Assembly (NCBI GenBank): GCA_025201705.1
Contig: MU616640.1
Coordinates: 1 to 64,000, forward strand
DNA: 64,000 bases
DNA from: Dissophora ornata
Lineage: Eukaryota; Mortierellomycota; Mortierellomycetes; Mortierellales; Mortierellaceae
Direction: 5' to 3'
Shown here: one piece after another, positions 1 through 64,000 of the stretch
Position numbering within the stretch: the stretch's first letter is position 1
Layout of the letters: each line of letters starts with the position of its first letter
Translations under genes and position numbers: made by a program
The notes under the pieces: model-generated
The model's database searches: none
What the model saw: the letters and a program-made list of their open reading frames with translations, nothing else
What the model was told of the DNA's origin: nothing

Positions 1-1199
1 AAAAAAAGAGAGAGAGATGGTTCTTTTCATCAGGCAAGATGATATACCTCCAAAGTTACAGAAAAGACGAACTAATGTTGGGCTAGAAAAGGGAAGCGTG
101 AAAAAAATTCAACGAGGGACAGGAATGCCGTTTCTGTCAACTTTTCTGGTTGAATTTTTATATTGTAGTTTGTATTGCATTGCATGAAGACAAGAGCAAA
201 CGAGATCTCGAACAGATTATTGGATGGGAAGATGGTGGGGAGATGAGAATCGGGAGGGATTTAGCAACGACCAAAAGGACTAGGCATTTTCGAAAAAAAA
301 AAGGGGGATGGGGAACATGCGATTGATCCGCGGTTTATAGTTCCTTTTTGTTCTTGCGATACGAGTGCTGGAGACATTACGCGTCCATGCGATGGACGCG
401 AATAGTCCGAGGCCCTTTTCTTTCTTTCCCAGTATCGGAACATATCTCGGCAACATTCCTACGGTAACGAGTTCCAATTAGATTGAAAACTGGCCGCGAG
501 GGTGTACAGTACTTCAAAAAGTTCAGTTGCCGTGGGCAACACGCGCGTAACTTTTTGGAAAACGTAACCTTCAATGCAACCGCCTTATGGAAACGCAACC
601 TTCAATGCAACCACCCCCTCCTTTTTTTTTTTTTTCTTCTTTCACGTACCCATTTGTACTTTGGCTTTTTCGATCCAGTCGTCCGCTAAATAATGCGCGA
701 CGGCAACATCGAACCATTGGTCTACAGGGGCTCAGAAGACAAAACAAAAAGAACCACACACGTTAAGCGACGAACACAGAAATTATGCGCTCGAGTCGTT
801 TGAGACGGGGGGTGGGGATTGTCGCTCGCCCTCCTACTTTCTTTCAATACTTCCTCTCTTTGCTCCTTTCGTGTTTTCAATATTACAATTATCTCTCCTT
901 CCAGAACAGCCCATTCTGTTCCTCTTCCCATTCTCATCGTTCGCCCGTTTTCAAGGTTCTAACACAGTCCGCTGTCTCACGAAGACCCCCTTCTTCCTCT
1001 CTCTCCCCCCCCTCCTGCTCACCTTTAACGTTAATTGCTGTTTTTAGTGGGTCCTCCCCTTGTCATTTTTGTCCTCATGGCGTATATTCTCGCCCACTCC
1101 TTTAGTGGGGAGAAACAAGGACTTCTCCCCCTTGATGTCAGTTTTTGAATTCCTTCCTTTGCTCACAAACATTTCTATTGTTCATTTTTGGTCAAATGA
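1..1199. other. Gene-free left edge
   Basis: No convincing coding sequence is visible. The stretch has pyrimidine-rich tracts (about 820-1110), a T-run near 617-632 and a near-perfect 24 bp direct repeat (557-581 and 589-612). The missing first exons of the neighbouring SDR gene would be expected here, but no Rossmann glycine motif could be found in any plus-strand frame. Confidence 0.5.
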
Positions 1200-1202
1200 C
1201 AG

Positions 1203-2686
1203 ATCTACGAGGATCGAATCTATAAGCTGTCGATCAACTGTGCAAAAGAAGCCGTCAAGAAAAATGCAAAGGTCTTTGTGCAGCTGTCAACAGGTGACAT
1301 CTATGAAAGCAACGGAGTAAGTGTGATGTTTGTCCCAAATTTTCGGACGGCTTCAAAAAAGAAGGAAAACTTTAATTCATTTGCGAAACACTAAAACACG
1401 AAATTTTGTAGGCAGCGAGTAAAGAGGACTCAAAGACAAAACCGTGGAACGTTCTGGCCAAGTACAAGTTGAAGGTTGATGAGGAGTTACAAAACATGCC
1501 CGGGTAGGGAAAAAAAAAATTGTGATGAGCTCACGGCACGGACCCCTGTCACCCCTTTGACAGTTTCTTATCATTCCTTTTTCCTTTTTTGTTTCTTCTA
1601 GATTGAACTTGGTCATCTTGCGCCCTGCAGTGGTTTATGGCATTGGAGCGATGGGAGGCCTCAGTAAGTGTGCCTTTTTTTTTTTTTTTTTTTTTTCCTT
1701 TCCCCATCCTTGAGGGGAGTGTGCACGGTGCTCGACTCCCCTTCCCCTCAAATTGATCTCAATGAAAAATGACAGGACATGCAGGATATGCAATCTAAGC
1801 GCCTAACCATGCACATGCACACAAACAAAAAAAAACCACTAACCACCACTGTGTCAACATTCAATCTCCCATCCGTGCCTTTGTGCTCTGATCACTAAAA
1901 AAACAGCGCCTCGCCTGATATGCGGTCGCGTATACCAACATCTGAAGAAGAAGATGGAGTTCCTGTGGACAGAGGATTTGAGGATCAACACAGTTCATGT
2001 CCAAGATGTTGTACGTGCTGTCTGGAACACTGCTAATTGGTATGTAAGTTCCGACAACCCCAACCAAGGTGTACCCGTCATCTTTAACCTTGCAGACGAG
2101 AACGACACAAGTAAGTGTGAGAGGCCTCCGAGGAGCAAGGTGTACAGATGTGTCGCGATCTATCTTTTTTTTTTTCTGAACACGCTGTCTTCTCCATCTA
2201 TTCTTCAATTTTAGATCAAGAGGCGGTGAACACTCATATTAGGTCTATCTTTAATATCGAGACTGGATTCAAAGGATCGACTTTCTCAACCATTGCCGCG
2301 ACGGTATGTTAAAAAAAAACAAACACGATTTTAAAACGTTGCGCAACGAAAGTTAATTTCAAGGTGCACGCTGATTACTAACCTTCTCATTTCTCTTGAT
2401 GTTGACAACGTATTTCCAATAGTTGGATATGAAAGAAGTGACAGACGAGACAAACGATATGCATTTGGCACCCTGGTCAGATCTTCTGAAGGCGCACCAG
2501 ATCAAGGCGTCTCCACTGACGCCATATCTTGACAAGGAATTGCTCTGTAACAATGCACTGTCACTCGACGGGACCAAGATTTGTGTCACGACAGGGTTCA
2601 AGTACGACCATCCTAAACTCACAACCGAAAGTCTTCGCGAGGTCATTACAGACTTTCAGGAGATGGGCATCTGGCCCAAGGATTAA
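1203..2686 (+). CDS. Extended SDR / NAD-dependent epimerase-dehydratase, C-terminal part (5' end not found)
   Basis: Six exons can be joined in frame: 1203-1316, 1412-1503, 1602-1663, 1907-2110, 2215-2303 and 2423-2686, giving 274 residues before the TAA. All five introns have GT...AG ends with GTAAGT, GTAGGG or GTATGT donors. The first visible residues (IYEDRIYKLSINCAKEAV), then VFVQLSTGDIY, AKYKLKVDEEL and LRPAVVYGIG, match the extended SDR fold downstream of the nucleotide-binding segment in fungal NAD(P)-binding epimerase-like proteins; the substrate is unknown. The N-terminal Rossmann part (about 90-100 residues with GxxGxxG) is absent from the 1.2 kb upstream, and an in-frame TGA lies at 1197-1199. 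Either a long first intron places exon 1 outside the window, or the gene has lost its 5' end. A poly(A) signal follows at 2796. Confidence 0.75.
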
Positions 2687-2795
2687 AAGATAACATGAGA
2701 GGGGGGAGTAAATCACACGTCCGACATAGCTCGCCAATTGCGGAGGTAAGTCGTTTTCTATCGGAAATGGAGAACGACCGACGACCTGCGACATA

Positions 2796-2801
2796 AATAA
2801 A
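2796..2801 (+). terminator. Poly(A) signal AATAAA of the SDR gene
   Basis: Canonical AATAAA hexamer 110 nt after the SDR stop codon. Its use is inferred from position only. Confidence 0.45.
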
Positions 2802-2898
2802 ACGGAATCCCAGGACGCGAATTCTTTCCTCTGGATCAAGAAGCGCGCTTATATCACGCTCTATTCAAGTACATATTGTATTGTGCTTTCTTCCTCCG

Positions 2899-2902
<4 letters not shown>

Positions 2903-2956
<54 letters not shown>

Positions 2957-2998
2957 CTCTTTCTCTTTTCTCTATCTCTTTCTCTCTCTCTCTCTCTC
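2903..2998. repeat. (TC)n microsatellite
   Basis: A pure TC run spans 2903-2952 (25 units). An imperfect CT/TTC stretch follows, with a second pure run at 2980-2998. It lies between the convergent 3' ends of the SDR and F-box genes. Confidence 0.95.
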
Positions 2999-3168
2999 AC
3001 ACACTCTTTGTCTCTTCTATGTTCTCTGACTCAGTTACCAGTGAAAAAAAAAAGAATAAAAAGCAGGTTGTACTTCGAAGTATGTATTACATAAGATTAT
3101 GCATTGCTGGTAGTTCGGATGGACCCGCGTGCCGTCAATCTCCCTCTCTCTCTCTCAATCAACCCAAT

Positions 3169-4593
3169 CTATTTACAGTACTTTGGCGTGGCTGATCGTT
3201 CGTATTTGATTTGGCTCCATCGGAACATTTCCAGGTGCTTCATTCCTGCCAGGTTTCGAAGGAATGTCGTCAGGAATAACATGTTCCTCCTCCTCGCCAT
3301 TATATCATGCATCGTACTATGCTGTGGGTGAAGGTACCAGCCCTCTATCGCCATCGGGATCGCCTTGCCATTTTCACCCTCGCCTTCTCCCTTATCCGCA
3401 TAGCCACCCTCACGGTCGCTTTCAGCGTCCAGTAGATGCTCCGGGTCCGGTACGCCCTGATCTGGGTGAAACTCTAGACACAATACCTGCAGTTGAGAAC
3501 ATCCCCATGGTTTGCTCCACAGCCCATTCAAGATTTCTTCACGACTGGCTTTGAAAAGTCCAAAGGCATTGAAGATTTTGAGGTTCCAGCACTGAACCAG
3601 AATCTCCAGCAGGAAATTGATATCCAAGTGTATGAAGTTGCAAGCTTCGAGCTTCAGTTGCGTTAGGGTGGATGCATGGGCATTGATGGCACTAATGATG
3701 CGTCCCCCGAATCCGGCCAGATTTGCCCGAAACTTGACGAGTCCTGAGGTTTGGCAGCTCTGCAATAATTGCTCGTACTCCAGTTCAGTGTAGCTCAAAT
3801 ACTTGAGTGTGAGTGCCCGTACTTTTGGGCAGTGCTTACGGATGTTCTCCGTTAGTCGGGCTAGATCATAGTTTCCTTCCAGGATCACGGAGAGTTTGTA
3901 GAGGTTGGGGCAGCAGACCACAAGGTCTTCGAGTCGTGTGCTCTCAGCGTGGTTAATCCGGTAGGAGAGTTTGAGGAGATGCGGGAGAACCAGTTGCACT
4001 CTTCCTTGCCCCTCGTCGGAGAGGACCATGAAATCTCCAGGCCTGACGCCACAAATCGAGTACAGGCCTAATTTGGTCAACGTCCTAGCAACGGACCGCA
4101 GCACTTCAGCAAGACGTCCCTTCGACCCATCCCACGACAGGAGAGTCATCTCCTTCATTCTCGTGAACTGTGTAAGGCTCTCCACGTCCAGTGGATGTGC
4201 TAGCAATTTTCCATGCCAATAAAGATTCCTCAGCCCGTGGTTCAGCCGGACCAGATCCCACTGGCTCGATACATCGGAGATTCTCAAGTCTACCAGGTTG
4301 GTGCACTGAAAATAGCCTTCTTGATGTGCGAGATGGGCCTTGAAGCTCCGGATCAGGTGGCTATGGCGCCTGATCAGCTCCAAGGGAACTTTGTCGAAAT
4401 AGGCGCCATCGTACACGTACCAGAGAAGAGGAGTAAGTGTCTGATACCAGAACTTGCATACTAGGATACAGGCGTGTATTGTATGGGGTCTGCAGACACG
4501 GGGGCGGTGATCATTCGAGCCCGAGGGGGCGACCCACAGCGGAAGAAAGAATCCGACTCTAGCAAGGATCTCCGGGAGCTCGAGGGCATGCAT
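3169..4593 (-). CDS. F-box / leucine-rich-repeat protein
   Basis: Single-exon gene of 474 residues, ATG at 4593, TAA at 3169-3171. The N-terminus (HALELPEILARVGFFLP, then ACILVCKFWYQTLTPLLW at about residues 41-58) has the pattern of a fungal F-box: a short leucine-rich helix, then a conserved C-x-x-W region. The rest is a series of irregular leucine-rich segments (for example LVDLRIS, LTKLGLYSICG, LYKLSVILEG, LKIFNAFGLF) typical of F-box/LRR substrate receptors of SCF ubiquitin ligases. Binding to Skp1 and substrate recognition are known for the family; the target is unknown. An acidic glycine/glutamate-rich loop lies near the C-terminus (around residues 395-412). A purine-rich repeat sits just upstream of the start. 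Large F-box/LRR families are common in Mortierella-type genomes. Confidence 0.85.
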   Translation of the reverse strand: MHALELPEILARVGFFLPLWVAPSGSNDHRPRVCRPHTIHACILVCKFWYQTLTPLLWYVYDGAYFDKVPLELIRRHSHLIRSFKAHLAHQEGYFQCTNLVDLRISDVSSQWDLVRLNHGLRNLYWHGKLLAHPLDVESLTQFTRMKEMTLLSWDGSKGRLAEVLRSVARTLTKLGLYSICGVRPGDFMVLSDEGQGRVQLVLPHLLKLSYRINHAESTRLEDLVVCCPNLYKLSVILEGNYDLARLTENIRKHCPKVRALTLKYLSYTELEYEQLLQSCQTSGLVKFRANLAGFGGRIISAINAHASTLTQLKLEACNFIHLDINFLLEILVQCWNLKIFNAFGLFKASREEILNGLWSKPWGCSQLQVLCLEFHPDQGVPDPEHLLDAESDREGGYADKGEGEGENGKAIPMAIEGWYLHPQHSTMHDIMARRRNMLFLTTFLRNLAGMKHLEMFRWSQIKYERSATPKYCK

Positions 4594-5079
4594 TGGTTTC
4601 TACAAGGGCTGAGAAGAGAGGAGAGAGAGGAGAGAGAGGAGTGAGAGAAAGAGAAAGAGAGAGAGAGAGAGAGGCAAATTTTAAATTTACTTCACTCACC
4701 CTGGTAGAAGATTCCGTGGAAATAAGAGCCTGTGCATCGACCAGATCGATTCATCGGTCACATCCCCCACTTCCGGCAATGCGCGAGCAGTATTTTGTTT
4801 AGTTCTCTGTCCAAGAGAGCCGTTTATTCTTTTTTTTTACTTTGTCTTGATAATTCACGCTTCCACGTCAGGGAAAGAACGTGGAGTGATAAAAATACAA
4901 TGTCCAGATTAAAAAAGAGTTCAATGATTGATAAATAAAACTACAAAAAAGCAACGATGCGTGTGAAAAGTGTTGTATGCGTTCCTGAAACGAAATGAGA
5001 CAATAGGAAAAAAAAAATAACGATTGAGAGGTATCCTCATCACCGCTGCTATGGCGAACTATGTTCCATGTTCGTTTCT
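4594..5079. other. Intergenic between F-box start and RRM-gene stop
   Basis: Contains a purine simple repeat and T-rich DNA around 4830-4840. No gene is seen. It must hold the F-box promoter and the 3' end of the RRM gene (a TTTATT, read AATAAA on the minus strand, lies near 4823). Confidence 0.5.
4611..4673. repeat. (GA)n purine repeat
   Basis: Imperfect GA/GAGAGG repeat immediately upstream (on the minus strand) of the F-box start codon. It reads as CT-rich in the mRNA leader or promoter of that gene. Confidence 0.9.
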
Positions 5080-5625
5080 TTACTCGTCCCTGGAGTCATC
5101 GCGACGACGGAAAGAGCGATCGCCGCCCTCGTTGTTATCACGGCGACGGAAGGAGCGGTCGCCGTCATCCCTACGGGGACGGAACTGGCGATCACCTCTG
5201 CTATCTCTGTCTCTGTTGTTGTATTCACGGCGAGGGCGGTACTCTCCCTGGAAATCGCTACGGGGTCCACGCTCGCGGTCAGGGCGGTCAGGGCGGGCAT
5301 TGGCAGCATCGACACGGATCTCCCTGCCGTTGAGCTCACGACCATTGGCTTCCTGGATGGCCTTGTCGGCATCCTCCTCCTCGAGCTCGACGAATCCAAA
5401 GCCCTTGGTGCGTCCGTTGTGGTCCTTGGGGAAGTGGATGTCCTTAAGCTCGCCATACTGGGAAAAGAGCTCGGTGACCTCCTCGTCGGTGGTGCCCCAA
5501 GCGATGTTGCCGATAAAGAGCTTCTTGGTGGCATAGGCACGGGCAGCCATGGTGTTGGCGCCGAGAGCCATGGTCAAGCGAGGGGCGGCAAAAGCCATCT
5601 TGGTGAATGCAAGGAGTCCGGACAT
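5080..5625 (-). CDS. RRM RNA-binding protein with Arg/Asp-rich tail, probable mitochondrial
   Basis: Single exon, 181 residues. I chose the ATG at 5625 because it opens a presequence-like N-terminus (basic and hydrophobic, no acidic residues to about residue 33) and lies just inside a leader full of polypyrimidine. A longer frame to 5784 has no better start. One RRM follows: RNP2 is LFIGNI (about 36-41) and RNP1 is KGFGFVEL (about 74-81). The C-terminal 70 residues are Arg, Asp, Asn and Gly-rich with repeated FRRRD units. The layout resembles small glycine/arginine-rich RNA-binding proteins; several plant and fungal members act in mitochondria, and the presequence supports that here (inference). 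It is divergent from SelO, with 348 bp between the two start codons. Confidence 0.85.
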   Translation of the reverse strand: MSGLLAFTKMAFAAPRLTMALGANTMAARAYATKKLFIGNIAWGTTDEEVTELFSQYGELKDIHFPKDHNGRTKGFGFVELEEEDADKAIQEANGRELNGREIRVDAANARPDRPDRERGPRSDFQGEYRPRREYNNRDRDSRGDRQFRPRRDDGDRSFRRRDNNEGGDRSFRRRDDSRDE

Positions 5626-5973
5626 GTTGGTTGGTGATGAGGATGTGGGAGTGAAGGAAGGAAAGGACGGAATAGGAAAAAAATACTTTCTACGGTAAAT
5701 AAACAGGGGCTCGAGGCAAGGATCAACACCAGTCACTCTGCTCGAATTAAGGGGTTCAGTGGCCACACGCGCCAGGCGGATCAAACGAGCCCGCCCTGGC
5801 CTGGAGTCCAGGCATCAAACGAGCCCGTTCCTGCCCGGGCAAGATGCTTCAATTGTTCAATTGACGACAGGCGAAAAGGAGAAACGCCCGTGCAACTGCG
5901 CTTGACCGATCGATCACCTTGTGCTCGCTCGACCACACAAGCGCTGCACGGCTTCCTCCAACCCCGGTCCTTC
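5626..5973. promoter_or_regulatory. Divergent promoter between RRM gene and SelO
   Basis: The 348 bp between the two opposed start codons must carry both promoters. Both products have presequence-like N-termini. A near-duplicate motif (tcaaacgagcccg) occurs at about 5780-5792 and 5815-5827. Confidence 0.5.
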
Positions 5974-8471
<2,498 letters not shown>

Positions 8472-8583
8472 GCCTTGGAGTAGCAGGAGATATATCATCA
8501 CTTGTTTTTAGTCTCTGTTTTAGCCAGCATACACTTGTAAAATAGATTATTTATCAAATCAAAGTTATAGGGTTATGTTCCTC

Positions 8584-8589
8584 AATAAA
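8584..8589 (+). terminator. Poly(A) signal AATAAA of SelO
   Basis: Canonical hexamer 113 nt after the SelO stop. It lies at the edge of the decayed gene fragment on the other strand. Confidence 0.45.
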
Positions 8590-9010
8590 TGATCCGCGGT
8601 TGACTTCAACCGCTCCCACAGTTGCTTCATCATCGACACTCGATAGTTTTCTCGACAATGATCGATGCACACCCATTTTAGAAGTCCCTCAGTTGTAACG
8701 ACCCGATACAGGTTGCTGAAAATCCGCCCTTTATCGGCCACGTTCTAGTAGGACTCCAATTGCCTCAGATTAGCCCCTTCCAGCACCTCCAGCCTCTCCA
8801 AGCTAATTTCATCCGCAGGCAACTCGATCTTTGTCGTCGATGCTATTTCGTTGGTTCTTGATAGAGCTGGTGGTCTGGTTGATAATATTCCGACGGTGTG
8901 TGTTTCGAGACATCCAGAGTTTTCCTCATAGAATCGATTCCTTCCACAAGTTTGAAGTGCGCCAGCTGCGATCCTGGATGACGGCCAAGCGGTTCAGTGC
9001 CTTTTTGTTG
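8590..9010 (-). pseudogene. Decayed fragment of the tandem LRR-like family (39104-46296)
   Basis: Read on the minus strand, 8590-8800 translates as ERLEVLEGANLRQLESY, an in-frame TAG, then NVADKGRIFSNLYRVVTTEG and LKWVCIDHCRENYR. This aligns directly with DRMEVLKGADLRRLESY...NLYRIATAEG...KWVCNDHYRENYR of the intact gene at 39104-42488. The fragment also keeps the nucleotide stretch gaatcgattccttccaca (about 8931), matching the intact gene near 41335-41355. It covers the middle of the family only: the Cys/His cluster upstream and the LRR part downstream are missing. The stop codon and lost frame continuity make it a relic. It lies 30 kb from the living copies. Confidence 0.85.
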
Positions 9011-9592
9011 CATCTCAAGCATTTGAGCTTGCCAAATGCTTCCCGGAAATCACATCGAGTACCACTTCTGCAATGATATATGATCCTTAGCGGGACAACG
9101 CTACAAGTGTGCTCAATGAAAATGTGGATATATGGTCAATCAATCTCATCTCATCTTTTTTCTATCACAACACAAAGAGGATTACCTCTTGCACTATTGA
9201 CTCGATATGTATTCCTCTTTACTCTCTATTCTTTCGGTCTTTCTTTACAGCTTACTATTTAAAGTTTTCGTTTAGTCGGGAACAAAACGGTGTCTTTGCT
9301 GTTCATGATGACCTTTGCGTTCTCATAAACTTGCAGGATATCTTGCCAAAAAAGAACTGCGGGTTGACATGTCTTACTATCCAGTTGTGAAGGGATGTCG
9401 ATGGCGATGCTAGTTGAATGGGCATGGATAGTCTATGATTGCTATTCATTGTCTTGGCTAGTAGTATGTACCATGGTTACTGTGGTGAAGAGAGGCTGGA
9501 CTGAAGGGCCTTTTGTTGAAGCAGGGATGGTCGGGAAAGTCGGTTGAGGACAAAGGGTGATACACTCATGATTACCAATGGCGATGCAGCAT

Positions 9593-9629
<37 letters not shown>

Positions 9630-9734
9630 TGAGCTCTTCAAGGTTACAGGGATCATGACAATTTATACAAAGGGTGGTATATGTATACCGTTTGGCGAAA
9701 AGGGTTTTGTAAAACGGAAAGAAAGGGTGTTCGT
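9011..9734. other. Intergenic AT-rich spacer with 32-base T run
   Basis: No gene is recognised. A run of 32 T (9596-9627) lies 107 bp beyond the FTR1 stop; on the FTR1 strand it is an A32 tract. Confidence 0.6.
9596..9627. repeat. Homopolymer T32
   Basis: Thirty-two consecutive T, the longest homopolymer noted in the window. It could be a slippage tract or the A-tail of an old retroposed sequence; no target-site duplication was identified. Confidence 0.9.
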
Positions 9735-11194
9735 TCAGTCCTGCTTCTTTCCTGAAGACGCCAGTCCGCCGATGGGCGCTCGTCTTGGTACCATTGGAGT
9801 ACGATCTATCGTCACTGCAGGTCCTGTACTTGATGTAGCCGCAACAGTACCGTATCCATCATGTCGACGCGTCACACTTCCAGAAGCATCCTCCAATCCC
9901 CCTGCTAATGTTTGTTCGCTCGGATAACTCGACGATGACGCTATCACAGGTCGATAAGAGTCATCTCCATCATCATCGCCACTGATTCGACCATCCGCAT
10001 CTGATCCTAACAGTGGCCTCTCTGCATTTGCAGAAAGAGCCGCCACAATAGTAGGCTTCTCTCTCCTAGACTTTGACCGAATCAACCATGCGATGAGGAT
10101 CCCCCAGTAAAGGATATACGATCCTACTGTCCAGTACGAGGCAACATTACTCCATCCTACTAGTGCGTTCGCAACACTCCACCACCCAGCATCAGGTTGC
10201 TTTGGATCACAGCACTTGAGCGCCCAGAGGTTAACTCTCGGATCAAAGGTCCCTGCATCATCCGACTGTGCACCTGTCAACCTATTCCATCGATCCGCCT
10301 CGAATGCTGCAATTCCCTTGGCCACTAAACCAGCGGCGATCAAAAGCAACAAACATGTGGAGCCCACAAAGAATGGATGCAGTTTCATCTTGTTTCCTCC
10401 TCGGTAGATCGCAAACCCAATCAACAATCCTAAACCGGTTCCTGCAGCAACAGAGAAGGGAATGGCCTTGGGATCTGCATTGAACGTGACACCTCCGATG
10501 AACACGACTGCTTCGAGACCTTCTCGAAGAACGGTGACGAGGGGGAGCAAAAATAAGGCAAATTTGCGCGACCGATTCCCAAGTCCCTTGGCATTCTCGT
10601 CATCCATGGCCTTTGCTAACTTGTACTTCCACTTTTCTTGCATCTGGTTTGTTCGGAGCATGGCTACGCCCATGACTGTAATCATGAAGACGGCAATTAG
10701 AGAGAAACATCCAACCCAGATGCCTTCACTGGCAGCCCACAGGTTGGTTGCATACATGTTCCTACAGGCACGGATATGGTCATAATGATAGCCGGAGTGA
10801 GTGAGTGAGCTAGTATAGGATTTACTTACTGACACGAAATAAATTAGAAGGACCTACCATATCACAATAAATGCTGCTCCAATTGCAAGCGATATCAGCA
10901 GCCCCAGTCCGGTCCCTGCCCAGACCTAGTTCAGTTCATGATATATGGTTAGAGTTAAAGGAGGATTTAACGGTTATGAGTCCAACTGCTCTTGGTGTGA
11001 TATCAGAAAAACCAACGTAATATGTATGAGTAGTAGGCTTGTACCTGACGGGAGAGTCTCTTCCTCATTGCGACATCGTCTGTAATGACCTGGTTGAGAA
11101 ACGAGAGAAGCACGGAGACAATGATTGCAGCCTCGGCCACCTCCCGAAAGATGATGAAGAATATTGGGATCGAGAAGTAATCATGAGCCCCCAT
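9735..11194 (-). CDS. FTR1: High-affinity iron permease FTR1
   Basis: Three exons (11194-11045, 10925-10858, 10761-9735) give 414 residues. FTR1 imports Fe(III) across the plasma membrane, normally together with a multicopper ferroxidase (Fet3). Evidence: two REXXE iron-binding motifs, REVAE at residues 17-21 (canonical REGLE changed in the middle two positions) and REGLE at 152-156, each inside a hydrophobic helix; about seven predicted membrane segments; SEGIWVG and VWAGTGLGLLI, both typical of the family. The C-terminal tail (about 90 residues) is Ser/Asp-rich and cytoplasmic. Exon phases agree at both junctions (the Trp codon is split at the second). No ferroxidase gene is visible in the window, unlike many fungi where FET3 is divergently linked. 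The start is only 216 bp from the stop of the Wee1 gene, so its promoter is short or overlaps that gene's 3' UTR. Confidence 0.95.
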
Positions 11195-11410
11195 GGCTGT
11201 GCTTTACTGTTAATGTGTGAAGGTGTGAGAGTGTGAATGTGTGAATGTGAAAAGAAAGAAACTTTCTTTAAATGTCTGGAGTGGGAAAATTTAAGGTGGT
11301 CGTGTGTAATCGTTCAATGGGGACGTGCGGGCGGACGCGAGTACAAAGGTTGTCGACAAGAAAGTCTGACCTATTTTTATTAATCGCAATCATGAAGACG
11401 GCTATAGCAA
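11195..11410. promoter_or_regulatory. FTR1 promoter / Wee1 3' UTR with GT-rich repeat
   Basis: Short spacer carrying an imperfect gtgtga/gtgaat repeat at about 11213-11252, immediately upstream of FTR1. No clear WGATAA iron-GATA site was seen. Confidence 0.4.
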
Positions 11411-13936
11411 CTAGACCGACTGCAGCAAGAGCCCATTCATGGCTTCGTCTGATCGTGTGCCTCTGCTGCCCTGTTCACTTCGCTTGGCCACAATCTCTTG
11501 GATCGCAGGGCATTTCATAATCGCTGCTGCCGCTGGCCTCTGTTCAAAAGCAGGCTGCATCATCTCTTTCATGAGGTCGAGCAAATCCCCAGAGAATAGT
11601 TTGTGCGTGCCAAGCTCCTTGATAGGCGGAGTAAAAGTCAGATCCTCGGCGAGCATGTCGCTTGCTTCAGCCAGCAGTGGAGATGCTGTTAGTTCCGCAG
11701 GCAATGACGCTAATAGATTTTCTCTGGGCTGTTTGCTAGATGGTCCCGCCGTGGACGACAATGTTGACTCTGTTCCTTTGGCCATATAGTCGTCCATATC
11801 AAAGTTTCCGTCCCGGAGGTAATGCCATTGCGGACCCTCCCCTGGCAGATCTCCAGGTCGGTTTGTGACTATCTCGAAGATCGTCATTCCGAGACTGAAA
11901 ATATCAGAGAACTTGCCGCACTGACCATTCAGTAACTCCTGTGCCACGTAATACTTGTCGCCTTCTATAATATCCTTTGTCTCAACAGGATAAGTGATAG
12001 ATAGTCCAAAGTCGCCAATCTTGAGAGATCCTGCCGAAGTGACAAAAACATTCTCCGGCTTGATATCGAGATGTATAATATTGCTGTCATGAATGGCTCT
12101 CATGCCCTATATTAGACAAACAGGACGGTGTCCAGTTAACGACGTAGTCATGTAGAATAGATAGCTCAGGAGTGAATCCAGAACTTCATCTTACAGATGC
12201 AAGGTCAGCGAGACATTTCCACGTCCGCCTTTCATCAAAACCTCCATATTTTTTCTGTGACAACAGCGCTAACTTGAGACTACAAGAAGGAAGATTATTA
12301 GCAACGGCATTTCCTTTAGATAGCATTGTATACAACAGTACAGCAAATTTTACCTTCCCAGTTTACAGAGCTCCATTCGCATGTAAATCTTGCCCTTTTG
12401 CTCCCAGGCCTCCAAAAGCTGCAGAACATTCGGCGACTTTTCCACGCGCCACATATTCCTGGCCTCATTTAAGTAATGTTTCCTATACAGTACCCCAAAA
12501 GAAAACATGACCATTAGATATATATCAGGGATGAAATGCGGGCCGCGCTAACATACTAATCCACTGAATAATGGCATGTTGGCATGCGTACCTCTCCATT
12601 GCACCCTGGACAGTCTTCAGAAGCCGCTTGACAGCGTAATATTCCTTGTTTTGTTTGCTCTGGACCTTCAGCACATCCGAAAACTCACCCATTCCTAGTA
12701 CTATTTCGTTGACGTAAAAGTTGGACGACAAATAGTCAGGATAGTCCCTTGATCCTGACTTTGTTTGCGTGAACATGACTTTATAGTGAGAGGTAGTAGT
12801 GTTAGTAAATTGTACTTCCAAAGAACAATGCTAGCCTGCATAGTTATCGAACAGACGCCCTTACCTCGCTTGTCTAGATGAAACAGCTCCTCCAGGTACT
12901 CCTCCGTCAGATGATGCGGATAATCTGAGTACCATTGACTCTCTGAAAGGTAGTCGAATTTAAAGCGTGCCCTTCCCTTTGAAGATCCTAAGAAAGGATT
13001 ATCGTCGCTGCGACCAAGTCCAAAAGGCGATAAGGTGGGTGATTGCTGCGACGAGTCAAACAATCCAAACGGTTGCGACTTTGAAGGCGTTCCTGGAGGT
13101 GTGCCGAAGTTTGGAGGGGGTATAGGTGAATACAGCGATGTGCTCCTGTCCAGTTCGGGTGTTTCTGGTGGAGAAAAGTCTAGCAGCTCCGGCGGCCTAT
13201 CGTGGCCTGTGAAGAGCAACGTCCAAAGAGTTCAGATCCCATGAATAGCTGTTTACGGATATCCATACGTTGATCATCACCCCCCCAAATTTTGACTTGT
13301 CTTCTGACCTTTGGAAAAAAGACTCTTGAATCCTTTTGACCGAACCCCCAGCTCTTCGCCTGGACTGAGTGTTTGTGGGTGTTTCCCAAGCAGAGTTCCC
13401 TTTCCGTACATCCTTGTAAGCAGTGAATCGGATCGAGTAAAGGTGGGAAGTTGTGGTATCAAAGAGTCTGGGATTCTTGATGGTGTAGAAATGCAGTCGT
13501 CCTCGTCCCTTGCTGGAATGCTAGTCATGACACGCCTTTTGGGAATGGCTCCCGCTCTCTCTCTTTCTAATGGTAATGTGTTCAAATTGGTATGCGGTGT
13601 CGAGAGAATTGATGCTGAGACTCGTCTCCGCTCCAGCGTCCTAGTTTCTGTCAGAAAAGAGACGGGCAGTGATGTTGAAATTGTCGAATCGCTGTCGCTT
13701 TCGAATTCGTCTTCAAGTGGATCGACATCCATGATGCTTTCTGACAGTTCGAATACTGCTGCGGGTTCATTACTGGCGAATGGATCGTCGGGTCTTTTTG
13801 TTGGGTCTGCGTGATCAAAGAGATGGGATTATTTATTTTTGTTATTGCGATGTACACATCGTTAAAGATGCGTGGTCGAGATCAAATCAGACCAGTGCAT
13901 TGGCCGAAGAGCCTTTTTACCTTCTGATTGTGTCAT
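11411..13936 (-). CDS. Wee1/Mik1-type cell-cycle protein kinase
   Basis: Seven exons (13936-13921, 13806-13309, 13206-12865, 12778-12592, 12482-12354, 12279-12195, 12106-11411) give 650 residues with all phases consistent; the first exon is only 16 nt (MTQSE plus one base). Wee1 kinases phosphorylate the inhibitory Tyr of Cdk1 and delay mitosis. The N-terminal 285 residues are Ser/Pro/Thr-rich with many SP/TP sites, as in other Wee1 regulatory regions. The kinase domain starts with GMGEFSDV (about 314-321) and the ATP lysine is K336 in YYAVKRL. The catalytic loop reads HLDIKPENVFV (Asp433) and the Mg-binding DFG is at 451-453. The Leu in HLD rather than HRD, the GEFS glycine loop and LDIKPxNIF-like loop are Wee1-family hallmarks. 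The activation segment ends YVAQELL rather than APE, also family-like. Nuclear location is expected. Confidence 0.88.
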
Positions 13937-15153
13937 TACTGGATCAAGCTGGCGGCGGTTGTGGCAGTGAGGGTTGCTGCTGCTGCTGCTGGATTACGAT
14001 GATGCTTTTGGAGGCAATGCAATGAAGAGAGAAAGCAGAGAGTCTGAACTGTCGAGCGTGCTCCAGCTTTATTTTTGGTGGCGCAACGGACCAATTCCAT
14101 GCCATCCCCTGTCTGAGCCTGTAAATTTTACAACGCGTTAACTTGCTGGGTGGAAGAAATCCCGGATTGATGTTTTCAAGAGTCTCTAATGCACGACAAT
14201 CTTCAGGCCAGCATGGTACAAAGGCCAAGGTTCTGTTTTGCCTAGGATTATCAAGGAGGACATCCGCACGGCCCGCACTCAAGCGCTATTTGTCATCATG
14301 TATGCGTCATAAGCTGCATTTTCGCATCGGGTTGATCCTGGGAAGATACTTCCTGCAAAAATGCTCTTTCGTACAGCATAAAATCGTTCACTGGCTGCGC
14401 CTTTCTGCATAGCCTGGGTGTGACTTACTGCATGCTATTATGCATTATCTATGACGCTGAGCTGTGGCAGACCATGTTGTGGAAAAGGCATATCACGAGT
14501 CACGAAAGGGAGATCACGTAACAACAATGAGTCTGCGAGAAACCTCCGGGATGGTATCGAGGCTTCCGAGCGTGGCATACCTCCTGAACTTGCGCCGACG
14601 GAATGAATTTTATGCGACATGCATTAAAAAACGAACTTTCGGCTACACAAACAGAACATATTCAGGGCGCATCGCGCCTATGTATGGTGGTTTGTGCGTT
14701 AGAGTATTTTTTTTCTCTTCACACTTACTGTGTAGGCCCATGGACCCAGATTATGACTTCATCGTTCGACTCGTTCTCTAAATACTCAGCTCGTTCTCGA
14801 TCCATGGAGTGAATATGACGCAGGAACTGCAGAGAGAAGGTTCCAAGGCCGCGAGCGTGGCGCATGGCTGGAAGCGTGGAAACGCATGGCTGGAAGATGG
14901 ATGGGCGTTTGTTCGCGACCGATCATGCAACGTTCTGCAATTTGTTTTGCCCCTGATCTTGGAGCGGCCGGCTAGCATGAATCCTATAGCAACGCAATGC
15001 ATGGGAGAGGCAGCAGTAAAATACGGGAACAGGTGTCTGAACATAAATGGACCGGTTACCATGGCTGCGCTTGGCTCCTAGAAAAGGGAGAGCAGATGCC
15101 CGCGGAACCGACTGCATCCATCCTTGCATGTGCACACCCATGCCCTCAGGAAG

Positions 15154-15161
15154 TATAAAAG
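15154..15161 (+). promoter_or_regulatory. Possible TATA box (tataaaag)
   Basis: A consensus TATA element 435 bp upstream of the ATG at 15589, followed by a pyrimidine-rich leader. Assignment is by position only. Confidence 0.35.
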
Positions 15162-15537
15162 TAGGAGAGAGTCGAGCCGAACGAGCGAAAAAAAAGGAGT
15201 CCACTGCCATCCCACCCACTCCTTCCCTTCCCTTCCTTCCGCTTCCTTCCCATCCCATTCAGCCTTTGACAGGCCCCTTTCATTTCTCGACCTCTGCTGC
15301 TTTGATTTCATTTCTCTATCTTTACTTCACTTCCCTTTGCTGTCTGCCTCGTTCTCGCTTTCACCCGCCCACTCCTTTCCGACATCACCTTCTTCTCCCG
15401 CTTATTGAAATTACCGCGTCTTGAGCATTTTAACACGCTGTCAAAGTTTTAAAGCAGCAATATTGAAAGAGACAAGGCAAGGACAGCAACTCCACCCATT
15501 GAACCCCTAGATTTTCCTGCAAAACTTAGTAAAAAGT

Positions 15538-15572
15538 GCGCGCGCGCTCTCTCTCTCTCTCGCTCTCGCTCT
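15538..15572. repeat. CG/CT simple repeat in 5' leader
   Basis: A gcgcgcgc run followed by ctctctct and cgctct units, 17 bp before the ATG at 15589. Confidence 0.85.
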
Positions 15573-15588
15573 GTGCAATCAGAGTATA

Positions 15589-18500
15589 ATGTCCTTTGTT
15601 TGTGTTGCATTGGTGCCGAACGAGAGGAATCGACGTACCATCACAGTGAGTGATTTCCCGTACAACATGTGGCAGGACAGAATCGTTACTGTCTTTCATG
15701 TCAACAAGCTGTCAACAGATAAATACCTTGGAGTACATCGCTCCTTTCTTTTATCTAGACGACAACAATCACTGGCCCCCATCCCCTTTCCTACAAAACC
15801 CTGATCTTGGTCCGTCAACTCTCTTCTTGTTGTTGTCCTTTGTTTCCAACTTTTTGCATCATCGCTGACATGATCTACTCATCATCTCCAGGAGTGTATT
15901 GTATGGGTCGATGAAGAGAGAGCCAGGGAGCGTCTCTATCGTGTGGTGAGTGCGTTCAATGTCAGGGATCTTTATGCTCACAGACTACATCTCCCTCCCT
16001 CTTTCCGTTTTTTTGTCCCTTTTCTTTCTTGGACTTGATCAGCTTTATTTCTCCTTTTGTCATTGTCTCTCTGCTCCTTTTCTGCTTTGTACCTCAAAGC
16101 AGCTTTCGCTATATAGTTCATGCTTTGAACTGCGCTTGTTGTTGTGAATCCTTGCCGTAATTTCTTTTCCTAAGCCCAACTAGCCGCGTTTCTTGCTATT
16201 ACCATCGCTTCTATTCACTCCATCCACAAAAGCTACGAGAAACCTTTTGGCTGATCTGTGTCCTCTCCTCTCTGGCTCCATTTTTGTGCCCAGCATATAA
16301 ACAATTCTCACATCGAAGTGTCACGAAACAAACAAACAGAAATCGAGAGCGGCAACATCTTGGGCGCGAAACCATCGGAGCATCTTACCACATCTCAGAA
16401 ACATAAAGGAATCAGACCCATTGAGAGCATACCTGCGAGCAACAACCATTTCACGACGTCAGTATAAAGAAAGGTACACTTCTCACGATCGATATGACCT
16501 ATCTTTTCGCTCTCCCTTTGCTATCATTCCTTTTTTTTTTTTTCCACTTCTTCACCCCAGTGCTTGAACTTTAATGCGCGGGAGCTCAACGTCGATAAAC
16601 ACAAGGACTTACTCAGCGTTACCATTCAATTCACATCACCCCTGTATTTATCGGATCCCAACTCCTTGATCAATTCTATTCTGACATTCCCATACCACAT
16701 TCGCACTTCCACTCTCCCTCTTCCCCCCCTCGATTGCACTTGGTACACAATGCCAGGGAGATCAATGACGAGCCAAATTAAGATCTCTTTCCAGGAGGAG
16801 GGACGCAAGCAGGAGTGCCCTTTTGAATTTAGTCCAGAGATGAGTTGCCGCTCGGCAGTCGAACAAGTAGGTTTCCCCACAGCAATAGGGATCTGAAGGC
16901 ACTAATGGATCCCGATCTGACCCTGTCTGACCATTTGCACCTGTGTCAACACTAAAAAAGATCTGCTCAAAACTTTCAATAATGGAGGACTGGACATTGG
17001 CTCTGTAAGTTGGATGCTACATTTCATGATGCTGTCTCCGCCGCTTTCGTCGATATTTTTGCCTGGCCTGGGAGAATTCACGGATTCATGCACTAACCGA
17101 TTAAGCGCCTTCCTCTTTCGGCGTGCAGGTACAGCAAGAAGCATGGAGGATGGATCCATGACGAGACGCGGATCACGGACATCACCTTCAAGGGCCCGGT
17201 AAGTGCAACGCACTGTGATGTGGGACGACTTTTTCTATCCCGCACGGACACTCTGTGTCGGGCATTTTCATCATGCACCACAACTCTCACATGCACGCTT
17301 CCTCCGCGCTCGTTTTGTCTTATGCGGCACAGAAATCACTGGAGTTACGAACAAAGACACCTTCCTACTTCGAGACCCGTCCAAGTGCACACCTCGAACC
17401 TTCTAAGGTAAGCCCCCTTTTTTTCTTTCCCCCGCGCTCTGAGTGGCATTTCGCCGAGGGTTTCTCGTTCTCAACGTAGTCTTCCACTCTCATTGCATAT
17501 GTAGTCCGCATTACGCGACTCTGCACGCCTAAGAGCCACCTCTTCCCCTATCGACCACTACCGACTATTCAACTTCTTTCGACCAACAGACGACCAATTC
17601 GTGTCCAAGTTCCAAAACGGATGCATCTACCTATCCATCATCATCCTCAACAGCGACAATAAAATCCTATTGAGCCCCATTGGATTGCCTCCGACCGTCC
17701 TAGTCTCCACAGTCGGAGGTCTCGCCAATTACTATAACTTCGATTCAGACTCTTCAGATTTCGCATGGATGTTCAAAACAACTCTGGACTGGGCATCCGA
17801 TCCACCATTGAACCGGTTTCGAGACCCGAGATCGGGTGCAGCATCACCAGAGCTAAGAGCAGGGTATGCCGGATCAACAACGACACCTACGTTCTCTCCC
17901 CCAAATTCCCGTGGATCATTCTCGAGATCCAAACGAGGAAGTGTTAGTAGTGTGACGGGTCCGAGCATCATTGGTAGCAGCGGGAATAGCACTGGTTTGA
18001 AAGGAGCAGCAAGCTCCATCTCTGCAGACCGTGCTTCGATTACATCGGACTCTACACGGTATCAATCCATCTATGAATACGTGCAACGAAGGCAGGACTA
18101 CAGGGGAGAGAATTCACTTCGACAGGAGTACGTGGCTGCTGTAGAAGAGGTTCAGCAAAAGTTAGGCAACCCGCCGATTGATCTGATGTACGACAGAGTA
18201 GTTGATTTGCCGCTAGTTGGTGCGAAAACCATAATGGCGATACAGCACGCACGGGACAACACTAAGGACCATATCGCCCCCGAATTGATGCAGATGGGGT
18301 CGTTCAGGTGGCGACACATCGATTCAGTCTCAAACTCAGTTTATACAAGGAAGGAGGAAGTCTGGTCTCATCTTTCCAATTACTACGACAACGTTCGAGG
18401 TAACCACTCCTGCTATTATTCAGACACTGAGAAGTAAGAGCAAGCGTATTATTGGAGTTATTGATTGTTAGCAACTTATTGTCTATAGTCTCGAGGCCGT

Positions 18501-20497
18501 CACCAGGGCTTTACGTCGGATTGTACTACACAGAAAGCACGATGTCGGGTCTACAGATTCTTGTTCCAAGGCAACGCAGGACTTTTGTACCCATTGTAAA
18601 ATTGAGAGACAAGGCTGATCTCTCGCCCGAGGAATGGGAATGGATGAAATCAACAAGCTCCATGGATGTGAACCAATTTGCCAAAAACTGTGCCGTATCC
18701 AAAGACGATCCCATGCATCATCTCAAAGTCGAGTTTGCGCATTCGACCGCTAAACTGTCAAAAATCACCCAAATCAAATGGAACCCCTCAGACATGTACA
18801 CCTTGGACACCTTGCAAGTTGTCATGCAGTCGATGAGCCCCGCATCATCAAGAGTATCACAGGAGTTCTCCACCTCTTCTCCTGGTCGAAGCAAACAAGG
18901 GGTGACAACGCTACCCCAGAGTATGGCCGCGATGGATCAAGATCTAACCTGGAAGGATCATACAGAAATAGACACGTCAAAGACGTTTCGAGTCATCCTT
19001 TTTATCAAACCGACACGGCATGCCACACAATCGCCAGAGCATTACAACAAGCAGCTGTTTGAGCTGTCACCTTTCCCCATCTTTGATGCACTTCACCATT
19101 CAGTTTTCAACAATGTGACCTATCACCAGCTCCGAAAGACCATGCTTCATTTGACCAACGAAATCGTGGACCTCGAGATTGTGATGGAGCAGGAGGTTGA
19201 GGATGAGTTGGCGCAACAAAAAGAGAATGATCTAGAAGGAGAGAACCAAATGCCAGAGGAGAATGAGGACGATATGACCGGCTCGTTGATAATTGATGAG
19301 TTAGGAATTAAGGGCGATTCACATCCTCATGCTCAGTGCCATCATCCTCGACTTCGCTCCAGCTTTATTGGCGACGAAACGATCCATGGCGCTCATATTA
19401 GCAAGCGCGTATCCGCAAATTCGCTGTTGGAAGCATTGGAGCGCGCAGTGCCCTCCGTCACATCGGTTTTATCCCTGGCATCTTCGCTGTCATCTCTTGG
19501 GAACGAGCCCACCACCGCCACCATCGAGCCACAGGAACTGCCTGCAGAGTTTTCTGAGAGAGTCAGATCAAGAATGTCAGCGATAGAATTCGAGATTGAT
19601 AGGACTGCTTATGGCATTGGCAGAAGGAGAGGGTCGAGGGCATCCCAGGATTTCTCCCACATTGAGGATAAGAATGACACAACCCCATTGTCCTTCATGG
19701 ACATGATACAAGATCTGGATCCCGTCGCGGGTGATGGGTCAGTTATAAGTGCTAGTCTCAACAATATCAGCACACTGAGTCTCCAAAGCACTGACAGCAG
19801 CTGTAGCGCCAGCAGCGTGGACAGCTACAGTAACCGACACAACTTCTTGAGGGAGAAAGAACGGCGCCTCAGTCTTGGCCATGCACAGAACAAAAACGGA
19901 CCTCTGCCGCCACTCCCACCATTCCCTCGACATCGCAGGAGTCAAAGTCTCGTCCAGACAGGCGATTTACGGATGAGCCCCGCACCTGTCCCTGGAATCA
20001 ACACCTCTCGCTCTCGGACCAATAGCCATTCGTCCTACATTCATCCATACCAAACTCTTTATTACCACCACTACCAGCATCAGCAGCCGGTTTACAAGAA
20101 TCGGTACCTTACGAGCAAGAACTACCCACATTATTTATCGCACGTTCAACAGCATCAGCATTTTCAACAGCATAACAACAGCAACGACAACAATAACGAC
20201 AGCAATAATGGTTCATCTGACGACTTGGACTCGACCAATAGCCAATATCCCACAGAGCTGAGACGTCTGGAACGAGAACAGCAAGGACTTCAGGAGCGAT
20301 GGCGGATGGTTTCGTGGACGCGGCAGCTGAATGAGTGGGACCATGCACGCACGCTCAAGTCTCAGGGAGAGCTGCTGGGAATTGGGATGGGGATGGGGAT
20401 GAGCATGGGTTTGGGTATCAATTTGAATATGAATGTTGACATGAGCGGTATGAGTGGCGATTCAGACCCTGAACCCACGCAGAGCGAGATCCCATAG
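15589..20497 (+). CDS. Large protein of unknown function (about 1,169 residues)
   Basis: I do not recognise the family. Eight exons join in frame: 15589-15645, 15892-15945, 16561-16866, 16961-17004, 17129-17198, 17333-17407, 17505-18399 and 18489-20497. The third exon and the long second intron (615 bp) are the least certain. The N-terminal part contains a compact alternating segment, QIKISFQEEG to WTLALYSKKHGGWIHDETRITDITF (interrupted here by introns), which looks like a beta-grasp (ubiquitin/Ras-binding-like) fold; that is only an impression. The middle (about residues 220-650) is well ordered with several W/F-rich stretches; the rest is Ser-rich, with an acidic block, a Gln/Asn/His-rich tract (encoded at about 20145-20220) and a Met/Gly repeat (GMGMGMSMGLGI) near the C-terminus. 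Likely a cytoplasmic scaffold or signalling protein. AATAAA follows at 20567. Confidence 0.75.
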
Positions 20498-20972
20498 CCG
20501 CCCCAGTCGACATTGGTGTCGTCGCTGCAAATACACAAACACAATACTGTACAAAGTTTCACGACAAATAAAAACGGCTGTTTGATGCCCCCCAAGCACC
20601 AAGTTGTGTCATGCAACTGGCGTGGACCTGGCCCACCTTGTTTTTGTGTTCTGGAACGACACGCAGTGGGTTTGAGAGCCAAGGGGAAGGCACGCAAGAA
20701 AAAAAAGTGTGGGAAGAATAAGCGCTCTTTCCTCTTTTGGAGGATACCTCACGCAGACTACCAAAAAAAAAGAGTCATCCCCGCCGGCCCACGGATTTAC
20801 ACGCTTCTTCAGTCGCGGGAAGGTGCGTGACATTCCATTCCTTTATTACTCCCCCACACTCCCGTCTCGCCCTCGCTTCCTCCTTCTCATCTCTTTCTCT
20901 CTCTCCTCATCTCGCTCATTCCCACATCCCTCTCTTTCTACCACTCTTCCACTCTCCACTCACACCACAGCC
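20498..20972. promoter_or_regulatory. 3' UTR of the 1,169-residue gene and GCDH promoter
   Basis: Holds AATAAA at 20567-20572 and a strongly CT-rich leader (about 20840-20970) directly before the GCDH ATG, which sits in a good context (cacagccatgt). Confidence 0.5.
20567..20572 (+). terminator. Poly(A) signal AATAAA
   Basis: Canonical hexamer 70 nt after the stop of the 1,169-residue protein. Confidence 0.5.
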
Positions 20973-22797
20973 ATGTCTCTCCGCATTCTCACAAAGGCAA
21001 TCAGGCCAACCATCGCCGCAAACGCGCGCACCATGGCCTCAAAGTCAAAAGGTACACATTCGTCTCTCTCCGCCTTCGTCATTCCGATCTCGAGAGCATA
21101 ATCACTGCAATTCGTAATCTACTTGTCGGCTAACAACTCTTCCTTCATATCTTCGTACGGTTCACGTTTTCTTTTTAAAAACGTATTCCTATATATATAT
21201 TTTTCTCACGCTGGCAGCATTCGTCAAGTACGACTGGACCGATCCCCTCAACTTGAACTCGCTCCTCACCGAGGATGAGATCGCTGTCAGGTAAAAATGA
21301 TGTCTGTTATACCGTGAGACACATTAATCGAAGGGGTTATCATCCGCGTACTTACGATGGTCGGATCGTGATTTTTTTTTTTTTTTTTTGCAGAGATGTT
21401 GCCCGTGAGTACTGCCAGGAAAAGTTGATGCCTCGCATCACCAAGGCCAACCGCTATGAGCGTAAGTTTCAAAAATCAATGATGCTCTCCTGCCGTTTAG
21501 TTCAAGTGCCTGGTTCCTGACACTCAGTTGCTTCTGTTCGTGTAAACAGAGTTTGATAGGGAGATCTTGTCCGAGATGGGCGAGCTCGGCCTCTTGGGAT
21601 CCACTATTGAGGGCTACGGCTGCGCTGGTGTCTCTTCAGTCGCATATGGTTTGACCGCCCGTGAGGTTGAGAGGTAAGAAAAGATGTGGTTTCTTTCGGA
21701 CTATAGTAACATTCCTTTGTGGCGGTACACTGACTCGTAATTGGGTGTCCCTATCAATTCCCTCCCTGAAATCACAGAGTCGACAGCGGTTATCGTTCTG
21801 CCATGAGTGTCCAGTCTTCGCTCGTCATGCACCCTATCTACGCCTACGGTACCGAGGCCCAGAAGGAGAAGTGGTTGCCTCGCTTGGGTATGTCTCTTTT
21901 CATCCTGCTACTTCACATTTCTCGGTAGTAGAAGATCATCGTTCTCTAACACCGCTGTTTGATCCCCCCCTCTACCTCAAAATAGCCAAAGGAGAAATTG
22001 TCGGATGCTTTGGATTGACCGAACCCAACCACGGCTCCGACCCAGGCTCAATGGAGACCGTCGCCAAGAAGGTCAACGGCCACTACGTCATCAACGGCTC
22101 AAAGACCTGGATCACCAACTCGCCTATCGCTGACGTCTTTGTGATTTGGGCCAAGGACCAGTCGGATGGCAACAAGATCAAGGGCTTTGTTCTCGAGAAG
22201 GGCATGAAGGGACTTTCGGCCCCCAAGATCGAGGGCAAATTCTCCCTCCGCGCTTCCATCACCGGCATGATCATGATGGACGATGTCGAGGTCCCCGCCG
22301 AGAACCTCCTTCCCAACGTCCACGGTCTCAAGGGACCCTTCGGATGCTTGAACAATGCTCGCTTCGGAATTGCATGGGGTGCTCTCGGAGCTGCCGAGTT
22401 CTGCTTGGCCCAGGCCAGAGATTACACTTTGAACCGCAAGCAGTTTGGTGTGCCCCTGGCTCGCTTCCAGCTGATGCAGAAGAAAATGGCTGATGCCAAC
22501 ACCGAGATTGCGATCGGTCTCCAGGCTTGTTTGCAGGTTGGTCGTCTGAAGGATCAGGGCAAGGTTGCGCCTGAGATGATCTCGATGATTAAGCGCAACT
22601 CTTGCGGCAAATCCCTTGATATTGCCAGGAATGCGCGTGATATGTTGGGAGGCAACGGCATCAGCGACGAATACCACATTATCCGTCACGTCATGAACTT
22701 GGAAGCCGTCAATACTTATGAGGGAACACACGATGTCCACGCCTTGATCTTGGGACGCGCCATCACTGGCCTGCCTGCCTTTGCCGCCACCGACTAA
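20973..22797 (+). CDS. GCDH: Glutaryl-CoA dehydrogenase, mitochondrial
   Basis: Six exons (20973-21051, 21218-21290, 21394-21461, 21550-21673, 21778-21887, 21986-22797) give 421 residues. The enzyme is an FAD acyl-CoA dehydrogenase that oxidises and decarboxylates glutaryl-CoA to crotonyl-CoA in lysine and tryptophan breakdown in the mitochondrial matrix. The first 25 residues are a basic, Ser/Thr-rich presequence. Family segments are [77 protein letters not shown] and [20 protein letters not shown]. The Glu of TYEGTHD (about residue 397) is the catalytic base. Residues INxxxR-like around the substrate and the strongly GCDH-type C-terminus separate it from other acyl-CoA dehydrogenases. Intron 2 holds a 19-T tract right at its acceptor. 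Poly(A) signal at 22898. Confidence 0.95.
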
Positions 22798-22897
22798 ACC
22801 AAATACCTTCTTTCTCCAATTGCCTCTTTTCTTGCTTTGTCTTCAACCTTATACATGCAGCTCTTTGTTTTATCTCGTTAAATAAGTTTGACGCAAA

Positions 22898-22903
22898 AAT
22901 AAA
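22898..22903 (+). terminator. Poly(A) signal AATAAA of GCDH
   Basis: Canonical hexamer about 100 nt after the GCDH stop. Confidence 0.5.
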
Positions 22904-22939
22904 AGCACACCATAGACTTTGTTCATACTTTTTTTAAAC

Positions 22940-24045
22940 AGCAACATTGTTGGATTGGTGCAGGCTTATTTGTAGTACAGGTTTGATAGTCCCTCGATCT
23001 GGGACAATGATGTGCCCTGTTGGCCACACAGAGTGTCGTACTTGCTGCAGCCTGCGGCGACCGAAGCTCTCATTCTTATACCGATATTCCATTAAACATG
23101 CATCATTAACATGTCTCGAAGTGGCAACAGAGGCAATTGCGAGAATACACAAGAACCACGACTTCAACGATCCTCGGATAGTATACTTTTCTCGCGTGTG
23201 CTGTACAATGATCTACAAATATAATGTCTCAATGTCTTGACAAACATTCATTGAAGGCAAGCAAGAGTCCCTTTACCGTCGCCAAGCAGGACTGTCCTTC
23301 CACCAAAGTCAAGTCTCGAATAGCTTCTCCTCCAACATCGCGTTGTCGACCAACCTCTTGTCTGTCACCTCAATCAAGTCGCCGATCTTGAGACCCAGGT
23401 GATTTGGTAACGGGAAATCTTTGGCATTACCTGTGTAAGCTCTGAGGCCTACTCCGAGTTCCGGAAACTGTCGTGAGTATGCGATGGTTTGTCATTGATA
23501 TGTTGAATCACCATCCAGCAAAGCGTGTTCTGACGCGTTGCGAATGTCGCCCACTCCAGGAAGATGACATATTATTATTTATATGCATAACGCGAGTTGA
23601 GATATCCATGCATTTAACGAAATCTAAAGGAGTGAACTGTATTGTCGCCGACCACGAGATCAAATTTCGCAAGTGTCTCCCCCATGGTCCTTTTGAGCCT
23701 CTCATCATTTTGTTCACCACCCTCGTCTGTCCAACGAGTCAAACTCTCGAAAATGGCAACTACTCCTAATTCAGGTCTGCTTCAGGCAAGTTTCCTTTTT
23801 CGAACAGCCTCTTGAACAACCCTTGTCGTATACCGGAATATGCACCATCGCGCCAACAAGTATACTGCTATCATAGATGGCGTTGTCTGAACAGCTAATA
23901 GAAACACCGTCGTAGTTCTACCTGGGCGATAGGACTCGCTTCCGAAAGTGAATCTTGTGCGTTGCATTAGGCAGCGTAGAGTTGTAGATGAGTGACGGCG
24001 TGGACAAGTAGCTGGCACTACATTTTTCGAGAAAATTATTTTATG
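22940..24045 (-). pseudogene. Decayed FAD-dependent monooxygenase copy
   Basis: The minus strand matches the intact monooxygenase at 30491-32439 piece by piece, in the same order. 22945-23060 corresponds to its last exon (cttggattggcgcaggct versus ttggattggtgcaggct). 23265-23555 corresponds to exon 4 (ttaccgtcgccaagcaggac, atgttgaatcaccatcca). 23640-24045 corresponds to exon 3 (cgtcgtataccggaatatgcacc-like stretch, gatggcgttgtctgaacagc). Exons 1 and 2, which would carry the FAD GxGxxG motif, are missing, and no open frame is long enough to encode the rest. It is therefore a truncated, decayed duplicate about 7 kb from the living gene. Confidence 0.85.
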
Positions 24046-24134
24046 TACCCAAGATTCAAGAAGAATGTATTCTCAACAAATCCATAGTAAAGGAGCGCGA
24101 CGCTTCGGGGGCCTGGCCTTTAATTTTATATGTC

Positions 24135-27100
24135 CTATGGCTCAATGTGTTCTTCAAACTTCAGGCCGCCCACATGATCGAGTCGCTTCCTGCATGACTC
24201 AACCGCCTCCTTGAATCTTCCGGCGAGTCCTGTATCGCAGAACTGGAGGCCGTCTAGAGTTTGTAACCAGGATTCCGCTTCCTTGACGGCTTTGGAGGCC
24301 CACATCTCTGCTTCACGATCGTCCTTGGTGACAGCAACCCCTTCCAAATACGCGTCTGATAGCAAAGGGTACGCCGGGACATATCCTTGCGCGGCAGCAT
24401 GGAGATACCAGTTGACAGCTTCCGATGGGTCTTTGACTACACCCTGACCTTCACTGAACATATGGCCGATTCCAAGATTAGCCTCTGCTATGCCAGCATC
24501 GCTTGCCTCGCGAAACCATTTCATGGCCATGGCATAGTCCTGTTCCCCGCCATTGCCTTCGACATACATACGACCGATGTTATACTTGGCAATTTCTGAT
24601 CCACCATCACTTGCCTTCAGATACCATTCCATGGCTTTAGTATAGTCCTGCTCTGGCCCGAGACCATCATGGTACATTTTGCCGATGTAAAACATGGCGT
24701 CTGAATCTCCGGCGTCGCTCGCCCTGAGAAACCACTCCATAGCCTTGCTGTGGTTCTTCTCCACGCCGAAACCATCGTGATACATGTTGCCGATGTAAAG
24801 CATGGCTTCTGAATCTCCAGCGTCGCTTGCCTTGAGAAACCACTTCATAGCCTCGCCATAGTCCTGTTCCACGCCGAGACCATCGTGGTACATGTGGCCG
24901 ATAAGGAACTCGGCGTAAGAATCTCCAGCATCGCTGGCCCTGAGAAACCACTCCATAGCCTTAGTGTAGTCCTCTTCGACGCCCTGGCCATCATGGTACA
25001 TGTGACCGATGTGGAGCTTGGCATCTGAAACTCCGGCGTCGCTGGCCTTGAGAAACCACTCCATAGCCTTGGTGTAGTCTTTTTCAATGCCGTGGCCACG
25101 GTAGTACATGTCGCCGATGTTGAATTTAGCATCGGAATCTCCAGCATCACTGGCCTTGAGAAACCACTCCATGGCTGTGCTATAGTCCTGTTCGATGCCC
25201 TCACCACGGCAGTACATTCGGCCGATCACGAACATAGCATAAGAATCTCCAGCATCACTCGCCTTGATAAACCACTCCATTGCCTCGACAAGGTCCTGTT
25301 CCACGCCGTGGCCATTAAAGTAAATGGTGCCGATACTTGCCATAGCATCCGCCAAACCACTGTCACTTGCCTCCAGATACCACTTCATTGCCTCGACATA
25401 GTCCTGTTCCACGCCATGACCGTCGCGGTACATACAACCGATTACGAGCTTGGCATTTGAAACTCCAGCGTCACTGGCCTTGAGAAGCCACTCCATAGCC
25501 TTCCCATGGTCCTCTTCGACGCCGTGACCATCATGGTACATATTGCCAATATGTAACTTGGCGTTTGAGTCTCCAGCATCGCTTGCTTTGAGAAACCACT
25601 CCATAGCCTTGGTATAGTCTTGTTCAATGCCGTCACCACGGCAGTACATATCGCCGATGTTGAATTTAGCATCGGAATCTCCAGCGTCGCTGGCCTTGAG
25701 AAACCACTCCATGGCTGTGCCATAGTCCTGTTCAACGCCCTCGCCATTGCGGTACATCCTGCCGACCACGAACGTGGCATACAGATCTCCAGCCTCACTC
25801 GCCTTGGTAAACCACTCCATTGCCTCGACAAGGTCCTGTTCCACGCCGTGGCCATTAAAATAAGTGGTACCGATGTTTGACATGGCATCCGCCGAACCAC
25901 TGTCACTTGCCTTCAGATACCACTCCATAGCCTTGGTGTGGTCCTGTTCAACGCCATGACCATCGCGGTACATGTGGCCGATGTAAAGCTTCGCATTTGA
26001 AATCCCAGCATCACTGGCCTTGAGAAACCACTCCATTGCCTTTCCGTAGTCCTTCTCAACGCCGCAGCCATTAACATACTGAACGCCAATGTTGAATTTG
26101 GCGTTTGAGTCTCCAGCGTCGTTTGCTTTAAGATACCACTCCATAGCCTTGGTGTAATCCTGCTCAATGCCTTGGCCATGACAATACATATCGCCGATGT
26201 TGAATTTCGAGTCGGAGTCTCCAGCGTCGCTTGCCTTGATAAACCATTCCAAAGCTTTGATGTAGTCCTGCTCCACGCCGTGACCATCGCGGAACATTTC
26301 ACCAATATAGCGCTTGGCATTTACCTCTCCAGCATCGCTTGCCTTGAGAAACCACTCCATAGCTTTCGCATAGTCCTTTTTCACTCCGTTTCCACTGAAG
26401 TACAGGCTTCCTATGTCGCTGCGTACATTCGGATGTTTTTTCCTGGCTGCTTTTTGAAGAAACTGTAGATCCTCATCCTGCTCGTCCCCTTGCATCTGTG
26501 GATCATCGATATCATGATCTTGCGATGTGTTCTCAACATCCGGAAGTATTCCCGCCGCGGCTGGTCTTTCTTCAGGTTCTTTATGCCAGCACCCACGGAT
26601 ACATGCTGCATACGCCTCGGGAGTGTCGTCTGGGATATCCTCCGTGTATCCATTTATAATGCAATAGGACATGCTGTCCAGCGTATGCTCTTGGTATGGT
26701 TGTGTGCACCCGGAAGCCATCTCCCACATTACCATTCCCAGCGCATAAACATCGGACTTGCATGAATATTGTGGCGGATCTAATAGCAGCTCCGGCGCCA
26801 TCCATGGAAGCGTACCACTCCCGCCACTCTGCCCAACCGTACGTGCTTGTCCAAAGTCACATATCTTGGCCTCCTCATGCTTGGTAAGAAGAATATTGGC
26901 ACTCTTGATGTCGCAGTGGATGATGTTTTGGCCGTGAAGATATGCCAATCCCAACGAAACTTGCTTGGCGATCCGTGTCTTGGTCTCAATATTCTCGATG
27001 GAGCCCCTCAATATGGCGCTTGACAGGCTTCCACCTTCTACGTACTCCATTACAAGCATGTCTTGTTCCACATGGTAGAACTGGACAATGTGCCTGTTAT

Positions 27101-27254
27101 GCACTCGCTTGATGACTTCCACCTCTCGTTTCGAGTCCTCGTGGCTTAAATCAAGAAATCTCTTGACGACCACATCATCGAGCCCGAACTTGGCCTTGAA
27201 GACTTCTGCTTGGCCACCATGACCAATTTTTTCTCCCAGCTTGATATTCTCCAT
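24135..27254 (-). CDS. Protein kinase with about 20 Sel1 repeats
   Basis: Single-exon gene, 1,039 residues from the ATG at 27254 (MENIKLGEKIG); the frame is open for a little further upstream but without an ATG. A tyrosine-kinase-like/Ser-Thr kinase domain covers about residues 1-240: glycine loop GHGGQAEV, Lys31 in VVVKRF, catalytic loop HCDIKSANILL (Asp115; Cys replaces the usual Arg of HRD), CDFG (Asp133) and WMAPELL. After an acidic linker come about 20 tandem 36-residue Sel1-like repeats (about 276-995; consensus A-x-x-x-I-G-x-M-Y-x-x-G-x-G-V-E-x-D-Y-x-K-A-M-E-W-F-L-K-A-S-D-A-G) and a short C-terminal cap. Sel1 solenoids bind proteins; kinase-Sel1 fusions are expanded in Glomeromycotina and relatives, where roles in signalling are proposed. 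Its partner is unknown. A second kinase-Sel1 gene lies 359 bp upstream. Confidence 0.92.
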   Translation of the reverse strand: MENIKLGEKIGHGGQAEVFKAKFGLDDVVVKRFLDLSHEDSKREVEVIKRVHNRHIVQFYHVEQDMLVMEYVEGGSLSSAILRGSIENIETKTRIAKQVSLGLAYLHGQNIIHCDIKSANILLTKHEEAKICDFGQARTVGQSGGSGTLPWMAPELLLDPPQYSCKSDVYALGMVMWEMASGCTQPYQEHTLDSMSYCIINGYTEDIPDDTPEAYAACIRGCWHKEPEERPAAAGILPDVENTSQDHDIDDPQMQGDEQDEDLQFLQKAARKKHPNVRSDIGSLYFSGNGVKKDYAKAMEWFLKASDAGEVNAKRYIGEMFRDGHGVEQDYIKALEWFIKASDAGDSDSKFNIGDMYCHGQGIEQDYTKAMEWYLKANDAGDSNAKFNIGVQYVNGCGVEKDYGKAMEWFLKASDAGISNAKLYIGHMYRDGHGVEQDHTKAMEWYLKASDSGSADAMSNIGTTYFNGHGVEQDLVEAMEWFTKASEAGDLYATFVVGRMYRNGEGVEQDYGTAMEWFLKASDAGDSDAKFNIGDMYCRGDGIEQDYTKAMEWFLKASDAGDSNAKLHIGNMYHDGHGVEEDHGKAMEWLLKASDAGVSNAKLVIGCMYRDGHGVEQDYVEAMKWYLEASDSGLADAMASIGTIYFNGHGVEQDLVEAMEWFIKASDAGDSYAMFVIGRMYCRGEGIEQDYSTAMEWFLKASDAGDSDAKFNIGDMYYRGHGIEKDYTKAMEWFLKASDAGVSDAKLHIGHMYHDGQGVEEDYTKAMEWFLRASDAGDSYAEFLIGHMYHDGLGVEQDYGEAMKWFLKASDAGDSEAMLYIGNMYHDGFGVEKNHSKAMEWFLRASDAGDSDAMFYIGKMYHDGLGPEQDYTKAMEWYLKASDGGSEIAKYNIGRMYVEGNGGEQDYAMAMKWFREASDAGIAEANLGIGHMFSEGQGVVKDPSEAVNWYLHAAAQGYVPAYPLLSDAYLEGVAVTKDDREAEMWASKAVKEAESWLQTLDGLQFCDTGLAGRFKEAVESCRKRLDHVGGLKFEEHIEP
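24918..25997 (-). repeat. Tandem duplication of a 540 bp, five-repeat Sel1 block
   Basis: Inside the kinase-Sel1 gene, repeats 5-9 (25997-25458) and 10-14 (25457-24918) match one-to-one in order, far better than neighbouring repeats match each other. By hand count 148 of 180 residues agree. Each block has the same signature order: RDGHGVEQD, then FNGHGVEQDLVEAMEWF, then RMY..GEG, then FNIGDMY, then HIG.MYHDG. It is an in-frame internal duplication. Confidence 0.9.
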
Positions 27255-27612
27255 CCTGTGAATTGCCTCTGGCCGTAAGGACAAAGTTGAAATGGCCTAC
27301 TAGATAGAACCAAGAGGCGCCACTGGCGCATGATATATATGTTAAAGATGTTCCGCCCTAGTAAGAACATCCCACTGAAGAGGTAGATCTCGAGTCATGT
27401 ATCAAACATACCTTGTGTGTGAGGAAAGTGTTTGTAGAAGAGTAGGAGATGTTGTGTGAAGAGAGGCTTATACCCTGGATGACCTTCTATTTATCTGCAG
27501 CAACAAGCAAAATGCTCAAAGACGAAATGCTCATGGGCGTAGTTGTCAAGTGACTTTGGCGAGGTAAAAACAATACCGCATTGTTGTACAAGTGACTTTG
27601 GCGTCAGGTTTA
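27255..27612. other. Spacer between the two kinase-Sel1 genes
   Basis: Contains a 15 bp perfect direct repeat, caagtgactttggcg, at 27547-27561 and 27589-27603, close to the 3' end of the upstream kinase gene. No other feature is seen. Confidence 0.6.
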
Positions 27613-29244
27613 TTACAAGACTAACGCTTGACCAAGGAGTCCCAAGATATATTGTGCATGTTCATCCCCTTGTTCCGCCGCTTTTTTCAGCCACATGCGA
27701 CCACGCGAAGGGTTTTTGCGGACACCATTCCCATTGATGTACTGGATACCAATGTTGCACTGCGCATTCATGTGTCCCTTCTTAGCTGCTTCTTGCCACC
27801 AATTCATAGCCTCGAGATCATCCTGGGGAACACCCTGGCCTTCCGCATACATGTTACCCAGATGGTACTGTGCCTCTGCTTGTCCTTGAGCAGCAGCCAT
27901 TTTCATGAGCCTTGCGGATTCCTCATAATCTTGTTCCACGCCTACGCCATTGCTATACAATACCCCAATGTTAAACTGCGCTACCGCACATCCTTGTTCA
28001 GCAGCCTCACGATACCATCGTATGGCCAATTCGTTGCTTTGCGCGACGCCGAGTCCATGCAAGTACATCCCTCCCAGGTTAGAGCACGCGTAGCTATTTC
28101 CTTGATTTGCTGCCGCTTGGAATAGATCTACAGCTCTGCAGTAATCTTGTAGCACACCCTTTCCTCCGTCTCGATATAATGCGCCAAGCTCCCTCTGCGC
28201 TGATGCGTATCCTTGGCCAGCAGCCTTCTGGAACCATTCTGCAGCTTTCGTGTAATCGCGAAGGACGCCACTTCCATCTCGGTAAATCATACCCAGGCCA
28301 TACTGGGCTCCCGCGTGTCCCATGCTAGCAGCCCTCCTAAGTCTTTCTGCGGCCTCGGCGTGATTGACGTCGACTCCACGTCCGAAGTAGAACCCGAGTC
28401 CAAGCTTAAGCTCCTCGTTGGCCGAAGAACCCTGCTCTGCGTTGTTGACCTGACCGCCCCCAACAACCGTGTCGTGAACCTGATGAACAACGTGAAGGGC
28501 ACTCACAATCTCCTCTACAGTTGGCCTCTTCTCGGGATCCTCGTCAAGACATCTTTCCATGATGGCCGTGTAATCCAGCGGTATATCATCCCCATGCGCT
28601 AATTCTTGCATTACGACACCGAGCGCAAAGATGTCCGACATGGCAGAATACTTGGGTCTGGCTCTCTTCAATTCTGGTGCCATCCATCTCGGAGTTCCTT
28701 TTTGCATATAGGTTGAGGCACAGGTGGCCGAGGACATGACTTTGGCTAGCCCAAAATCGCACAACTTGGCCTCGTCGTGCTTCGTCAACAAGATGTTGGC
28801 TCCCTTAATGTCTCTGTGGATGATACCTTGGCTATGCAGGTAGCCTAATCCGAGAGCCACCTCCACCACGATTCTCTTCCTGTTTTCCCAGTCAAATCTT
28901 GGCTTGGCTGCACTGAGACTGCCGCCTTCAGCATAGTCCGTGATGATATACACGTAATTAGCATCATGGTCAACGCCGTAGCATTGGATGATGTGCTTAT
29001 GCGCAAGCTGGGAAACAATATTCGTCTCCCTCACGATGTCTGTGGCGCTCCCGTCGGTCACCCGGATCCTCTTCACGGCCAATTGAATACCATCCTTGTT
29101 CCAAAGATACACTTCACCAAACGCTCCTTTCCCAATCAGCGTCTCAGAGGTAGGGAGCGGAATTTCGCCAAATCCCCCCCATGAATCCGAAAAACTGTTA
29201 GTTTGAACCTCGGACATGGCTACAGGCTGGTATAATCCTTCCAT
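27613..29244 (-). CDS. Protein kinase with about 7 Sel1 repeats
   Basis: Single-exon gene, 543 residues, ATG at 29244. The kinase domain (about 35-250) is more canonical than its neighbour's: GKGAFGEV, Lys58 in LAVKRI, HRDIKGANILL (Asp145), CDFGLAKV (Asp163) and WMAPELK. It is followed by about seven Sel1 repeats (about 290-540), with typical units such as YGLGMIYRDGSGVLRDYTKA and YHLGNMYAEGQGVPQDDLEA; one repeat carries a one-residue insertion (YRDGGKGV). It ends shortly after the last repeat. Same strand and same architecture as the 1,039-residue gene just downstream, but sequence divergence is large, so the pair is an old tandem duplication or two independently kept family members. The kinase is intact by motif. 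Substrate and upstream signal are not visible. Confidence 0.92.
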   Translation of the reverse strand: MEGLYQPVAMSEVQTNSFSDSWGGFGEIPLPTSETLIGKGAFGEVYLWNKDGIQLAVKRIRVTDGSATDIVRETNIVSQLAHKHIIQCYGVDHDANYVYIITDYAEGGSLSAAKPRFDWENRKRIVVEVALGLGYLHSQGIIHRDIKGANILLTKHDEAKLCDFGLAKVMSSATCASTYMQKGTPRWMAPELKRARPKYSAMSDIFALGVVMQELAHGDDIPLDYTAIMERCLDEDPEKRPTVEEIVSALHVVHQVHDTVVGGGQVNNAEQGSSANEELKLGLGFYFGRGVDVNHAEAAERLRRAASMGHAGAQYGLGMIYRDGSGVLRDYTKAAEWFQKAAGQGYASAQRELGALYRDGGKGVLQDYCRAVDLFQAAANQGNSYACSNLGGMYLHGLGVAQSNELAIRWYREAAEQGCAVAQFNIGVLYSNGVGVEQDYEESARLMKMAAAQGQAEAQYHLGNMYAEGQGVPQDDLEAMNWWQEAAKKGHMNAQCNIGIQYINGNGVRKNPSRGRMWLKKAAEQGDEHAQYILGLLGQALVL

Positions 29245-30490
29245 GAGGCAGGATGGGATCGTTTGTAAAAAGGCTGTTTAGAAGGACGTTTGTGCAGGTC
29301 GTGACGGGAACTGCAGAAAGCAAGGAAAACGGCAAAGCGGAATACACTTACTGGCGGGGATTCAGCGCGCGGTTTGGAGAGGCGTTCGAGGTACCAGAAA
29401 TATAGTGTGCAAAACTAGCAGATACATGCAATGCACAGTTCGTGTTAGGATGTATCGTTCCAGAGTTTGACTATTTCCACCCATTCAGCGACATACTAGG
29501 TGCAAAACTACGCGTGAGTGAGTGCGAGTGCGAGTGTGTGAGTGTGAGTGTGAGTGTGTGTTTGCGGGTTTGCAAGGGCAACAAAGGCAAAAAGACGAGA
29601 GAACAACTCTGAAAACATGGCGTAAAACACGATTGCGAAGCACCTGTACACCCATTAGATACAAACAAGACGCCGCTTTCATCTGGTCATAACACAGAGC
29701 CCATGTCAACCGCTGGGGGTGTAGCTTCGCCATTGTTTTGGAAGACAGAGAAAAGATTAGTTTTCTTTTTTCACACCACTCCCTCCAAACACACACCCTG
29801 CCACGAATTAGGTTGAAGTCCGGAATGGAGATGCGAAATGGTTTAATTGAGTTGCAGGAATGAAGTGAGGACCGGCGCGTGCTAATACTGATATTCTGGA
29901 GGTCAATTCTCAGGCGACGCCATGAGCAACATTCCGAAGCCGGCAATACTGTCTCGGAGACGGACTTCTAGAATCTATCTATTAGGCATAGTCGTGGTCG
30001 AGGTCCTGGGAGCAATTAGGCGCCGACTATAGTTTCCTTGCCAGAGGCCGCATTCTAGCCACCGTGGCCATCTGGAGCGACGTGTTGTGCATTGTCACGA
30101 CGAAAACAGCGATGGTATCTGTCGTTGCAATTTGAATTTGAATGTCTTCACAGCGCCGTGGTGTGGTTTAAAAGATTGAAATCAATGACTTTGCAACTAT
30201 TCATTGATACTCTGTGCCCCCATGTATGGAAATTGAGAAGAGTAACTATTCTCCGAGGCTCTTCTCTTTCTAATCGACTCTGTACACACAGACACACTGC
30301 TCTGTCGTTTAAGTTACCTTGCGACACTTTCTTGGGAGGATTAATAATTCGATTCAGGAGTTGATCGTGGTGCTGATATGACCCGTTCTCTTTTATTACG
30401 CTTGTGAATTTGAGGTGTAAATAAAAACGTAGAAGACTTATTTTACTCTTTTCAAGATAGTCTTGTCACCATTCTGCCATACATTATATA
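29245..30490. other. Gene-poor spacer of 1.25 kb
   Basis: Contains the promoter of the 543-residue kinase and a GT/GA-rich simple repeat (29513-29561). Open frames here lack recognisable domains and were not called. Confidence 0.5.
29513..29561. repeat. (GTGA/GTGC)n simple repeat
   Basis: Imperfect gtgagtgcgagtgtgtgagtg array, purely low-complexity. Confidence 0.85.
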
Positions 30491-32439
30491 TTAAACGGCC
30501 TCACTCTTGGATTGGCGCAGGCTCAATTGAGGCAGAGGTTTGACAGAACCACGATCAGGGACTAGTGGCAAGAAGTTGGCTTGGGGACGGTAGCCATACA
30601 TACGTTTCAAAATGATAATCGCGATGAAATCTGGAATATGGTTGACCAAGAATCGCAGAATTGTGTTGATAAAATTCTATGGGAAGATGGAAAGCAAAAA
30701 AACCCCCCGGAGGAAAGGGTATTGTCAATCAAAAATGACAATGTGAAGTTTGCCATGAGAAGGAAGTGCCTATTCATGACCGTTTCGGTTTACCTTGCCA
30801 AGGATTTGACTCATTCTACGACTGGTTTCAAAGTTAACCTTCGCGATCGGATATCGTTCCTCACGGTAAGCCTGAAACGCCTCGGTGATGTCGTCTGGCT
30901 CTCCGCTTGGGAGGTCGTGAAGGACATTGGCGAGGACAATTGCATCGTGAATGGCACTGACCGCTCCAAGTCCAGCGGCCGGGTGGGCCTATGACACCAA
31001 AGGAAAGAAAAAAAATGAGTAACGATTCGAACTACAAGCCATTGGCGGAAAGTTCCCGCAAAGACACTTACTTTGTGGCAGGCTTCATCGTGTAAAATGC
31101 GATCGGATAATCAATTTGTTATTAGTAACCAGGCATTTCACGACTCCACACAAACGATTCTGAGGAAATGTCAGAAAGAAAAAGTCTCCTTACCGTCACC
31201 AAGCAGAACGGTTCTGCCACCGTACCAAGTCTCGAACAGCTTCTCCTCCAGCATCACCTTACTGATCAAATCCTTGTCCGTCTCCTTGATCAGGTCGCCG
31301 ATCGTGAGGCCCGGATAGCTGGGCAGAGGGAAATCCTTGACCTCATTACACATTATCTGCGCAGACTCAGGGCCCCATTCCGAGTTTCGGAAGGCGTCGT
31401 GGACAAGCGAGGATTTTGCGTCTAGATGCTGAATCACCATCCAACAGAGTGCGTTCTGGCGTGTGGTGAATGTCACCCACTGTAGATCACGACAGAAAGA
31501 AAAATCAGCTTTTTGAGAATTTCAAAGTCATTTCCAGTCCAACAGAGCTATATGTTAGCAAAGACATTTACGCTGTATGGCTTGTTGTCTCCGACCACGA
31601 TATCAAATCTCGAAAAGGTCTCCTCCATGACATCCTTGAATCTCTCGTCATCCTTGCCCATCACTCTTGTCTGTCCAACAAGGCAGACGCTCGAAAACGG
31701 CAGCTGCTCCCAATCAAAGTCTGACTCGGGTAAAGTTCCATTTTCAAATAATTTTTTAAATAATCCTTGTCGTATGCCGGAATACGCACCGTCTGCACCA
31801 ACGATTATACTACCATCGTAGATGGTGTTGTCTGAACAGCGAACTGAAACTTCATCTTCCTTCTGCTTGAGCGAGAGGACTCGTTTCTGGAAGTGAATCT
31901 TGTGCGCCGGAAGAGCTTTTTGTAAGATATCGTAGAGCTCAGGGCGGGCGACAATATGAGGCAGGTAACCCGCTCTACATTTTTTTTTTCGGGTCAGTCG
32001 ATTCATTACTTGTTAGTATTGCGAGTGCAATCAGTTGAAATGCATTTAAGAACAGAAAACACTTACAACTCATTGGCAGCAGAGTAATCGCGGACTCGAA
32101 TGGTGCTGCGATTCTCGCCATAGGCTCGCGTTTGGCCAAAGGGCTTTGATCTTGCAAGAAGCTCATCCAGCAAGCCGAGTTGCTTGAATGAATAAAACAC
32201 GTTGGCACCGAGACTCAGTGCGGATCCTATATCGTAGAATCGTTAACAACCTATCAATAGCATATCTAATATCACGAAATGCAGGCAATCAGGGGTCATC
32301 TTTTACCAAGAGGTTTGACGGATGCTGCTCGCTCAAACACTTCATAGTCTATTTGCGCACGTTCCAGCAGATTTGCAAGCATCAAGCCGCCAATGCCAGC
32401 TCCTACAATCAACACTTTAAATCCTTCTGGAGGTGCCAT
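30491..32439 (-). CDS. FAD-dependent (salicylate hydroxylase-like) monooxygenase, intact
   Basis: Seven exons (32439-32307, 32226-32067, 31974-31572, 31479-31194, 31082-31072, 30988-30794, 30676-30491) give 457 residues with every phase matching. It belongs to the class A flavin monooxygenases, which use NAD(P)H and O2 to hydroxylate small, often aromatic, substrates; the substrate here is unknown. Motifs: FAD-binding GAGIGG at 13-18 with the distal acidic VFER; DGSIIVGADGAYSGIR (the DG motif); and GDACHK...PAAGLGAVSAIHDA (the second FAD contact, Gly326-Asp327). The ACHK of that motif is encoded by an 11 nt microexon. The C-terminus has a hydrophobic stretch (IPDFIAIIILKRMYGYRPQ) that could contact membrane. 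Two decayed copies flank it at 22940-24045 and 32900-33545. Confidence 0.88.
31072..31082 (-). other. 11 nt microexon of the FAD-monooxygenase
   Basis: CCTGCCACAAA completes GCC from the previous exon's final G and adds TGC CAC AAA, giving Ala-Cys-His-Lys. It restores the family motif GDACHK followed by HPAAGLG. It is flanked by introns of 111 and 83 bp, with the acceptor at gatgaag and the donor at gtaagt. Confidence 0.8.
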
Positions 32440-32899
32440 TATAGTTATTTTTTCGTTGTCGTCGCCTTAACACTAGAAAGTAGGTTTTTTGGTCAGCAGA
32501 GATGAGGGATGGGATGAGGATAATGAGTAGATGAGCAAGCATCCCATCCTCATCCCAAAGCAACAAAGCACATCAGCACAGGAAATGCCGTGTTACACCA
32601 ATTCAACGATGGTGAGCCATCACATCAGTGGAAACACAATGTTTTTGTTTGGAGCCATGTTTGTTCCTTTGCTTCCAGGAACAATCTTGAACGGGTCGAC
32701 ATTGGCAAATTGCACTGCACGTGCTAAATGTCTACATTGTGCGCATCGTCGTTAGACTACCTGCATCAACATCTTCCGATCCTCCCCAATCGCTTTAGCC
32801 TTAAACCATGCTACCACTGCCTTGCCAGCCTTTGTTAATATCGAGCAAAACATGCCTTCCTTTCTCAACTTCGTCTCTGGCTTCCACTTTATATATAGC

Positions 32900-33545
32900 T
32901 TCGATCGCGTATTTATATATCAAACGACATCGCTCTTGGATTGACGTGAGCTCAGTTGAGGTATAGGTTTGATGCATCCATGATCCGGGCCAGCGGCAAG
33001 AACTTGGCTTGAGGGCGTAACCATACACGCATTTTTGGATGATGACTGCAATACACTTCGGTATGTGCTTGACCAGGTACCGCACAACTTCATCAACAAG
33101 ACCAAGTTGAGGAACAAAACAACACGAAAGAAAAGGACGTAAAGCTCGTGATGTGAAAGAGGCCCGTATCCATATCGGTTTGGTTTACTTGCCGACGCCT
33201 CGATTCGACTTAAATTGCGACTAATTCATAGCGGACTTCGGAAATTGGATGGTGCTCTTCGTGGTAGGCTTGGAACGTCATCTGGTCCTCCACTTGGGAG
33301 AAGACGTCGTAGATTTGAGATCGGGCAATGATATGGGACAGGTAGTCAGTGCTACATTTTTCATCAGAAAACCAGTTGATTGGCTGTTTGCATCATTCTC
33401 GCCGCAGCTGCAGGTGTGATCAAAAGGCTTTGCTCTTGCAAGAAGCTCGCCCAGCAGACCAAGTTGCTTGAATGCATGAAGCATGTTTGCGCCGAAACTC
33501 AGTGCGAATCCTATTTCATGGACGTCAATTTTTCATTTGGTCGTC
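32900..33545 (-). pseudogene. Second decayed FAD-monooxygenase copy, internally deleted
   Basis: The minus strand retains the last exon (about 32925-33085, with cttggattgacgtgagctcag and the IPKCIAVII / VYGYALKPS translation), a piece of exon 6 (about 33215-33285), the exon 3 start (about 33300-33360, gggcaatgatatgggacaggta) and exon 2 (about 33410-33525, ttgcaagaagctcgcccagcagaccaagttgcttga). Exons 4-5 and most of exon 3 are gone, and frames are broken. It lies about 460 bp upstream of the intact gene's start codon, in the same orientation, consistent with a tandem duplicate that decayed. Confidence 0.85.
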
Positions 33546-33820
33546 AGCAGCATTTCCATTGTGAGCTGATGGCATTTTTAAGGTCATTTTTTATATCCTG
33601 GCTCAAAAAAAAAAACATTTTCAACCCGAAAAGTATAAACTGTAATTCTCCAAAGAGCAGCTCAGGAATTTCTGTGTGCAGGTGAATACTATATGCATCA
33701 TGTGCCACCGAAATAGTCTGGATGCTGAAGTTTGAATCGAAAGCTGGCACTTGTTTATTTTACCAAACTGTGGAAACAAAATACATCCTGTGGACGCGTT
33801 GCCCATATCAACATTTATCT

Positions 33821-35936
33821 TTACGCCGAAGTTCCAGTGCTATCGTTCTTGGATCCTGGGGTGTTGACCGAGACGGAGGTGGAGCTCGAAGTCGCCGCTG
33901 TTGGTCCTGCCTGCAGAATCTTTTGACGTTCCTCTGGGTTAGGAATGACGACACCGCCTTGGCGAGCGCGGCTCAAAATCTTCTCAGCCCACTTTACAAC
34001 AGGCAGATCGATGCTATGGATATCGAAATGACAAGTGTGGTACAAAAGAGTAATTAAGATCGTATTCTCTGGTTTCTATAGTTCGTTCATTTGTAGTGCA
34101 TGACGACCACATACACTTTGCCGTTGTAATTGAATGCTCCGACGCCGCGCTTTGAGTGCTCCTGGTAGCCTTCGCTAATATCGGCGGCTCTGGCAATCTC
34201 TACATACATGATGTGGTGGTTAGATCAGTATATTTGCAGATGCTTCGATAACGTGAGACCAAGATCCCGAATACGCAGTTTTGCGTCATGTACCATGTTC
34301 AGTGGGAAGGAAGCAGCGTTGGATAATCTCGAGTTGACGTGGGTGGACGGCCTGCTTGCCCAAGAAGCCCATCCTGCGCCCAAACTCGCACTCCTCCTTC
34401 AGAATCTCGTCATTTTTGTAGTCCATGCAGACCTGAGGTTAAATGAAGATGAAAATTGGTTATCGGTATTTTTCACCATTATCTCGGCAGTTCTAGGGCA
34501 TTCTGCATTGTACAGCGTGCTTACAAGATCGATGGCCTGCAAGCCATAGGCATGTGCAGCCGTGACAATGGCAGATCGGCCGTAGAGCATTTCTACTCCT
34601 TCACGGGTTCTGGTCAGTCCCAAATCGGCACAGTAATCCTCAGCAGCAAACTAAATAGTTTGAACGAGATCCATACAGTACGTGAGATGAAAGACACTCA
34701 ATCAATTTGCATCGGCCGTTCTTATGTTATGGAACACGAACACTCATACCACCAACGCATCGACACGAGGGTCCGAGGTGGCGATCTCCTTCAAGTTCAT
34801 GACTCCAAGAGCACTTTCGATCGAGGCGATAATTCTGACATTCTTGCGCCTAGTCTCGAGAAGAGTATTCATTAACAGCGTAAATATTCGCCCACATACC
34901 ATTTCTCATTGACCATGACACATGTCAAGCTTACGTGATGGACGGAGCCACGCTATCGACCATTTGGCTGACAAACTGAACGTCCTTAGCAGATTGAACC
35001 TTTGGGATGACAATCGCCTGCAGCCTGCTAGACCGGAGCTATTTTAAAATACGCGATTGAAGCGGAGAGTTGATCGGCATCAGTAACTGAGAAGAGCGGT
35101 CAAATCAAACATGTACCGCGATGTCACAGAATAATAACCATACCACAACATTCAAGTCGTCAAATTCTAAGCCGGATCCGACAGCGTTGATCCGAACAGC
35201 TTTTTCGGCTTTACGATGCTCTGAAGCTTCAAGCGCATCAAACACCATCTCTCGAGCAATATTCTTGCGATTATGAGCGACACCATCCTCGAGATCATAA
35301 ACAAGACAATCTGCAGCAAGTGACAGCGAGGATTTAAGCTTGCGTTCGTCGCTTCCAGGAACTGTTCGGAAAGAGTCAATGCGTGATTGTTAAAAAACTG
35401 GCCAAATTATCGCCACTGATTGCTTATGATAAGCCTTTGCCGATTTTTACCGTAAAAAATTGATCGTCGGATGCGCTTCTCTGGTTCTGATCCCACGATC
35501 CCTAATCCTTGAAGGGCGGCGGATGCGGAGGATGGCGGAGATGACGCGACTGACGACGCCGCGGAGGAAGAGGCAGTTGTTGAAGAGAGCGTGAGACTGT
35601 TTGCTTTGTCGTTGGCGAAGGTGGTCGTCGTGGCACTCAGATATCTTTTCCCGAGAGTTGACCCAGCAGCTAGGCTCGGCGGAAGAAAGAGATAAACACG
35701 TCAGCACCGAGATATTGCTTGAAGAACATCCTAGAATTTGTTCCCCTAGACATGGGGCCATCCTTTGTTCCTGATCCTCTTTCTTCAAGCATGCGCTAAA
35801 GTGGCATCACCATGACGTGTAGGGTGTCGCTAGACCGCGACTGCGAGTCCTTCCTTGGAAGCAACTTACCTTTCGTCGTTCCGAGGGTTCTAGTGAGAGT
35901 GTTGTGGGCAGCACTAGTTCTGAATGCAGCAAGCAT
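33821..35936 (-). CDS. CLYBL: Citramalyl-CoA lyase (CLYBL), HpcH/HpaI aldolase family, mitochondrial
   Basis: Nine exons (35936-35870, 35669-35451, 35361-35144, 35038-34935, 34849-34750, 34650-34525, 34432-34294, 34199-34115, 34013-33821) give 416 residues with consistent phases. CLYBL-type lyases cleave citramalyl-CoA and related beta-hydroxyacyl-CoAs in mitochondria (C5-dicarboxylate/itaconate breakdown). Motifs: VPGSDERKLKSSLSLAADCLVYDLEDGVA (CoA/divalent-metal region with the acidic YDLEDGV), AVRINAVGSG, IIASIESALGV (metal-binding Glu), DALVFAAEDYCADLGLTRT (Asp/Glu cluster), LVCMDYKNDEILKEECEFGRRMGFLGKQAVHP and GAFNYNGKVIDLPVV. The N-terminus is presequence-like. The last 35 residues are a Ser/Thr/Ala tail absent in shorter homologues. 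The ninth exon starts ATCGATC after a split codon, giving GKVIDLP. It is divergent from Rsm22, sharing a 433 bp spacer. Confidence 0.9.
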
Positions 35937-36369
35937 GGCGGAGTCGTTGAGTCTAGGATGGATGGGAAATAAACAGCAATGAGGGCAGCTGTGGGGTGAG
36001 AGTGCCCACAACGGCAATGCGAAGTGAAACCGTAGGCGCGAAGTCACACGTGATTTGATGTAAAGTAACACGAAGCGCGATTGAAGGGCTTTTGGTAAAT
36101 TCCCACGCCTATCATAGAGCATATGACAGCTGGGATGGTGTCCTTTGCTCCGCACAATGTAGGCTGCCGTTGTGTTGTCTAGGAGGCGTTCTAGCGATGA
36201 GAATTAACCTGGGACGCGGTGATGCCGGTGCCTGAGACTGCCGCCACCAAAATTGCCAAACTGGGGATCGAAATGTCGATCGCAGTCACTATTTATCGGC
36301 CGTTGCTTAAAAAAAAAGCTCCTTTGACTTGCTGCTTGTCCACAACAATCAGGAACACATTGAGAGGCA
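35937..36369. promoter_or_regulatory. Divergent promoter between CLYBL and Rsm22/METTL17
   Basis: Spacer of 433 bp between opposite start codons of two mitochondrial genes, suggesting shared control. No specific binding site is claimed. Confidence 0.45.
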
Positions 36370-38983
36370 ATGACATCGCTCCGACAACTTCATGGCATGC
36401 AGGCGAATCGGACAGTCGCTGGCCTAACCGACTTGTTAGTCCATCGCTTCCCCGGACTATCACTAAACACATGCGGAACTGCCTCAGGTAGGCGGGGATA
36501 TGCCAGGGCGGTCCGAGCACGGCCCAAAACTCCGAGGGCATCCTCGACGATATCTGCCTCCCCTTCTACCAGTTCCTCCTCAAGACCGTCTTCTACAGCT
36601 AAGGGCGATGTCGTTTCAGCGTCAAATTCTGCCCTGAAAAGTACAGATTCCGCTATGCCCAATATCAAACTACCAAGTAACTTCAAGCTCGCGAAGCTGC
36701 AAACCATTGAAGAGTACGATCCCAACATGGTTATCTTTCTGGACAAACACGGAAATGTGTCCATGATCCCCCATGACAGCAGAGTCAATGGGCAGACACG
36801 GGAGGAATATGACGCTGCATTGGATGCAGGAGATCTGGATGAGAACAGATCTCAACATCAGCGGGGCTCCAATGAAGCAGAGTATGGTCGCAAGCGCATC
36901 GGACAGGTTGAGATGCCCAAGGATATTCAGGATGCAATCCGTGCAGTGACTGGTGGTATGACATAGCTATGTTACAGATTGGATAAATGCTTGCTCTTGG
37001 AAAGATCCTCGCTCTCGTTAACATTTTATTGCCTTTCCCTTTAGAACATGACAAATCGTTGATCAGGACAGATGCGCTCAGATTGTACGGGTCTTTGAGG
37101 TCGACAGGAGCGTTAGAGGATGATGCTTCCATGGAAGCGCCAACAAAGAGTACGAACTTGAAATTGCATCCAAATTTTTGTCTTCATTCGATAAGTTGAC
37201 ATATTGACACGCCCACTTTTTCCTAGGACTTAAGAGCGGCTCAGGAGATATGAGATCCAAGGACGACAAGCCTATCCCAGCACATATTCTGGAATATGGC
37301 CATCGAGAGTCGATAGCCTACATTGCTGCTATGGCGTCCACGACATATAGTGCGATCAAAAACGTTCTGGAGGAAGTGAATAGACGTGTCCCTGACTTGC
37401 AGCCCAGGACATTTTTGGACTTTGGAACGGGACCAGGGACAGCGATCTGGGCTGCAAATGAAGTTTGGGAGACACCACTAAAATATACTGGAATCGACGC
37501 CTCTTTGGCCATGTTGGAGACCGCGGAGGAGATTCTGGAAGTGATGTCCTCACGAGGAGCACCTATCTCCAATGTCACTCTCAAACCATTCATGTCGCAT
37601 GGATCGCAGGATGCAAAGCACGATGTTGTGATGAGTGCATTTGCATTGAGCGAGCTCACGACGCCAGCTCTTCGCAAGTCAACGCTGGAGCATCTTTGGG
37701 ACTCCACAAACGATATGTTGGTAAGGGAAAAACTAAGACACCGAGTTTTATGAGCGTTACTCTTTCCGGGGATGACTCAGAACAGCGTTTTATACTCACG
37801 AATTGATTCTAGATTTTGATTGATCGCGGAACTCCCAGCGGGTTCAAGATTCTTGCAGAGGCCAGGGAGCAAATTTTGGGGCTGGATGCGGATCGGTTCA
37901 AGGTAAAACCAAAATACGACGCGTACGGAAACCAGTTGCCAGAGGAGGAGCCGCAAGCACGAGAGCCGGCACATGTTTTGGCACCTGTAAGTGATTTCTC
38001 ATCTCAACAGATGATGTATATCCGCTGAACTGGAGTTCGAATTAACACCAATATACATATAATGTCGACGAACTTCCTCTTGGATATAGTGTCCGCACGA
38101 TAAAATCTGCCCCATATATGCATCGTTGTCACGCGAGACTCAGTGGTGCCATTTCTCGCAAAAGGTCCAGCGGCCTGACTTTCTAGTAAGTTCACCAACG
38201 ATTCACTTTACTCTTATCCCCTTCGGTTCATAATCTGACAACATTTATTCCACGTTTTTTTCCCTGCAGCGCAAGACAAAGCACTCGAAAGAAAACTTCG
38301 AGGATTCGAAGTATACGTATGTTGTCCTTCGCAAAGGTGCCCGTCCAGTCTTTACTCCACCACCACCATTGACGCAACCATCATCAGCCGATAATATGCA
38401 GACACAATTACAGCAAACTTTGGAGTCTAAAGCTGAATCGGAAGACAGCTCCTCCAAGAAAAAGAAGAAATACCAAAAGCTCCCGCCGCCACCTCCTGTG
38501 ACATACGACAACGTCGAGGACATATTTGCAGCATCCCATGACTGGTCCCGCATCGTTGTACCGCCGCTCAAGAAGGATGGACATGTTGTCATTGATACCT
38601 GTGCAGCCAACGGATACTTGGAACGCATTATTATTCCGAAATCTCAAGGCAAGATTCCCTACAGAGACGCACGCAAGGCCATGTGGGGTGATTTGTTCCC
38701 ACATGCTCCCAAGAACAAGCCCGTGAGGAAGGATGCCGTCAAAAACATGTTAGATGGCGGTAACGGGAATGAAACCGAGGAAGGCGGCAACGGAGAGGGA
38801 AGAGAGAAGATTTCAAAAAGGAGACCTCTAGGGATCAGCTCTGAGATGCTGTTGAAGCGGGCAAAGCAGAAGGAAAAGAAGCAGAGTCGACAGAAAATTT
38901 CGCTAGACGAGATCAACGGGACCAAGAGCAATCGAAAGGGCAAGAAAGGAGTCAGTGGTGATGATATTATCCTAGACCTGTAG
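36370..38983 (+). CDS. RSM22: Mitochondrial ribosomal small-subunit assembly factor Rsm22/METTL17
   Basis: Six exons (36370-36955, 37045-37149, 37227-37720, 37813-37986, 38090-38185, 38270-38983) give 722 residues. Rsm22/METTL17 is a methyltransferase-like factor needed to assemble the mitochondrial small subunit. Evidence: a presequence-like N-terminus; a SAM-binding-like motif DFGTGPGTAIWAA; an IDASLAMLE acidic-loop; VVMSAFALSEL; LILIDRGTPSGFKIL; CPHDKICP (Cys454, Cys460) with QWCHF (Cys473); and the tail motif DTCAANGYLERIIIPKSQGK...RDARKAMWGDLFPH (Cys596). The four cysteines correspond to the 4Fe-4S site described for METTL17/Rsm22. Between the third Cys and the tail motif lies a fungal low-complexity, Lys/Pro-rich insert. 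The C-terminal 120 residues are Lys/Arg/Gly-rich. Poly(A) signal at 39016. Confidence 0.92.
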
Positions 38984-39015
38984 TTTTTTTTCGCATTTAT
39001 CTGCATCGCACGCGT

Positions 39016-39021
39016 AATAAA
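39016..39021 (+). terminator. Poly(A) signal AATAAA of RSM22
   Basis: Canonical hexamer 33 nt after the stop. The stop of the convergent LRR-like gene is at 39104, so the two 3' ends nearly meet. Confidence 0.5.
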
Positions 39022-39103
39022 GAATTTAAACCGCTCAGACAAGAGTTCCCATGTGGGTCTACAGTACATCATTTTTGTTGAAAATCAACGCGAGCTGGTG
39101 CTG

Positions 39104-42100
39104 TTATATTTCACGCGCTACATTTAGTCCGTCGATCTCAACCAGCGGCGCCTTCCGTCTCAGGTCCACATAAAGCTCCCGGAACTCGTAAGTGGGATCA
39201 CACTTGGCCAATTCTGTATCCTTGAGACCTAAAAACCTCAGCTGGACCATCGAGTCGTAACCCTCAGGCAAAAGTTTGACAAAGATCTTAAGTTGTTCCA
39301 TCGAAAAGTTTGTGTCCTTAAAATCCAATATCTCCAGCTCAAAAAAATCAAACGATCTGATCACCGTCTGCCAACGTTCTGGGGTAAGGCGGTAACCCTG
39401 GAGTGAAAACTCCTTTATGGCCACCAGCATATCAGCAAGCTCGAGTTTCGATCCAGAGGACGGCTCAGGCTGTGAGTGCTGCGCTGAGATCAAGTCATTG
39501 ATTGGTGATGCGCAATCCTGTGGAAGTTTTGACATGTCCGGGTCCACAAGTCCGCACGTATCCAGATGTAGTTTTTTGTGTCCGCACAGACGAAGGATTG
39601 CAATCTCGAGTAGGTGTGAACTGGCCTCAGTGCCTTCTAGAAGCAATGTAGCCGCGCTTTCTCTTTGCTGACTTAGAAGTCGCCGTGGAGACGTCCTCAG
39701 ACCTGCATCGCGTAGCCGCCTATGCAAAGTAAGACCTAGCCGCTCTAGCCCTTTTGATCGATGTATGACTCGCGCCATACCATCAGCTCCAGTCCATGTC
39801 AGTGAGGCAAGGTTTACCGTCAACGAAGTCAGCCTGGAGCCCTCATTCTCGGTCGTACTGTCCAGCAACGCAGCAAGATTGTCGTCAAACATCTCATTTG
39901 TGGTCAGTTTTACTATAGACCAGCCATACATGTCGAATATGGATGACAAAATACTCGCATCCGCAGACCAGGTATTTCCCATTGTGAGTTCGGTGGATGC
40001 AGCGAAACCAATCTTAGTGGCATCAGGGAAGTCAAGGGTCATTCTAAGGGCGTCCTTGTTTGTAGTATCGCCATCCGCGTTTTCTTCATCCTCGGCTAGT
40101 TCCACCTTGCGCAGTGCACAGGAGCGTCGAGTAATTAAAGCGTCCGATCTTTCTGATTGTATTATGTCAATCAACACAAGAGCTTGTTCAAGACGACATC
40201 CAATCCGGAGCTCGGAAAGTTGGGTGCTGCGACGTAAGACGTCTCTCAACTGCTTCATTTCTACATCGTCCAGAGTCTTCTTCACATGTAGTCGGTGGAC
40301 ATGGTGCTCCTTGAGGAACAGGCCATCCGTGGAGAAATCCTTCAGCTGGGTGATAGTTATAGTCACATCCTGAATCTTTCCTTGAGAGGCATTGATGGTC
40401 ATTATTTGATTATTGATCTCCAGGGCGATATTTTCAAGGTTCTTGAATTGATCGATTTTGTCCACAATGAGATTGGAAGCGAAATTTAGGTCACTAGAGG
40501 TCAGCTTCAGTTCCGTCAAGGATAAACAAGAGTCGAGAATTTTTTTGACGACGAGCTGGGTGTCCTGTTCAGGCCGCGACATGGTAGTATCGATCTGTAG
40601 AACCCGGAGTTGAGGGCATGTGAAAATCTGACCAATGCTGATGTGTCCAAAAAAATTCTTGAAGCGTTTCAGTTGCAAAGATTGAATACGCATATTTCCC
40701 ATAAGTTGCAAGATTGGATCAAAGCGGCGACGGCGGTTGATTATATCGAGCGCTGGTCCCTTGAACGCTTCCCCATTGAGGGTCAGATTGATAATGTTGG
40801 CTTTTGTAACTGCGCTCGAGAATACCCGTAGATCGTTCAGAGTCACATCCCATTGTAGGGCAATGTCGAGCTCCTGTATCCCGCGCGCTTTGACCATCGC
40901 ATCATATAACTGCCTCGCCAGATTCCTAGTCCCGACATTGACTTCGACCTTGCCCGTTTCCTCAATAAACGTCCCGCCATTGACCCTCACCACATCTTTC
41001 AGCTGCATCATCGAAGACTGCCGGTAGTTCTCCCGATAGTGATCGTTGCAGACCCATTTGACATTACCCTCGGCAGTAGCGATCCTGTAGAGGTTGCCAA
41101 GTACTCGGTCGTTGTCTTGGACACGGAGGTACGACTCCAATCGTCTCAAGTCGGCTCCTTTCAAGACTTCCATTCTGTCTAAGGCCACCGCTCTGTCTAA
41201 GTCAACTGGCTCTGTGGGCAAGTCGACCCGGCCACTGGGGTTGCTCATTTGGCCCTGGATAAAGGTGATTGAGCTATCCACAAGACTTGCGAAATCATGC
41301 CTTACGATATCTGGTTTTTCGCGCACAGCTTCGATTCCTTCCACGACCTTGAAGTGCGCCAATGATGGTATAACGATCCCTCTGGTCATGTACCCGTATT
41401 TGACCATCTCCATCATTATTAATGCGTACGGCCCGTACTTCTGGAAGAACTCGTCAGGCTTGTTGATATCGTATCCATCGTGCTTAGCCAAATGAATTTC
41501 ATGCGGAGCCCTACTTCCTTCTGCCATTGTATGTGAACCACATTCGCACAAGAAGTATAGCCGGAACTCCTTCGAGAGCGGCTTGTCAAGAGTCTCTCGA
41601 ATTCGCTTTGCTTTCGGAAGAACGACGAACAATCGAGGTATCGGATACTCGTGGAGTTCATAGTTCTGGGTGATGGTTGACTCGATACGATTTTGAACGA
41701 TGGCCAGGCGTTCGAGGGTCTGCGTTTGCAGCCTAAGCATCTCATCCATCATCTTCCGGTGCTCTTCCTGAAGTGTCCTGTTCTTCTCCAACAAAGCAAG
41801 AGTAGACTCAAACCCCAGGTGGAGGGCATTTCTGATGCTCTCAGATTGTGCCTGAACCTCAGAATTGAGGGGCAGACTGTTTGGGTTACTGAGGGACACT
41901 CGAGTGTCATCAGAGCAGATAACCAAACTCTTGTCCGTGCTATTGGCATCGTCTATTTGTTCGACTAGAGGCGATGGTATAGCCACATTTTCCTCCCAAA
42001 CTGTCGCTTTCAAGTCGATGTCTGTCGCAATGGTTGTGGGTGATGTTGGACAGGGATCTGGATCCTTCGTAAGCACCTTCGAAACATCGTTGTTGAGCTC

Positions 42101-42488
42101 GACAGAGTCACCAATGATAACTTCAAGGACGAGTCCTGGATGGTATGCAATTCTGAGAGGGACAAGTCTACAAACAGACAGGTTGATAGACATTTAGTTA
42201 AAGCCTCCAGAAAGAAGATGATACCATGAGTATTTGCTTCGGAACTTACTCTTGAAAATCGTCGTCAACCATGAACACGACAACATCTGAACCGCTCATG
42301 ATGCATCTAGGCTTGTTAAATGCCATTTGGATATCTTTCCACAGAACGACATTTTCTCCTGTCTTGCTATCCAGCCGGGCAGGAATGTAGACGGTCCCAG
42401 TTGACGTGGCAGCTCGAAAAGCTTGCAACGCAGGGGACGATGCGACGTAGGGTGGCTTTTCCAACTCGGGGAACCTTTTCGTGATCAT
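39104..42488 (-). CDS. Large coiled-coil/Cys-His/LRR-like protein, tandem copy 1
   Basis: Two exons (42488-42250, 42167-39104) give 1,100 residues. I do not recognise the family. It can be read as four parts: an N-terminal globular segment (about 1-105: TVYIPARLDSKTGENVVLWKD and VFMVDDDFQELVPLRIAYHPG, like a beta-rich fold); a Ser/Thr linker; a coiled coil at about 195-245 (heptad-rich LLEKNRTLQEEHRKM); and a conserved core from RLFVVLPK through FRLYFLCECGSH (Cys287, Cys289, His292) and HEIHLAKHDGY (His302, His305, His309). The C-terminal 600 residues form irregular leucine-rich units (for example LTELKLTSSDLN, LRVLQIDTTMS) ending near LEILDFKDTNFSMEQLK. Single copy-2 paralogue and a decayed relative are also in this window. 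It may be a recognition/receptor protein, but its role is unknown. Confidence 0.8.
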
Positions 42489-42880
42489 GTCTCAGTAGAC
42501 AGCTGGCTTGTGTGGTGGCGTGGGAGTAGCGATTTGGCTGATGTGAGGCTGAGACTATCAGATGCCGGATCTTATGGATGGCGTCCGCGATGAGTGATGG
42601 GGAAGATGATGAATGGAAGCAGAGCCACAGGGCGAGGGCAAAAGTATGCCTTGGGTCATGGTCTGCTTGTGCCACACAAACTTGTTTGATTCTTCGCTGC
42701 GCCCCAGACATGGCTCTGTCAATGCTTGGCCCTCTATCGTGCGGCACTCGCAATGACAGCGAATGTAAATGATGGATGATAGGAAGTCTTTGGACTATGT
42801 CGACCATGCATGTCTTTTCTTGCGCGATACGATATTTAGTTTATTGGTATACGGCATGCAAGCAAAAGCTTCCCTTGGCT
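42489..42880. other. Short spacer between the tandem paralogues
   Basis: 392 bp separating the stop of copy 2 and the start of copy 1, so it holds the copy 1 promoter and copy 2 3' UTR. No distinct element is seen. Confidence 0.5.
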
Positions 42881-45800
42881 CTACAGCTTCAGGCCCTCAA
42901 TCTTAGTACGCGGCGTCTTCTCTCGGAACCAAACATACGCTTCTTTCATTGCACGGGGCTCACAGCATTTGTCGAGGTCTGTGTTGAACAAACTTACAAC
43001 CTTCAATGGGACCGCAGAGGTGTTGGGCTCTGGTATGCGCTTGATCAGCAGTTGCAGCTGCTCCAGTGAAAAGTTCGTGTCATCAAGACTCAATGTTTCC
43101 AACGCAGAGAGATCGATCGCTTCTATTACAGCGCTCCATCCTTGCGGCGAGAGTCGGAGAAAATGTAGTTGAATCTCTTGTAGGGACCTCCAGGCCTGTG
43201 GAAGTTCGAGTATCGATTCGAATGCAGGTAAAATAGGCGATAGAACAGGAGGGCTAGAGACCATTGCCGCGATCCATTGAGCGCGATCCAGCGAAAGCTC
43301 TTGATTGTCTTGCCAGACATCTTGGCTATCAGAACAAACAAGTTTGAATGTATCCAGGTTCCGCACGTCGCTCCTGCAAGAGCAGGCCGCTTCAATCTCG
43401 GGTATCCATGAATCAGCTGTGGAACCTTCAAGAAGCAACGAGCTTATTATTCCCTTATGCGGATCTAGAATTCGCGCTGCGGCCATCCGCCGATCTTCGT
43501 CGTGCAGCTTTTGCAAAGTAAAACCCAGTCGCTCCAGTCCCTTCGAGCGACCAATGACTCGCACCATGCATTCAAGTCCAGTCGGCGTCAGCGAGGAAGG
43601 GATTAACATCAACGAGGTCAGTTTGGAGCCCTTGTCCTCTGTCTTACTGTCCAGCAATGCAGCAAGATGGTCGCTGAACGCCTGGTTCGCGGCCAGCTTC
43701 TCGATGGACCATGCATATTTCTCGAATATTCCTGAGAGTGGGCTGGATTCGTCCACGGGCGCGGTATCTCTCATCTCAAGATGAATGTTTACTCCGAAAT
43801 CATTATTGCCAAGGTTAGGAAAGTCGATGGTCACGTTGAGCACGTCCTTGCTTGCTGTGTCACCGATCGGATGCTCCTCGTCATTCGCTAGATCCACCTT
43901 GCGCAGTTCAGACTTTCGATATTTTGCTAAAACATCCAATCTCGTAGATGTTATGAAATCGATCAGCACAAGTGCTCGCTCAGGGCGACATCCAATTCGG
44001 ACTTCAAAGAGCTCCATTTTGTTGTGTAAAATGTCTCTCAGCTGCTTCTCTTCTGCCCTGTCTGGTGTCCTATCCACATGTAGCTGGTGAATGTTGTATT
44101 TCTTGAGGAATGGGTCATCTGGAGAGAGATCCTTAAGTCGAATAGCCCTTATTGTCACGGCGATAAGTTTTCCTTTGGAGAAATCCATGGTCAAGCGTCG
44201 CTCATCATAGTCTATTGTCATAGCCTGAAGCCTTTGTAGGCCCTCCAGCTTTTCCATCAGATCGTCGAGAATAGGAGTCCAATGACTGGACTTCAAATCC
44301 AGCGTAATCAGAGACTCAAAACAATCGAAGATGCTTTTGACAATATATCGCGTGGCCTTTTCCTTAGAAGGAAGCATGGACTCGATTGTAAGGTATCGAA
44401 TATTGGGAGCCGTGTCCAAAGCAGAGTCACTTGTACGAGGGTAGAATTTCACGAAGTTCCTGAGATGCAGAGATTGGATCCGCCCGTTCGATGTCATCTG
44501 AAAAATTGGATCAAATCGCTTCCCACCGTTCAAAAAATCGGATATGGGTCCTTTGAAGCAGGCTCCATCAATTGTCAAACAAACTATATTCGCATCCCTA
44601 ACTCCCATGGCTAGCTTCTTCAGATGCTTCCGTGTAACATCCCAGGCCAAGGCAATATCCAGCTCTTGTATGCAATTCGCCTTTATCACTGCCTTGTAGA
44701 ATAACTTGGCCTGGCCCTTGGAAGCAATGGTGATCACAACCTTGCCTCTCTCCTCATCAAAGGTGCCCTTTTCCCGGACAAATTCTCGCAAGTCCTGCAA
44801 GTCTGATTCTCGACGGCTTCCCCCAAGCTGGTGGTCTTTGCACACCCACCGAACATGCCCCTTCTTGGTGGTTATCTTACGGAGGTTACCAAAGACCTTG
44901 TCTTTATCATACGTCGCCAGATAGGCTTCAAGCTTTCTGAGGTCGGGGCCGGTCCAACCTTCCACTTCGTCCAAATTAGTGTGTCGTGAAACTTTGTCGA
45001 TTCCGCCAGTGGTGTCACCACCGTTCTTCTCAATAAACGTCATTGTTGCATCCACCATGCCAGCGAAGCTGCCCCATGACTTGTCGAGATATTTTTCTAC
45101 CTTTTCAAACCCGCCCAGAACTCCTGACTGACTCAGAGCTGGTAAGAAGAAACCAGCGACGCAAACCCCATATTTGATCATCTGCAGCATTCGTAATGTA
45201 CGGGCACCATGCTTTTCAAAGAAGTCGTTCGGTTTCTGGAGTTCATATCCTTCGTGCTTCGCGAAATGTATCGAGTGCTTAGGACCGCCCTCAGTCTGGG
45301 TATGCTCACCGCACTCGCATAGAAAATACAAACGAAAGCTGTCGGAACACAGCCTACCAACCACGTCTCTGGAGCCCGTTGCTTTCGGCAGAACGATGAA
45401 GAGTCGCGGGGTAGTGTATTCGTGAAGCTCAAAATTCTGTGTCAGGACAGCTTCAATCCCGCTCTTGATATCCGCGAGCTTCTTCAACATCTGGGCTTGC
45501 ACGTCGTTGACTTTTTCCAGTAGCACTCTGTTTTCCTTCGCGAGCTCAATAACCACTAGTAATAGTACCGTGACGCGCGTGAAGCCAGTATGCACGTCGT
45601 CTTTGATCATGTTCGCTTGCTGAAGTACTTGTCGAAGGAGAGCTGTTTGGTCATTTGGGTGGTCACTATCAGCAACCGTTTGCGATATGTTTGTGGAGAT
45701 GGTACCATTTCTGGACAAGGTTGAAGTAGCGATAGTAGTCATGTTGGCGACACTGGCATTAGGCAGATTGTCCATCCTGGCAATCAAGGTCTGCAAAAGT

Positions 45801-46296
45801 TGCTGATGGTCATTGACAGGAAGAGTATGTAACGAGCTCTGAACGTCATTGATGAGTAGTTGTATATCCTGAGTAACCATCAGATCGTGGCTGAGACCCC
45901 TGTTTTCCAGAGATAACGTAGTTGTATCAGAAGAGACTACAGCGGCAGCGGCAGAGGTCGTGGTTCGAGTGTTATTCCCGGTGGGAGCTTGAATGAAATC
46001 CTCGGGCTTATGGGGGGCCTCCCTGTAATATTTTGGAACGTCAGTTAGCTTCGAATCCATGTTTTTCATCTAAGGGCGGAAAGCTGCATCTCGACTAACA
46101 AAGATAACGAGAGGACATACTTTTGAAGAGTTCCATTGCCCGTAGCGGCCTCTTCGCGCCTTTTTCGGTAAACATCTTTGTGGATGTACTGAACTTGACT
46201 CCTGATAACAATGTGTTCGCCAGCGACGAGTTCAGGGCATGAGTTTGTCCGAGATGCCAACGAACTGCGTTGCATGTCGCTGGCATTGGCCATCAT
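42881..46296 (-). CDS. Large coiled-coil/Cys-His/LRR-like protein, tandem copy 2
   Basis: Two exons (46296-46121, 46022-42881) give 1,105 residues. It is a diverged paralogue of the 1,100-residue protein, same strand and 392 bp away. The conserved core repeats: RLFIVLPK, FRLYFLCECGEH (Cys294, Cys296, His299) and HSIHFAKHEGYE (His308, His311, His315), with the same two cysteines and four histidines. The C-termini also align (LSPQGWSAVIEAIDLSALE versus LTPERWQTVIRSFDFFELE; LSLDDTNFSLEQLQLL versus LDFKDTNFSMEQLKIF). The N-terminal exon differs from copy 1 and is less clear, but a helical segment again precedes the core (about 205-250, LLLVVIELAKENRVLLEKV). The whole gene is LRR-like after residue 400. 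The function is unknown. Confidence 0.8.
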
Positions 46297-47178
46297 GGTA
46301 TTATTCTAGCCCGGGTGGTGGAGAGCGCTCGCTCAATGAATACAGCAGGTGGCAAAAATGCTTGGGAGATGATTTTGGGTGTCGGGGAAGAAAGATGGAA
46401 AAAAAAGGCGAGGGTCATTGTGGGCCATTGAAAATAGGGCGAGGGCATGGACATGGTGCATTGATTTTTTTTCTTTTTTGTATCACAACCCAAAACAAAC
46501 AATGTCATTCGCTACTTTTGACTGTATCAATGGCTCAACGCCAGTTCTCCATGTGCATAAGTAGCTGGCTTTACTGTAAGAAACCGAACTCACTCTACTG
46601 TGCTCTTGTAACTGAGCCCGACATCCTTTCAAAGGTTTGGGATTACAAGGTCCTGTAAATGCAGTATACTTTATCCCGTCAGCGACTGCGGTCATCTTGT
46701 CAGTGGTAGATCCTTCGCTGAAAATCATTTACCATTTCTGCTCCTGCGCCAGACACAATGATTCTCAAGCGCATAATAAACAAATCTCAACTCTCCCTGC
46801 ACTTTCATGTCCCACTATCAGTATTCCCTACCCTGTCAGCAACCATTCGACTATTCGACGTATGCTGCGGCAGTGCCATGATGCTCAGATTTTGGTCCAA
46901 TTTATTTTTTATCACCATGTTTTCTTGGCTTCCTTCTCTATGTCACTCGCTCTTCGTCGTTCCTGTTGAATCTGTTTGTTTGTTTTTTTTCATGGCTCAT
47001 CACAACAGTAGAGGAGTTCATAGCCGTGGGATAGACCCTAATGCATCCTCTACAGCTTCTGCACCTAGAAGGTTGTGTCTGATGGCTTGTCAACAATTTC
47101 GGGAAGCGGAAAATTGTCAACATAAAGTGCCTGCTACCACCTTCCTTGCCAAAAAGGACTCCTCGCTGACTGCTCGCT
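46297..47178. other. Spacer between the 1,105-residue gene and the RapGAP stop
   Basis: 882 bp, the promoter of tandem copy 2 and the 3' region of the RapGAP gene (TTTATT, i.e. AATAAA on the minus strand, near 46899). No gene is supported. Confidence 0.5.
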
Positions 47179-50100
47179 TCAGACCATACTGGCTCCTCCC
47201 TGACTTTCGGATAACATCTGCTCTTCATCTTTGCCTTCCTTCTCACTCATATCCTCAGAGTTGAACACATCAATTTCGGCAGCACACCATGCATCTGTTC
47301 CTGCGACTGTAGTGTTTGCAGATACAGAAGATGGGATGGATGTAAACGTGTCAGAGGGAAGGATGCATTCATTCTCCAGGTTCATCATGGAGCAGCTCTC
47401 CTGTATCGCCGGCTGTTCTACAGGCAAACGCCTATTGACGTCCTCTTCAGGTGCACTGATACAGCGCTGCTGTTGTTGGGGTCTTGGAATAGATGCATGT
47501 GAAGATACGATCGCCTTGCAATTCAAATAGTCTGTCTTTGTCGTGGGCAAAGTCGATGCTATACTGTTCACAGGAGCTGATCCAGGTGCAGAAGATGAGA
47601 CTACCGCGGAGGCGGACGTTGGTGTCGACCCAAGGATTGATCCCGATCCAAGCGAGCTCCTTGAGTCCATCGGCCTCAAAGACGCCGGTGTATATGCCAG
47701 CGGCAATTCAGGAGACTGCCAGCCTTTTTTATCTCTAGTATCCATAGTGCTACTCGATAGATGATCTGGAATCGGGGTTACACCAGAATACAGTGTCGTA
47801 ACAGAGGACGGCGTGGTCGATCCTGTCGACGGTGATGCTCCTGGGGAACCTAGGACCTCTAGACCAGTTCTTTGATCGGCGGAGAATGAGCTCCTGTTGA
47901 GCGCATCTCTGGATGCAAGACTCCAGAGCGGCTGAGGAGAGACGCTAGCATCGCTAACACCAGTGATTGTAGCCGTGCTTGCACTATTAATCACGCTGCT
48001 ATCACCCGTGCTTGATCTCAGGGATGCAGAAGGCAACGAACTGCTGGAATAGAGAGATGAGGATGAGAATGCTGAGATAGTTGATGGTGAAGATGCTGAG
48101 GGTGGTGGTACATTCTGATACTGTGGAGAACGGCGAGGATAAGAGTGTGAAGAACATAGCGTAGGAGTTGCTATCGCAGTGTTGATTTGCATAGGCGCCT
48201 TGTTCCTCAAGATGTAGCCCTCTTTGAACTTCAGAGGCTGCCCCTGAGCGTTTGCTGGTGCAACTGCCTCTTGGTAGTGGGAATGCGGGGGCGGTCCAGT
48301 ATTCAAGCGCTGACGGAGTGGTCTCTGCTGCAGCTGCAGCTGACAAGAGCAATGATGGTGGTGGTGATGTTGACAGCAATGATCATGGTGCTGCCCGCCA
48401 TGACCATTATCGCTGCTCCAAGTTCCTAGGGGCGATGTTACATAGCCCAAGTTGGATGGCTTCGAACTCAAATGTGTTGTGGGCCCTAGGCTAGAGGTGT
48501 CATTAGAGCTTGCCCTCCGCCTTACAAGTGTCGTGAGGAAGTTGTGCGCGCGACCTTTCATGGATGAATGGACTGGGGCCGCGTTGGCGGTGGTTGTGTT
48601 TATAACTGTGTGACGAATCGCAATAGCTGCTGACGATCCAATGTTCTGATCCTCGCTCGAGCCACGGTTGTGACCTTTTTTTGGATGCCTCGCGTGGAGA
48701 TTCTCTTGGATTGGTGTGAGCAGTAGGTCCAGCTCTGACTTTGATCGACCCTTGTTATTATCTGTCGATTTACGGTATACGTTAGCGGTGTGGTCGTAGC
48801 ATATCACAATCAAAGGCAAAAAAAAAAAAAAAAAAAAACTCACGGATACTCATTCCCACGATGCTAGCGTTACCCATCTCTTCCGAACCCACGGCTTGCT
48901 GTAATTTCTCTCCAAAGGAAGTTTTTCGCTGTGATTGATACAGCTCGGAGGCGCTATGACGGCTTACTGGAACACGGGTTTCTGTCGGTGATGGAACCTG
49001 CTGCAGTCCAGTTTTCAAGGGACTCGAGACATCAGATCGCTCAGTTTTCATGGCATTAGATGCAAATGATGGCGATGAACAGTTCGACTGGCAACTGACT
49101 GGATCTGTACAGCAGCAGCAGCACGAGCATGGACCACAACAGCCTCGGTGATAAAAGGAAGTATCGAAATGACTGATTTCATTTCCCGATGGAACGGTCG
49201 GTACCGAAGCAAGGACCGCTGATGGCAAAGAGGATAATGTAGGGGATACCAGACTCTCGATGTACTCTGGGCGGTCTAAACTGTGGCCCTGCTGCTGGCG
49301 TATTGGAGCGTCGGAATGACCACCTCCTAAGACGTTGATAGCAACATCGTCTCGCTCTTTCTGATCGCTATCTGCAACTCCAGCAGCCTGTAAACCTAGT
49401 ACGTCTAGTGAGTTCCGTGAGGCTATTGGTCCGGGAACAGTAGCATGTGTGTGATTCCGGCTTTCATCAACCATGAGCGTTGAGGGGCCAGCAGGCGACT
49501 GCATAGGGTAACAGGAGTCTCCATCCTTCCCGCGATGGTTATTGTGGTCGTGGTGGATGTGATGATGATGGCATCCATGGTGAGCGTGGTGGTGGTTGTG
49601 GTGGGCGCGACAGTGAATGACGGCCGTGGATGGTGTAGGAGGTGCTGCCAGGGTCTGACTCGCCACGGATGTGTTTAAGCCCGAGATCGTGGTTGTTGAA
49701 TGTCCTGGAGTTGTCGATGCCGCCACTGCTTTGTGTTGCTTGGAGAGCTTCTTTTCTGCGTCTTTATCTTTGGTCAGACAGTTGGCCTTTGCCACCAAAT
49801 TTTCTAGCATTCCCGACCGTGCTCGCTGATGTGGCCTAACCAACTTTGGAGCCTTGTAAGCAGCATTTTCGCCATTGATCATCTTACACAACAAGAACGC
49901 GCGCAACTCCTGCGGGGTCCTGAAGATGGCAGGATCCGGCAATGGCGGCCCGAACTCTGGCACCTGCTCGTCGCATGCAATAGCAACGCTATAGCCTTTC
50001 GTTCCATCTGGTAAAGAAATCAGATGAATGACCACGAAGATGTGCAGGAACTGAGACTTTATCGTGTTGGGGACAATGGGTTGGTCGCCATCGACAAAGA

Positions 50101-53100
50101 TAATGCAAATAATATCATTCCCGATATGCCGTTTACGTTGGATTTGTTGTCGATCTCCCGTTTTGAAAGGAAGTAATGTAGAGACGTGGTACATGATCTC
50201 AAAGCCGTCGCCCCAGGTGTCGCAGTATGAATGTTCACCCGCTTCTCCCACTGGTTTGTTTGTGCGCCAGAATAAGAAATGAAGAGACCGTTAATATGAT
50301 GTCTCAAATACCCTTGTGGTTGAAAATCTGTGTACTATGATGACTTACATCGTGTATCTAGTCCACCTGAGAACCTCTCGAAACCTTTCAGAGTCACCTT
50401 TTGTCCTAGAACACCGCTCCCTAAAAACTCTTCGAATCTCGGGCTCGATGTCATCTGGTTTCCGAACCACTCCTCCTCTTTTGTCTGACCCGGAAGAACC
50501 AGCAGCACTCCAAACTTATAGTTGAACCTCAGCATAGTTTCATCAAACTTGGCTAATTCCTTTTCAAAGTGAGGGTTCGTGTGGACTTTCTTCAGTTTGG
50601 AGGCTGCCTGCTGCGTGATAGCTGAGTGGATTGACGGAAAGATAGTCTTCCACTGTGGTTTGCCAACACGTCGCGTCAAGTTATTCAAAGGGCTAGATTC
50701 TGGTTCTGGCAGTACGACCCTTATACTGTCGACGTCCTTCTGTCGCAAGATACAGCGGTACTGCCAGCGTGGCGCGGTGCTGCCATGGTTTCCGCTAGTG
50801 CCAACGCCAATGTTGTGATTAACTAGTTGAGGGGTGTTGGGCGTGGATATTGACGAGGCTAAGGTAGACACTGGCACCAAGTGAGTATTTGCTGGTGAGA
50901 GCGAGCTCGTAATCGCGTTGGATCCGGCTAAGGTTGTCGCGTGAATCTCTGCGGCGCCAGAGCTGTACCATGAAGTGTTGTCAGGGATCACAGAACGAGT
51001 GAAGCGCGATTTCATAACATGTGCCGAAATTTAAGGTGCTCACCTTCCAGCTCCTGTTGCAACAACCGTTGCTGTGGATTGGACTACACGCATTGCCTCG
51101 GAACCCGATCCGGGAGCAGACATTGCACTACCGCCACCTCCTGGATGAAACCCACCACCTCTGCCAGGGTAAAAGCTTTGGGTTGAATGGACGAGCTCAG
51201 GACGAACAGAACTTTCGGGATTCATGGATCCACAAGTTGATAGAGTCGACATCGCGCCAACCTGGACACTCGAAGTTGAAGAGTGAGATGCCACCGGGCC
51301 TGTGTGGAATCGGCCAGAAGTTGGGGGTCTGGATTCTATTGGGACAACTAAATCCTTGATGATCGAGATGATGACTGTCCCCAACCCTTCCACTTGACCC
51401 ACGAACGTGCGATGTTCTTGTTTCATAATAAGGAATAAAATGAATTGGGTCAGATCGGAAAAAGAACTCGCATGAATGAAAAAATGCATGAAATACTCAT
51501 TGCGTCATCGCATACCCTTTCCAAGAAACCAGTTACGGTAGTAATATGCTTCGTGACCCATGTGCTCTCTAGAGTATTCTCCCAGCATGGACATATCTGC
51601 TTTTGAGATCGCTCCTGCTCCTACTTGTGTGGATCTAATACCCCCGACATCGCTTCCTGTGCCAACGGTGGCTGGGTTGCCCGTTGAAATGGCTCCTCCT
51701 ACACCAGTGCTTCCAACCATCCCCTTTCGCTTCTGAAGATTCGCCCATTCGTCTTTGCTTTCCGGCAAGCTCTTGACACGGGTCATGGTATGCCCCTCGA
51801 ATTTGGCGATGGCCTTGCTGCTTGCAAGACTAGTCAAGTGCGCTCTTGAAGTCTCTTGGCCATCCGCACTGATGTTGGTGGTGGTGGAGGAAACCTTGGT
51901 AGCCTTAGCCGTGTCCGCGGCAACGGTTCGGCCTGGTTTATCAGATGGAGTTGCTTGAACAGCGAATGCTCTGCTCAGCAACGATCGCTGTGGCGATCCT
52001 GTCACTGGCATGGCAATAGGTAGATCTATTGCGTGCTGATGCTCCGGTCGTAATGTACGTTCGATCTTTTTCAGGTCGTTGCAGCCCTCGATTCTGTAGC
52101 CGGTAGTCGGAATCACGAACATCTACCAAAGGAAATCTCCAAAATATTAGGAAAAGAGAAAAAAAGAAAAAAAAAGAAAGCGATGCCAACGATGCGGTTG
52201 TCTTTGGGAAAGACCTCTTACCCGATTGTACACACGCATGTATTCAGCGACGCATATTTCAGCCATGGAAAGGACCGTGCGTATCTGGAGAGAGACATGC
52301 AATAAATCAGCTGCCACTTATAGTGGAAAAAATGTAGAATCAAGAAGCAAGCATCCAAAAAATAGCTTACATAGTCTTTGACGGTGTCCTGCTGCTCCTG
52401 GCAGGTCAACACCCCTGGACTGCCTGCATCCTCCGGCTTGTGGCTTTGTGGGCGATATCGATACTGGTGCTTGTGAGGGTTCTGACGTTGCTGAATACGG
52501 TCCTTCGACTCCTTCTTGCTTAATTGCCTGGTGTCGGAAATCTCCACCTCTCCTGACAGTCTTAGCAGGGTGCACGCTGCGACTGGGTGTTGCTCCTCGG
52601 CTTGCTGAACTTGATGTCGCTGTTCAGGGCCTGATACTTCAAGTGTCTTCTGTTGAACCTCATGATTCTGTCTGTTTTGATTGAGTCCCATTGCCTCGAC
52701 CGAAGGCGAGCTGCATTTACCCGCCCGCAAAACCTCTTGTGCCAGAAAACACGTCTCGTCTAGCTCTCTGGATAGCTTCGAGAACTGCTCTGTTGAGACA
52801 TACTTTACCAATAATTCCATCATCCGTGTCATCGTATGATCTATCTTGTTAAATAGCAATGTGACGGATTCTACCAGATCCTTGCTCAAATCAATCGCAT
52901 CGTTCTCAGCTTCAGGCAGCTGCTTGACGAAATTTTTGGGCTTAAATGCTTCTGTCGGTGTCATGTCGCGGCTTCGTCCTTTATCAGAATCCTCTCTGAG
53001 CTCGGTTGATGGTTCTGTCGCAGAGTCCTCTGTGCCAATAAATTGTTCACTTGAATTTGTTTCTGCGGTCGCAGTGGAAACCCTCGCTGTCTTCTCATCG

Positions 53101-56100
53101 GTCGTCGCAGAAGCAGCTGCCGTCGACGTTTTCGGGGCCGGAACGGAAATGGTGTCGAGATGCTTAATGACTAGACCACACTTGATGCGCAGCGTACTCA
53201 ATAGGGAGCGTAGAGTCGTCGCAGGGTCAGGCTGGGGCACATTCTTACGCTTGGGATTCATATGCGACATATTGTCCGGTAACTAGCCCCATAAAAAATG
53301 TGATCAATAAGGGTATAAGCAAATGATGCAGGACAATAGGATTTCCATGCTTCTTACAGTCTCTTCAGAGCTAAATCTCCGTTTTGGTGGCAAATCATCC
53401 GGCATAAGTGCGATGAATTGATCCGCTGTCAAAAGATCCGCATCTTGCAATGACATACTCCTTTGTCGCTTGTAATGGATTATTGGGGTATAATCCGCAA
53501 CAGCGCTCCTCGGTTCCAGATGAGGGACGTTTGAGTTCCGAGGCGCCGCTATAGAGCTAGGTTTCGGATTTGGGTATATCATCGATTTGATGACCAATTT
53601 GCTACTACTACTTTTTGATGCTGTCGTTGCCAGACTCAAGGCTGGTGTGATGGCACTCGATGTACCTGGGTGGCTGTGATTAGAAGAGGGGCGATTCGGC
53701 ATGTAAGAGCTAAATGTCGACTGATTATTGAGTGGTGAGGAACCCAGGATTGGGGACTTGGATTTCCCCAAAGTTGACGGAGCTATTGCTAGTGGCTCTG
53801 GTGGAGGCATGTAATGGCCCAATGGTCCTTGGTGCTTGCGTTCCATTCGAGCATTCGCAATAGCGGTAGGCGACAGTGGTGGTTTTGGTGGGCTCGGATT
53901 GGATGGTTTCTCCGTCGACGATGACAGGACCGGTTTGGTTGATGACTTTTGTTCTATTGACGCCAACGACGATACTTGCGTGATTGTTGTTCCAGGTGCG
54001 TGCGAATTTGCGGCCAAAGTCGACGCATCCAATCTTGCAGAGACAGCAGATGAAGGGAGTGCGGAGGAATCTGCTGTCATATACGGCTCCAACGGTTGCT
54101 TCGAGCTCACACTTGCGGTTCCTGAGGTTTGCCCTGTCGATGCTGAGGCATCTGAAGGACCAGATCCTACACCGCTACTCTCAGTCACAATATCCTCCAT
54201 TTTGATTGCCTTTGATTTTGCGTCGCCACCACCAAACGATATCCTGCTGAGCTCACTCCCAAATAAGTACTGCCCTACCGACCCTTCATTACCATTTATT
54301 GACTTCTCTTTGCTCGTCCCATCGATACTCAAATCCAAGCTGTCCTTCATCATAGACTGAAGTAATGCTGCGGAATGCATATCCCGCTCGCTTCGAAAGT
54401 GCTTCACCGCAGAATGGCGACCCTGCTGGCTTCTCGGTTTGTTCTCCTCGGAAGCGCTATCAGTACCATCCGCTACAAAGATCGAGTTCGAGGAGATATG
54501 ACTCGCGCTGACAGTCCTTCTCGAAGTCTGCTTCTTAGATCCAGATCGGATGCCACTTCCGAGTCCATGCCCGTAGTCACGTCCCTGTTCAGTTACGGGC
54601 GTATTTTCGGACGGGCTTTCGGCCCCGCTGCTGTTGCCATGACTACTGTTCGTGCTGCTCGTGCTGCTCATGAATCTCTCTGACCCAAAGACGTTCTTTG
54701 GCCCATTTCGATGAGGCTGAGGTAGAGTATTGTGATGGCCCATCTCCTTAATCCCTGTAGATGTTTTCTGAATAACAGCAGTCATCACAGGATGCGAGTT
54801 TGGAGCCGTGCTTATATTCGATATCGACGTTGAGCTGTGGTGGGGATGATGAGCTTGCTCCTCCATGAAACCGGAGAGCGAACGCCTGGATTTTTTTATA
54901 TTGCCGCCGTCGTTCATGTCCAGCCCGTTATGGCTGCTACTGATGCTGCTGTGACTACTGCTCCCAGGCGTCGTCCCTCCCAGAGTCGTCATTCCTGTTG
55001 TGTTGACAGACGCAAATGTCGAAGCGGACGTTGAGAAGTGGATAGCTGGGTTCTTCACAGGAGGTTCCGGTGTTGGCTTGGCTATTAACACCGACAACGA
55101 ACTGCGCCTGATATTGCTCAGAGTTGGTTCATGTGGAGGAAGTGCTGCGTTCACGCCTGCTGGAAATTTATTCTTGTGGATACTGGCCATTGAAATCGAG
55201 GGGAATTTGAATCGCCCCAAACGTGCCAATCGCGAAGATGATTTTGAGTTCATCTCTTGGGTCATGTTCGATGCGTCGGAGGTGACAGACGGGTTGGATG
55301 CGGACAGAGCAGTGCTCTGTAAAATTTCCTGGTTCAGTCTGCTTCGCGGCAGTGATGGTGGGGACATGGAGTGCCTTCGACCTGTGGCGAAATACTGCTG
55401 TCGTATCACGCTCTCCATTGAATCTTCACTGGATGTAGAAGCATGGCGATGAATCTCCTGTAGTCCCAATCTGTTACAAAAATCCTTTCTCTCAAGATCA
55501 TCTTGGCTGTGATGGGGCCGCACATCCATCGACGGCTCCATGACATCTATGACGCTCTGGACCTTTTTCTCTGCGGGCTGCATCTGAATCGAACCACGCC
55601 TGTTCTTTAAAGCGGACGGGATCATCATTGAGAACCCAATACCGTTGATTCCACGTTCGAGGCCCTGAGGACGTTGTGCTGACTTTTTTTTCCTGTCGCT
55701 CTCGTTCCCGGCATGATTGCTTTGCTCAATCTTGTGTACACTGTTGATACTGACGTCTCTATTCGTCGCCGATAGTGCTACTGATGGGGACGGCGTCGAA
55801 ATGGAGGTGAGATGACCATTCTGAACGTTATTTACTAGTGACATCACTGTTAGTTTTGTTAACCCCCCAGCGCTGGCCCCCTTGCTTCCTTGAGCTTCCG
55901 CAGTTGACCCAGCGCTCTTTGGCATGAGCACATCACTCCCAACTTCGATTCGTGGCCATAGGAAGTGACTCATAAGTCCACCATTTCTTTCTTTGTTGTC
56001 CCGGCTACCAGATTTTCTGCCCTGCCACTGCGACTCGTCTGAACTCGACTCGTGTTCACTAGAAGTATCTCTTCGAAAAAGGACATCCAAAGACCCTCTG

Positions 56101-57080
56101 CGCCCTTGCTGCTTCGCCTTTAATAGTGCCGAAGAAGATGAAAATCCTATGGCCACAGAAAGCCGTCGACCCAAATGAGGGTGATAATCCTTTTCCTTAT
56201 TTGTGGATCCTGCTTTGCTTCCGTTTTTGTCGCCTGGACAATCAGGAGACTTACGGTTTTGGGAATGCTCCTGCAGGCTCTTGGACGCTCTTCCAACTGG
56301 ATCTGAGGACCCGTCGGAAACGTCCACCGGAGTCGTGGATGCGGTTGCACACGTGGAAGGATTAAAATTGTGCAGAACTGTTGTCGACGGTGGTGATGCT
56401 GATGCTGATACTGTTGGTGCGCCTGAAGCTGGAGAGAGTGAAGAGAGCTCCTTTTTGCCTGGCTTACTGGTCTTCTGTTTGGTGCCACTCATCGGATTAA
56501 GTGACCCCAAGAAACCAAGGGCTTTACTTCCACGTTGAGTGCTGGCTTTGCGGATCATTGAGGGGTTGGAGATTTCCTGAGTGGTAGCCGCCGGTACGGT
56601 CGTAGTAGCACCTAGATGATTGGCTGTACTGTCCTCGCTTTCGTTATGGATCTCACCGTCGATGTCGATGGCGGCAACGTGGCCGGCACTGCTATTATGA
56701 TTACTTAGAATGTGTGCGGTATAATCATTTTCAGGGATGAAGTTGGTATCGATGTTGGGCTCTTGGCTATTTACAGGAGGGGTTGTTGTAGTAGGCGATG
56801 TAGAATTGTCCGCAGATGAATGTGGAGATTGCTGTGGAGTCGTGGTCGGTAGCGTAGCGGATGAAGAAGACGTAGAGGAGACCCTCGATATTGGCGAGGA
56901 TAATGAAGGCGAGGGCATCGATGTGGCTACGGTGGTGTTTGTGATTTTGAGATTCGTTGGAGGCTCACGCTCTGTTGCCTCTGCTGCGGATATTGAGAAT
57001 GTGTTCATGGTATCTTTGAATATTGCATTCGATCCAGAGACTGGAGCAGAAGATGGCGACGTTCCCGAAGGCATGGCCAT
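47179..57080 (-). CDS. Giant RapGAP-domain protein (about 3,093 residues)
   Basis: Eight exons (57080-53358, 53282-52371, 52284-52222, 52122-51516, 51416-51044, 50962-50349, 50250-48844, 48761-47179) join with matching phases into 3,093 residues. RapGAPs inactivate Rap/Rheb-type Ras GTPases using an Asn thumb. Evidence for the domain (about residues 2,050-2,240): FNYKFGVLLVLPGQTKEEEWFGN, then GEAGEHSYCDTWGDGFEIMYHVSTLLP, then KRHIGNDIICIIF (thumb Asn about 2142), LHIFVVIHLI and FGPPLPDPAIFRTPQELRAFLLCKMINGE. The first 1,240 residues are Ser/Thr-rich and disordered with no clear domain. Exons 2-5 hold a helical part (TLRSLLSTLRIKCGLVIKHLD, IRTVLSMAEICVAEYM). The C-terminal 850 residues are low-complexity, with Cys- and His-rich clusters. 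Membrane or polarity signalling is plausible, not shown. The single-gene model rests on frame continuity. Confidence 0.82.
48342..48405 (-). repeat. His/Cys-rich codon tract in RapGAP
   Basis: Encodes HHDHCCQHHHHHHCSCQ, a low-complexity tract in exon 8 of the RapGAP gene. Confidence 0.8.
49081..49155 (-). repeat. Cys-rich cluster in RapGAP
   Basis: Encodes YHRGCCGPCSCCCCCTDP followed by SCQSNC: eleven cysteines in about 25 residues. Confidence 0.8.
49533..49615 (-). repeat. His-rich tract in RapGAP
   Basis: Encodes HHNHHHAHHGCHHHHIHHDH. About three quarters of residues in the core are His. Confidence 0.8.
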
Positions 57081-60000
57081 GCTACAGATTTGACAATTCC
57101 CCTTTCAAGCGCTTTTCCGAAGAGGGAGATGTCTCTATGAGGATATAAAAGGATAACCAGATTACAAAGTCAGAATAAAGGTCAGAATTGAGTAGCATGA
57201 AAAAGATATAAATAATAGATGCTTGATGTTGCATTTCAAAGCAAACACAGGAGAAGGAGGAAGGAGAGAAGGATGGAGCAACTGTCCCTACTCTGACAAA
57301 AGAGTGTTCGAGCATCCCGGACGAGCGCGCATCCACCTTTACTGTTTGTCGTGAGGGTAAATGCTTTAAGTGGCGTTGTGGATACGTAGTACAAAGCGTG
57401 GTCGATCGTATATCAAAAAATATCCATCCTCTGGAGAGGAACAGACATTCCTCCTTTCAGAAAATATGAAACGCGAAAGTTGGCTCGTTTTCAAGGCTCA
57501 ATTCTAAAATCATGTAGCTGGGGCTCTCATGAAAGGTTGGCCGTTTTAAAAAAAAAAAAAAAAAAATCACGACCCTGACGCGTGTTGTAACTGTAACACA
57601 CGGACCACGCCTGAGTCTAAAATATTGGGTCTCACTCAGCTCGCATCATCCACAGAATCGTTTGGATCATTTCACCCTCATTCCGCTCCATCCCTTAGTT
57701 CTTGTAATCATAAAGATGGCGCCTGTGGGGAGGCCAGTAGAGCTGCATGCGCGGCTCTTCTAACTGCAATTTGTCATCGCCCGCCATCTCTCCATCTGCT
57801 TCCCATCGTCCTCCATCCTCTTTCTCCCCACCTCCCTCCCTCCCTCTCTCTCTCTCTCACACACATACACATGCCGCCTGGAAGTAACGAACAGTGGCAA
57901 TATGAGAAATGATGGGCCGAGGAAATAGATCCTTGGTTATCACAATTTGAAAAATACATACATTTAAATATATCAACTGCTGCTTCTTCCGTCCAAAAAG
58001 GAGTTCACAATAGAGACGCACCGATTTTGTGTAGTTCTTGGAATGACGAAAGGGGGAGATAGAAAAACGTGTGCAATGCGGCGATGAATGGCTGTCAATG
58101 GTTTGAGGAACTGCAAGGAGATATGCACCAGGCTCTCCACAAAAACAAAAAAAAAATGACCGACACGGAGAAACGTCACGCAAAATTAGAATGAAACGGA
58201 TGAAGGTGTTTAAGAACATGTCTGAGGAAAGACTTTTTTAGACTGTGAGAGAGGTGTGAAAAGGGAGCATGAGTGGTGGAATCATTTTTTTTTCTATCTC
58301 AAGATGCATGCATTGTGTCCTACTGCACATTATAAGCAGGGTGTCTTGTGTGGATGTCAAGGGATCGAAACAGTTGACAGGGGAGGGATACAACAAAACG
58401 GCAAGAGCATAACCCCTCAAAGAAGTGTTATATGTGAATGACCTGAATAATAATGAGAGACAAAGGGCCGGCACGACCCGCTGTTTGGGGGGGTGATGCA
58501 TTTGACAAAGTTCAGAAGCAGCGGGATGCGACAGCAGGCACGTTATGTGGCAATATTATATTTCAAAGAGCTACAACCAATTATACCTTGACCTCTGATC
58601 AGAGTATGTAATGGAGTGGTATTCTTAATGTCGCTGGATAGAAATTAGCGGGCCTTGGTTATGTCGCTCGATATGTTGTGTGGCAGTGTCGTTGTCAAGA
58701 ATCGGAACGATGGAGCGAGACTGCAAGAGTGTAAGAGAAAAGAAGGAGGGCAGTTAAAGCTTTTTGAATAAAGTATGTTTTCCACTCTGCTGGGACACAA
58801 ATCCAGACTGGGCAAGAGTGACGAGAGTGGGAAGCAGCTGAGTTTATAAGATCCAGGAGAACAGTTTACAAAACGATGGTGGATAACAGAGTGTAGGTGG
58901 CTGTTGTCGGGTGTTGACTGAAGGGTGACGGGTTCAGAGTGAAAACAGTCTTGGTATGTAAAAATGATGTAGAAGGTTCGTAGCAGGGGATAAGGTGTTT
59001 TCGACGGCAAAGGGAGAAAGTAATCCATAGACGTTATTCGAAAAAGCAGAAATGCAATTGCTTCGAGAACTATAAATTGTTCCAGAGCGATCAAGCGCAT
59101 CATCTCCACGGACGACACAACACACTGCAGGAACAACACATGTCTTGCCCTCATAAAAAATCTACAACGATGTGGATGATGATTCAGGAGAGATGGCTTC
59201 AAGTATCCAGTTGTTTGCTTCATTCTCTCAATGATGTGAGGTTCCGGTCAATAAGGCGAATAAACAGTGGAGGTGTTGACCATTGAAGTCAAGTGGCCGA
59301 GCCAGTGTGAGGGAGGGGGGGAAGGATGTGTGTGTGTGTGAAGAGGAATGGTGGTTGTAAGTCGTACCTGCCACTGCGACAACGAGGAGGTGCCGTTGTT
59401 GAAAACAGAAGCAGTAAGACGAAAAGATCATGCGACGGTAGAAAAAATGTTGCAAAAGGCGGGAGAGATGAGCAGGAGCCACAGCTGATATGAGCTTTAA
59501 CGGACAATGGGTGATGGCAACAGGGAATGCAAAGAATGGAGCTCTTTGTGCAGGGTAAGAATGAAAGAATACAAACTAAGGCAGATGACGAGGAAGACCA
59601 AGGAGCAAGAGAAGGATTTCCTAGTCAAGCGACAAAGTGGGGAGGAGATGCAACTTTTGGAGATGTTGAATGAAGGGGATAGAGCATGCGAGGGAGCAAA
59701 TAATGTCCGAGAACGTGAACGAGAACACGAGCGATTGGAAAAAACAAAGAAAAAACAGGAATGAAATTCAGGAGACGGAGCCAGGCGAGGATTGTAGAAG
59801 AAGGGTGATTACCAAAGAAATGAAGGCGGTGGAGATCCACAAACGCCGCTGTCGAATACGATGGATTCGTGATAGGATGTCAGTCTTTCGAGTTGTGCCG
59901 AGGGTTGCCGCAAGCAAAACCACTTTCGTGAACGAGAGAGCAGGTCAGCCTCGCGGTACTTTTAGAAACTCGTGTGGGATGAATCGGGCTCTCTTTTTTT

Positions 60001-61277
60001 CCCTCCTTGCGTGCAGGCGGGCTTGCTGCAGTGCGATAAAGTCGGTGTTGTAGGTTGTCTTATTGTCTTTTAGGAAACGGTTATATTCGCAAGGATCAAT
60101 GCTTGGCTTTGGATCTGATCTCAGTGCGTGAGCTGGAACAAAAGGGAGGACAGGAGAGAAAGAGAGCAGAGGATAGGAGTGGTTGAAGTACACGAAGAAA
60201 AGGTGAACATTCAAGTTCCAGCGGGGGTCTTGAAGGACGTGAACATTTGGTTTAAATGAAAGAGGGGGGTTATACAGGATAGCGTGCGAAGGAGACATTT
60301 ACACAAGAAACCTTCCCTCTAGTAGGCGGGGGACCGACTCGACCTCCCTTGTACACTGATCATCCTCGGATGAAGAATGCAATAGGAAATGAAACTGAGG
60401 GAGTAACGTTTCAGTAAGAACGGCCCGGAAGAACCAAGGTGTTGGTTAGAAGACAGGTCGATTCTCTTCTCTCGCCCGCCTTCCCTTGCTGCTACTCGTA
60501 GTCATTCGTCTTTCCTCCCCTCCACTTCCTCTGTCGTCGGAACATGACTCTTCAGACTGAATGAAGAAAGCACGGCAAGGGAAAGGACATCGTACATCTC
60601 ACTAATGACACGACACAGACTGAGGACGGATGCAGTAGAGGCGGTATTCAGACGCGGGTAAAACCATTTTATTAACGGCCATTCATTGACTCTTTTGAAT
60701 CAAAGATGAGTATGGTCTTTATTCCTTTCACTGTTGCCCATGACATCAAGAAAACTGGTGTGGTCATGTATTTCTTAGATGTGATCTCTCATGAATAAAG
60801 AAAACAACATGTGCCCTTTGTCGACGTTCCGTTTCCCCACCTCCCTTTTTTCCTTCCCTCCCACACCACGGTAAGCTGCAGTCATTTAAAAAGGGAGGAC
60901 TGGCTCGCTTCTTATTTGTGAGCTGCTCCTTTTTTTCCACTTTTTCGCGTGCTCGATTTCTTGTTAATGGCTCCTTCCCCTCTTTTCAGTTCAAAGGGGA
61001 TCGGATCATCACCTCCCTCTTCAGCCCTCGCCCAATCCCATAACAAATCAAACTGTTCATGCTAATTATGAATGCATTTAATCCTTCCATTCCTTCCCTG
61101 CTCTAGCTTGTGTTTATTGATTAGGGCGATGGAAAAGGAGGGGAGACAATCGAGGAAATCTTTCTCGCGGGCGCAGAAGGAAAAAAGGGACAAAGGGGAG
61201 CGACAACATTTTTTTTCTTTCCTTCTACGCCACTCCACATCCCAACAACATTCCTTGAATGAATGTATTAGTTTTTT
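57081..61277. other. Gene-poor region of 4.2 kb
   Basis: Lies between the RapGAP start and the M20 stop. It contains an A17 run near 57549, a CT/CA repeat (57832-57870), a GT repeat near 59326-59340 and A/T-rich DNA. A minus-strand open frame at 58645-59223 (192 codons) starts with ATG but has no recognisable domain and an S/L/F-rich composition typical of non-coding reading frames; it is not called. No tRNA was identified. Confidence 0.5.
57832..57870. repeat. CCCT/CT/CA simple repeat
   Basis: Pyrimidine tract running from ccctccctccc into ctctctctctctc and cacacaca. Confidence 0.85.
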
Positions 61278-62781
61278 TTACAGGGTGTGCATCTGGAAGT
61301 CTTCCTTGACGCGTTGCAGGAAAGCAGGGTCGAGCAGGCATTCTACACCTGTCATCGCCAAGGCCTTGGCTGCCCTCAGGGTTGCGACGTGTCCCACAGG
61401 GCAAGCCGCTGCCGCAGCAAACTCCTTGGTGTGGAGTCCTGCTGATTTATCATCAACTCCCGCCAGGTTCATGATGTTGAACATTGGATGAATCCCTGGC
61501 ATAGCATAGGTCAAATTGCCCATGTCTGTCGAGCCCGAGAGTTTGGACTGCTGTTGAACCTTGGAGACATACTGCAGTCCTAAGCTGTTCATCACCTGCT
61601 CAAACTTGACAGCTAGCGGTTCGTTTGTTAAAATGTCTAAATCGTGCGCGACAGATAATTAATTGATGCTGTACGGTCATCAAGAGGCAGCAACAAAGAC
61701 ATGCATCCAATAGCTTGCCTTTGAGGTGCGTGCCCCACTTCAGTTTATAAGTGCATCCAGTCGAATTAGCTGCAGCTTCAAAGATCTTCTCGACCTTGGC
61801 CTTCATTTCTTGTACCTGTGCGTATTTGGGTGCTCGGACAGTGTATACGCTCTTTGTGTATTCTGGAATAATATTCGGGGCTTGACCACCGTTCACAATG
61901 ATTCCGTGAACGCGATGATCCAAAGGTATTTGCTGACGCATAAGCCCTATGCTGGTATACACCTGCATGGCGGCATCGAGCGCGTTAATGCCCTCCCAAG
62001 GGGTAGTTGAAGCATGTGAGGCCTTTCCAAAGAACTCCAGGTTCACAGTGTTCAGGGACAAGAATGGTGTGTAAATCACATCCGCGTTGGCGCCATGGAG
62101 CATCATGCAGACGTCGACGCCTTCAAAATCGCCCGCATTCAGCATGGTGACCTTGCCGGCGTCATGCTCTTCGGAGGGAGTGCCAAAGAGCTTGATCTGG
62201 GCTGAGAGTTGGAACTCCTCAATGACAGCTTTGAGCGCCAAAGCAGTAGCGACACCAGAGATGGCAATCAGGTTGTGTCCGCAGGCGTGTCCAATCCCAG
62301 GAAGGGCGTCGTACTATGCACAAAGTTGGGAAATGCTCGCCCGATTAGGATAACCTTTTGCCATGGGAAAATATTTGTATGCCATACTGAAATCATAATA
62401 CCTCAGAGCAGATGCCGATCGTAACAGGGCTCGATTCGCTTCCGGCGCGGGCCACAAAGGCGGTCTCAAGTCCTGATTTCCCCTGCTCGACTTTGAATCC
62501 CTTGGTGATCAGATACTCTGTCATCCAGGCGTGCGACTTGAATTCTTCGAGGCCTAGCTCAGGATTGTCATGGATCTATGCAAACGGTTATAGAAATATT
62601 GTGAGATTTTGTTTGTATCGCCCCCTTTTGACTGCCGAAAAGAGGGATGAATAAGGTGGCATACCTCCAAACTGAGCACGCGGAGTTCTTTTGAAGCTGC
62701 TTCAATGGTTTCGTGAACACATTTGGCGTACTTGTTGGACTGCCACAGCTCTGAAGGCTGGACTCCAGTTGATAGTGTCAT
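61278..62781 (-). CDS. M20-family peptidase (PM20D2/ACY1L2-like amidohydrolase)
   Basis: Four exons (62781-62665, 62575-62402, 62313-61719, 61636-61278) give 414 residues. M20 peptidases are zinc hydrolases of N-acyl or dipeptide bonds; the PM20D2 type cleaves unusual dipeptides such as beta-alanyl-lysine. Evidence: ICSEYDALPGIGHACGHNL (His106 and His110 zinc-site region), LFGTPSEEHDAGK (Glu145/Glu146, catalytic region), MMLHGANADV, FFGKASHASTTPWEGINALDA (dimerisation lid), NGGQAPNIIPE and SGSTDMGNLTYAMPGIHPMF near the C-terminus. No signal peptide is visible, so it is likely cytosolic. The third intron is a GC-AG intron (donor AAAG|GCAAGC at 61718, acceptor TTTAG before 61636), forced by the reading frame. 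The C-terminus QMHTL is not a peroxisomal signal. Confidence 0.9.
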
Positions 62782-63015
62782 TCTGATAATGAGAAACGGC
62801 CCCTGAAATTATTTAGAGATGTGTTTGTGAGTTGTGGCCTTCAAGAATGGCGAATTCTTGGAAGGAGGTGAAGGAATGAGTGATTCAGTAAATGCGAACG
62901 AATGGTAAGAACGAGTATCCCCTCGCGAGGACGTTGGTAGTAAAATTATACGACATGGTTCACACAGGTCGGTTATTCAACGTCACAAGTTTATTACTAT
63001 CTTCGCATTATAGCT
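62782..63015. promoter_or_regulatory. M20 promoter / glutathione reductase 3' UTR
   Basis: 234 bp. No specific element is claimed. Confidence 0.4.
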
Positions 63016-64000
63016 TTAGTTCTTCTTGAGGTTACCCTTGGTCAGGGTCACCAGCTCCTCGGCACTGGTAGGGTGGAGAGCAACAGTGCTATCAAAATCG
63101 GCCTTGGTGGCGCCCATCTTGACTGCGACAGCGAAACCCTGCAGCATCTCGTCGCTTCCAGGGCCGACAAGATGGATACCAACAACCTTCTCCTCGGGTC
63201 CGGCGCAGATCAGCTTGAACGCGGAGGGGGTCTTGTGTGTCTTCATCGCGTTGTACATGCCCGAGAACTCTGACACGTAGACGTTGAGGTTCTCAGCACC
63301 GTATTCCTTCTTGGCCTGTTCTTCCGTCAGACCAACGGCTCCGGCGGTAGGATGTGAGAAGATGACTGAAGGAACGTTTCTATAGTCGAGCTTGGAGTTC
63401 TTAAACTGCTCAGGTCCAAACAAGCGATCAGAAAGACGGCGTCCAGCAGCAATGGCGACGGGGGTCAATTGTTCGACACCACAAACATCTCCAAGAGCCA
63501 AAATCTCAGGGACGGCAGTCTGCTGGTACTCATCAACAGAAATGTATCCTTTCTCGTTGAGAGTAACATTAGCCTTGTCGAGGTTGAGTCTCGCCACCAA
63601 GGGCTCACGTCCAATGGCCCAGAGAACAGTATCGAATTCCGCCGAGCCCAGAACGCCATCAGATTCATAGTTAACATTGATAGCATTGTTCTCTGACTTG
63701 GCCAAGGATTGGACGTGACTGTTGGTGATGATCTTGACACCGTTGCTCAGCATCTCTTTCTTGAGAGTATCCTTGATGATATGGTCGAATGGACGCAGGA
63801 TTTCCTGGGTCCTTGAGAAAATGCTGACCTCGGACCCTATAATATCCAATGACACAGTTCATGTTAACCAACAGTCGTCTTCCGTTCTATTGCGAAGAAA
63901 AATGTAACCGGAAGTCCCAGCACCACGTCCTTACCGAGAGCATGGAAGATGCCAGCAAGCTCGACACCAATATAACCGGTACCGACAACAGCAACGCGCT
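63016..64000 (-). CDS. GLR1: Glutathione reductase, C-terminal part (continues beyond window)
   Basis: Partial at the right edge: the visible exons are 64000-63935 and 63836-63016, joined through a GTAAGG...ATAG intron (G|GG gives Gly). Glutathione reductase uses NADPH and FAD to reduce glutathione disulfide, maintaining thiol balance in cytosol and mitochondria. Visible segments are the NADPH-binding [16 protein letters not shown] (GxGxxG) and [50 protein letters not shown] (FAD contact), [48 protein letters not shown] and the catalytic HPTSAEE (His-Pro-Thr-x-x-Glu-Glu). The N-terminal half with the FAD GxGxxG and the redox disulfide is not in the window. The C-terminus ends in a short Lys/Asn tail. 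Confidence 0.95.

Follow-up and report, generated by a model that had tools for sequence, protein, structure and literature searches.

Two tandem genes of Dissophora ornata (Mortierellaceae) belong to a large family of modular, receptor-like LRR proteins built around a Cys/His core domain that has no described family in the libraries used. The pair lies in a stretch of 64,000 nucleotides (the window) on one contig (C79) of a genome assembled as 31.4 Mb in 968 contigs. Sequences and structure models together establish the architecture of these proteins, its conservation, its amplification, the faster divergence of the LRR half and the presence of multiple kinds of header. The best explanation of these observations, to which we give a probability of about one half, is a lineage-amplified family of intracellular receptor-like proteins that are free of an NB domain and combine a Cys/His core with a ribonuclease-inhibitor (RI)-type LRR.

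Gene models and layout of the pair

Both coding frames are open on the minus strand, that of copy 1 at 39104-42193 (1029 codons) and that of copy 2 at 42881-46069 (1062 codons). The addition of a short first exon, with splice sites GTAAGT...TAG and the frame kept, gives copy 1 two exons and 1,100 residues, and copy 2 corresponds to the database protein P0013 (BGZ58_004712, D. ornata; two exons, 1,104 residues) at a match of 99.8-100%. An earlier note, made from the letters of the window, had described two intact proteins of about 1,100 residues and one relic, and these models agree with it. Its position for the Cys/His motif of copy 1 (residues 287-309) is exact once exon 1 is spliced on; the motif that it reported in copy 2 is present, from residue 293 of P0013, the start that it had chosen (46296) lying one Met upstream. 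The relic was located about 30 kb from the intact pair. The features of the locus are as follows.

42250..42488 (-), exon 1 of copy 1, coding for the greater part of the N-terminal domain (about 85 residues; QAFR...VLWKDIQ...DDDFQ); from tblastn with the N-terminus of relatives and splice sites
42249-42168 (-), copy 1 intron, GTAAGT...TAG
39104..42167 (-), exon 2 of copy 1, coding for the end of the N-domain (PLRIxYHPG) and, after a linker, for the helix, the core and the LRR half up to the stop; from the open frame and splice model
41648..41860 (-), copy 1 coiled-coil-like helix preceding the core; from alignment with copy 2, the core model and the helices of relative P0010
40982..41665 (-), copy 1 core (Cys/His) domain; from the core profile and structure model
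41480..41548 (-), copy 1 motif CxCxxH...HxxHxxxH, residues 287-309; from sequence and family alignment
41366..41458 (-), copy 1 hydrophobic helix region 3' of the motif; from model helix 97-122 and hydropathy
41039..41050 (-), the C453-x2-H456 pair of copy 1, conserved in addition to the motif; from the family alignment
39107..40906 (-), copy 1 LRR half
46120..46293 (-), exon 1 of copy 2, its end being approximate owing to a split codon; from the match of P0013 residues 1-58
42881..46024 (-), copy 2 exon 2, start approximate, without the PLRIxYHPG motif; from P0013 residues 58-1104 at 99.8% and the frame
45254..45319 (-), copy 2 Cys/His motif; from sequence and alignment with copy 1
44831..44842 (-), copy 2 C-x2-H pair; from alignment
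42884..44692 (-), copy 2 LRR half; from alignment with copy 1 and P0010
about 8560..9402 (-), relic third copy: pieces of N-domain and core with stops inside; from tblastn pieces 9402-9274 and 9100-8566

The two copies look like the product of a tandem duplication, since 42% of 925 aligned positions are identical between them and they group together in a tree of 111 sequences (support 0.967). Their parts follow the order N-terminal header, linker, long helix, Cys/His core and LRR half. The header of copy 1 spans the junction of its two exons, with exon 1 coding for most of it; it is a domain of about 85 residues that ends in PLRIxYHPGVVLEVV. A profile recognized this N-domain in 226 of the 357 proteins of our comparison set (355 database relatives and the two window frames), many of the others being fragments, and in the relative P0010 it was modeled with a pLDDT of 84-96 (blocks of residues 11-90). 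Neither its alignment (Pfam, E<=1) nor exon 1 of copy 1 (Pfam, E<=10) matched a Pfam family, and the domain had no convincing PDB match. In P0013, that is in copy 2, the profile did not recognize it and the PLRI motif is absent. The linker, modeled at low confidence in P0010, is probably disordered. The coiled coil that the earlier note had placed before the core appears in structure models as a long, coiled-coil-like helix, whose final stretch enters the core model as helix 2-33; long helices are also present in the model of P0010.

Family size and the core domain

Within its own genome, copy 2 found 48 matches as a whole protein and 103 matches with its 139-residue core in 31 Mb, the latter amounting to 98 places once matches less than 2 kb apart on the same strand were merged by eye. 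At least three core places lie on each of the contigs C11, C12, C13, C82, C118, C184 and C608. Three overlapping searches recovered 502, 628 and 332 database proteins (E<=0.001), and the best 120 of each were examined, giving 355 distinct rows among the matches listed; the local amplification first suggested by three copies in the window extends to the 103 core matches of the genome and to hundreds of database proteins. All listed rows with an organism name came from genera of the Mortierellaceae except P0312, from Basidiobolus ranarum, a taxonomic range that is a lower bound set by the best 120 of 502, 628 and 332. P0312 matched at E 2.4e-80, is 36-40% identical to the proteins of its eight best BLAST hits among those fetched, and retains the N-domain, helix and core. 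It lies on a contig of 5.8 kb and may be a contaminant; its distance from its relatives argues against a recent contamination. Two core matches above 40 bits were found in 17 of 237 proteins, in 12 because the matches are distinct copies, of which one is partial, and in the other 5 because a single core had been split in two.

Frames of at least 2,500 residues in the D. ornata genome (one of 5,842) are probably not genuine, a run of N in locus L005 reading as open frame. Viral and prokaryotic sources were rejected: two degenerate patterns picked out 30 stretches in viral contigs and 33 in GTDB contigs, among which there were 0 relatives, and the core model matched no viral fold (BFVD) at E<=0.001.

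To assess conservation, the 357 proteins were aligned along the core (394 rows), and each position was counted without its gaps; residues are numbered as in copy 1. Within the motif, C287 is kept in 357/361 rows, C289 in 358/360, H292 in 346/360 (96%), H305 in 366/367 and H309 in 365/367, and H302 is the weakest (301/365 rows, 82%). A second pair, C453-x2-H456, starts 144 residues after H309 and is equally constant (C453 in 339/340 rows, H456 in 337/339), so that C287, C289, H305, H309, C453 and H456 are each found in 98.9-99.7% of rows. These six and H292 are all kept in 298 of the 312 rows where the positions are present, and 11 of the 14 exceptions lose H292 alone. The earlier proposal of six conserved Cys/His residues within about 23 therefore stands for the CxC, H292, H305 and H309, and is corrected in two respects: H302 is poorly kept, and the distant CxxH pair had been missed. 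A loose six-residue regular expression matched 272 of 357 proteins vs 0 of 7,140 shuffled sequences, an excess that reflects conservation and not independent recurrence, because the relatives were collected by homology. Per-residue conservation over the aligned rows suggests CxC, HxxxH and the distant CxxH as the likely ligand set, a putative site by which the core is probably stabilized with metal.

The structure model of the core (281 residues, 93 sequences) has a pLDDT of 81 and a pTM of 0.72, with residues 128-142 falling below a pLDDT of 50. In it the CxC closes one strand and H305 lies in the next, while C453 closes a late strand and H456 is near the start of the following helix. The core profile matched 357/357 proteins, all of them collected via the core or the whole protein. 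Among 25 core members, no Pfam family was matched by more than one at E<=1; the best PDB profile match had an E of 0.02, and Foldseek found no PDB fold at E<=0.001, a level at which weaker fold matches leave room for a known zinc domain. In one listing of 120 rows, four (P0010, P0036, P0105 and P0112) carry a precomputed PF27087, a family entry that is also present on many LRR_6 rows of another listing; it is unlikely to model the core in general, since it is not listed for P0319, whose core is complete. A literature search (bioRxiv and most subscription papers outside its scope) found no paper on PF27087 or on such a family. The core may resemble the C-terminal parts of animal Roco/MFHAS1-type proteins. 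It is a real, conserved and amplified domain, undescribed in the libraries searched. The claim that the family is unrecognized holds for the core, which at these thresholds has no Pfam, PDB-sequence or PDB-fold match, and fails for the LRR half, which matches a known fold.

Just 3' of the motif, the core carries a hydrophobic region that corresponds to helix 97-122 of its model and may be either buried or membrane-acting. If it were a membrane-acting output, the core would be an executioner and not a scaffold. This is consistent with its hydropathy over the best 19 residues, which across 341 proteins (16 of the 357 being dropped for want of an anchor or sufficient length) has a median of 1.69, reaches at least 1.6 in 233 and is at or near the maximum of the whole protein in 299. 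The values in the window copies are, however, just 1.22 (copy 1) and 1.51 (copy 2), and the helix contains K, Q and Y and may simply be buried, its first part being a confident helix of the domain model. We regard such a role as quite improbable.

Divergence of the LRR half

The LRR half was modeled in P0010, with which the window copies align across that half. The model is an RI-type alpha/beta horseshoe of repeated LxxLxL units, so that the LRR-like half reported after the core is supported and a C-terminal repeat arm, as in NLRs, is present. Its matches include NLRP2/7/14/9/3, NLRC4 and ribonuclease inhibitor, the closest being NLRPs and NLRC4, and extend to oocyte NLRP lattices, SKP2, TIR1 and CARMIL; those to ribonuclease inhibitor and oocyte NLRPs are as good as those to immune NLRs. 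In some members (P0105, P0112 and P0156) a clear LRR_6 array replaces the divergent LRR.

This is the labile half of the protein. Over 276 pairs from 24 genes of the D. ornata genome, the core had a median identity of 0.59 and the LRR one of 0.30, and the core was the more identical of the two in 5911 of 5916 pairs among 111 proteins. The seven closest pairs within the genome (LRR dS <0.35), six of which lie among the same four genes and are not independent, had an LRR dN/dS of 0.45-0.72 and a core dN/dS of 0.16-0.52. None of the 25 closest pairs had an LRR-half dN/dS above 1. Change was not in excess on the concave face (exposed strand mean 0.334 vs exposed helix 0.301; 11/20 independent pairs, p=0.29), and positive selection on a binding face thus lacks support overall. 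For the pair L021/L035, a core dS of 0.35 and an LRR dS of 0.88 suggest that copies have exchanged or converted the core. D. ornata entries formed 15 maximal single-label clades in the tree, the largest with nine of the 30 entries, which include database duplicates of some loci and are not gene counts.

A family of this size might also persist through biased duplication or genetic hitchhiking, mostly decaying and with no common function. The relic in the window fits such a course, as do stops inside 6 of the 48 whole-protein and 6 of the 103 core matches. Against it, 97 of the 103 core matches are stop-free, none of the seven closest pairs reaches a core dN/dS of 1, and the core is conserved as far as Basidiobolus; we consider wholesale decay very improbable.

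Headers, known systems and possible function

Judged from its sequence contexts, the core occurs behind more than one kind of header. In P0319 (Mortierella sp. AM989) a Crinkler header (PF20147, residues 4-106, E 7e-21) is followed by the helix and core. PF20147 matches at 47 places in the D. ornata genome, and at C69:60069-60379 two consecutive pieces of one such header lie some 320 bases ahead of a core (C69:60699), where an 807-residue frame holds the core and, by eye, LRR_6-like repeats; the splice between header and core at this locus (L069) is a putative join. A third arrangement, ARM_5, NACHT, core and LRR within one gene model, is found in P0209 (M. alpina), the only one of the 355 listed rows with a precomputed NACHT, many rows having no precomputed domains. 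This fusion may be a merged gene model, as rows with SMC2 or RhoGEF look to be, and none of the 82 NACHT matches in the D. ornata genome has a same-strand core within 5 kb.

Neither header turned up in the window copies themselves. At E<=10, Pfam recognized no NB domain (NACHT/NB-ARC), death-fold or enzymatic domain, no F-box and no PF20147 in them, exon 1 of copy 1 included; the only match was LRR_4 in the copy 1 frame (E 8.6, below the cut-off), with nothing in exon 1, the copy 2 frame or P0013. We rejected a canonical NLR and an F-box protein for these copies, the NB domain that defines the one and the F-box of the other not being found. Animal NLRs of the NLRP/NLRC4 type, and ribonuclease inhibitor, share with the family only the C-terminal RI-type LRR horseshoe (in P0010); where those NLRs have NACHT/NB-ARC, PYD or CARD, none was recognized in the window copies, which have the Cys/His core instead. 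Fungal NLRs, with NACHT or NB-ARC joined to ANK, TPR or WD, resemble it as large, variable families and through the NACHT-core-LRR model of P0209. According to one paper, Crinkler is among their N-terminal domains, a header they have in common with some members here, and ANK, TPR or WD stand where LRRs would (PMC9815663), unlike in the window copies, which have an LRR half and no recognized NB domain. LRRs are given as missing from fungal NLRs in a second (PMC5658179), and a rare NACHT form paired with LRRs in animals pairs with HEAT in fungi according to a third (PMC12258605).

Crinkler-like proteins exported as effectors against other organisms, with the core and LRR as the delivered part, would account for the true Crinkler header before the core in two members (P0319 and C69), and PMC5289972 describes CRN headers as ubiquitin-like N-termini joined to variable C-termini. 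However, the N-terminus of the window copies differs, 226 of 357 proteins carry the other N-domain, and no CR C-terminal domain was recognized. A phmmer search with the P0319 header matched P0319 alone among the 357 proteins, of which many are incomplete and have no N-terminus; the usual N-domain has no profile similarity to the Crinkler header (not listed at E<=1; hhalign probability 0.4, E 0.17), a header that, as cited above, also occurs in fungal NLRs. We judge an effector role improbable. Since the defining domains of both were not found in the window copies, we class the family as neither NLR nor Crinkler.

An LRR adaptor family, F-box-like or scaffolding, would use the LRR to pick substrates for turnover or signaling and the core to dock a ligase or kinase, with no immune role. 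Pfam at E<=10 showed no F-box and no other ligase domain in the two window proteins or in exon 1 of copy 1, and copy numbers and LRR divergence of this order are unusual for adaptors with fixed substrates; we think adaptors unlikely.

For the receptor-like reading that we prefer, we infer an intracellular location, oligomerization, metal binding, ligand recognition and some output. The fast-changing LRR arm would bind a protein of foreign or non-self origin, copies would come together through the long helix, the invariant core, probably held by metal, would serve as a common switch, and the header would couple that core to a response. Copy number, the invariant Cys/His set, the NLR-like LRR, its faster divergence and the variety of headers support a receptor. 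It is weakened by the lack of a recognized NB, death-fold or enzymatic domain, of a concave-face excess and of an LRR dN/dS above 1, and because LRRs of this type also work outside immunity in many ways (ribonuclease inhibitor, oocyte NLRP lattices, SKP2, TIR1 and CARMIL). An immune or non-self role is our hypothesis for the family. Its fullest form is an NB-domain-free LRR system of immunity or allorecognition in the Mortierellaceae, with about 100 loci here, no direct homologue, and a new metal-stabilized, header-swapping core with a membrane-active helix; this we offer tentatively, as a doubtful proposal.

Were it true, this system of about 100 loci would be a fungal counterpart to the LRR receptors of plants and animals. 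An LRR arm of NLR type joined to a Cys/His core is an arrangement generally held to be missing from fungi, and fungal NLRs are stated to lack LRRs in PMC9815663 and PMC5658179. With its size and its undescribed, invariant core, the family would be a strong candidate for non-self recognition in early-diverging soil fungi, some of which harbor bacterial endosymbionts.

Neighboring genes in the window

Two adjacent genes, each ordered kinase and then Sel1, lie about 10 kb from the tandem core-LRR pair, and their Sel1 units are markedly similar to one another by eye; elsewhere in the window is an open frame judged by eye to resemble a fungal F-box/LRR-type protein, for which a Pfam search returned zero matches at E<=0.001.

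3169-4599, minus strand: 476-residue stop-to-stop frame, F-box/LRR-like by eye
24135-27296, minus strand: protein kinase with Sel1 repeats, 19 scored Sel1 stretches
27613-29277, minus strand: protein kinase with Sel1 repeats, 6 scored Sel1 stretches

NACHT domains and fused gene models

The D. ornata genome, which carries the core-LRR family, also has a large NACHT repertoire (82 matches in a genome-wide search); at locus L008 (contig C30), NACHT is adjoined by a weak ARM-like match. Among database relatives, a single Mortierella alpina gene model (P0209, BGZ68_007479) reads ARM_5-NACHT-core-LRR, possibly representing either a fungal NLR bearing an LRR or a merged model. Annotated proteins P0170, P0190, and P0177, in which the core or core-LRR is fused with RhoGEF, SMC2, or response-regulator domains, are likely merged gene models.

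Headers and divergence within the family

One D. ornata locus has pieces of a Crinkler-type header, a second header type in the core-LRR family; the pieces immediately precede the core-LRR frame.

C69:59900-62900 (locus L069): Crinkler-type header pieces, then core-LRR frame

At locus L005 (contig C23), a long run of N, either a gap or withheld sequence, breaks the LRR array downstream of the core and can lengthen apparent open frames in the own-genome core search. In three protein pairs (P0069/P0077, P0057/P0059, and P0067/P0092), identity is 96-97% in the core but only 72-84% in the LRR, a gap that could reflect gene conversion of the core or rapid change of the LRR.
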